In this document: positions 1-41,943 of the stretch, piece by piece
Position numbering within the stretch: the stretch's first letter is position 1
Layout of the letters: the number at the start of each line of letters is the position of its first letter
Assembly: GCA_020072805.1 (NCBI GenBank)
Contig: JAIQGC010000015.1
Span: 1-41,943, forward strand
Length of the DNA: 41,943 nt
Reading direction: 5' to 3'
Source of the DNA: Terriglobia bacterium
Lineage (GTDB): Bacteria; Acidobacteriota; Terriglobia; Acidiferrales; UBA7541
Notes under the pieces: generated by a model
Database searches by the model: none
The model's input: the letters and a program-made list of their open reading frames with translations, nothing else
What the model was told of the DNA's origin: nothing
Translations under genes and position numbers: made by a program

Positions 1-891
1 CTGGTGGTGGCGGCGACGGACGGACCCATGCCGCAGACGCGCGAGCACATTCTGCTGGCGCGGCAGGTGGGCGTTCCGGCCATCGTGGTCTTCCTGAACA
101 AGTGCGACATGGTCGAGGACCCCGAACTGCTCGAACTGGTCGAACTGGAAGTGCGCGAGCTGCTGAAGACCTATCAGTTCCCCGGGGACACCATTCCGGT
201 GGTGCGCGGGTCGGCGCTGGGAGCGCTGAACGGGGACGCCAAGTGGGAGAAGTCGATTGATGATCTGATGGCCGCGGTGGACGCCAACGTGCCGCTGCCG
301 GTGCGCGAAGTGGATAAGCCGTTCGCCATGCCCATCGAGGACATTTTTTCGATTTCCGGGCGCGGCACGGTGGTCACCGGGAGAATCGAACGCGGCAAGG
401 TGAAGGTGGGCGAGGAAGTGGAGATTGTGGGCTTCCGTCCGACGATGACCAAGACGGTGACGGGCATCGAGATGTTCCGCAAGTTGCTGGACGAAGGCAT
501 GGCGGGCGATAACGTGGGCCTGCTGCTGCGCGGCACGGAAAAGGACGAAGTGGAGCGCGGGCAGGTGCTGTGCAAGCCGAAATCGATCACGCCGCATACG
601 AAGTTCAAGGCGGAAGCGTACGTGTTGACGAAGGAAGAAGGCGGGCGGCACACGCCGTTTTTCACGGGTTACCGGCCGCAGTTCTATTTCCGCACCACGG
701 ACGTGACCGGAGACGTGAAGCTGCCGGACGGAGTGGAGATGGTGATGCCGGGAGACAATATTTCTTCGGAGATCACCCTGATCACGCCGGTGGCCCTGGA
801 GAAGGGGCTGCGCTTCGCCATCCGCGAAGGCGGCCACACCGTGGGCGCCGGAGCCGTCACGGAGATTATCGAGTATCGGAGATCACCCTGA
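1..891 (+). CDS. tuf: Translation elongation factor Tu, 5'-truncated by the window edge
   Basis: EF-Tu is the GTPase that delivers aminoacyl-tRNA to the ribosomal A site. The frame is open from base 1 and enters inside the G domain ([12 protein letters not shown], then the NKCD guanine-specificity motif). Domain 2 ([13 protein letters not shown]) and domain 3 ([21 protein letters not shown]) follow. About 100 N-terminal residues, including the P-loop, lie outside the window. The normal C-terminus ([10 protein letters not shown]) is followed by five extra residues, YRRSP, before TGA at 889-891. This is because a 110-bp tandem duplication removed the original stop, which now sits in the second copy at 984-986. 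The position before rpsJ is the usual str/S10 order. Identity is certain; the tail may be an assembly artefact. Confidence 0.97.
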
Positions 892-985
892 TCACGCCGG
901 TGGCCCTGGAGAAGGGGCTGCGCTTCGCCATCCGCGAAGGCGGCCACACCGTGGGCGCCGGAGCCGTCACGGAGATTATCGAGTA
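766..985 (+). repeat. Perfect 110-bp tandem duplication of the tuf 3' end
   Basis: Bases 766-875 and 876-985 are identical over all 110 positions. The unit starts at TCGGAGATCACCCTG and ends at GAGATTATCGAGTA. Because 110 is not a multiple of three, the second copy is out of frame with tuf. It is an untranslated remnant, although its own stop (TAA, 984-986) lies just before rpsJ. Zero divergence means a very recent event or an assembly error. Confidence 0.95.
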
Positions 986-990
986 ACTTT

Positions 991-1323
991 ATGATGAGAC
1001 AGGGCGACAAGATTCGAATTCGTTTGAAGGCGTACGACCACCGCATTCTGGACCAGTCCACGCGCGATATCGTGGAGACGGCCAAGCGCACCGGCGCGGA
1101 TGTTGCCGGGCCGATTCCTTTGCCGACCACCATCAACCGCTGGACCGTGCTGCGGTCGCCGCACGTGGACAAGAAATCGCGCGAGCAGTTTGAAATGCGC
1201 ACCCACAAGCGGCTGATCGATATTCTCGAGCCCACTCCGGACACGGTGGATGCGCTTATGAAGCTGGATCTGCCCCCGGGCGTGGACGTGGAGATCAAGG
1301 CCTTCGGGCACGCCGCCAAGTAA
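991..1323 (+). CDS. rpsJ: 30S ribosomal protein S10
   Basis: S10 sits in the 30S head and also serves as NusE in transcription antitermination. The 110-residue product has the family signatures [14 protein letters not shown] near residues 10-23, GPIPLPTT and the RTHKRLIDI block. Two adjacent ATG codons (991 and 994) are possible starts; the family start would fit either. No strong Shine-Dalgarno is visible: the upstream bases are the end of the duplicated tuf segment, with a GGAG about 17 bases away. It is the first gene of the S10 cluster. Confidence 0.96.
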
Positions 1324-1384
1324 ATGGCCGGCGCTGGTGCAGAAATGAAAATCGCAGTGACAGCGGAGCAGAGAGAGACAAGAC

Positions 1385-2026
1385 ATGTCGGTTAACGGAA
1401 TCATCGGAATCAAGCTGGGCAGCACGCAGGTCTTCGAAAAAGACGGCACGCTGGTCCCATGCACCGTGCTGCAGGCCGGGCCGTGCGTGGTAGTGGACCG
1501 CCGCACCAAGCTGCGCGACGGTTACGACGCGGCGCAACTGGGCTTGGTCGAATTCGTCAAGCCGCAGCGGGTCAGCAAGGCCATGACCGGGCATTTCAAA
1601 AAAGCCGGCGCGGCTCCCATGAAAGTTCTGCGCGAAGTGCGCCTCGAGGAATCGGCCGACGAAACCAAGGTCGGCGACCGCGTGCTGGTGGACCGCTTTC
1701 AGCCCGGCGAATTAGTCGACGTCACCGGGGTGAGCAAGGGCAAGGGTTTTGCCGGCGGCGTCAAGCGCTGGCACTACGCCGGCGGCGATGCCAGCCACGG
1801 CTCGATGCATCACCGCGCGCCGGGCGGCATCGGCGGCAGCTCCTTCCCCTCGCGCGTGTGGAAGAACCAGCATTTTCCCGGACACATGGGCCATGCCCAG
1901 GTGACCGCGAAAAATTTGAAAGTGGTGCAAGTGGATACGGACGAAAACCTGCTCTTGGTGCGTGGATCGGTTCCCGGGCCGAGCGGGGCGTACATCATGA
2001 TTCGCAAGGTCAGGAAGAACAAGTAA
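1385..2026 (+). CDS. rplC: 50S ribosomal protein L3
   Basis: L3 nucleates 50S assembly and reaches towards the peptidyl-transferase centre. The 213 residues match the usual length. The N-terminus ([13 protein letters not shown]) and the long internal loop with [18 protein letters not shown] and the following [11 protein letters not shown] are diagnostic. A GAGAGAGA purine stretch precedes the ATG at about 10 bases. A 61-base gap separates it from rpsJ, and rplD follows after 33 bases. Confidence 0.97.
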
Positions 2027-2059
2027 GCAACGAATCAGCGCAAAGGAAAGCGAAACGTT

Positions 2060-2854
2060 ATGCCGGTCGTGGATGTAGTGAATTTGAGCGGGAAAAAGGT
2101 CGGCCAGGTCGAACTGGCGGACAGCGTCTTTGGCGCCAAGGTCAACCCGCACCTGGTGCATGAAGCCTCGCGCTGGTATCTGGCGGGGGAGCGCGCAGGC
2201 ACGCACAAAACCAAGGTGCGTTCCGACGTCAGCGGCTCGGGCAAGAAATTGTGGCGGCAGAAGGGCACCGGGCGCGCCCGCATGGGCTCGATCCGTTCCT
2301 CCATCTGGCGCAAGGGCGGCACGGTGCACGGCCCGCAGCCGCGCGATTACAGCTATGCGCTGCCCAAGAAGATGGTGCTGGGCGCGCTGCGCTCGGCGCT
2401 GTCGGCCAAGCTGGCCGCCTCCAAGCTGACCGTGGTGGACTCTTGGGCGCTCGAAACGCACAAGACCGGAGCCTTCCGCGAGACTCTGGACAAGCTGGAC
2501 AGCAAGAAAAAGACTCTGCTGGTGGCCCTGGGCGAGAATCGCAACCTGGTCCTGGCCAGCCGTAACATGGCCGGCGTGACGCTGGTGGCTCCCAACGTAT
2601 TGCAGGCTTACGACCTGCTGCGCCATGACCGCCTGATCTGCTCGAAGGATGCGGCCACGCGCTTGAGCCAGTCGCTCGATCCCGATCGCGTGGAACCGGT
2701 GGCTCCCGTGGTGCTGGAAAGCATCGCTCCGGCGCCTGCGGCCAGCAAAGCGGCGGCAGCTAAGCCGGCGGCCAAGAAAGAGGCCAAGTCCGCGGCGAAA
2801 CCCGCGGCCAAGAAGGCGGCCAAGCCCGCGGGTAAGAAGAAGGGCAAGGAATAA
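2060..2854 (+). CDS. rplD: 50S ribosomal protein L4 with a Lys/Ala-rich C-terminal tail
   Basis: L4 binds 23S rRNA domain I and lines the exit tunnel; in E. coli it also autoregulates the S10 operon. The core contains the conserved RQKGTGRARMGSIRSS tunnel-loop region near residues 68-83 and the GPQPRDYSYALPKKM segment. The product is 264 residues, against about 205 for a typical L4. The excess is a C-terminal low-complexity tail from about residue 223, built of repeated KPAAKK-like units. An AAAGGAAAG stretch before the ATG serves as ribosome-binding site. The tail composition recurs in S19, L22 and L17 here. Confidence 0.96.
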   Translation: MPVVDVVNLSGKKVGQVELADSVFGAKVNPHLVHEASRWYLAGERAGTHKTKVRSDVSGSGKKLWRQKGTGRARMGSIRSSIWRKGGTVHGPQPRDYSYALPKKMVLGALRSALSAKLAASKLTVVDSWALETHKTGAFRETLDKLDSKKKTLLVALGENRNLVLASRNMAGVTLVAPNVLQAYDLLRHDRLICSKDAATRLSQSLDPDRVEPVAPVVLESIAPAPAASKAAAAKPAAKKEAKSAAKPAAKKAAKPAGKKKGKE

Positions 2855-2857
2855 GCC

Positions 2858-3157
2858 ATGGCCATCATCTCTCAATTTCAGATCATTCGCCGGCCCATCA
2901 TCACCGAAAAAGGGCTGGGCGTGAAGGAAACGCAGCACACCGTGGTCTTCGAAGTGGCCGCCGGGGCCACCAAGACGCAGATCAAGGAAGCCGTGCAGCA
3001 GATCTTCAAGGTCAAGGTGGACGCCGTGCGCACCTCGAATTTCAACGGCAAGATGCGCCGCCGCGGCCAGTTTGAAGGCTATCGGCGGGATTGGAAGAAG
3101 GCTTACGTCAAGCTCGCCGAAGGCGAGAAGATGATCGAATACGCGGAGAACCTGTAG
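2858..3157 (+). CDS. rplW: 50S ribosomal protein L23
   Basis: L23 lies at the tunnel exit and is the docking site for trigger factor and SRP. The 99-residue protein has the RPIITEKG N-terminal motif and the KVKVDAVRTSNFNGKMRRRG core, at normal family length. It starts 3 bases after the rplD stop, so translation is probably coupled. Confidence 0.96.
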   Translation: MAIISQFQIIRRPIITEKGLGVKETQHTVVFEVAAGATKTQIKEAVQQIFKVKVDAVRTSNFNGKMRRRGQFEGYRRDWKKAYVKLAEGEKMIEYAENL

Positions 3158-3199
3158 TCGTTCGGGCAGGGGCGGGCGAAGGGAAGACAAGAGGCAACG

Positions 3200-4021
3200 A
3201 TGGGACTGAAGAGTTTTAACCCGTACACAGCGTCGAGGCGGTTCATCACCGTCCTGGACAAGAGCGCCATTACCAAGGAGCAGCCGGAAAAGGCGCTGCT
3301 CGAACCCAAGAAGCGCACCGGCGGACGCAACAGCCACGGGGAAATCACTTCCTGGCACCGCGGTGGCGGGCACAAGCAGCAGTATCGCAAGATCGATTTC
3401 AAGCGCGACAAGGCCGGCATTCCGGCCAAGGTTGCCGCCATTGAATACGATCCCAACCGTTCGGCGCAGCTCGCGCTGCTGCATTATGCCGACGGCGACA
3501 AGCGCTACATCCTCCATCCCATCGGGCTGGAAGTGGGCATGACCGTTTCCACCGGCGAAGGCGCGGACATTCTGCCGGGCAATGCCATGGCTTTCCGGCA
3601 CATTCCCCCGGGCACCATGGTGCATAACATCGAGTTGTATCCCGGCCGCGGCGCGCAAGTGGTGCGCTCGGCGGGCGGCGCGGCGCAACTGCTCAGCAAG
3701 GAAGGCGATCTCGCGCTGATCAAGCTGCCTTCCGGCGAAGTGCGCAAGTTTTCCGTGGACTGCATGGCCACCATTGGTCAGGTCGGCAATCTGGACCACG
3801 AAAACGTGACCTACGGCAAGGCCGGCAGAACCCGCTGGCACGGCAAACGTCCCACCGTGCGCGGCGTGGCCATGAACCCCGTGGATCACCCGCACGGCGG
3901 CGGTGAAGGCCGCGTCAAGGGCAACCACCCGCAGACCCCGTGGGGTTTCCCCACGCTGGGCGCGAAGACCCGGCACAACAAGCGCACGGACAAGATGATC
4001 GTGCAGCGGCGAAAGAGTTAG
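3200..4021 (+). CDS. rplB: 50S ribosomal protein L2
   Basis: L2 bridges the subunits and is needed for peptidyl-transferase centre assembly. The 273 residues match the family. Visible signatures are [11 protein letters not shown] at the N-terminus, [20 protein letters not shown], and the C-terminal [14 protein letters not shown] motif around residues 223-236 with the conserved histidine. AGAGGCAACG before the ATG gives a modest ribosome-binding site. It is followed by an unusual 380-base interval that contains a small unrecognised gene. Confidence 0.98.
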
Positions 4022-4082
4022 TTGAAGAGGTAAGGGATCGGGCGGGCGGAGTTGGTCATCACCGCCCGGCGAGAGAGAAGCG

Positions 4083-4394
4083 ATGCGAGCGACACGCACA
4101 AACCGGACGGCAGTTCGCCGGGCAGGCCGCACCAGCAAGAAAGCGGCGGCCAAGCGCGCGGTGAAGCCGGCAGTCAAGCCGGTGCTGAAGCCGGTGCTCA
4201 AGCCGGCCGAGCCGGCGCTGTATAAGTTGTGCAAGCCGGGCTGGACGGTGGTGGTTGAGCGCGCGCCCAACGCGCAGGGCACGCGGTTTGTTTGTCCGTT
4301 TTGCCCGCAGTCGCACCGTGTTCCCGGGCCGGTGCGGGGATTTAAGAAGATTCGGCGGGCGCAGTGGGGGCGGTTGCGCCGCGTGGAGGAATAG
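4083..4394 (+). CDS. Unrecognised small basic protein with a CPFC motif between rplB and rpsS
   Basis: I do not recognise this 103-residue protein. It is strongly basic. Residues 1-45 are Arg/Lys/Ala/Pro-rich with [17 protein letters not shown]-like repeats. Residues 46-103 look like a compact domain with C50, a CPFC pair (C71, C74) and H78, which could form a small metal site, and then a basic tail ([14 protein letters not shown]). It fills the rplB-rpsS gap, where most bacteria have none. GAGAGAG lies about 6 bases upstream of the ATG, and its TAG overlaps the rpsS ribosome-binding region. A ribosome- or RNA-associated role is inferred from position and charge only. Confidence 0.6.
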
Positions 4395-4401
4395 AGGAAA
4401 G

Positions 4402-4734
4402 ATGCCGCGTTCATTGAAAAAAGGGCCGTTTGTGGACGGCCACCTGCGCGATAAGGTCGAAGGACTCAACGCGCGGAACGAGAAAAAAGTGGTCAAGACC
4501 TGGTCGCGCCGTTCGACGATCGTGCCGGAGATGATTGGGCACACCATCGCGGTGCACAACGGCAGGAAATTCATTCCCGTGTACGTGACCGAACAGATGG
4601 TCGGCCACAAACTCGGGGAGTTTGCCCCTACGCGCACCTTCAAGGGCCATGCCGTAAAGGCGGCGCTCGAGAGGGCTGCCGGAGCGGCACCAGCGGGAGG
4701 CGGCGCGCCGGCAGCGGCAGCGCCGAAGGCATAA
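4402..4734 (+). CDS. rpsS: 30S ribosomal protein S19 with an Ala/Gly/Pro C-terminal tail
   Basis: S19 forms the 30S head with S13 and contacts the A-site finger. The start at 4402 gives the canonical [13 protein letters not shown]-terminus and has GAGGAAAG just upstream; an in-frame ATG at 4255 would add 49 non-homologous residues inside the previous gene. The core has [21 protein letters not shown] and [11 protein letters not shown]. The 110 residues exceed the usual 92 or so because of an Ala/Gly/Pro-rich tail from about residue 90. Confidence 0.96.
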
Positions 4735-4737
4735 GAC

Positions 4738-5250
4738 ATGGCTGAAGAAAAAATACTGCATGCTTCGATTGAAGCCCAGGCTCTCGCGCGGCACCAGCGG
4801 ATGTCTCCGCAGAAGGCCCGCCTGGTCATTGACCTGATTCGCGGGCGCAGCGTGAACGACGCCAAGCGCATTCTGCGCTTCACGCCCAAGCGCGCGGCCA
4901 AGCACATCGAAAAGCTGCTCGATAGCGCCGTGGCCAACGCCCACGTCAAGGCCGAGAACGCCGGGATGCCCCTGGATACCGACGAGCTCTACGTCAGCGG
5001 CGCCTATGTGAACGAAGGCGCGCGCTGGAAGCGTCTGCGGCCCGCGCCGATGGGCCGCGCCTTCCGCTACCAGAAGCGCACCGCGCATCTCTGCGTCAGC
5101 GTCAGCGAACGTCACATGGCCGCCCAGCAGCGCGGAGCGGCTGCCGCGGCGGAAGCCGAAGCGGATAAGGGCGTGCGCGGAACGGCGCGCCGGGTCCGCA
5201 AGGCCCTGACCGGGAAGAAATCGCCGTCGAAGAAAAAAGGCAAGAAGTAA
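4738..5250 (+). CDS. rplV: 50S ribosomal protein L22 with an extended basic C-terminus
   Basis: L22 lines the exit tunnel, and its beta-hairpin loop is a known macrolide-resistance site. The globular part has [19 protein letters not shown], and the hairpin ([19 protein letters not shown]) lies near residues 84-102. The product is 170 residues, against about 110 for the family. The additional part, from about residue 117, is Ala/Lys-rich and ends in KKGKK. It starts 3 bases after rpsS. Confidence 0.96.
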
Positions 5251-5261
5251 GGAGAGCCAGA

Positions 5262-5942
5262 GTGGGACAGAAGACACATCCATACGGGTTCCGGCTGGGC
5301 TATAACAAGCCCTGGAAATCGCGGTGGTACGCCGACCGCGACTACGCGGATCTTCTTTTCGAAGATACCCAGCTGCGCAAGGAACTGAAGGAACGGCTGA
5401 AGTCCGCCGGCATCAGCAGCATCGACATCGAGCGGGCGGCCAACAAGCTGGTGGTCCGCATCCACACTGCACGTCCCGGCATCATCATCGGGCGCAAGGG
5501 CGCGGAAATCGATAAGCTCAAGCAGGAAGTGCAGAAGCGCACCAAGCGCGAAGTGCACATTGATATCCAGGAAGTGCACCGCCCCGAATTGGACGCCCAG
5601 CTGGTGGCGGAATCCATCGCCCTGCAACTGGAAAAGCGCGTCGCGTTTCGCCGGGCCATGCGCAAGGCCGTGGATTCGGCGCTGCGTTTCGGCTGCAAGG
5701 GCATCAAGGTGCGCGTGGCCGGGCGCCTGAACGGAGCCGAAATCGCCCGCAAGGAATGGTATCTGCAGGGGCGTCTGCCGCTGCAGACCCTGCGCGCCGA
5801 CATTGATTTCGGTTTTGCGCAGGCCTACACCACCTACGGCGTCATTGGCGTGAAGTGCTGGGTCTACCAGGGTGAAAACGTCCCGCAGCGCGGATTGCGC
5901 ACGCGGGAGCGCGCGGCGGCTCCAGCGCCCGCGGCGGTTTAG
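5262..5942 (+). CDS. rpsC: 30S ribosomal protein S3
   Basis: S3 sits at the mRNA entry channel and contributes to helicase activity there. Its GTG start at 5262 has GGAG at 5251-5254 and gives the canonical [20 protein letters not shown]-terminus. A type II KH domain with the [10 protein letters not shown] loop occupies about residues 40-105. The C-terminal domain ([21 protein letters not shown]) follows. Length is 226 residues, typical for the family. Confidence 0.97.
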
Positions 5943-5984
5943 CAAATCGAGCGTAAGAACGGCTGAGGGAGCGAGAGAACAGCG

Positions 5985-6401
5985 ATGTTGATGCCCAAGA
6001 AAGTAAAGTACCGCAAGCAGCAGCGCGGGCGGCGCAGCGGAAAGGCCTGGCGCGGCGGAAGCTTGGCGTTCGGCGAATTCGGGCTCAAGGCCATGGAAGC
6101 GGCCTGGATCACCGACCGGCAGATCGAAGCTTCGCGCGTGGCCATTACCCGCTTCATCAAGCGCGGCGGCAAGCTGTGGATCCGCATCTTTCCGGATAAG
6201 CCGTACACCAAGAAGCCGGCCGAAACGCGTATGGGCAAAGGCAAAGGCGCTCCGGAAAAGTGGGTGGCGGTGGTCAAGCCCGGGCGCATCATGTTTGAAA
6301 TGGCGGGAATTGACGAAGCGACGGCGAAGCAGGCTCTGGGACTGGCTTCTCACAAGCTGCCCATCCCCACGAAGTTCGTTAGCCGCACGGGAGGATTCTG
6401 A
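5985..6401 (+). CDS. rplP: 50S ribosomal protein L16
   Basis: L16 binds near the A-site tRNA elbow and helps shape the peptidyl-transferase centre. The 138-residue protein has the canonical start [16 protein letters not shown] and the [21 protein letters not shown] block. GAGCGAGAGAACAGCG precedes the ATG. It lies 42 bases after rpsC and 2 bases before rpmC, as in other S10 operons. Confidence 0.97.
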
Positions 6402-6403
6402 CG

Positions 6404-6619
6404 ATGCCGCGGCGAATTGAAAAACTCCGTGAAGCGGACCCCAAGGAACTCGCGGTTCGCCAGCGCGAACTGGCCGAACAGGTCTTCCGCCTGAAGTTTC
6501 AGATGTCCACCGGACAGGGCGAAGCGCTCAAGCGCCTGCGGGAAGCCAAGAAGGACCTGGCGCGGGTGCAGACTCTGCTGCGCGAGCAGGAGATCGGAAA
6601 ATCGAGGAATTCGAAATGA
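6404..6619 (+). CDS. rpmC: 50S ribosomal protein L29
   Basis: L29 is a small helical protein next to L23 at the tunnel exit. The 71 residues carry the family signature [17 protein letters not shown] and the helical [18 protein letters not shown] segment. Its stop overlaps the rpsQ start in an ATGA arrangement (6616-6619), which indicates translational coupling. Confidence 0.95.
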
Positions 6620-6900
6620 CAAGCGAAACACAGGCGGCGCCGGTTAGCAACCAGCAGGAACTGGTGGGCAAAGTAACCAGCGCGAAAATGGAAAAGACGA
6701 TCGTGGTGGAAGTGACCCGGCTGGTGAAGCACCCCAAGTATCACCGGGTAATCCGCCTGTCGAAAAAGTTCTACGCTCATGACGAGCGCCGGACGGCCAA
6801 GCTGGGCGACACGGTGCGCATCATCGCCTCGCGCCCGCTGTCCCGGCTGAAGCGCTGGCGGCTGGCCGAAGTGATCGCCAGCAAGACAGCGGCGAAGTAA
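6616..6900 (+). CDS. rpsQ: 30S ribosomal protein S17
   Basis: S17 is an OB-fold 16S-binding protein of early 30S assembly. The 94 residues include [25 protein letters not shown] (residues about 15-39) and [20 protein letters not shown], both diagnostic. The ATG overlaps the end of rpmC by 4 bases. Confidence 0.96.
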
Positions 6901-6921
6901 GGAAAGGCAGCGGAGCGACCT

Positions 6922-7290
6922 ATGATTCAGATGCGAACATGGCTGACGGTGGCCGATAATTCCGGCGCGCGGAAGCTGACGTGCATTCTCCCGGTGGGCG
7001 GCGATGTGGGCTTGAAGGCCGGCCTGGGAGATATCGTCACCGCGGCGGTGAAGGAAGCCACCCCGGAAAGCCAGATCAAGAAGGGCACGGTGGTGAAAGC
7101 CGTCATCGTGCGCATGCGCAAGGAACGCCGGCGCAAGGACGGAACCTATATCCGCTTTGACGATAATGCCGCGGTGCTGATCAACGACGCCAACGAGCCT
7201 CTGGGCACGCGCGTTTTCGGCCCGGTGGCGCGCGAGCTGCGCGACAAGAAGTTCACCAAGATTGTCTCGCTGGCTCCGGAGGTCTGGTAA
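6922..7290 (+). CDS. rplN: 50S ribosomal protein L14
   Basis: L14 forms an intersubunit bridge and contacts 16S helix 44. The 122-residue protein starts [18 protein letters not shown] and contains the conserved [18 protein letters not shown] and [13 protein letters not shown] segments at exact family length. GGAAAG and GCGGAGCG lie upstream. It is the first gene of the spc-type set here. Confidence 0.97.
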
Positions 7291-7296
7291 GCGATC

Positions 7297-7650
7297 ATGG
7301 CCATGAAAAACCAGGAAGTGGTGCGGCATACTTTAAGCATTCGCAAGGGCGACCAGGTGAAGGTCATCAGCGGGCGCGACAGCGGCAAGACCGGGCGGGT
7401 GCTCTCCGTGCATGCGCGCAAGAATCGCGTGGTGGTCGAGCACGCCAATATCATCAAGCGGCACACGCGGCCCAATCCCGCCAAGAATATCAAGGGCGGA
7501 ATCGTGGAGCGCGAGGCGCCCATGAACGTTTCCAATGTGATGGTCATCTGCCCGTCGTGCGGCAAAGGCACGCGGGTGGGCCACACGCAGCTTCCCGACG
7601 GCTCGCGCGCGCGCTCTTGCCGCCGCTGCGAAGCGACGCTGGACAAGTAA
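7297..7650 (+). CDS. rplX: 50S ribosomal protein L24
   Basis: L24 initiates 50S assembly and sits by the tunnel exit. The KOW motif ([20 protein letters not shown]) is near residues 16-35. The C-terminal part carries two Cys pairs, C85/C88 (CPSC) and C108/C111 (CRRC), consistent with a zinc-ribbon form of L24. Length is 117 residues. It starts 6 bases after rplN. Confidence 0.96.
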
Positions 7651-7669
7651 GGACGAGGCGGAAGAACTT

Positions 7670-8233
7670 ATGATGAGTCGAATGCAGGAAAAATACCGCA
7701 AGGAAGCGATGCCCGCGCTGATGAAGCGCTTCGGGTGGAAAAACCCGATGGCCGTGCCCAAGCTTCGCAAGATCACCCTGAACATCGGCTTGGGCGAGGC
7801 CAGCCAGAACGTCAAGCTGCTGGATACCGCCGCCGTCGAACTGGGCCAGATCACCGGGCAGAAGGCCGTGCTCACGCGCGCCAAGAAGTCCATCGCCAAT
7901 TTCAAGATCCGCAAGGGCATGCCCATCGGCTGCGCGGTGACCCTGCGCGGCGACCGCATGTACGAATTTCTCGACCGCCTGTGCAACGTGGTGCTGCCCC
8001 GCGTACGCGACTTCAAGGGCCTGCCCTCGAACGCTTTCGACGGCCGCGGAAATTACACCCTGGGCCTCAAGGATCAGCTGGTCTTCCCGGAAATCGATTA
8101 CACCCGGGTGGACAAGATCAAGGGCATGAACATCACCCTGACCACTTCGGCCCGCAACGATGAAGAAGGCCGCGAACTCTTGAAACTGCTGGGCGTGCCT
8201 CTGCGCGTGGCCAGCACCGTGAAGGAAGGATAA
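7670..8233 (+). CDS. rplE: 50S ribosomal protein L5
   Basis: L5 is part of the 5S rRNA complex and contacts the P-site tRNA and S13. The 187-residue sequence has the family features [36 protein letters not shown] and [28 protein letters not shown] lies upstream of the ATG; a second ATG three bases on is also possible. Order L24-L5-S14 is canonical. Confidence 0.97.
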
Positions 8234-8236
8234 GGA

Positions 8237-8422
8237 ATGGCGCGTACAGCCAAGATTGCCAAGACCAAGAAGAAGCCCAAGTTCAAGGTGCGCGTGCGCA
8301 ACCGCTGCCGTCTGTGCGGCCGCGCCCGCGGGTTCATCCGTAAGTTCGAGCTGTGCCGTATCTGCTTCCGCGGCATGGCGCTCCGGGGCGAAATTCCCGG
8401 GGTCACCAAGGCGAGCTGGTAA
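8237..8422 (+). CDS. rpsN: 30S ribosomal protein S14, zinc-binding type
   Basis: S14 assembles late into the 30S head. The protein is short (61 residues) and has a four-Cys zinc site, C24/C27 (CRLC) and C40/C43 (CRIC), which defines the C+ form (also called rpsZ) rather than the longer Cys-less form. The C-terminus [11 protein letters not shown] is the family end. It starts 3 bases after rplE. Confidence 0.96.
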
Positions 8423-8434
8423 GGAAAAGAGACG

Positions 8435-8833
8435 ATGCAGACTGATCCCATTGCTGACTTTTTGACCCGCATCCGCAACGCCGTTTCGGCCAAGCATGCG
8501 CGGCTGGATATCCCGGCCTCCAAGCTGAAGATCGAAATCGCGCGGATTCTCAAGGACGAAGGCTATATCTCCACCTATAAAATGGTGGACGAAAACAAGG
8601 TTCGCAAAACTTTGCGCATCTTTCTGAAGTACACGGCCGACCGTCGCAGCGTCATCACCGGGCTGCGCCGCATCTCCAAGCCCGGCGCGCGCCGCTATAC
8701 CGGCGCCTCCGAGATCCGCTCCGTGGTGGGCGGCTTGGGCATCAGCATCTTGACCACTCCGCAGGGGCTGATGAGCGGACGCTCCGCCCGGCGCGCGCGG
8801 GTGGGCGGCGAAATTCTCTGCGAAGTCTGGTAA
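8435..8833 (+). CDS. rpsH: 30S ribosomal protein S8
   Basis: S8 binds the central domain of 16S rRNA and is the spc-operon regulator in E. coli. The 132-residue protein begins [16 protein letters not shown] and ends with STPQG-like [21 protein letters not shown] followed by LCEVW, the normal C-terminus. GGAAAAGAG precedes the ATG. Whether it regulates this operon cannot be seen. Confidence 0.96.
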
Positions 8834-8860
8834 GCACAGCGCAGGACGAGGACAAAGACG

Positions 8861-9403
8861 ATGTCACGGATTGGAAGAAAACCGATTGCGCTGCCCAGCG
8901 GGGTGAAAGTTTCCCTGACGGCCAGCCGCGTCGAAGTGCAGGGCCCCAAGGGCAAACTGGCGGTGGCCATTCCCGCGGGCATTCAGTTTCAGCAGAAGGA
9001 CGGCGTGCTCACCGCGCTGCGCGCCACCGATGACCATAGCGCGCTGCACGGCCTGGCCCGCGCCTTGGTGGCCAATGCGGTGCATGGCGTCACCGAGGGT
9101 TTTAAAAAAGAACTGGATATCGTCGGCGTCGGTTACCGCGCGGAACTCAAGGGCAAGGTCATCAATTTCGCCCTCGGCTATTCCCACCCCGTCGAGTTTC
9201 CGATTCCCGAAGGGATCACCATCACGGTCGAAAAACAGACCCGCATGGTGGTGACCGGCGCGGACAAGGGACAGGTCGGACAGGTGGCCGCGGATCTCCG
9301 CGCCCTCCGTCCGCCGGACCCCTACAAGCAGAAGGGCGTGCGCATCAGCGGTCAGCGTTTGAAGAAGAAGGCCGGTAAGGCTGGGGCCAAGGCCGGAGCG
9401 TAA
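8861..9403 (+). CDS. rplF: 50S ribosomal protein L6
   Basis: L6 sits near the factor-binding site of the 50S subunit. The 180 residues show [16 protein letters not shown] at the start, the duplicated L6 fold, and the C-terminal signature [18 protein letters not shown]. The last residues are a short Lys/Ala/Gly tail. The stop is followed at once by the AAGGAG of rplR. Confidence 0.97.
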
Positions 9404-9415
9404 GGAGAAGCGACA

Positions 9416-9796
9416 GTGGCAAGGGTATCGGTTCGCAGAATTTCGCGTGATGAGCACCGCCTCCGTATTCATGAGCGCGTGCGCATGAAGGTCGAAGGAA
9501 CGCCGGAGCGTCCGCGCCTGTGTGTCTACCGCTCGCTGGGACACATCTACGCGCAGGTCATCGACGACCGTTCCGGAAAAACTTTGGTTTCCGCCAGCTC
9601 TCTCGACAAGGAAACCAAGAAGTCTATCAAGGGCGGCGGCAACATCGCCTCGGCCAAGGTCGTCGGCAAAGCCATTGCCGAACGTTCCAAGGCTGCCGGC
9701 ATCGCCAAGGTGGTTTTTGACCGGGGTGGCTATAAATACCACGGCCGCGTAAAAGCGCTGGCCGACGCGGCAAGGGAAGCGGGGTTACAGTTCTAA
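9416..9796 (+). CDS. rplR: 50S ribosomal protein L18
   Basis: L18 mediates 5S rRNA attachment to the large subunit. It has a GTG start at 9416, supported by AAGGAG at about 9 bases upstream. The 126-residue protein has the [20 protein letters not shown] strand region and the C-terminal [21 protein letters not shown] signature. rpsE begins at the very next base after its TAA. Confidence 0.96.
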
Positions 9797-10366
9797 ATGT
9801 CCAAGCAAATTTTGCGTGACAGCCTGGCAGTACGGCGCTCGCTCGATGTCAATCTTTCCGATCTCAAGGACGATGTGGTGGCCATCAACCGCGTCACCAA
9901 GGTCGTCAAGGGCGGCAAGAACATGAGCTTTTCGGCACTGGTCGTGGTCGGTGATCATCACGGCCATGCCGGCTTCGGCATGGGCAAGGCCCGCGAAGTT
10001 CCCATGGCCATCAAAAAGGGCATCGAGCAGGCCAAGAAGAACCTCATCAAGCTCAACATGAAGGGCTCGACCATTCCTCACCAGGTCATCGGCCGTTACG
10101 GCTCCGCTCAGGTCCTTCTCAAGCCCGCCCCCGAGGGCACCGGCGTGATCGCCGGCGGCCCCGTGCGCAAGGTCATGCAGGTGGCCGGCATTCATAACGT
10201 GCTCACCAAGTCCCTGGGCACGTCCAACCCGCACAACGTCATCAAGGCGACCTTCGCGGCCCTGCTGGGCTTGAAGGATGCCGCCCAGGTGGCCGAAACC
10301 CGCTCCAAGACCGTCGAGGAGATGATGGGCCGGCCCCGGGAAAAAGCGGCAGGGGAAAGTAAATGA
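9797..10366 (+). CDS. rpsE: 30S ribosomal protein S5
   Basis: S5 acts in decoding fidelity and mRNA unwinding. The N-terminal double-stranded-RNA-binding-like domain ([18 protein letters not shown]) and the C-terminal domain ([23 protein letters not shown]) are intact. The 189-residue length exceeds that of E. coli S5 by some 20 residues, at the C-terminus. It abuts rplR with no gap and overlaps rpmD by 4 bases (ATGA, 10363-10366), so translation is likely coupled. Confidence 0.97.
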
Positions 10367-10575
10367 CCAGCCAGAAAAAAGCATCCGCCAAGAAGCCGGC
10401 CGGAACCGTGAAAATCAAGTGGGTGGTGAGCTTCATCGGCAGCACCGATGACATCCGCCAGACCGTTCGCGGACTGGGCCTGCGCAAATTGAACCGCGTC
10501 GTCGAACGCGAAGACACTCCGGAGGTGCGCGGCATGATTCACAAGGTCCGCCATCTCGTGAAGGTGGTGGAGTAA
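10363..10575 (+). CDS. rpmD: 50S ribosomal protein L30
   Basis: L30 is a small peripheral 50S protein that many bacterial lineages lack. The 70 residues contain the signature [21 protein letters not shown] and the C-terminal [11 protein letters not shown]. About 15 N-terminal residues ([11 protein letters not shown]) are an extra basic lead-in. It overlaps the rpsE stop by 4 bases. Confidence 0.95.
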
Positions 10576-10579
10576 GACC

Positions 10580-11029
10580 ATGGCCATCAATCTATCCAAT
10601 TTGAAGCCGCCCAAGGGCTCCCGCAAGCGCAAAGTCCGCGTGGGCCGCGGCATGGGTTCCAAGCTCGGCCGCACGGCCGGCAAGGGCAACAAGGGACAGA
10701 AGTCCCGCACCGGCTATTCCCGCCGCCGCGGTTTCGAGGGCGGCCAGATGCCCCTGCATCGCCGCATGCCCAAGCGCGGCTTCCACAATCCCTTCGAGAA
10801 GTCCTTCTCGATCGTCAACGTGGAAAGCCTCAACGTCTTCCCGGCCGGCGAAACGATTACCCCGGAACTGCTCCGCGCGCATGGCTTCGTGCGCAGCGCC
10901 ACCGACCTGGTCAAAATCCTCGGCGACGGGGAATTGAAGTCCAAACTTTCCGTGCACGCGCACGCTTTCAGCGCCTCGGCTAAACAGAAGATCGTTGCCG
11001 CCGGCGGAACCGCCGAGGTCCTGAGCTAA
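10580..11029 (+). CDS. rplO: 50S ribosomal protein L15
   Basis: L15 helps late 50S assembly. The 149-residue product has the typical [20 protein letters not shown] opening, the Gly/Lys-rich [20 protein letters not shown] stretch and the [15 protein letters not shown] motif. It lies directly before secY, the standard order. The start is 4 bases after rpmD. Confidence 0.97.
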
Positions 11030-11036
11030 GGTAATT

Positions 11037-12437
11037 ATGAACCGCTTCCTGCAAGCATTGGCGAACCTCTTCCGCATCGAAGATCTGCGGAAGCGGGTCC
11101 TCTTTACCCTGGCTCTGCTGGCGGTCTATCGCATCGGCGCGCACATCCCCACGCCGGGAATCAACACCGCCCTCCTGCAGCAGATGTTCGAACAGGGCAA
11201 GGGTTCCATGCTGGGCATCTTCGACCTCTTCAGCGGCGGCAATTTCCGCCGCCTCACTATTTTCGCCCTGGGCATCATGCCCTATATCACCTCGTCCATC
11301 ATTCTGCAGCTGCTCACCGTGGTTTTTCCCTACCTTGAGCGCCTGCAGAAGGAAGGCGAGCTGGGCCGCCGCAAGATTACCCAGTACACCCGCTACCTGA
11401 CCATCGTCTTGAGCGTTATCCAGTCCATGACCATCGCCGGAACCCTGCAGCGCGCCACCGGCGCCGGCGGCCAGTCCATGGTCTATAACCCCGGCTGGGG
11501 CTTCACCGTAATGACCGTGATCACCCTGACCACCGGCTCGGCCTTCATCATGTGGCTCGGCGAGCAGATCAGCGAACGCGGCATCGGCAATGGCATGTCC
11601 CTGATCATCTTCGTCGGCATCGTCGTGGGCCTGCCCCGCGCCGCCGCGGACCTCTATGACAAGGCCAAGACTCAGGCCTGGGGGCAGTTCACGTTCCCCG
11701 CGCTGCTTCTTCTCATCGGCATGATGGTTGCCGTGGTGGCCTTCATCGTCTTTGTTGAAGGCGGCCAGCGCCGCATCCCCGTGCAGTACGCCAAGCGCAT
11801 GGTCGGCCGCAAGATGCTTGGCGGGCAGATGACCTACTTGCCCCTGCGCGTGAATTCCGGCGGCGTTATCCCTCCCATTTTCGCCAGTTCCTTGCTGGCC
11901 CTTCCGGCCACGGTAGCCATGGTCTTCTCCCAGTACAAGTTCCTGACCACTTTTGCCGACGCCCTGCGTTGGGGAGAACCCCTTTACACCGTGGTCTATG
12001 TCACCATGATTCTGCTGTTCGCGTTCTTCTACATCGGGATCGTCTTCAATCCGACCGAGCTCGCGGACAACATGCGCAAGAACGGCGGCTTCATCCCGGG
12101 CATCCGCCCGGGCCGCAACACCTCCGAACACGTCAGCCGCATCCTGAAGCACCTGACGTTCATCGGCGCGGTATACCTGGCTCTGGTCTGCTTGATCCCC
12201 GAATGGATGATTGCCGGCATCAAGCTGCATCACATCTGGGGAGTCGGGCCGTGGTTTGACGCGCACTTCCCGCGCTGGATTCTGGAAGGTTTGGGCGTGC
12301 AGTTTTATTTCGGCGGCACTTCGCTGCTGATCGTTGTTGGTGTGGCCATGGATACCGTGCAGCAGCTCGAAGCACAGCTGGTCATGCGCAATTACGAAGG
12401 TTTTGCGCGGAAGGGCCGGATTCGCGGCCGGCGTTAA
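11037..12437 (+). CDS. secY: Protein translocase channel subunit SecY
   Basis: SecY forms the inner-membrane channel through which SecA and the ribosome export or insert proteins. The 466 residues contain ten hydrophobic spans. Recognisable pieces are YRIGAHIPTPGIN (TM1 and plug start), GIMPYITSSIILQLL, GERGIGNG-like SERGIGNGMSLIIF, and the C-terminal cytosolic loop NPTELADNMRKNGGFIPGIRPG that binds SecA and ribosomes. Length is slightly above the usual 430-440. It starts 7 bases after rplO with TAAGG upstream. The partner secA is at 32114 in this window. Confidence 0.97.
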   Translation: MNRFLQALANLFRIEDLRKRVLFTLALLAVYRIGAHIPTPGINTALLQQMFEQGKGSMLGIFDLFSGGNFRRLTIFALGIMPYITSSIILQLLTVVFPYLERLQKEGELGRRKITQYTRYLTIVLSVIQSMTIAGTLQRATGAGGQSMVYNPGWGFTVMTVITLTTGSAFIMWLGEQISERGIGNGMSLIIFVGIVVGLPRAAADLYDKAKTQAWGQFTFPALLLLIGMMVAVVAFIVFVEGGQRRIPVQYAKRMVGRKMLGGQMTYLPLRVNSGGVIPPIFASSLLALPATVAMVFSQYKFLTTFADALRWGEPLYTVVYVTMILLFAFFYIGIVFNPTELADNMRKNGGFIPGIRPGRNTSEHVSRILKHLTFIGAVYLALVCLIPEWMIAGIKLHHIWGVGPWFDAHFPRWILEGLGVQFYFGGTSLLIVVGVAMDTVQQLEAQLVMRNYEGFARKGRIRGRR

Positions 12438-12452
12438 ACGGAGGGCTGTGGC

Positions 12453-13151
12453 TTGGCGCCGGCCAGACAATCCAGTCCGCGAACGAAGGACCAGTTGCAC
12501 CGCGCGGTGATTTTTCTCGGGCCTCCGGGCGCGGGAAAAGGTACGCAGGCCAAGGAACTCGCGCGGCACTATGGAGTGCCGCACCTTTCGACGGGCGATC
12601 TGTTTCGCGAGCACGTCGTGCAGGGAACGCCGCTGGGGCTGGCTGCCAAGCCCATTATGGAGCGGGGCGAGCTGGTGCCGGACTCGATCGTCCTGAAAAT
12701 GGTCGAGACGCGCATTACCCAGCCGGATTGCGCCAAAGGTTTTGTCTTTGACGGCTTTCCGCGGACCGTGGCCCAGGCCCAGTGGCTGGGCGAGCTGCTC
12801 AAGCAGCAGGGCTACAAACGGCCCGTGGTGGTGCACTTCGCCATCGAGCCGGCCCTGCTCATCCGCCGCCTGACCGGCCGGCGCATGTGCAAGGTGGGCG
12901 GAGAGATTTACAACGTTTTCGAGCGTCCCACGAAAGTCGCGGGGCGCTGCGATAACGACGGCGGGGAACTGGAGCAGCGCCCCGACGACCGGGAAGAAGT
13001 TATCGGTCCCCGGCTGGCGGCCTACGAGAAGCAGACCGCGCCTCTGGTGGCTTATTACCGGCGGCTGGGTCTGCTGCACGACGTGGATGCGGCCAGGGCG
13101 GTGACGGAAGTTTTCGAGCGGGTGCTGGAAGTCGTCGGCGGAGCGCGATAA
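12453..13151 (+). CDS. adk: Adenylate kinase
   Basis: Adenylate kinase interconverts ATP plus AMP with 2 ADP in the cytosol. The P-loop GPPGAGKGT is at residues 23-31, FDGFPRT near 99-105, and the long LID domain follows. The frame has no ATG near its start; TTG at 12453 fits best, with GGAGG at 12440-12444, and gives a 15-residue lead before the canonical VIFLGPPG. The LID zinc site is partly lost: C146 and C166 are kept and D169 replaces the fourth Cys as in some family members, but the second position is G149. The location secY-adk-map is canonical. Confidence 0.96.
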   Translation: MAPARQSSPRTKDQLHRAVIFLGPPGAGKGTQAKELARHYGVPHLSTGDLFREHVVQGTPLGLAAKPIMERGELVPDSIVLKMVETRITQPDCAKGFVFDGFPRTVAQAQWLGELLKQQGYKRPVVVHFAIEPALLIRRLTGRRMCKVGGEIYNVFERPTKVAGRCDNDGGELEQRPDDREEVIGPRLAAYEKQTAPLVAYYRRLGLLHDVDAARAVTEVFERVLEVVGGAR

Positions 13152-13155
13152 CGCA

Positions 13156-13929
13156 ATGGCCATTCATCTGCGCAGCGCCGAGGAACTCGAGAAGATGCAC
13201 CGGGCCGGGTTGATCGTCTGGGATGTGCTGAACGCCTTGCGCCAGTTGGTCAAGCCGGGGCTCTCGACGATGGACCTGGAAAAGTTCGCCGAGCAGAAGA
13301 TCGCCGGCTTACCCGGGCAGCCCGCTTTTAAGGGTTATCGCGGTTATCCGTGCGTGCTTTGCACCTCGGTGAACAGCGAGATTGTCCACGGGATTCCGTC
13401 GCCCAAGTGCACGTTGCGCGCGGGCGATATCGTCTCGGTGGATTTTGGGATGGTGGTGGACGGCTATTACGCGGATTCGGCCGTGACCATCCCGGTGGGT
13501 TCCATCGCTCCGGAGCTGCAAAAGCTCCTCGATGTGACCCGCGAAGGGCTCGACCGCGCCATCGATAAGATGCGCGTCGGCAACCGCCTCGGCGATGTCG
13601 GCCATGCGGTGCAGAGTTGGGTCGAGCAGAACGGTTTTTCGGTGGTGCGGGAGTTTGTCGGGCACGGCATCGGTACCAAGATGCATGACGAGCCCAATCT
13701 CCCCAACTACGGCGAACCCGGGCGCGGCGCGCGATTGCAGGAAGGCATGGTCATCGCCGTCGAGCCTATGGTTAACGCGGGCAAACCGGCGGTGCGCATG
13801 CGGGACGAGTGGACGGCGGAAACCGCCGACGGCAGCCCCTCGGCTCACTTCGAGCACACTGTGGCGGTGACCGCCAGCGGGCCTTGGATTTTGACCAGGC
13901 CCCGGGATGTCACCGGGCCGTCGTGGTAA
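13156..13929 (+). CDS. map: Methionine aminopeptidase, type I
   Basis: This cytosolic metalloprotease removes the initiator Met from nascent chains. The five metal ligands are visible: D96, D107, H170, E203 and E233, in the contexts VDFG, YYADSAV, GHGIG, VEPM and HFEHT. The substrate-side histidine H79 (IVHGIPS) is also present. The 257 residues lack an N-terminal zinc-finger extension, so it is the short type Ia form. It starts 4 bases after adk, consistent with one transcript. Confidence 0.97.
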   Translation: MAIHLRSAEELEKMHRAGLIVWDVLNALRQLVKPGLSTMDLEKFAEQKIAGLPGQPAFKGYRGYPCVLCTSVNSEIVHGIPSPKCTLRAGDIVSVDFGMVVDGYYADSAVTIPVGSIAPELQKLLDVTREGLDRAIDKMRVGNRLGDVGHAVQSWVEQNGFSVVREFVGHGIGTKMHDEPNLPNYGEPGRGARLQEGMVIAVEPMVNAGKPAVRMRDEWTAETADGSPSAHFEHTVAVTASGPWILTRPRDVTGPSW

Positions 13930-13944
13930 GCCGAACAGGAGCGT

Positions 13945-14208
13945 ATGGCCAGACATCGCGAGGACGATAAGAAAAAGGGCGACTCGGGCAATCCCAAAGA
14001 GGATGCCATTGAAGTCATGGCCACGGTCATCGAGCCGCTGCCCAACGCCATGTTTCGGGTGGAGCTGGAGAATAAACACCAGGTCCTGGCGCATGTTTCC
14101 GGCAAGATGCGCAAGAACTTCATCCGCATCCTGGCCGGGGACAAGGTTGCCGTGGAGCTGTCGCCGTACGATCTGACCCGCGGCCGGATCGTGTATCGGT
14201 ACAAGTAA
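13945..14208 (+). CDS. infA: Translation initiation factor IF-1 with an N-terminal extension
   Basis: IF-1 occupies the 30S A site during initiation. The OB-fold core ([20 protein letters not shown], then [20 protein letters not shown]) is complete. The 87 residues exceed the standard 72 by about 15; the extra part is the charged N-terminus [15 protein letters not shown] before KEDAIEV. The ATG at 13945 has AGGAG only 3 bases away. No other start exists between it and the conserved core, so the extension appears genuine. It is followed by rpmJ. Confidence 0.95.
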
Positions 14209-14230
14209 GGCCGGGCGAGGAGCGAGAAGC

Positions 14231-14344
14231 ATGAAAGTGCGGTCATCGGTTAAGAAAATTTGCGACAAGTGCAAGGTGATTCACCGGCGCGGAGTTGTGC
14301 GCGTCATTTGCATCAACCCGAAGCATAAGCAGCGTCAAGGGTAA
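14231..14344 (+). CDS. rpmJ: 50S ribosomal protein L36
   Basis: L36 is the smallest 50S protein, with a zinc-ribbon fold. I translated this 37-codon frame by hand: it begins [17 protein letters not shown] and has the ligands C11, C14, C27 and H32, so it is the zinc-binding form. AGGAGCGAGAAGC lies upstream of the ATG. The placement infA-rpmJ-rpsM is the usual one. Confidence 0.96.
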
Positions 14345-14353
14345 GGAGAAGGC

Positions 14354-14743
14354 ATGGCACGTATTGCAGGTGTTGATCTACCGCCACAGAAGCGAATTTG
14401 GGTCGGGCTGACCTCCATTTATGGAATCGGGCAGCACCGCGCCAAGGAACTTTGCGCCAAGGCCGGCGTGGACCATACGAAAAAGGTCCGCGATCTCACC
14501 GAGGAGGAGACCAACCATCTCCGCCAGGAGATCGAAAAGGAAGGCCGCGTGGAAGGCGATCTCCGCAAGGAGATCCAGATGAATATCCGCCGCCTCATTG
14601 AAATTCAGTGCTACCGCGGCATCCGTCACCGGCGCAACCTGCCCGTGCGCGGACAGCGCACCCACACCAACGCCCGCACCCGCAAGGGTCCGCGCCGCGG
14701 CGCCGTGGCGGCCAAGAAGAAGGTCACCGGTAAGAAGGGCTAA
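14354..14743 (+). CDS. rpsM: 30S ribosomal protein S13
   Basis: S13 is in the 30S head and bridges to L5 and the P-site tRNA. The 129-residue product starts [14 protein letters not shown], contains the helix-two-turn-helix ALTSIYGIG-type region ([15 protein letters not shown]) and the C-terminal [16 protein letters not shown] motif with a short Lys-rich tail. AAGGAGAAGGC precedes the ATG. First ribosomal gene of the alpha cluster. Confidence 0.97.
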
Positions 14744-14801
14744 GGGTTAAGAATTCCGGCGGCTCCGGCCGCCGCGATACACGCTAGAAACGGAGTTACA
14801 C

Positions 14802-15254
14802 GTGGCCAAGGAACAACAGAGCGCGGCGCCGGAAACAGCGGCAACAGGCAAAGCGGCCGCCGCCAAGCGCAAGAAGGAATTTAAAAAGAAGCGGGAACGC
14901 CGCGTCGTGCCCCACGGTCTGGTGCATATTCAGGCGACGTTCAACAACACGCAGATCACCATCACCGACCCCGATGGCCGGGTTCTGTGCTGGTCCTCCG
15001 CGGGCGCCATCGGCTTCAAGGGTTCCCGCAAGGGCACGCCCTATGCCGCGCAGCAGGCTTCGCTGGGCGCCGCCGGCACCGCTCGCGATCAGTACGGCAT
15101 GAAGAGCGTGGAAGTCCGCGTGAAGGGCCCTGGCTCCGGGCGCGAATCCGCCGTCCGCGCTCTCGCCGCCGCCGGGCTGCACATCGTGGTCATTCGCGAT
15201 GTCACCCCCATCCCGCACAACGGCTGCCGTCCGCCCAAGCGCCGCCGTGTATAA
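14802..15254 (+). CDS. rpsK: 30S ribosomal protein S11 with an N-terminal basic extension
   Basis: S11 binds the 30S platform near the mRNA exit. The GTG start at 14802 has CGGAG at 14791-14795. Residues 1 to about 33 are Ala/Lys-rich and longer than usual. The core has [32 protein letters not shown] and the conserved C-terminus [12 protein letters not shown]. Length 150 compares with about 129 for E. coli. Confidence 0.96.
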
Positions 15255-15325
15255 GAGTTTGAGTTCGAACAGGACGGGCCAGCAGGCCTGTTCCTCCCGA
15301 GAAATTCGGGGAAGGAGATAAGAAG

Positions 15326-15958
15326 TTGGCAAGACACCGAGATGCAGTCTGTCGCCTGTGCCGCCGGGAAGCGCAAAAGCTGTTCCTAAAAGGCTTGCGC
15401 TGCTTTACCGAGAAGTGCGCGATCGAGAAGCGCAACTTCGTTCCGGGCCAGCACGGGCAGTCGCGGCGGCCCAAGGTCGCCGGTTATGGCCTCCAGTTGC
15501 GCGAAAAGCAGAAGGTCAAGCGCACCTATGGCCTGCTGGAACGCCAGTTCCGCAACTATTTTGAAAAGGCGGAACGCGGCAAGGGCCCCACGGGCGAAAA
15601 CCTGATCGTCATGCTCGAACGCCGCCTGGACAACGCCGTCTGGCGCTCCGGCTTGGCCTCTTCGCGCTCCCAGGCCCGCCAGCTGGTGCTCCACGGCCAC
15701 GTTCAGATCAACGGGAAGAAGGTCAATATCCCTTCCTACCTGGTCAGCGTTGGCGAGGAGATCGCCCTCAAGGAAAAGATGCACCAGAACGCCATGGTGC
15801 TCGAAGCCCGCAACGTGGCCCAGAGTCAGGGCGCCGTTCCCTGGCTCGAACAGGACCGCGAGCACTGCAAGGCGCGCGTCGTGGCCCTGCCCAAGCGCGA
15901 TGACGTTCAGACGCCGCCGATCACCGAGCAGCTTATCGTCGAGCTCTATTCGAAGTAA
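15326..15958 (+). CDS. rpsD: 30S ribosomal protein S4, zinc-cysteine type
   Basis: S4 nucleates 30S assembly and in E. coli represses the alpha operon. The TTG start at 15326, with AAGGAGA about 8 bases upstream, gives a start of the MARHRDAVCRLCRRE type. Four cysteines, C9, C12, C26 and C31, form the C+ zinc motif. The S4 RNA-binding domain (LASSRSQARQLVLHGHVQIN) is near residues 110-130. The 210-residue length is typical. Confidence 0.96.
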   Translation: MARHRDAVCRLCRREAQKLFLKGLRCFTEKCAIEKRNFVPGQHGQSRRPKVAGYGLQLREKQKVKRTYGLLERQFRNYFEKAERGKGPTGENLIVMLERRLDNAVWRSGLASSRSQARQLVLHGHVQINGKKVNIPSYLVSVGEEIALKEKMHQNAMVLEARNVAQSQGAVPWLEQDREHCKARVVALPKRDDVQTPPITEQLIVELYSK

Positions 15959-16030
15959 GGCCCTCTGGAAACGGCGCTGTGCGCCGCAACGCATGGATGT
16001 CCGGCCTCGCCGGACAGAAGGAAGGCAACG

Positions 16031-17059
16031 ATGTGGAAGGGATTTCAGAAGCCAAAGCGTCTGGCGGCCGAACTTGAGTCGCTGACCGAAAAGTACGGGC
16101 GCTTTTCCGCGCAGCCGTTCGAGCGCGGATGGGGCACCACCGTCGGCAATACGCTGCGCCGCGCCCTGCTCAGTTCCATTGAGGGCGCCGCCATCACCGC
16201 CGTCAAGATCGAGGGCGTGCTGCACGAATTCTCCTCGATCCCCGGCGTCGTCGAGGATGCCACCGACATCATCCTCAATCTCAAGCAGGTGCCCATCAAG
16301 CTCAATACCGACCTGCCCAAGACCATCTATTTCAACGTCGAAAATCCCGGCCCGGTGACCTCCGCCATGATCGAAGAAGACGCCGACTTCGCCATCCTCG
16401 ACAAGTCCGTCTATATCGCCACGGTCAGCGAGGGCGGCAAGATGCAGGTCGAAATGCGCGTCAAGAACGGCCGCGGCTATATGGCCGCCGACCGCAACTT
16501 TGACGAAGACCTGCCCATCGGCTACATCCCCGTGGACTCCATCCACTCGCCCGTCCGCAAGGTCAACTATTCCGTGGAAGCCGCCCGTCTCGGCCAGATG
16601 ACCGATTACGAAAAGCTGCTTCTCGAAGTCTGGACCAACGGCGCCATCACTCCCCAGGATGCCATCGGCCTTGCCGCCAAGCTGGTCAAGGACCACATGA
16701 GCATCTTCATCAACTTTGAAGAGCAGCCCGAAATGGTCGAAGCCCCCACCGAGATGTCCCACGATCCCCGCCTCGAGCATCTGGACCGCTCCGTCGAGGA
16801 ACTGGAACTCTCCGTGCGCTCCTACAACTGCCTCAAGAACGCCAACATCCAGAGCATTCGCGAACTCGTGCAGAAAAGCGAAAACGAAATGCTCAAGACC
16901 AAGAACTTTGGCCGCAAATCGCTCAATGAAATTAAGGAAATTCTCCACAAGATGGGCCTGAGCCTGGGCATGAAGTTCGATGAGCACGGCCGCATCATCT
17001 GGCCGCCGCTCCCCAGCCAGACCGCGCCTCCGGCGTCGGAAGACTCGGTGGGACTCTAA
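16031..17059 (+). CDS. rpoA: DNA-directed RNA polymerase subunit alpha
   Basis: Alpha dimerises to scaffold beta and beta-prime, and its C-terminal domain binds UP elements and activators. The N-terminal domain (about residues 1-230) shows [20 protein letters not shown] and [12 protein letters not shown]. The linker is short, and the helix-hairpin-helix C-terminal domain ([18 protein letters not shown] to [13 protein letters not shown]) spans about residues 250-315. Length is 342. AAGGAAGGCAACG precedes the ATG. Two small hairpins sit in the 72-base gap after rpsD. Confidence 0.98.
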
Positions 17060-17079
17060 AGGCGGCAAGGGACTAAACC

Positions 17080-17502
17080 ATGAGACATCTTAAATCGGGA
17101 TCGAAACTCGGACGCAACCCCGCGCATCGCCGCGCAACTCTGCGCAATCTCGTCACCAATCTCCTCGAACACGGGCGCATCACCACCACGCTCACGCGCG
17201 CCAAGGCCACGCGCCCCGTCGCCGAGAAGATCATCACCCTCGGCAAGCGCGACACTCTCCAGTCCCGGCGCCAGGCGGCGGCTTACCTTCAGACGCCCCA
17301 GGTCACCCAGAAACTGTTCAGTGAAATCGCGCCTAAATTCGCCGACCGCTCCGGCGGCTATACCCGCATCATTCCCGGCGGCATCCGCGTCGGGGACGGC
17401 GCCAAAGTCGCCATCCTCGAACTGGTCACCTACGAATTCAAGCGCAAGGAAAAGAAGGCGGCGCCCAAGAAAGAAGAGCCCGCCGAGAAGGCCGCCAGCT
17501 AA
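17080..17502 (+). CDS. rplQ: 50S ribosomal protein L17 with a Lys/Glu/Ala tail
   Basis: L17 lies on the solvent side near the tunnel exit. The 140 residues begin [19 protein letters not shown], with [20 protein letters not shown] next, and contain [15 protein letters not shown]. The final 20 or so residues ([11 protein letters not shown] end) are a charged low-complexity tail. It is the last gene of the superoperon; an intrinsic terminator follows 28 bases after the stop. Confidence 0.97.
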
Positions 17503-17530
17503 ACTTGGCCTTTCCTCCGCAAAATCCCCG

Positions 17531-17568
17531 GCCCGCGATGCTTCACCGTCGCGGGCTTTTCTTTTTTC
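17531..17568 (+). terminator. Intrinsic terminator after rplQ
   Basis: A perfect 8-bp stem, GCCCGCGA (17531-17538) with TCGCGGGC (17549-17556), encloses a 10-base loop. It is followed by TTTTCTTTTTT. It closes the ribosomal superoperon. Confidence 0.93.
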
Positions 17569-17898
17569 TGTGCTGAGTTTTGCCGAATAAAAATAGGCCC
17601 GAATACCGAAATTGGGCAGATGCCAGCAAACTTATTTTTCTTTCTTTCAGTCCCTTACCCCTTGAAAATCCAACCTCGGCGAAGTTGTATTTTTCCCGGT
17701 CATCTCCAAATAGATCTGTCATTCCGACCGGAGGGACGGCGCTTTTGCCGTCCCGAAGCGGAGGAATCTCTCTTTAGCTTCGGAATTCAGGATAAACCAA
17801 AGGCGGTGATCGTGAGACCCCGAAGTTTTTTCGGGGCCGATCGAAGATTCCGACCCGGTCGGAAAGGATCTCCCCTGTTTGTGTTTGCAGACGGACGT
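17569..17898 (+). other. Intergenic region with stacked hairpins between rplQ and the VanZ-like gene
   Basis: No credible gene is seen in these 330 bases. They contain a dispersed-repeat copy at 17717-17775. Two further inverted repeats follow: CCCCGAA/TTCGGGG at 17818-17836, framed by GATCG/CGATC, and TTCCGAC/GTCGGAA at 17848-17864. The left part (17580-17700) is locally AT-richer. The hairpins lie downstream of the minus-strand VanZ-like gene and may limit read-through, but no T tract follows in that direction. Confidence 0.7.
17717..17775 (+). repeat. Dispersed hairpin repeat, copy 1
   Basis: The segment starts TGTCATTCCGA and ends GGAGGAATCTCTCTTT. Between these lies an 8-bp stem, GGGACGGC (17733-17740) with GCCGTCCC (17747-17754). 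The same edge motifs recur at 24902, 36258 and 37034. Confidence 0.75.
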
Positions 17899-18348
17899 TT
17901 ACCCCTGCCGCTCACCCCGCCACCGGTACCACGCCCAGCAGCACACCATCGCCACCAGCGCCCCCGTCGAATCCAGCAGCGAATCCCATCCGCTGGCCGT
18001 CCGGCTGGCCACAAACGACTGGTGCACCTCGTCCAGCACCGCATAACCCGCGGCCAGACTCAGCGCCATGCCTGCCCACGCCCATCGCCAGCCCTTTTCT
18101 TCCCCGCGCAACCCGCGGTAGAGCAGCAGCCCGAACACAAAATATTCAATGAAATGCCCCGATTTGCGCACCAGAAAGTGAATCGCGCGCACATGTTCGC
18201 GGCTGATCCCCGGAAAAATCCACCGCAGCAGCGGCTCCAGAATCCGCCCGGTGTGCTGCGCCGAAAATGCATCGGTGGAAAAGCTCCAGATTACCGCCGC
18301 CCAGCACAGCGCCGGGAGCCACGGCCGAATCCAGCGGAGCCTGTTCAT
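17899..18348 (-). CDS. VanZ-like family membrane protein
   Basis: The 149-residue protein belongs to the VanZ-like family (PF04892), whose founding member affects teicoplanin resistance but whose general function is unknown. The evidence is the RKSGHFIEYFVFGLLLYRGL block and the C-terminal DEVHQSFVASRTASGWDSLL motif, with about four hydrophobic spans. I start at 18348 (MNRLRWIRPWLP). The frame is open further upstream, to 18543, but that part lies inside guaB in another frame and is Arg/His-rich noise. It lies 62 bases downstream of guaB on the same strand and may be cotranscribed. The ribosome-binding site is weak. Confidence 0.85.
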   Translation of the reverse strand: MNRLRWIRPWLPALCWAAVIWSFSTDAFSAQHTGRILEPLLRWIFPGISREHVRAIHFLVRKSGHFIEYFVFGLLLYRGLRGEEKGWRWAWAGMALSLAAGYAVLDEVHQSFVASRTASGWDSLLDSTGALVAMVCCWAWYRWRGERQG

Positions 18349-18410
18349 TTCAGCAGGGAACCGCGAAAGAAATTGATTGCTGTGCAGAAGTCCGTGGAAT
18401 GGGGTGCACC

Positions 18411-19871
<1,461 letters not shown>

Positions 19872-19914
19872 TCCTGTCTCTTTTCTCTCCGGATTTGCCC
19901 TCTAAAACGACAAC

Positions 19915-19936
19915 GCCCAGCGGAGCTCCGCCGGGC
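19915..19936 (-). promoter_or_regulatory. Hairpin in the guaB leader
   Basis: An 11-pair inverted repeat with one A/C mismatch, centred on GGAGCTCC, lies between the predicted guaB transcription start and its ATG. On the minus strand it is followed by GTTGTCGTTTTA, only a weak T tract. It could be an attenuator or a leader structure. It does not match a purine-riboswitch layout that I can recognise. Confidence 0.45.
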
Positions 19937-19983
19937 CTCGATATCTGCTCAATTTGGCAATCAAGCTTCACTGTTCTCCGTTC

Positions 19984-20012
19984 ATTGTAGTGGCCCGGCA
20001 ATATCCGGTCAA
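19984..20012 (-). promoter_or_regulatory. Sigma70-type promoter for guaB
   Basis: Read on the minus strand, TTGACC (-35), a 17-base spacer and TACAAT (-10) give a close match to the consensus. This predicts an RNA leader of about 105 bases before the guaB ATG. It is back-to-back with the promoter of the next plus-strand gene. Confidence 0.75.
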
Positions 20013-20065
20013 GCCAGCCCCGCTTTGCGGCACAGGCGTTTCCGGACCTGCGCCGCGGAGCTCTT

Positions 20066-20094
20066 TACACCCGTTCTGAGCAACATTATAGTAC
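20066..20094 (+). promoter_or_regulatory. Sigma70-type promoter upstream of the TPM-domain gene
   Basis: TTTACA (-35), 17 bases, and TATAGT (-10). The predicted start of transcription falls at about 20100-20102, almost on the first possible ATG (20102). The transcript would therefore be leaderless or be translated from a later start. Confidence 0.65.
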
Positions 20095-20101
20095 CGGATA
20101 C

Positions 20102-20917
20102 ATGAAGATTACCCCTTCAGCCCTGTGTCTCCGCATGGCACGGTTTGCGCGGAGGATGATTTTTCTTCTCCTGCTCCTCTCCAGTTTTCTCCCCGTTGGT
20201 TATCCCGAAGACATTCAAAACATTCATCCTTCCGGCTATGTGACCGACCTTGCCGGCGTGCTCTCCGACGCGACGCGTGTCCGCCTGGAAAACCTCGCGA
20301 CCGAGCTGCAGCAAAAGACCGGAGCGCAGTTGGCTATTGTTACGGTCCATTCGCTCGAAGGCCGCCCCGTCGAAGATTACGCTGTCGATCTCTACAAACA
20401 TCTCGGCGTCGGCCTCAAGAGCGACAACCGCGGCGTATTGCTCCTGCTCTGCCCGGGTGAGCGGAAATACCGGATCGAAGTCGGATACGGGCTTGAGCCG
20501 GTCATTAACGACGCCCGCGCCGGCGACGCTGGACGCTCCATGATCCCCGCTCTCCGCGCGGGGGATTATGACAACGCGCTGCAAACGGCGGCCTCGCAAT
20601 TGGCGATCTACGTTGCCGAGGACCGCGGCGTTAGACTTTCCGGCATCCCGGTGCAAGCTCGACGCAGCCCACCGGACGAGCCTGTCCCGATGTGGATTCC
20701 GCTGCTCGTGCTGCTTGTGTTTATCTTTCTCATTAACTGGTTTGTCAAACCGCAGTCAGGGCGATTTGCCAGGCATGGAGGCTGGGGCGGCGGCTGGATT
20801 GGCGGCGGCTTCGGCGGAAGTTCCGGAGGCTGGGGTGGTGGCGGTGGAGGTGGCGGAGGCTTCGGAGGTTTCGGCGGCGGAATGAGCGGCGGAGGCGGAG
20901 CCTCCGGCGGCTGGTAA
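20102..20917 (+). CDS. TPM-domain (YgcG-type) membrane protein with a glycine-rich tail
   Basis: The 271-residue protein has an N-terminal signal/anchor (MIFLLLLLSSFLPVG), then a TPM domain (PF04536) from about residue 45 to 175. Its typical start VTDLAGVLSD and the RGVLLLL...YRIEVGYGLE region are visible. A membrane span follows near residues 197-214, then a long Gly/Trp/Phe-rich tail. TPM proteins are envelope-associated and were linked to a phosphatase fold in plants; the bacterial role is uncertain. ATG 20102 leaves no room for a ribosome-binding site given the promoter, so ATG 20135 (MARFARRMIF) is a good alternative. It leads a set with a nucleotidyltransferase and LemA. Confidence 0.88.
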   Translation: MKITPSALCLRMARFARRMIFLLLLLSSFLPVGYPEDIQNIHPSGYVTDLAGVLSDATRVRLENLATELQQKTGAQLAIVTVHSLEGRPVEDYAVDLYKHLGVGLKSDNRGVLLLLCPGERKYRIEVGYGLEPVINDARAGDAGRSMIPALRAGDYDNALQTAASQLAIYVAEDRGVRLSGIPVQARRSPPDEPVPMWIPLLVLLVFIFLINWFVKPQSGRFARHGGWGGGWIGGGFGGSSGGWGGGGGGGGGFGGFGGGMSGGGGASGGW

Positions 20918-20939
20918 GCGGGGAAGGAGGGGCAAAATC

Positions 20940-21707
20940 ATGACAACAACGGACCAGAAGCTGGCCGAACTGGTAAAGCGGCTCAAGGAAGCCGCCGGCG
21001 ACAATCTCGAATCGGTGATTCTCTACGGCTCGGCGGGCCGCGGCGAAATTCGCGGCAAGCATGACGACCTCAATGTCTTGTGCACGATGCGCTCCACCGC
21101 TGTCGCCGATCTGGCCCCTCTGGCGCCCACGGTGAAATGGTGGTGCAATCGGCAGGAAGAGCGCGCGCCGGTCTTCTTCACCGCCGAGGAACTGCGCCAG
21201 TCCGCCGACGTTTTTGCCATCGAGATTCTGGACATGCAGAAGGGCCATCGCGTCGTCTACGGCTCCGACCCTGTCGCGGCCATTCCCGTGCCCATGAATC
21301 TGCACCGCGTCCAGGTGGAGCACGACCTTCGCACTCTTGTCCTCAAGCTTCGCCATCATTTTCTGCATGCCTGCGGCGAGGATCGCGAATTGCGCGGCGT
21401 AATCGCCAAATCCTTTTCGAGCGTTCTTACGCTCCTTCGCCATTTGTTGATCGATTTCGGCGAAGAGCCCCCCGCCGCGCCGCTGGACGTTTTCGCGCGG
21501 ATTGCCGCCCGCACCGGCGCCGACGCCGGAGCGTTCGCCGCCGCGCTCGAAATACGAGACAATGGGGAGCATCGGGAAGAGCTCTCCCGGGTTTACGGGC
21601 GCTATCTCGAAGCGCTCGAAAAGGCGACCGCTGCCCTCGACCGGATCCTTCCCAAGAGGGAATGGCGGCGTCATCCGGACAATTCCGGCACCCATTCCCA
21701 TACCTGA
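20940..21707 (+). CDS. Nucleotidyltransferase-domain protein with a divergent active site
   Basis: The 255-residue protein has a MNT/pol-beta-type nucleotidyltransferase start: LYGSAGRGEIRGKHDDLNVL, with G30-S31 and D43. Where active enzymes usually have a second Asp, the residue is N45, as in related divergent families, so catalysis is doubtful. The rest is helical with no recognised second domain. AAGGAGG about 9 bases before the ATG is a strong ribosome-binding site. It lies between the TPM gene and lemA, all on one strand with gaps of 22 and 17 bases, which suggests an operon. Its substrate is unknown. Confidence 0.8.
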   Translation: MTTTDQKLAELVKRLKEAAGDNLESVILYGSAGRGEIRGKHDDLNVLCTMRSTAVADLAPLAPTVKWWCNRQEERAPVFFTAEELRQSADVFAIEILDMQKGHRVVYGSDPVAAIPVPMNLHRVQVEHDLRTLVLKLRHHFLHACGEDRELRGVIAKSFSSVLTLLRHLLIDFGEEPPAAPLDVFARIAARTGADAGAFAAALEIRDNGEHREELSRVYGRYLEALEKATAALDRILPKREWRRHPDNSGTHSHT

Positions 21708-21724
21708 CGGAGGCGAATACAGCC

Positions 21725-22336
21725 ATGAAAGCAGCTTTGATCGTTCTGGGGGTTCTTCTCGTGATCGCATTGATTCTCGGCGGGTCGTTTGTTTCGCGGA
21801 GAAATGAGATGGTCGTCAAGCGCGAAGCCGTCAACGCCGCCTGGGCGCAGGTGGACGTCGTGCTCCAGCGCCGCGCCGACCTCATCCCCAATCTCGTCGA
21901 GACCGTCAAGGGCTTCGCGCAGCACGAAGATGCCGTCTTCGGCGAAATCGCCAAGGCCCGCGCTTCCTATCTCAGCGCCGCGTCTCCGTCGGAGAAAATC
22001 GCCGCCAATAGCCAGCTGGATGCTTCGCTGGCCAAGGTGCTGATGCTGACCGAAAACTATCCGCAGCTGAAATCCAACGAAAACTTCCTGCGACTGCAGG
22101 ACGAACTGGCCGGTACCGAAAATCGCATCGCCATCGAGCGCCGCCGTTACAACGCAACGGTGCAGGACTACAACACCTTCATCGCCCTTTTCCCCAATAG
22201 TCTTGTGGCCGGCTTCGGCGGATTCTCGCGGAATGACGCCTACTTCAAGACCGAGCCCGGCTCGCGCCAGGCCCCCAAGGTCAATTTCAATCTCGGCCCC
22301 GCTCCGGCGCCCGCTCCGGCGCCCGCCAGGCCCTAG
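21725..22336 (+). CDS. LemA family protein
   Basis: The 203-residue protein has an N-terminal membrane anchor (residues about 3-24), then the LemA core. Signatures are VDVVLQRRADLIPNLVETVK near residues 43-62, a coiled helical middle, and NRIAIERRRYNATVQDYN with the following FPNSLVAGFGG. The C-terminus ends in Pro/Ala repeats. LemA proteins are envelope proteins of poorly known function, often encoded with TPM-domain proteins as here. The frame is open far upstream, but ATG 21725 gives the family start and has CGGAGG about 12 bases before it. Confidence 0.92.
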   Translation: MKAALIVLGVLLVIALILGGSFVSRRNEMVVKREAVNAAWAQVDVVLQRRADLIPNLVETVKGFAQHEDAVFGEIAKARASYLSAASPSEKIAANSQLDASLAKVLMLTENYPQLKSNENFLRLQDELAGTENRIAIERRRYNATVQDYNTFIALFPNSLVAGFGGFSRNDAYFKTEPGSRQAPKVNFNLGPAPAPAPAPARP

Positions 22337-22370
22337 CGCGGTCCGGCGCGCTCGCGCCCCGCTTCTCCAC

Positions 22371-23348
22371 ATGCTGCCGCCCTTTGAACCTCATCCGCTC
22401 CTCCGCAACGGCCATCTCATGACCGTGGCCTCCAACTTCTGGCCGCGTTCCTTCGCCCTTCCGCCCCCCGAAGAGCGCCTCTTCCTCGTCGCCGAAGAGA
22501 GCCGCATCTTGGGCCATTGCCACTGGCAACCGGGCCCGCGCGCCAACTCTCCCGCACTGGTCATTGTTCATGGGTTGGAGGGTTCTTCGGACTCCGGCTA
22601 CATGCGGGGCATTGCGGAAAAAGCTTTCGCGCTCGGCTTCCACGCCGTGCGCCTCAACCAGCGCAATTGCGGCGGCACCGAGCGCCTCACTCCCACTCTC
22701 TATAACTCAGGCCTCAGCGGCGATTACCGCGCCGTCCTCGATGACCTCATCCAGCGCGACGGCATCTCCAAAATATTCTTCGCCGGCTATTCCATGGGCG
22801 GCAATCTCGTCCTCAAGATGGCCGGCGAACTCTCCTCCTCCGCCCCGCCCGCCCTGCGCGGCGTCGCCGCCGTCTGCCCCTCGCTCAATCTCGCTGCCTG
22901 CGCCGACGCCCTCGAAAAACCAGAAAATTTTTTCTACCAGCGCCACTTCGTTCGCAAACTCCTCCAGCGCTACGCCGTCAAAGCCGCTCTCTTTCCCGCT
23001 CTCTATTCCTCCAACGGCTTCGGCCCCATCCGCACCGTTCGCCGCTTCGACGACAAAATCACCGCCCCCCACTTCGGCTTCCGCGACGCCCAGGACTACT
23101 ACGAACACTCCAGCGCCGGCAATGTCGTCCCCGCCATCCGCGTCCCCACTCTTATCCTCACCGCCCAGGACGACCCCCTCGTCCCCTACGCCCCGTTCCT
23201 TTCCTGCGGCGTCCCCCAAAATCCCGCCATCACCTTCGAAGCGCCCGCCCACGGCGGCCACTGCGGTTTCCTCTCCTCCCACCCCGGCCCCCGCCGCTTC
23301 TGGGCCGAAAACCGCATCCTCTCCTTCTTCCAATCCCTCGTTTCGTAG
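22371..23348 (+). CDS. Alpha/beta hydrolase of the YheT/ABHD type
   Basis: The 325-residue protein resembles the YheT family of alpha/beta hydrolases. Family marks are the opening FEPHPLLRNGHLMTV, the oxyanion segment VIVHGLEGSSDSGY, the NQRNCGGTE block and the nucleophile elbow GYSMGGN with S141. The acid is probably D267 (TAQDDPLVP), and H297 (HGGHCGF) completes the triad. Substrates of the family are mostly undefined esters. ATG 22371 lies 34 bases after lemA and has no evident Shine-Dalgarno; upstream in-frame starts would lie inside lemA. Its TAG stop is part of a palindrome (23346-23368). Confidence 0.9.
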   Translation: MLPPFEPHPLLRNGHLMTVASNFWPRSFALPPPEERLFLVAEESRILGHCHWQPGPRANSPALVIVHGLEGSSDSGYMRGIAEKAFALGFHAVRLNQRNCGGTERLTPTLYNSGLSGDYRAVLDDLIQRDGISKIFFAGYSMGGNLVLKMAGELSSSAPPALRGVAAVCPSLNLAACADALEKPENFFYQRHFVRKLLQRYAVKAALFPALYSSNGFGPIRTVRRFDDKITAPHFGFRDAQDYYEHSSAGNVVPAIRVPTLILTAQDDPLVPYAPFLSCGVPQNPAITFEAPAHGGHCGFLSSHPGPRRFWAENRILSFFQSLVS

Positions 23349-23368
23349 GGGCCGGGCTTGCCCGGCCC
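23349..23368 (+). repeat. Perfect palindrome fused to the hydrolase stop codon
   Basis: GGGCCGGGC and GCCCGGCCC are separated by TT, directly after GTAG, where TAG is the stop codon. It sits between convergent genes and could stall RNA polymerase from either side, but no T tract follows. A second GTAGGGGC-led palindrome follows the hisS stop. Confidence 0.7.
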
Positions 23369-23407
23369 GCTGCTTCCAAAGCTACGCGGTCTCCCGTATC
23401 CTCCTCC

Positions 23408-24721
23408 TCACCCCAGCGGCTTCTCGAGCGACACCGCAAACCCCGGCGTCAGCAATTTCGCCGGGCCGTCGGCAGTGACCACCATGTCGTCTTCGCACCT
23501 CACCCCATACTCCCCCGGCACATAAATCCCCGGCTCATTCGAAAACGTCATCCCCGCCTCCAGCACCGTCTTGCTCCCCCGCACCAGATACGGATGCTCG
23601 TGCCCGTCCAGCCCAATCCCGTGCCCCAGCCGGTGCGTGAAATACTTGTACCCCGGTCCGAACCCCGCCCCCGTCACCACCCCGCGCGCCGCGTCGTCCA
23701 CGGTCCCAGAAAACCGCCCCGCCCGCGCCGCCTCCAGCGCCACATCTTGCGCCCGCCGCAGGATCTCGAACGCTGCCTGCACTTTGGCTCCCGGCTTGCC
23801 CAGCACTCCCGTCCGCGTTACGTCCGAGGCGTAATGCTCCACTGTCGTTCCCCCGTCAATCAGCACCGCATCCCCCTCGCGCAGCCTCCCGGGCTTCACC
23901 GACCCGTGCGGCAGCGCCGCCGACGCCCCAATCAGCACCAGCGCCTCCCCGTGCAGCCCCATCCGCGCGTAGCCGCTCTCCACCATCTCCACGATCTCCC
24001 CCTGCGTCATCCCCTCCCGCAGCGATGCAAACACCGCCCGGAACACGTCGCACGTCGCCTCGCACGACAGCCGCATCAACTCCAATTCGTGCTCCGACTT
24101 CCTCGCCCGGCAGCCAATCGTCACCGCGTCCGCCGAGACGCACTCATATCCCGGCGCCTCCCGCCGGAAATGCTCCAGAAACGTAAACGCGGTCGTCTCC
24201 TCGAACCCGATCCTCCCGCACTTCACCCCGCGGTCGGCGAACGCCTGCGCCGCCAGCCGCGCCGCGCTCTCGTCCTCCTGCCACACGCGCACCTCGACCG
24301 GCAGCCGCAACTGCTCCCGCAGCCGCCCCTCCTCGAACGCCGGACACACCACCACCGCCTCGCCCGTCCTCGGCACCAGCAGCGCCGCCAGCCTCTCGCT
24401 CGGCCACCACCGCACCCCCGTGAAGTAATACAACGAACTCCCAAACGGGATAAACAATCCGTCCAGCCGCCCCTCCGCTGGCTGGTTCATCAACTGCTGC
24501 GCCTGCGCCAGCCGTCCGCGGTACTCCGCAACCTCAATCGGCCGCACCCGCTCCCCCAGAGGCTTTAACCCCGCAAACGCAGGGGGCAACTCCGCTCCGG
24601 CGCTTGCTCTCAAGGCCTGCCCCGATCCAATCGGGGCCAGCGCCGCCAGCGCCGATGCTCCGGCTCCAGCCTGCAAGAAATTCCTGCGCGAAAGGGAAGA
24701 CCACGAAATCGTTTTTGTCAT
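23408..24721 (-). CDS. Tat-exported M24 family metallopeptidase (Xaa-Pro aminopeptidase-like)
   Basis: The 437-residue protein starts with a twin-arginine signal (SRRNFLQAG, residues 11-19, then an Ala-rich hydrophobic stretch), so it is probably exported folded. A creatinase-like N-terminal domain covers about residues 60-200, and the pita-bread M24 domain follows. All five metal ligands can be placed: D289 (LIDGG), D300 (ASDVTRT), H367 (LGHGIG), E396 (SNEPGIY) and E410 (VRCEDD). The likely reaction is removal of the N-terminal residue before proline in the periplasm. It converges on the hydrolase gene. No clear ribosome-binding site is seen. Confidence 0.92.
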   Translation of the reverse strand: MTKTISWSSLSRRNFLQAGAGASALAALAPIGSGQALRASAGAELPPAFAGLKPLGERVRPIEVAEYRGRLAQAQQLMNQPAEGRLDGLFIPFGSSLYYFTGVRWWPSERLAALLVPRTGEAVVVCPAFEEGRLREQLRLPVEVRVWQEDESAARLAAQAFADRGVKCGRIGFEETTAFTFLEHFRREAPGYECVSADAVTIGCRARKSEHELELMRLSCEATCDVFRAVFASLREGMTQGEIVEMVESGYARMGLHGEALVLIGASAALPHGSVKPGRLREGDAVLIDGGTTVEHYASDVTRTGVLGKPGAKVQAAFEILRRAQDVALEAARAGRFSGTVDDAARGVVTGAGFGPGYKYFTHRLGHGIGLDGHEHPYLVRGSKTVLEAGMTFSNEPGIYVPGEYGVRCEDDMVVTADGPAKLLTPGFAVSLEKPLG

Positions 24722-25273
24722 AATGCAGCCACGTTACCCCGCCAGGGGTCCGTCCTGTCAAGAAAATCCGCTCCGCGCTTCTCCGCAAGCGCAAACCAAG
24801 ACGCGTCGAGCAGAATCTATAAAAGTCCAGAAGTGCTGCCAGCAGGGAACAATCCGCTGCCAAATCCCCCTCTACCAGTCTGCGGAAGAACTCACTTTAT
24901 GTGTTATTCCGAGGAGCTCAGCGACGAGGAATCTCTCTTTATTGCTGGCTTTTTTCAAAGAGAGATTTCTCGCTTTGGTCGAAATGACAGAGCTGGGGCT
25001 TTTTCCAGCAACCTGCTAAGTCGTGGTTCTAGTACCAAATATAAAAAAATACGTAATTTCATATAAAATACGCTTATTTAGATGAAATGCTCCAATTCAA
25101 CTTGCGCAGGAATTGCCATCCAAACTAACGCACACAAAACAAATGAATTATTTCTTTATACCAAATTTATATTTAATTCATATTTTGGAAATCCGATTGC
25201 ACCTAAAGAGTCAACAGTGCGGACTATAGGTGTGTTACTAGTATCGAGATTTTTCAATTTTGAGGAGGGTTCT
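24722..25273 (+). other. Long intergenic leader with a paired repeat and an AT-rich tract
   Basis: This 552-base stretch has no convincing gene. 24722-24901 is ordinary GC-rich sequence, 24902-24989 is a paired inverted repeat, and about 25010-25260 is markedly AT-rich compared with the rest of the window. The frame of the downstream receptor is open back to 25082, but the strong GAGGAGGG/GTG start at 25274 makes that extension unlikely to be translated. The AT-rich part probably contains the receptor promoter; no single -35/-10 pair stands out. Confidence 0.65.
24902..24989. repeat. Dispersed repeat, copy 2: two units in inverted orientation
   Basis: The left unit, 24902-24940 (TGTTATTCCGA...GGAATCTCTCTTT), and the right unit, 24957-24989 (AAAGAGAGATTTCTCG...TCGAAATGACA), are inverted copies separated by 16 bases. 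The inner 15 bases match at 14 positions. This REPIN-like pair could fold into one long hairpin. Confidence 0.8.
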
Positions 25274-28200
25274 GTGAGACACGCTTCTACCAAGCTCTTG
25301 GCGTTCTTCAGTTTTGCGATCTTGCTGGTGGGTCTGCTCCTGTCCAGCACTGCCAGCGCGCAGGGCATCGCCACGGGATCGATGTCAGGCACAGTCGCCG
25401 ACCCTTCGGGTGCGGTTATCCCCGGAGTTAAGATTACTGCCTCAGAAATTACAACGAACAGGACGTCTACCGTGGAATCGAACGAAGTTGGCCTCTTCGC
25501 CATTCGCTCTCTTCCTCCCGGCATTTATAAAGTGACGATCGAAGCCAAGGGCTTCCGCACCGCTGTTTTGGAGAACATTGAGATCACGGTTGCTCGCGAA
25601 ACCACGCTCGGAACCATCAAAATGGAGCTCGGTCAGGTTGGCGAAACCGTTCAGGTGGAAGGTGCAAGTCCTATAATGGAGAGCACTACCTCTCAAGTGA
25701 CCTCCAGTTTTGGCAGCCAAATGACCACCGATCTCCCGCTTCAGGGTGGTTTCGACATGCTGACGCTATTCATCCCGGGTGTAGCGGACACCGGTAGCAG
25801 TAATTTTAGCAATACCAACGGCGTGGGTTTCTCCTCCAATGGCCTCCGTGGCCGGTCCAATAATTTCCAGATTGACGGCCAGTCCAACAACGACAACTCC
25901 GTGGCCGGTCCTTCCATCTTTTTGGGAAACCAGGATGCTTTGGACGAAGTGAGCGTCATCACCAACGAATTCGGCGTAGAGTACGGGCGTGCTTCGGGTG
26001 CCGTGGTCAACTACGTCACCAAGAGCGGCGGCAACAACTTTCATGGCAGCGCTTTCGAGTATTTTACCGGCTCCCACTGGGACTCTCACGACAACTTGGA
26101 GACGGCCACGGACGCTATCCCGCGCTATGTGGAAAACCGCTTCGGCGGCTCGTTAGGTGGCCCGGTCAAGCGCGACAAGGCTTGGTTCTTCTTCTCTCCT
26201 TATTGGGACCGGGTCCGTTCTGCCGGCAGCCCATCGAGTTCCGGCACTAACTTGACACCCACACCTGCCGGATTAACCCAACTCGCTACGGCTTTCCCCG
26301 GCAACCCGGCTGTTGCAGTAATCACCGCTATCGGACCTTATGCGGTGACCGCAGGCAGCCCCCATACCATCGGCACTCCTGTAAACCTTACCGTTTCGGA
26401 CGGGGTCACTTTGGCTCCTATCGAGTTTGCCCCGGTGGAGCGGAACGTTCCCTCTCTTTATAACGACCGCGAGTTCACGGGTCGCGTCGATGTGCAACTC
26501 ACCAGCAAGGACCGCGTGAGTGTGCGCTACATCTTCCAGCAAAATATTCTGACCGGTGCCACCGGCCGCTTTGCGGCGGGCGCATGGGTTGACATCCCGG
26601 CCCGCGACCAGCAGATCGCCCTCGACTGGTCAAGATCCTTCAACAACGGGATCGTAAATCAGGCGCGGTATAGTTTTTCTCGTGCCGGGTTTGGATTTGA
26701 AGGCGGATCTTTCCCCAATTGCACCAGAGCAACGATTGACGCTTGTCCTACCAGCATCACACTTAATGGCGGCGTAACCTTTGGGATAGCGAATAACCTT
26801 CCCCAAGGCCGCACCATCAATAATACCCAGATCCAAGACAACGCCTCGTGGACGCGCGGGCACCACTCTTTTAAATTCGGTGGTGAATTCTACAAGCAGC
26901 GCTCTCCGAATACCTTTCTCCCAAGCATCAATGGGTCCTACACATTTTCGAGCGCGGGCGCTTCGGCTGCAGGTTCCTGCGGCGTGCAATTCCCCAGCTT
27001 GCCTGTATATACCGGCAATATCTGCAGTTTCTCGCGCTTCCTTGCCGACAATATTTCAAGCATGTCCCTTACGGACGGTCCCCCGAAATTCAATTTCAAA
27101 GAGTATGATTTGGCCGCTTATGTTGGAGACGATTGGCGGCTTAAAGATAATCTGACCGTAAATCTCGGCCTGCGCTGGGAGTTTACGAGCCAGGCGATCA
27201 ACCTCCTGCATGATCTTTCGATAGCTAACCAGGCGGGTGCCACGCCGTTCTGGGATCCTGCCCTGCCGGCCTCGGTAACAAGCGTGCCGCAGATTCCCAA
27301 CGACTACAAATATTTCGGCCCGAGCATTGGGTTTGCCTGGAAGCCCCGGATCCACGGGATGACCGGGGATAAAACCGTCCTTCGCGGCGGCTTCCGCATT
27401 ACCTATGACCCGGCCTACTACAACATTTTCCTGAACGTGGCCACTTCCGCTCCCGTCGTTAACGCGGGCACACTCACTGCCGCTACTTGTACGGCGCCCT
27501 GCTTGCCGATTTCCGGTGCCCTCGGCAGTGACGTGCGCACGGCTCACCTCAGCGATATCCCCACGGGAGTCAATCCCGGGGCGCGCAACCAAACTCGCGT
27601 TGCTGCTGATTTCCGCGAGCCCTACACGATGGGTTGGTCCTTGGGGGTCCAGCAGGAGTTGACCTCTCGCTTTGCCTTGGAACTTCGCTATGCCGGCAAC
27701 CGCGTGAACGGAAACTTCCAGACCGTCAATGCCAATCCCGCCCTTGCGGGGTTGGTTGCCAATGGTTTCGGTTCCTTCCTCCCGGCGGGAGTTGCTCCCT
27801 GCGCTACTGCCGGAACCCCGGGCTTTGCCTCTGGTCGCGCCGATTGCAATTTCACCAATTTGCGCGTCCGTGAAAATACCGCTTGGTCCACCTATCACGG
27901 GCTGCAGAGCCAATTGCGCATTCGCGGCTGGCGTGGGCTGAACGGTGCTTTCTCCTTTACCTGGAGCAAGACCATGGATAACGCCAGTGAAATCTTCTCA
28001 ACCTTCTCGGGCGGGAATACGATAGCCGGTGCACAAGACCCCTATGACCTTTCCAGGGGAGAAAAGGCGCTGAGCGGCCTTGATTTCCCAAAGGTCGCTT
28101 CCATCTACCTCGTTTACGACTTGCCCTTCTTCAAGAATCGGCAGGATCTCCGCGGACGCTTACTTGGTGGCTTCCAGTTTAATACCACTTGGCGCTACTC

Positions 28201-28771
28201 CAGCGGTCAACTGTGGACTCCATCGGCCTTTGCTGGTGGCAGCAGTTCCTGCCAGAATAGCTTTGACAATGCCTTCTTTAGCGGCGGCTCCACTTGCCGG
28301 CTGTTCAACGGGAACCCCACAGCTGCCCTTGACACTGTTGGCCAGTGCATGAACGCGGCCTTGTCCGATTGCGGGCTGGTCGATTTCTACACTGGGAGCC
28401 CCGTGACTCAGAGTGCGGTGCGATGGATCTACAATGACGACACCGCTGCTACCTTCTTCGGGACTCCTTACGGCAATGCGGCCCGCAATCCAGGCTATCG
28501 GGGCGATGCGGTGAATACCGTAAACTTCAGCGCCTTTAAAACCACCAAGCTCACCGAGAAAATCTCGATGCGCATCGAGGCTCAGGTCTATAACTTGTTG
28601 AACCATCGCTTCCTCGGCGTCCCGGATCCGTTCGTCGATGACGCTAACCTTGCCAACGGCGGAACCTTCGCAAACAATTACTCGAACTCGAGCGGTGGGG
28701 ACTACACCAACGTTGGGCCCGCCGGATTGGGCCGTCGCCGTCTGGTACTAGGTGCGAAGTTCACCTTCTAA
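25274..28771 (+). CDS. TonB-dependent receptor, Oar-like, with N-terminal carboxypeptidase-regulatory domain
   Basis: This is a predicted outer-membrane receptor or transporter of 1165 residues. The GTG start at 25274 follows GAGGAGGG and gives a signal peptide of about 29 residues ending STASA before QGIATG. A carboxypeptidase-regulatory-like domain (GTVADPSGAVIPGVKITASE) covers about residues 37-115. A plug region follows (ASPIMESTTSQVTSSF, FGVEYGRASGAVVNYVTKSG), then an Oar-type beta-barrel (GGPVKRDKAWFFFSPYWDR). The last residues, RRLVLGAKFTF, give the aromatic end typical of outer-membrane barrels. Such receptors are numerous in Acidobacteriota. The substrate is unknown; polymers or peptides are guesses. 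It is monocistronic, with its own terminator. Confidence 0.93.
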   Translation: MRHASTKLLAFFSFAILLVGLLLSSTASAQGIATGSMSGTVADPSGAVIPGVKITASEITTNRTSTVESNEVGLFAIRSLPPGIYKVTIEAKGFRTAVLENIEITVARETTLGTIKMELGQVGETVQVEGASPIMESTTSQVTSSFGSQMTTDLPLQGGFDMLTLFIPGVADTGSSNFSNTNGVGFSSNGLRGRSNNFQIDGQSNNDNSVAGPSIFLGNQDALDEVSVITNEFGVEYGRASGAVVNYVTKSGGNNFHGSAFEYFTGSHWDSHDNLETATDAIPRYVENRFGGSLGGPVKRDKAWFFFSPYWDRVRSAGSPSSSGTNLTPTPAGLTQLATAFPGNPAVAVITAIGPYAVTAGSPHTIGTPVNLTVSDGVTLAPIEFAPVERNVPSLYNDREFTGRVDVQLTSKDRVSVRYIFQQNILTGATGRFAAGAWVDIPARDQQIALDWSRSFNNGIVNQARYSFSRAGFGFEGGSFPNCTRATIDACPTSITLNGGVTFGIANNLPQGRTINNTQIQDNASWTRGHHSFKFGGEFYKQRSPNTFLPSINGSYTFSSAGASAAGSCGVQFPSLPVYTGNICSFSRFLADNISSMSLTDGPPKFNFKEYDLAAYVGDDWRLKDNLTVNLGLRWEFTSQAINLLHDLSIANQAGATPFWDPALPASVTSVPQIPNDYKYFGPSIGFAWKPRIHGMTGDKTVLRGGFRITYDPAYYNIFLNVATSAPVVNAGTLTAATCTAPCLPISGALGSDVRTAHLSDIPTGVNPGARNQTRVAADFREPYTMGWSLGVQQELTSRFALELRYAGNRVNGNFQTVNANPALAGLVANGFGSFLPAGVAPCATAGTPGFASGRADCNFTNLRVRENTAWSTYHGLQSQLRIRGWRGLNGAFSFTWSKTMDNASEIFSTFSGGNTIAGAQDPYDLSRGEKALSGLDFPKVASIYLVYDLPFFKNRQDLRGRLLGGFQFNTTWRYSSGQLWTPSAFAGGSSSCQNSFDNAFFSGGSTCRLFNGNPTAALDTVGQCMNAALSDCGLVDFYTGSPVTQSAVRWIYNDDTAATFFGTPYGNAARNPGYRGDAVNTVNFSAFKTTKLTEKISMRIEAQVYNLLNHRFLGVPDPFVDDANLANGGTFANNYSNSSGGDYTNVGPAGLGRRRLVLGAKFTF

Positions 28772-28795
28772 ATCCAGCCCATCCCACAACCCTTC

Positions 28796-28830
28796 CCGGG
28801 GAGCCTCTTCCAGGCTCCCCGGTTTTTTTT
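28796..28830 (+). terminator. Intrinsic terminator after the TonB-dependent receptor
   Basis: An 11-bp stem, CCGGGGAGCCT (28796-28806) with AGGCTCCCCGG (28812-28822), and a 5-base loop are followed by eight T residues. It lies 24 bases after the stop codon. Confidence 0.95.
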
Positions 28831-28993
28831 CCTATATCCCTTTTGGTGAACTTCTCCCCACTCCCCCGCTTTTCCCCCCGCCCTTTCTGTTATCCTCAGA
28901 GCTAGACAAGCAGAGCCCGCCCCGGGGGGATGTGTCGGTTCTCTTTTCCGGCGCAACGACGGGCGTAAAATGCTCCCGCGGTCTGAACGTCAT

Positions 28994-29449
28994 ATGAGCG
29001 CAGACACACGCACAGCGGCGCGCGCCTTTTTGCGCAGCCTCAACGTACTTCTGAAGTTCGCGCGGCTCTATTAATTCGGCCACGCTCGCACTTCCGCGCA
29101 ATTTGAAACCACCTGGAAGGAGCTTCACGCCGCCATCCAGCAAGGCGGCAGCGGCCTCCTCCTTGGCGCCACCGGTACGCAGATCCTCATTGACGGCGAA
29201 GCCATCGCCGGCGCCGCCGCCGAGCGCAGCTTCGCACAGCTGCTCTCCTCCGCCGGCATCGCCAGCATCCATTTCGCTCCCACGCTCACCCAGGCCCAGT
29301 TCGCCCGCTTCGTCCGCGCCTTTCCCACCGGCAACGCCAAAGTCAAAAACCTCGGCGAACAATTAAAAACCGCCCTCGCCGGTGACCCCTCCATCAAAAT
29401 CAACGAAATCCGTTTCGTCGCCGAAGACTCCTCCGTCGCCGGCGTAAAG
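28994..29449 (+). pseudogene. N-terminal domain of the HEAT/PilZ protein, interrupted by an in-frame TAA
   Basis: Translation from ATG 28994 (or in-frame ATG 28970) gives a protein-like start with RAFLRSLNVLLKFARLY, then TAA at 29072-29074. The same frame then continues without any stop into the next gene: FGHARTSAQFETTWKEL, then IDGEAIAGAAAERSFAQLL and the following SSAGIASIHF. With the stop read through, the whole product would be 979 residues. A single base change of a GAA, AAA or CAA codon to TAA would explain this. No ATG or GTG start follows the stop until 29450. The lesion may be real, a sequencing error, or a readthrough site. Confidence 0.65.
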
Positions 29450-31933
29450 GTGGCCGCCCAGCTCACCGCCAAAGTCCTTGGCGCGCAGGGCGAAAAGTTC
29501 AAGGATTTCCTCGAAGACCCCCAGAAGATGCTCCAACTGCTCCTCTCCGCCGAAGGCAGCCGGGGTTCCGGCGGAGGTCCTGGAGGCCCGGGCGGTCCCG
29601 GAGGCGGTTCCGGTAGCGGCACAGGTGGTAGTGGCTGGGGTCCCGGCACAGGCGGCGGAGGCGACCTCTGGAGCACCGGCCCCGGCTCTGGCGGTGGCTC
29701 GTCTGCTCCCGGTTCTGGCGCAGCCCTAGGCGGCTCGGGTGGTGGCGGAACGGGCACAGGCAGCGGCTGGGGTGGCGGCAGCGGTGCTCCCGGCTCCACG
29801 GGCGGGCCTTCCGGCGGTGGCCCCGGTGGAGCACCTGGTCAGATCCCCGGCAAGTGGCTCACCGCCAAATCCGTCCTCGGCCTCGGCTCGCCGGCAGGCG
29901 CGCCGCCCAGCGCTGCCCCCGGCTACAACGTCGCCGAAGAAGATGTACGCCAGATGCTCAGCCTTTTTTCCCAATTGGGCCGCGCCCAGCGCGATCCCGC
30001 CGGCAAGCTCGACGTTCCCACTTTCCAATCCCGCCTTTCCACCATTCCCGCCAACGCTCAGTTCACTCTCCAGCAGGCTCTTGCCGGTCTCGCCGCGCAG
30101 GCCCCCACGGACAAGCCCGATAAGCCCATGCTCCTCCAGTTGGCCGAGCATGTGGCCATCCGCTTCGCCCTCAACAGCTACGAGCGCGGCGAACTCAAAG
30201 TGAACGCCGTCAAGCAGATGATGGACCGCATGAACCAGGAGATCGAGGCCCTCCGCAAGATCCTCGGCCATCACGAGGAAGTCATGGCTGGCGCGGGCAT
30301 TTCCGTCGAGTCCCATACCGACCTTCTCGACCAGGAGTTCTGGGAGCAGGTTCCCGATGAGAACAAGACCGAAGTACTCAAGTCCGAAGAAGCCTGGTGC
30401 GTTCCTCCCCGCAATGTCCGCGTCCACCTCGATGACCTCCTGCGCCGCGGCGAATTGAAGATCGTCAACGAAATCCTTCTGCGCTACTGCTCCTGCGTGG
30501 CCCTGGAACAGCCCGAAGCCCGCCGCACCACCGCCATCGGCATCGCCGACCTCGCCGAGCTTTACAGCTCCGTCGACGGCAGCGCCCTCATTGACGCCAT
30601 CCGCCGCCTCGGTGCGCAGTTGGCCATCGAGCCCGATTCCGAGCTGCAAACCCTCATCGGCGCCGCCTTCGTCCGCCTCTGCCAGCAAGCCGCCTCCAAA
30701 CGCAGCTATCCCGCCATGCAGCAGGCTCTTGCTTCCCTTGACGTCGTGGAAAAGCAGCGCCCCGGAATGGCCCAGAGCCTCCGCCCGCGCATCGGCGCCG
30801 AAGAGCGCATCCCCGAATTCATCGAGGAAGCCATCCGCGCCGGCGAAATCGCCGACGGCCTGATTGACATCCTCATGCTCATGCCCAAGGCCACCGTTCG
30901 CTTCATCACCCAGCGCTTCGGCAGTTGCGGCTTCCGCCAGGATTGCGAACTCCTCGCCGGCATCGTTCGCGAACTCGGCCTCGAAAGCATCAACGGCCTG
31001 GCGGAAACCCTCGATAAGGCTCCCGCGCTCGAAGCCGTCGAAACCGTCGGCCTGCTCACCCAGTTGGACCCCGAGGGTGTCGAAAAGTCTCTCCCGCTGC
31101 GCCTGGCCCAGTGGCCCCGCACCTCCCACGACCGCGTCATTCGCCAGTTGTCCGCCGCGCCTCCCCTGTTGCGCGCCCGCCAATTGATCACTCTCTTTGA
31201 TTCCCTCGACCCGCTCATCAAGCCCCTCGCCGTGGACGAAATAGGCATGACCGGCGCACCCGATGGCATCACCCTGCTCCTCGGATTGGCCTCCGATGAA
31301 AAAACCGACGGCTACTTGCGCATCAAGGCCATCGAGGCCCTCGGCCGCCTTCGCGCGCAGTCCGCCAACGGCATCCTCCAGCAGATCCTCGAAACCCGCC
31401 ACATGTGGAAGTTCCACCATCCTCACGAACTGCGTATCGCCGCCGCTCAGGCCCTGACGCGCATCGACCCGCAGACCGCCCTGCAGCGCCTGGACGCCCT
31501 CGGTATCGAGCGCAAGGATCTCGGTTTTGAGCCTGTGGATCTCGATCTCGCCAGCCCCGTCATTCGCCAGCGCCGCTACGCCCGATGGAGGCTCAGCCAG
31601 CCCATCTCCGCGGTTACCATCAATCTTCGCGAAAACTTCAGAATCCAGCTGCTCGAACTCAATCTCGGTGGCGGCCTCGGTACCTGCGACCGCCATCTGG
31701 CTCCCGGCACCCTCCTCAACATCAGAATTCCCTCCGGCGTTCGCCCCATCCGCTCTCAAGTTCTCGTTCGCGGCGCCAGGCCCCAGGCCATGGCTTTTGA
31801 ATTCGTCGAAATGGAACTCGATGACCGCTCCCGCCTCCGCAAACAGCTCCTCGACGTCGGCGGCCAGACCCTTTCTGCCAGCATCGCCAGCCGTTCTCAC
31901 CGCCGCGGCCGCGTCCCCACGGCCAAGCCTTAA
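29450..31933 (+). CDS. HEAT-repeat protein with glycine-rich linker and C-terminal PilZ-like domain
   Basis: The open part is 827 residues from GTG 29450, which has no real ribosome-binding site, so the natural start is probably upstream past a TAA. Residues about 35-140 are almost only Gly/Ser/Pro. A helical region follows, with HEAT-like repeats (for example YLRIKAIEALGRLRAQSANG and ELRIAAAQALTRIDPQTALQ). The last 120 residues look like a PilZ domain (LLELNLGGGLGTCDRHLAPG, with a GTLLNIRIP strand and MAFEFVEM). PilZ domains often bind c-di-GMP, but the usual RxxxR motif is not evident. A signalling or scaffold role is inferred. It lies between the receptor terminator and secA. Confidence 0.75.
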   Translation: MAAQLTAKVLGAQGEKFKDFLEDPQKMLQLLLSAEGSRGSGGGPGGPGGPGGGSGSGTGGSGWGPGTGGGGDLWSTGPGSGGGSSAPGSGAALGGSGGGGTGTGSGWGGGSGAPGSTGGPSGGGPGGAPGQIPGKWLTAKSVLGLGSPAGAPPSAAPGYNVAEEDVRQMLSLFSQLGRAQRDPAGKLDVPTFQSRLSTIPANAQFTLQQALAGLAAQAPTDKPDKPMLLQLAEHVAIRFALNSYERGELKVNAVKQMMDRMNQEIEALRKILGHHEEVMAGAGISVESHTDLLDQEFWEQVPDENKTEVLKSEEAWCVPPRNVRVHLDDLLRRGELKIVNEILLRYCSCVALEQPEARRTTAIGIADLAELYSSVDGSALIDAIRRLGAQLAIEPDSELQTLIGAAFVRLCQQAASKRSYPAMQQALASLDVVEKQRPGMAQSLRPRIGAEERIPEFIEEAIRAGEIADGLIDILMLMPKATVRFITQRFGSCGFRQDCELLAGIVRELGLESINGLAETLDKAPALEAVETVGLLTQLDPEGVEKSLPLRLAQWPRTSHDRVIRQLSAAPPLLRARQLITLFDSLDPLIKPLAVDEIGMTGAPDGITLLLGLASDEKTDGYLRIKAIEALGRLRAQSANGILQQILETRHMWKFHHPHELRIAAAQALTRIDPQTALQRLDALGIERKDLGFEPVDLDLASPVIRQRRYARWRLSQPISAVTINLRENFRIQLLELNLGGGLGTCDRHLAPGTLLNIRIPSGVRPIRSQVLVRGARPQAMAFEFVEMELDDRSRLRKQLLDVGGQTLSASIASRSHRRGRVPTAKP

Positions 31934-32113
31934 TTTTTCTCTCGTTTGCGAATTCCACCGCTTGGCGCGGCGCCTTCCAACCAGATAGAATGAATGTTCA
32001 CCCAACCGGCGGCCGGCCTGGCCGTGCGCCGCGCGCGGGTTCCGGCACTTTCCGCCGCAAGCGGATCACCGGCCCGCTCGGAAACTAGCGTCAGGGAACG
32101 GCAAAACGAATCC

Positions 32114-35086
32114 ATGGAAGTAGCCCAGATACTCGACAAGTTCCTCGCGCGCTTCATCGGCACCAAGCACGAGCGCGACGTCAAGCGCCTCCTGCCCGCC
32201 ATCGCCGCCATCAACGTTCTCGAACCGGAAATGCACTCCCTTTCCGACGCGGCCCTCAAGCTCCGTTTCATCGAGCTTCGCTCCCATGTCCAGGCCCGTC
32301 TCCGGGACGCCGACCCCGCCGATACCGCCGCCTTCCGCGAACGTCTCCGCGAGGCCCTCGCTCCCTCCATCGTTCCCGCCTTTGCCCTCGCCCGCGAAGC
32401 CGGCCGCCGCTTCCTGCACATGCGCCATTTCGATGTCCAACTCATCGGCGGCATGGTCCTCCACGACGGCAAAATCGCCGAAATGAAAACCGGGGAAGGG
32501 AAGACCCTCGTCGCCACTCTTCCCGCCGTCCTCAACTCCCTCGCCGGCCTCGGCGTGCATATCGTCACCGTCAACGATTACCTCGCCCGCCGCGACGCCG
32601 AATGGATGGGCCCGCTCTACCGCTCCCTCGGCCTTTCCGTCGGCATCATCGTCCACGACCTCGATGACGCCGACCGCCGCGCCGCCTACGCCGCCGACAT
32701 CACTTACGGCACCAACAACGAATTCGGCTTCGACTACCTCCGCGACAACATGAAGTACGAACTCGCCGGTTGCGTCCAGCGCGGCCACCACTTCGCCATC
32801 GTCGACGAAGTGGACTCCATCCTCATCGACGAAGCCCGCACCCCCCTCATCATCTCCGGCCCCTCCGAGGAGTCCACCGACAAGTACTACAAAATTGACA
32901 AGATCATTCCCAAGCTCATTCAGGAAATCGATTACGTCCTCGACGAAAAACACCGCACCGCCACCCTCACCGAAGAAGGCGTCAGCAAATGCGAGCGCCT
33001 CCTCGGCCTCAGCAATCTCTACGACCCCGCCCACATGGAGACCATCCACCACGTCTATCAGGCTCTCCGCGCCCATACCCTCTACAAGCGCGACGTCGAT
33101 TACGTCGTCAAGGACGGCGAAGTCATCATCGTCGACGAATTCACCGGGCGCCAGATGCCCGGCCGCCGCTGGTCCGACGGCCTGCACCAGGCCATCGAAG
33201 CCCACGAAGGCGTCAAGATCGAACGCGAGACCCAGACCCTCGCCACCGTCACCTTCCAGAACTATTTCCGCATGTACAAGAAACTCTCCGGCATGACCGG
33301 CACCGCCTCCACCGAAGCCGCTGAATTCGCCAAAATCTACAACCTCGACGTCGTCATGGTTCCCACCAACCGCAACCTCATCCGCATCGAACACCCCGAC
33401 ATCGTCTACCGCACCGAACGCGAAAAATTCGTCGCCGTCGTCAACGGCATCCTCCAGGAAGACGAATCCTACGCCCACGGCATCCGCCAGTATCACGAGC
33501 GCGGCCAGCCCGTCCTGGTCGGTTCCATCTCCATCGAAAAATCCGAAGCCATCGCCGAGCTGCTCAAGCAAGCCGGCATTCCCCATCAGGTCCTCAACGC
33601 CAAGCAGCACGAGCGCGAAGCTAAGGTCGTCGCCCAAGCCGGACGCAAGGGCGCCGTCACCGTTTCCACCAACATGGCTGGCCGCGGCACCGACATCCTC
33701 CTCGGCGGCAATCCCGAGCAGATGACCCGCGAGCACTTCCTCAAGAACAAACTGGCCATGCCTTCCGCCGAAGCTCCCACCGTCATCTCTCCCGATGACC
33801 CCGGCGCCGAATCCCCCGCTGCCGTCCGCATGGTTCTCTTTCAGCACGAAGGAAAAATCTTCCAGGTTCCCGAGGACCAGTGGAAGCCCGTCTACGATCA
33901 GTTCGTCCTCCAGTGCAAAGCCGAACACGATGAAGTCATCGCTCTCGGCGGCCTGCATATCCTCGGCACCGAGCGCCACGAAGCACGCCGCATCGATAAC
34001 CAACTCCGCGGACGCGCCGGCCGCCAGGGCGACCCCGGCTCCTCGCGCTTCTTCCTCTCCCTCGAAGACGACCTCATGCGTATCTTCGGCGGCGAGCGCG
34101 TCAAGCAGCTCATGTTCCGCCTGGGCATGACCGAAGGCGTGCCCATCGAATCCAAGCTCATCTCCCGGCGCATCGAAAACGCCCAGAAGACCGTGGAAGC
34201 CCAGAACTTCGACGCCCGCAAACACCTCCTCGAATACGACGACGTGATGAACAAGCAGCGCGAAACCATCTACGCCATCCGCCGCTCCGCCCTCGAAGGA
34301 AAAGACCAGCGCGACTACGTCCTGGGCATCGCTGAAGATATCGCCCGCGAAACCGTGGACACCTATTGCCCCCGCGATCAGCATCCCGATCAGTGGAACT
34401 CCACGCAATTCCTCGCCGAAGTCCTCGCCCAGTTCGGCATGGACGCCAAGGCAGCCGGCGCCGACCCCGCCGCGCATAATCACGATCAGCTCGCCGAAGC
34501 CCTCGTCCAGGCCGTCACCGCTCGTTACGCGGAAAAGGAAAAATCCTTCGGCGAAAAAGTTCTCCGCTGGCTCGAACGCCGCATCATCCTCGATGTCGTC
34601 GATTCTCAGTGGAAGGACCATCTCCTCTCTCTCGACCACCTCAAGGAAGGCATCGGCCTCCGCGGCTACGGCCAGAAAGACCCGCTCGTCGAGTTCAAAA
34701 AGGAAGCCTTCGTCCTCTTCGAAGAGATGATGGCCCGCATCGACAACGAAACCCTGCGCTACCTCTTCCACGTCCAGGTTCAGCAGGGCGAAGGCGCCGC
34801 CGAAGCAGCGCCGGAATCCGCCGCGCCGCGCGCCGCTTCTTCCCACGCTCTCGCCGCAGCCGCGGCCGCCAGCGCACGCGCCGATGAGCCCGAACGTCTC
34901 CCCGCCTTCGCCCGAGAAATTGAGCGTCGCCAGCAGCGCCAGCAAAAAGATTTGCAGTACCAGACCGGCCCCGCCCAGGCCGAAGCTCCCAAGCCCGTCC
35001 GCACCGGCGCCAAAGTCGGCCGCAACGACCCCTGCCCTTGCGGCTCCGGCAAGAAATATAAGAAATGCCACGGCACCGGCGCTTGA
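32114..35086 (+). CDS. secA: Preprotein translocase ATPase SecA
   Basis: SecA drives preproteins through SecYEG using ATP. I start at ATG 32114 ([20 protein letters not shown]), which matches the family N-terminus; the frame is open 40 codons further but that part has no homology-like features. Walker A TGEGKT is at residues 126-131 and Walker B DEVD at 231-234. The preprotein-binding, HSD and HWD regions follow ([20 protein letters not shown]). The C-terminal zinc tail [19 protein letters not shown] is complete. Length is 990 residues; the stretch before the zinc tail is Ala-rich. An AGGGA lies rather far upstream (about 16 bases). Confidence 0.97.
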
Positions 35087-35150
35087 GTTTTTTCATGCCG
35101 CACCGCCAGACCGTCGTCTTTCGATTTAATTTGCAAAGGGGAACATCCGA

Positions 35151-35987
35151 ATGCCGCCATCGCCGTCGCAACAGCAACAACCCGAAAAACTCCCCATCCC
35201 CGGCGTAAAACATCTCGTCGCCGTCGCCAGCGGCAAAGGCGGCGTCGGCAAAACCACCGTCGCCGTCAACCTGGCCCTCGCTCTCACCCAGCTCGGCTTC
35301 AAAGTCGGCCTCATGGACGCCGACGTCTACGGCCCCAACGTCCCCATCATGCTCGGCTCCACCGCCGAACCTCGCGCCACCGAAGACCGCAAAATTTTCC
35401 CCGTTGACGCCCAGGGCGTAAAAATGATCTCCATGGGACTGCTCAATCCCGGCGACCGCCCCATGATCTGGCGCGGCCCCATGCTCCACAGCGTCATGCA
35501 ACAATTCCTCCGCAGCGTCCAGTGGGGCGAACTCGACTATCTCCTCATCGACCTTCCCCCCGGCACCGGCGACGTGCAGCTCTCCCTCATCCAGACGGTT
35601 CCGCTCACAGGCGCCGTCGTCGTCACCACTCCCTCCACCGTAGCCCTCGCCGACGTCCGCAAAGCCATCGAAATGTTCCGCCAGGTCCACGTCGAAGTCC
35701 TCGGCGTCGTCGAAAACATGGGCACCTTTCGTTGCCCCCATTGCGAAAAATCCGTGGACATCTTCGGCCACGGCGAAGGCGCCAAAACCGCCCTCGAATA
35801 CGGCGTCCCGCTCCTCGGCGAAATCGAAATCGATCCCCGCATCCGCATCGGCGGTGACACGGGAAAGCCCGTCGCCGCCTCCGGCGAATCCGCTCCCGGC
35901 GCAGGAAACCTCTTCGCCCTGGCCCGCGCCGTCGTCGCCCGCATCGACTCGCTCGCTTCCACCGCCCCCAAAATCCAGATCGATTGA
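35151..35987 (+). CDS. mrp: Mrp/NBP35-type Fe-S cluster carrier ATPase
   Basis: Mrp (ApbC) proteins bind and transfer Fe-S clusters in the cytosol. The 278-residue protein has the deviant P-loop SGKGGVGKTT at about residues 27-36, the switch region DADVYGPN, the LPPGTGD motif, and the cluster-binding C195-x2-C198 pair (CPHC). The N-terminal MIP18 (DUF59) domain found in many bacterial Mrp proteins is absent; there is only a Gln/Pro lead of 18 residues. AAAGGGG lies 8 bases before the ATG. An intrinsic terminator follows. Confidence 0.95.
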   Translation: MPPSPSQQQQPEKLPIPGVKHLVAVASGKGGVGKTTVAVNLALALTQLGFKVGLMDADVYGPNVPIMLGSTAEPRATEDRKIFPVDAQGVKMISMGLLNPGDRPMIWRGPMLHSVMQQFLRSVQWGELDYLLIDLPPGTGDVQLSLIQTVPLTGAVVVTTPSTVALADVRKAIEMFRQVHVEVLGVVENMGTFRCPHCEKSVDIFGHGEGAKTALEYGVPLLGEIEIDPRIRIGGDTGKPVAASGESAPGAGNLFALARAVVARIDSLASTAPKIQID

Positions 35988-36013
35988 CCCTCCGCGCTTT
36001 GCCCCCGCACTCC

Positions 36014-36050
36014 GCCGCCGCGAAGACCAATCGCGGCGGCATCTTTTTTT
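36014..36050 (+). terminator. Intrinsic terminator after mrp
   Basis: A perfect 10-bp stem, GCCGCCGCGA (36014-36023) with TCGCGGCGGC (36031-36040), and a 7-base loop are followed by ATCTTTTTTT. It may end a secA-mrp transcript. Confidence 0.93.
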
Positions 36051-36414
36051 CAAATTCCAAAATCACCATCCCCCGCGACCTTCCCCGCCGTCCCTCTTTA
36101 CTCTGCGACCTCTGCGTCTCTGCGTTTCCCTCTTTCTATTTCTCCCCATCGCCACCCCTATGGCCATCCCCGCCCACCCCGCTTTCCGCCACCCCGCTTT
36201 CTTGCGGCTTGCCCACCACTATGTTAATTTTTAGCAGGCTGCGGCTAACCCCAAAGTTGTCATCCTGAGCGCAGTGCGTTCTTTGCGCTCCGGATGGGTT
36301 TACGGAGCGAAGGATCTCAACTCCAAGTGTTTCCAGGCCGTAGCCAATCGCGCAAGAGTCAGCCCAGAGTGGCTGTATGCCAATGAAACTAAACGCATTA
36401 CGAAACGCCAACCC
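36051..36414 (+). other. Intergenic region between mrp and the gamma-carbonic anhydrase gene
   Basis: No credible gene is seen here. The stretch holds a triple CTCTGCG micro-repeat at 36101-36127, pyrimidine-rich sequence, and a dispersed hairpin repeat at 36258-36320. The frame of the following gene is open from 36274, but that extension covers the repeat and looks non-coding. Confidence 0.65.
36258..36320 (+). repeat. Dispersed hairpin repeat, copy 3
   Basis: Starts TGTCATCCTGA and ends GCGAAGGATCTCAA. The internal stem is GAGCGCA (36267-36273) with TGCGCTC (36284-36290). Edge motifs match the copies at 17717 and 37034. Confidence 0.75.
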
Positions 36415-36942
36415 ATGATCCGCTCCTACCAGGGCATGCGCCCCAAAATCGCCCCCTCCGCCTTTATCGACCCCTCCGCGGTCGTCATCGGCGACGTGGT
36501 CATCGGCGAAGAGTCCAGCGTCTGGCCCGCCACGGTCATCCGCGGCGATGTCGACTCCATCCGCATCGGCGCACGCACCAGCATTCAGGACGGCACCATC
36601 TGCCACGTCATGCGCGACGAATTCGAATTGCACGTCGGCGACGAAGTCACCGTCGGCCACAGCGTCACCCTCCACGGCTGTACCGTCGAATCCCGCTGCC
36701 TCATCGGCATGGGCGCCATCATCTTGAACGGCGCGCGCATCGGCACGGGCAGCATCATCGCCGCGGGAACCCTCATCCCCGAACGCACCGTCATTCCCCC
36801 CGGCAGCCTGGTCATGGGCTCTCCCGGCAAAGTGAAGCGCCCGCTCACCCCGGACGAATCCGCCTCCATCGCCGAATACGCCCGCCGCTACGTCGAATAC
36901 AGCCGCATCTATCTCGCGGAGCAGACCAGCGGTGACTCGTGA
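36415..36942 (+). CDS. Gamma-class carbonic anhydrase family protein
   Basis: The 175-residue protein is a left-handed beta-helix of the gamma-carbonic anhydrase/PaaY/YrdA type. It contains hexapeptide repeats (AVVIGDVVIGEESSVWPA) and three candidate zinc histidines: H64 (ICHVM), H82 (VGHSV) and H87 (LHGC). It may hydrate CO2 or be a related metal-binding homologue; activity cannot be read from sequence. I start at 36415 (MIRSYQGMRPKIAPSAFIDP), the family start; no good ribosome-binding site is visible. The final codons and stop lie inside a heptanucleotide repeat (36932-36987). Confidence 0.9.
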   Translation: MIRSYQGMRPKIAPSAFIDPSAVVIGDVVIGEESSVWPATVIRGDVDSIRIGARTSIQDGTICHVMRDEFELHVGDEVTVGHSVTLHGCTVESRCLIGMGAIILNGARIGTGSIIAAGTLIPERTVIPPGSLVMGSPGKVKRPLTPDESASIAEYARRYVEYSRIYLAEQTSGDS

Positions 36943-36987
36943 CTCGTGTTTCGTGACTCGTGATTTGTCACGCGTGTTTTGTGCCTT
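36932..36987 (+). repeat. Heptanucleotide repeat based on GTGACTC
   Basis: Eight successive 7-base units start with GT: GTGACTC, GTGACTC, GTGTTTC, GTGACTC, GTGATTT, GTCACGC, GTGTTTT and GTGCCTT. The array begins inside the gamma-carbonic anhydrase gene and contains its stop codon. Divergence increases towards the right. Confidence 0.75.
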
Positions 36988-37033
36988 ATGGTGGGAGCAT
37001 TGCCTTATAATTCACACGGCAACCCATCACGTC

Positions 37034-37092
37034 TGTCATCCTGAGCGGAGGGCCGGCGGTTTTTGCCGGCCCGCAGTCGAAGGATCTCTCTT
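37034..37092 (+). repeat. Dispersed hairpin repeat, copy 4
   Basis: Starts TGTCATCCTGA and ends CGAAGGATCTCTCTT. The internal 8-bp stem is GGGCCGGC (37050-37057) with GCCGGCCC (37065-37072). It lies 56 bases upstream of hisS. A TATAAT hexamer at 37006-37011, without a well-placed -35, lies just before it and may belong to the hisS promoter. Confidence 0.75.
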
Positions 37093-37147
37093 CGACCTCA
37101 GACTATACATTCTGTTTTGTGCGCCAGAGAGAGCGAGCTAACGCTTC

Positions 37148-38512
37148 ATGTCCGAAAAACAAAAATTCCAGGCCATCAAAGGCACGCGCGACCTGCTGCC
37201 GCCTGAAACCGCGCTCTGGAATCACGTTGAGCACACTGCCCACGCCGTCTTCTCCACCTTCGGCTTCGGCGAAATCCGCCTCCCTATCTTTGAACCCACC
37301 GAACTCTTCGCGCGAGCCGTTGGTGGCGAAACCGACATCGTTTCAAAAGAGATGTACTCGTTTCCGGACCCATTTGATCTCGGTGAACTGTATGCGCGAT
37401 TTCGGTCGCTCGAAAGCATATCTCCAGGAGCAGGCCATTTCGCATCAATTGCCGGACTCTCGCCCGACAACCAGATGATCAGCCTCCGCCCCGAAGCCAC
37501 CGCCTCCGTCTGCCGCGCCTACATCCAGCACGGCATGCACTCCCTCCCCCAGCCCGTGAAGCTCTACTACACCGGCCCCATGTTCCGCCGCGAACGCCCC
37601 CAAAAAGGCCGCTACCGCCAGTTCTACCAGATCGGCGCCGAAGTGCTCGGAGGCACGGACGCCCCCGCCATCGACGCCGAAGTCATCGAAATGGTCATGA
37701 CCTTCTTCGCCCGCCTCGGCCTCGCAGGCGTTAAGCTCGACATCAACTCCATCGGTTGCCGCGAATGCCGCCCCGAATACGTGAAGCTGCTGAAGGCTGA
37801 GCTCTCCAAGCCGGAAATAAAGGAAAAGCTCGGTGCCGATAGCCAGCGCCGCATCGAAACCAACCCCTTGCGCGTCCTCGACTCCAAGCTCGAGTCCGAG
37901 CAACCCATCATCGAAAAACTCCCGCGCATCGCCGAGCATCTCTGCGCCGCCTGCGCCGCCCACTACGCCTCCGTAAAACACAATCTCGTCCTGCGCAACG
38001 TCGCTTATCACGAAAACTGGCGCCTCGTCCGCGGCCTGGACTACTACATGCGCACCACTTTCGAAATCACCGCCCCCGGCCTCGGCTCCCAGAACGCCGT
38101 CTGCGGCGGCGGCCGCTACGACGGCCTTATCGAAATCCTGGGCGGCCTGCCCACCAAGGGTATCGGCTTCGCCATCGGCGAGGACCGCCTCATCCTCTCC
38201 CTCCAGGAAGCCGGCAAAGCTCCGGCCCCGCGCCGCCTCGACGTCTACGTCGCCTGGATGGGCGAAAAAGCCTACGACACCGCCGTGCGCGCCGCCCGCG
38301 CCCTCCGCGGCGCCGGCTTTGCCGTCGAACTCCCCGCCACCGCCCAGAAATTCGGCAAAGCCCTCGGCCACGCCGATAAACTCGGCGCACGCTACGCCCT
38401 CATCCTCGGCGAAGACGAAGTCGCCTCCGGCCAGTGGACCCTGAAAACCCTGTCCGACGGCTCCCAATCCAAATTCACCGAGCCCGAACTTCTCGCGCAC
38501 TTGAAGTTGTAG
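37148..38512 (+). CDS. hisS: Histidyl-tRNA synthetase
   Basis: HisRS charges tRNA-His. The 454-residue protein has the KGTRDLLPPE opening (residues 11-20), motif 2 (FRRERPQKGRYRQFYQIGAE), the histidine-specific LVRGLDYYMRTTFEI segment, motif 3 (GIGFAIGEDRLIL) and the C-terminal anticodon-binding domain. Between MYSF and the LRPEATA strand it carries about 37 residues (72-108) where many HisRS have about 10. That stretch uses AT-ending codons unlike its flanks. The ATG lacks a strong ribosome-binding site (GAGAGAGCGAG about 11 bases upstream). Its TAG stop is part of a palindrome. Confidence 0.97.
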   Translation: MSEKQKFQAIKGTRDLLPPETALWNHVEHTAHAVFSTFGFGEIRLPIFEPTELFARAVGGETDIVSKEMYSFPDPFDLGELYARFRSLESISPGAGHFASIAGLSPDNQMISLRPEATASVCRAYIQHGMHSLPQPVKLYYTGPMFRRERPQKGRYRQFYQIGAEVLGGTDAPAIDAEVIEMVMTFFARLGLAGVKLDINSIGCRECRPEYVKLLKAELSKPEIKEKLGADSQRRIETNPLRVLDSKLESEQPIIEKLPRIAEHLCAACAAHYASVKHNLVLRNVAYHENWRLVRGLDYYMRTTFEITAPGLGSQNAVCGGGRYDGLIEILGGLPTKGIGFAIGEDRLILSLQEAGKAPAPRRLDVYVAWMGEKAYDTAVRAARALRGAGFAVELPATAQKFGKALGHADKLGARYALILGEDEVASGQWTLKTLSDGSQSKFTEPELLAHLKL

Positions 38513-38514
38513 GG

Positions 38515-38532
38515 GCGCCCCTTTAGGGGCGC
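38515..38532 (+). repeat. Palindrome directly after the hisS stop codon
   Basis: GCGCCCC and GGGGCGC are separated by TTTA. The element begins GTAGGGGC, with TAG being the hisS stop, the same layout as at 23346-23368. No T tract follows, so termination is uncertain. Confidence 0.65.
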
Positions 38533-38596
38533 TGGGCCTGCTAAAATAAACACTATTCCCGGCTAACGATCTGCCCGGACCAAAGGTGAAACGAAC

Positions 38597-40372
38597 GTGC
38601 TCGACTTCCTCGGCAATCTCCAACGCACCCACTATTGCGGCGCTCTCCGCTCCTCCGACGACTCTCGCGAGGTCATCCTCATGGGCTGGGTCGCCCGCCG
38701 CCGCGACCTGGGAAACCTCCTCTTCCTCGACCTCCGCGACCGCTCCGGCATCGTCCAGGTCGTCTTCAACAAGGAAACCCAGCCGCAAGCCCACGCCAAA
38801 GCCGAACAGCTCCGCTCCGAATTCGTCGTCGCCGTCGAAGGCAAAGTCATCAAGCGCCAGAAGTCCAACCCCGAACTGGCCACCGGCGAAATCGAAGTCA
38901 TCGCTCAAAAACTCCACCTCCTCAACACCGCCAAAACCCCGCCCTTCCAGATCGAGGACGACACCAACGCCGCCGAGGAAACCCGCCTGCGTTACCGCTA
39001 TCTCGACCTGCGCCGCCCCAAATCCCACGCCAATCTCGCCCTGCGCCATAAAATTATTTTCGAAATCCGCAAGGTCATGGACGAAATGGGTTTCCTCGAA
39101 ATCGAAACCCCCATGCTTACCCGCTCCACTCCCGAAGGCGCGCGCGACTATCTCGTTCCCAGCCGCGTCCATCACGGAAAATTCTACGCCCTCCCGCAAT
39201 CGCCCCAGATCTTCAAGCAGATCCTGATGATCGGCGGCCTCGACCGCTATTTCCAGATCGTCAAATGCTTCCGCGACGAAGACCTCCGCGCCGACCGCCA
39301 GCCCGAATTCACCCAGCTCGACGTCGAAATGTCCTTTCCCCGCCAGGAAGATATTTTTCACGTCATCGAAAGCGTCATGGTCCGCGCCTGCGCCGTCGCC
39401 GGCATCAAAGCCGAAGCCCCCTTCCCGCACATGCTTTATAAAGACGCCGTCCGCAAATACGGCAGCGACAAACCCGACATGCGTTTCGGCATGGAGCTCC
39501 ACGAAGTCACCGATTGCTTTCCGCAGGAAGCCAAAGACAAGCTGCAGATTGCCGGCAGCGTCTTCGCCCTCGCCGCTCCCGGCGCGGCAAGCTATTCCCG
39601 CAAGCAGCTCGACGAGCTGACCGAAAAAGCCAAGTCCGCCGGCGCCCGCGGCGCTTATTTCGTCAAGCTCTCGCCCGAAGGCCCCACCTCCACCGTCGAA
39701 AAACTCATCGGCGCTGAAAACGTCAAAAAACTCGCCGAAGCCTGCGGCGCTAAAACCGGCGACCTCGTCGTCGCCGTCTCCGCCAAACAGGAAATCAAAG
39801 GCACCGAAGCCGCCGCCCTCGTCGCCGGCCAGTTGCGCCTGCAGCTGGGCGAAGCCCTTAACCTCATCGACAAATCCCAGTGGAAATTCCTCTGGCTCAC
39901 CGGCTTCCCCCTTTTCGAATGGAGCGAATCGGACAAATCCTGGGTCAGCGCCCAGCATCCCTTCACCGGCATCGTGGACGAAGACCTCGAAAAACTCGAA
40001 TCCGCTCCCTGGGAAGTCCGCTCTAAGGGCTATGACCTGGTCCTCAACGGCGTCGAGCTCGGCTCCGGCAGCATTCGAATTCACCGCCAGGATGTTCAGG
40101 AGCGCCTCTTCAAAGCCTTGGGCCTCTCCGAAGAACTCCTCCGCCGCCGCTTCGGCTTCTTCCTCGACGCCCTCACCTACGGCACCCCGCCCCACGGCGG
40201 CATCGCCCTCGGCATGGACCGCGTCGTCATGCTCCTCGCCGGCGAAAAATCCATCCGCGAAGTCGTGGCCTTCGCCAAAACCACCGCCGCCGTCGACCTC
40301 ATGGCCGAATCCCCGTCGGAAGTGGACAACGACCAGCTCGACCAATTGGGCATCGCGATAAAGGACGAATGA
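38597..40372 (+). CDS. aspS: Aspartyl-tRNA synthetase, bacterial type
   Basis: AspRS charges tRNA-Asp. GTG 38597, with AAAGG about 10 bases upstream, starts the 591-residue protein. The N-terminal OB-fold anticodon domain (VILMGWVARRRDLGNLLFLD) covers about residues 15-110. Motif 2 (FRDEDLRADRQPEFTQLD) is near residues 222-241. The bacterial GAD insertion follows at roughly 320-420. Motif 3 (GIALGMDRVVMLLAG) ends near residue 549. Length matches bacterial AspRS. Its stop overlaps the mutL start by 4 bases (ATGA). Confidence 0.97.
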   Translation: MLDFLGNLQRTHYCGALRSSDDSREVILMGWVARRRDLGNLLFLDLRDRSGIVQVVFNKETQPQAHAKAEQLRSEFVVAVEGKVIKRQKSNPELATGEIEVIAQKLHLLNTAKTPPFQIEDDTNAAEETRLRYRYLDLRRPKSHANLALRHKIIFEIRKVMDEMGFLEIETPMLTRSTPEGARDYLVPSRVHHGKFYALPQSPQIFKQILMIGGLDRYFQIVKCFRDEDLRADRQPEFTQLDVEMSFPRQEDIFHVIESVMVRACAVAGIKAEAPFPHMLYKDAVRKYGSDKPDMRFGMELHEVTDCFPQEAKDKLQIAGSVFALAAPGAASYSRKQLDELTEKAKSAGARGAYFVKLSPEGPTSTVEKLIGAENVKKLAEACGAKTGDLVVAVSAKQEIKGTEAAALVAGQLRLQLGEALNLIDKSQWKFLWLTGFPLFEWSESDKSWVSAQHPFTGIVDEDLEKLESAPWEVRSKGYDLVLNGVELGSGSIRIHRQDVQERLFKALGLSEELLRRRFGFFLDALTYGTPPHGGIALGMDRVVMLLAGEKSIREVVAFAKTTAAVDLMAESPSEVDNDQLDQLGIAIKDE

Positions 40373-41448
40373 ACAGAATCCGCATATTACCGGAGGCAGT
40401 AGCTAACCGCATCGCCGCGGGCGAGGTCGTCGAGCGCCCCGCCTCCGTCGTCAAGGAGCTGCTGGAAAACGCCCTCGACGCCGGCGCAAAAACCATCCGC
40501 ATCGAAGTCGAATCCGGCGGCAAGCGCATGATCCGCGTCATTGACGACGGCCACGGCATGATTCACGACGACGCCCTGCTCGCTTTCGAACGCCACGCTA
40601 CCAGCAAACTGCGCACTTCCGACGATCTCGTTTCCATCTCCACCCTCGGCTTTCGCGGCGAAGCCCTCCCCTCCATCGCTTCCGTCTCCCGACTGCTTCT
40701 CGAAACCCGCGACGAATCCGAACCCGAAGGCACCCGCATCGAATTCGCCGGAGGCAAACTCGTCGGCGTGAAACCCGCTGGCCTGCCTCCCGGCACCACC
40801 CTCAGCGTCGCCGATCTTTTCTACTGCATCCCCGCGCGCCGCAAATTCCTCAAATCCGATTCCACCGAACTCGGCCACATCGCCTCTCTCGTCACCCACT
40901 ACGCCCTGGCCAATCCCGCCCGCCAGTTCGTCCTCAAAACGCCCACGCAGGTCATCGTCGACTGCCCCCCGGTGGAAAAACTCTCCGACCGCGTCTATCA
41001 GCTCTTCGGCCGCCAGTCCCTCGACGAACTTGTCGAACTTCCCGCCTCATCCGCGCCCTTCCGCGCCGCCATCACCGAACCCTCGCTCGAATCCGACGAG
41101 GAAACCGCTCTGCTTACCGTCACCGGCTTCGCCTCCCGCCCCGAAGTGCAGCGCCCCAACCGCAACGGCATCTACGTCTTCGTCAACCGCCGCCTCGTCC
41201 GCGACCGCCTCATCCTCCACGCCATTCACGAAGCCTATCGCAATATTCTTCCGCACTCCGTTTTTCCCGCCGTGCTCCTTTTCCTCGAAATGCCCTACGA
41301 CGAAGTGGACGTCAACGTGCATCCCGCCAAAGTCGAAGTCCGCTTCCGCCATCCGCAATTTGTCCACGATTTCGTCCGCGACTCCATCCGCCAGGCGCTC
41401 ACCAAAGCGCGCTCCATCGCCAGCTTCACCTTCGCCATATCTTGGTAG
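40369..41448 (+). CDS. mutL: DNA mismatch repair protein MutL, C-terminally truncated
   Basis: MutL couples MutS mismatch recognition to downstream repair. The 359 residues contain the GHKL ATPase with ILPEAVANRIAAGEVVERPA, the ATP-binding ENALDAGA, DDGHGM and STLGFRGEALPSIASVS motifs. The transducer domain follows, ending VDVNVHPAKVEVRFRHPQF. The protein stops after KARSIASFTFAISW. The linker and the C-terminal dimerisation/endonuclease domain, some 250 or more residues, are missing. The sequence beyond 41449 is unrelated and AT-rich, so the gene is probably broken by insertion or by a misassembled contig end. Translation is coupled to aspS. Confidence 0.9.
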   Translation: MNRIRILPEAVANRIAAGEVVERPASVVKELLENALDAGAKTIRIEVESGGKRMIRVIDDGHGMIHDDALLAFERHATSKLRTSDDLVSISTLGFRGEALPSIASVSRLLLETRDESEPEGTRIEFAGGKLVGVKPAGLPPGTTLSVADLFYCIPARRKFLKSDSTELGHIASLVTHYALANPARQFVLKTPTQVIVDCPPVEKLSDRVYQLFGRQSLDELVELPASSAPFRAAITEPSLESDEETALLTVTGFASRPEVQRPNRNGIYVFVNRRLVRDRLILHAIHEAYRNILPHSVFPAVLLFLEMPYDEVDVNVHPAKVEVRFRHPQFVHDFVRDSIRQALTKARSIASFTFAISW

Positions 41449-41645
41449 CCGGTGACGACCTTCCCGTCCAGCCCCAGAGCGTGGAGCATAATTGCATCAG
41501 CCACCGCAAGGTATCCTTTGGCAGAAGAGGCGCCTGCTTTTAATCCTTTGGCTTTGCCTACAGCGCCATATTTTTCTGAAAGCCTTGGGAAGATTATAAT
41601 CCCAAATGACACCGGAAATAAAATTAGAAAGCCACTTATCGACAT
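41295..41645 (-). CDS. Overlapping minus-strand frame, possible frameshifted continuation
   Basis: The part from 41645 down to about 41400 reads as a plausible protein: a hydrophobic start (ISGFLILFPVSFGIIIF), then EKYGAVGKAKGLKAGASSAK and ADAIMLHALGLDGKVVTGYQ. The rest, antisense to mutL, is noise. Either it is its own gene overlapping the previous frame, or both are pieces of one frameshifted gene. I do not recognise the family. Confidence 0.3.
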   Translation of the reverse strand: MSISGFLILFPVSFGIIIFPRLSEKYGAVGKAKGLKAGASSAKGYLAVADAIMLHALGLDGKVVTGYQDMAKVKLAMERALVSAWRMESRTKSWTNCGWRKRTSTLAGCTLTSTSS

Positions 41646-41778
41646 CTCTTTTGAAAATCTTGCGTTTCCATACGATCTCGCTCGTTAGCATGATCACTTT
41701 GAACAAATCATCCTCAGAGGGTAGCTCGTTAATGAAGGGTCGAACTCCCGATGCTAATTCTCTTTCTAATGGTTCCAT
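41497..41778 (-). CDS. Unrecognised minus-strand protein in the AT-rich segment
   Basis: The 93-residue frame starts at ATG 41778 with AAGGGA five bases upstream, a good ribosome-binding site. The first 65 residues look protein-like (MEPLERELASGVRPFINELP, then EDDLFKVIMLTSEIVWKRKI). The last 25 are Arg/Cys-rich and may be out of frame. A frameshift near 41580 would join it to the overlapping frame at 41295-41645 (LSEKYGAVGKAKGLKAG). I assign no function. Confidence 0.4.
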   Translation of the reverse strand: MEPLERELASGVRPFINELPSEDDLFKVIMLTSEIVWKRKIFKRDVDKWLSNFISGVIWDYNLPKAFRKIWRCRQSQRIKSRRLFCQRIPCGG

Positions 41779-41785
41779 CTATCCC

Positions 41786-41943
41786 TTAAGTCACTCTATG
41801 ATCTGTCCAAAATCTATGTTGTCTATATGAGTCATGTGAAAGAAAAGAAGGGGCGGCTGTATTTAATTTCATGTCTTTCAAGGTTTTTCTGAATCGATCT
41901 CGCACGGTTGCCTCTGTTTTATTTGTGAGGAAAGTTAACTCAT
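41786..41943 (-). CDS. C-terminal part of an unidentified frame entering from the window end
   Basis: Read by hand on the minus strand, the frame is open from the edge for 51 codons (ELTFLTNKTEATVRDRFRKT, then LKDMKLNTAAPSF) to TAA at 41786-41788. The first 24 residues look coding; the remainder, rich in His, Arg and Ser, may be frameshifted. No function can be assigned. Confidence 0.25.
   Translation of the reverse strand, partial: ELTFLTNKTEATVRDRFRKTLKDMKLNTAAPSFLSHDSYRQHRFWTDHRVT

Follow-up and report, generated by a model that had tools for sequence, protein, structure and literature searches.

What kind of protein is encoded between rplB and rpsS, deep within the S10 operon of a Terriglobia bacterium? 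In the window analyzed here, a 41,943-nucleotide stretch of contig JAIQGC010000015.1, an open reading frame of 103 codons (4083–4394, plus strand, ATG to TAG) starts 61 nt past the stop codon of rplB (uL2; 3200–4021) and stops 7 nt ahead of the ATG of rpsS (uS19; 4402–4734); both neighbors lie on the same strand and were recognized by translation and comparison. The S10, spc, and alpha clusters are otherwise complete in the window and follow the usual order from rpsJ to rplQ, including rpsZ (uS14), rpmD, and rpmJ, with gene names assigned by reading the translations. Nearby, the 3′ end of tuf (766–985) carries a perfect 110-nt tandem duplication (766–875 and 876–985) which repeats the end of EF-Tu past the stop codon; it may have arisen in assembly, the gene being a repeated one.

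The initial annotation, made from the DNA sequence, described an orphan gene that fills the rplB–rpsS gap, possesses its own ribosome-binding site, and encodes a Lys/Pro/Ala-rich N-terminus followed by a compact domain with C50, C71, C74, and H78. Much of this description holds. The frame is confirmed, homologues occupy the same position family-wide, and the four residues sit where they had been placed. A GAGAG motif lies just 5′ of the ATG (ribosome-binding region, 4065–4082, plus strand), and most homologues have a GAGAG or GGTGAG-type motif at this site. Alignment resolves the protein into an Arg/Lys/Ala/Pro-rich tail of variable length and a gapless 58-residue domain. The label ‘orphan’ has to be corrected, as the gene is a member of a large lineage-restricted family.

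GC-rich DNA yields long chance frames in this region; a 900-codon antisense frame (1712–4414, minus strand) spans rplC to the inserted gene and is interpreted as a side effect of GC-rich third codon positions. The proposal that the inserted gene is itself a non-coding spacer or a spurious frame is refuted by the homologous loci, and we assign it a negligible probability: the C-terminal 58 codons accommodate zero indels and zero in-frame stops in 120 loci (some places having been fetched twice), 63% of the differences fall at codon position 3, and dN/dS is 0.14. Frames broken by indels, or a lack of homologues in related genomes, had been named beforehand as grounds for doubting that this DNA is coding; neither was found, the domain being intact throughout and 70 of 78 family genomes being positive.

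The comparison of nonsynonymous and synonymous change that the initial annotation had proposed likewise demonstrated strong purifying selection on the gene. Pooled pN/pS for the C-terminal domain is 0.22, and the median dN/dS of the 58 codons is 0.138, next to 0.129 for rplB, 0.188 for rplV, 0.079 for rpsS, and 0.084 for rpsC. The values were counted by the Nei-Gojobori method and synonymous sites are nearly saturated, so that they are informative only as a comparison between genes. The domain evolves about as slowly as L2. Pairwise distances for the inserted gene correlate with those for rplB (r = 0.78) to a degree similar to that of rpsS with rplB (r = 0.76); judged from this distance correlation alone, the history of the gene is consistent with vertical descent.

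The distribution of the gene is sharply bounded. Combining a search of 61 relatives with a search of 299 genomes of the class, we found it in 70 of 78 distinct genomes of the window’s family-rank group (Acidobacteria gp2/Candidatus Acidiferrales), and across both searches it was confined to that group. The eight family genomes without the gene also lack a detectable rplB match, so the S10 contig is probably unassembled there. Outside the family, a phylum-wide sample of 297 genomes furnished no convincing homologue; two weak matches (L139 and L140, at 2e-4 and 8e-4) were taken as chance on account of their short alignments, with the DNA inspected for L139 only. Homologues were not found on viral contigs or plasmids. 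A peptide-pattern scan of the named genome collection, which provided the sole coverage of phyla beyond Acidobacteriota, returned 76 loci, with record titles mostly reading Acidobacteria gp2, Candidatus Acidiferrum, Candidatus Acidiferrales, Terriglobia, or Acidobacteria; the few labeled otherwise (Betaproteobacteria, Bacillota) look like mislabeled bins. All family members known here derive from metagenome-assembled genomes.

Gene order is equally strict. The arrangement rplB, inserted gene, rpsS on one strand was observed in 76 of 76 named loci (the rplB match of L087 being only partial) and in 34 genome loci as well. Inspection of rplB–rpsS gaps in Acidobacteriota, another check suggested at the outset, thus separates the family from its surroundings: across 17 genomes sampled from other families of this order and class, the gap measures −4 to 130 nt and the gene is absent; among them is a genome of the nearest family (f2, genome G037), where the gap is 23 nt. 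The most parsimonious account is that the family’s ancestor gained the gene once.

The encoded protein is strongly basic, with a pI of 11.9, 26% Lys and Arg, and a net charge of +23, within the range of its most basic neighbors such as uS14. It is divided into two sections. Codons 1–45 (4083–4217, plus strand) encode the tail, which starts with MRATRT, is basic and of low complexity, varies in length among species, and resembles the tails encoded by rplD and rplV elsewhere in the operon; AlphaFold pLDDT is about 40–50 over residues 1–40, and the tail is accordingly predicted to be disordered. Total homologue length ranges from 97 to about 149 residues, with start codons chosen by us. Codons 46–103 (4218–4391, plus strand) encode the conserved domain, which is predicted to be β-rich and ends in a basic segment (GFKKxRRxQWxxLRRV). 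Across 77 loci the invariant residues are C50, G53, W54, V56, T67–C74, S77–V80, G82–F87, and R100, and they include all four of the ligand-type residues C50, C71, C74, and H78.

A first AlphaFold run modeled most of the domain with pLDDT 80–89 and five strands (residues 44–48, 54–59, 67–70, 77–80, and 84–89). When the domain was modeled alone with a deeper alignment of 52 homologues, confidence was lower (pLDDT about 61), and the fold is therefore provisional. In the model, C50 comes after the first strand, and the two cysteines of the CPFC motif come after another strand, whose successor has H78 at its start; this arrangement is a plausible metal site, and the protein possibly binds zinc.

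Searches for relatives did not connect the domain to any known family. No Pfam profile exceeded its curated cut-off (the best for the window protein, DUF7560, scored 14 bits against a cut-off of 27), NCBIfam and PHROGs gave no match, and a PDB sequence search returned no significant match and no link to known ribosomal proteins. Foldseek and VIA-align found no fold match in the PDB. The profile search for the C-terminal residues that had been recommended initially thus leaves a domain conserved across the lineage family, with sub-threshold matches to short CPFC-type zinc-ribbon segments only (Elf1, L37Ae, and DUF7560/DUF7836). A paralogue of bL36 or uS14 was rejected, with hhalign probabilities of 1.4% and 0.6%, respectively, against the window’s own bL36 and uS14. 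No description of this protein was found in a search of the literature on the gene or its context.

The gene is presumably translated from the S10 operon mRNA. Its stop codon precedes rpsS by 6–9 nt in nearly all close relatives, a spacing that favors coupled translation. Among homologues, the spacer that follows rplB is between 47 and more than 300 nt long. A scan for the sigma-70 consensus detected no promoter- or terminator-like site between rplB and the gene.

We also queried the ribosomal context for a vacancy that the protein might fill. A stand-in for lost bL31, bL32, bL33, bL36, uS14, or uL30 was rejected, as every one is present: bL36, uS14, and uL30 are encoded in the window, and bL31, bL32, and bL33 in genome G000 and most relatives. 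A family-specific rRNA expansion was rejected for 23S rRNA: when the molecules of three family genomes were compared with those of E. coli and three acidobacterial outgroups, no indel of at least 4 nt set the family apart. For 16S rRNA, compared with E. coli and one acidobacterial outgroup, the differences lie in variable regions. Neighboring ribosomal proteins show just single family-specific residues or one single-residue indel. At rplB codon 253 (3956–3958), most outgroups have Arg and the family has Leu throughout, a possible co-adaptation with the adjoining inserted gene. Two irregularities emerged among the rRNA loci: the 23S rRNA L149 (G000:C96:7132-10045) lacks 46 nt including the sarcin-ricin loop, which the five others compared possess, most likely through an assembly error and otherwise very unusual; and the 16S rRNA matches L158 and L159 (G000:C29) adjoin each other and cover model positions 9–1387 only.

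Taken together, a model for the inserted gene emerges. The initial annotation had suggested a lineage-specific ribosome- or rRNA-associated protein, or an assembly factor co-expressed with L2 and S19, and strict synteny, restriction to one family, ribosomal protein-like evolution, basic charge, and the invariant Cys/Cys/Cys/His set favor a protein of this type. In combination, its location, conservation, charge, and tail point to a ribosomal protein before any other identity, and we consider it probable that the gene codes for a ribosomal protein specific to the Acidobacteria gp2 lineage. We lean, more cautiously, toward the fuller proposal of a zinc-binding structural protein of the ribosome, gained once in the gp2 ancestor, inserted between uL2 and uS19, and fixed groupwide. 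The S10 operon mRNA would yield the protein alongside L2 and S19; its 58-residue domain would form a small β structure, probably around one zinc held by C50, C71, C74, and H78; the invariant basic segments TRF, SHRV, GPVRGF, and RRxQWxxLRR, along with the disordered tail, would bind rRNA; and the protein would be a stable, additional structural part of mature ribosomes. We infer zinc binding, rRNA binding, and stable residence. The gene shows features expected of ribosomal proteins: it is encoded with ribosomal protein genes, is under strong purifying selection, appears from the distance correlation to be vertically inherited, and specifies a basic protein with an rRNA-binding-type tail. Also counted in favor are synteny at 76 of 76 loci, absence only where rplB is undetected, a ribosomal protein-like rate, and the invariant ligand set. 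Counted against it are the failure of sequence and fold searches to link it significantly with any ribosomal protein, the modest confidence of the structure model, the missing family-specific 23S indel that might mark a docking site (few rRNAs having been compared), and the identical genomic signature that an assembly factor in the same operon would leave.

That last point introduces the main rival. A lineage-specific assembly factor would associate only temporarily with rRNA while the subunit matures, perhaps in the vicinity of L2 or S19, and would then be released; the operon position, basic charge, and conserved compact domain fit it equally well. A low-complexity basic tail and synthesis from the S10 mRNA are more often traits of structural ribosomal proteins, and the long Arg/Lys/Ala/Pro tail and S10 origin of the inserted gene therefore weigh, modestly, against an assembly factor, which we judge unlikely. 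Decidedly more doubtful is an RNA-binding regulator acting on the S10 operon, through autogenous feedback at the mRNA or through antitermination of transcription. Such a regulator would be encoded within the operon that it controls and could employ a basic, probably zinc-binding domain; however, no regulatory site was found, the spacer upstream of the gene is far from constant, and a fixed family-wide position with a uL2-like rate better fits a structural role. Lower still we place a zinc-ribbon-like nucleic acid-binding protein of non-ribosomal function, co-expressed merely for high yield. The sole sub-threshold profile matches do point toward zinc ribbons, but they span about 17–20 residues with non-significant E-values, and the strict family-wide placement of the gene between two ribosomal protein genes speaks for a function in the ribosome.

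The ribosomal protein proposed here would most likely be a new family of a known kind: lineage-specific and possibly zinc-binding. PMC10764239 describes as open the question of how lineages and ribosomes acquire new proteins. A gene fixed family-wide within a highly conserved operon and absent in sister families offers a bounded, testable case of protein gain by the ribosome, as well as a sharp marker for this group of uncultured soil Acidobacteria. In the excerpted text of PMC10618245, bL37, bL38, and bS22 are small ribosomal proteins limited to some bacterial lineages; bL37 is known from mycobacteria, and Borrelia bS22 and bL38 went unannotated until seen in ribosome structure density. As described there, bS22 is highly basic, like the protein of the inserted gene; the presence of all three in the ribosome has been demonstrated, whereas the present protein is known from genes alone. 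The PDB sequence search gave no link to any of them, and neither the rplB–rpsS operon position nor a Cys/Cys/Cys/His set is described for them in that excerpt.

The zinc-type ribosomal proteins (bL36, bL31, bL32, bL33, and uS14 of the C+ type) are likewise short and basic with conserved Cys/His residues, and some are encoded in the same gene cluster as the inserted gene. The ligand spacing differs, being C-x20-C-x2-C-x3-H in the inserted gene’s protein and C-x2-C-x12-C-x3-H in the window’s bL36, and profiles of the window’s bL36 and uS14 reveal no relationship to it. With the Elf1 and L37Ae zinc ribbons the protein shares a CPFC-type knuckle following a β strand; only about 17–20 residues align (E 0.04–1.3), and the protein has no second CxxC knuckle.
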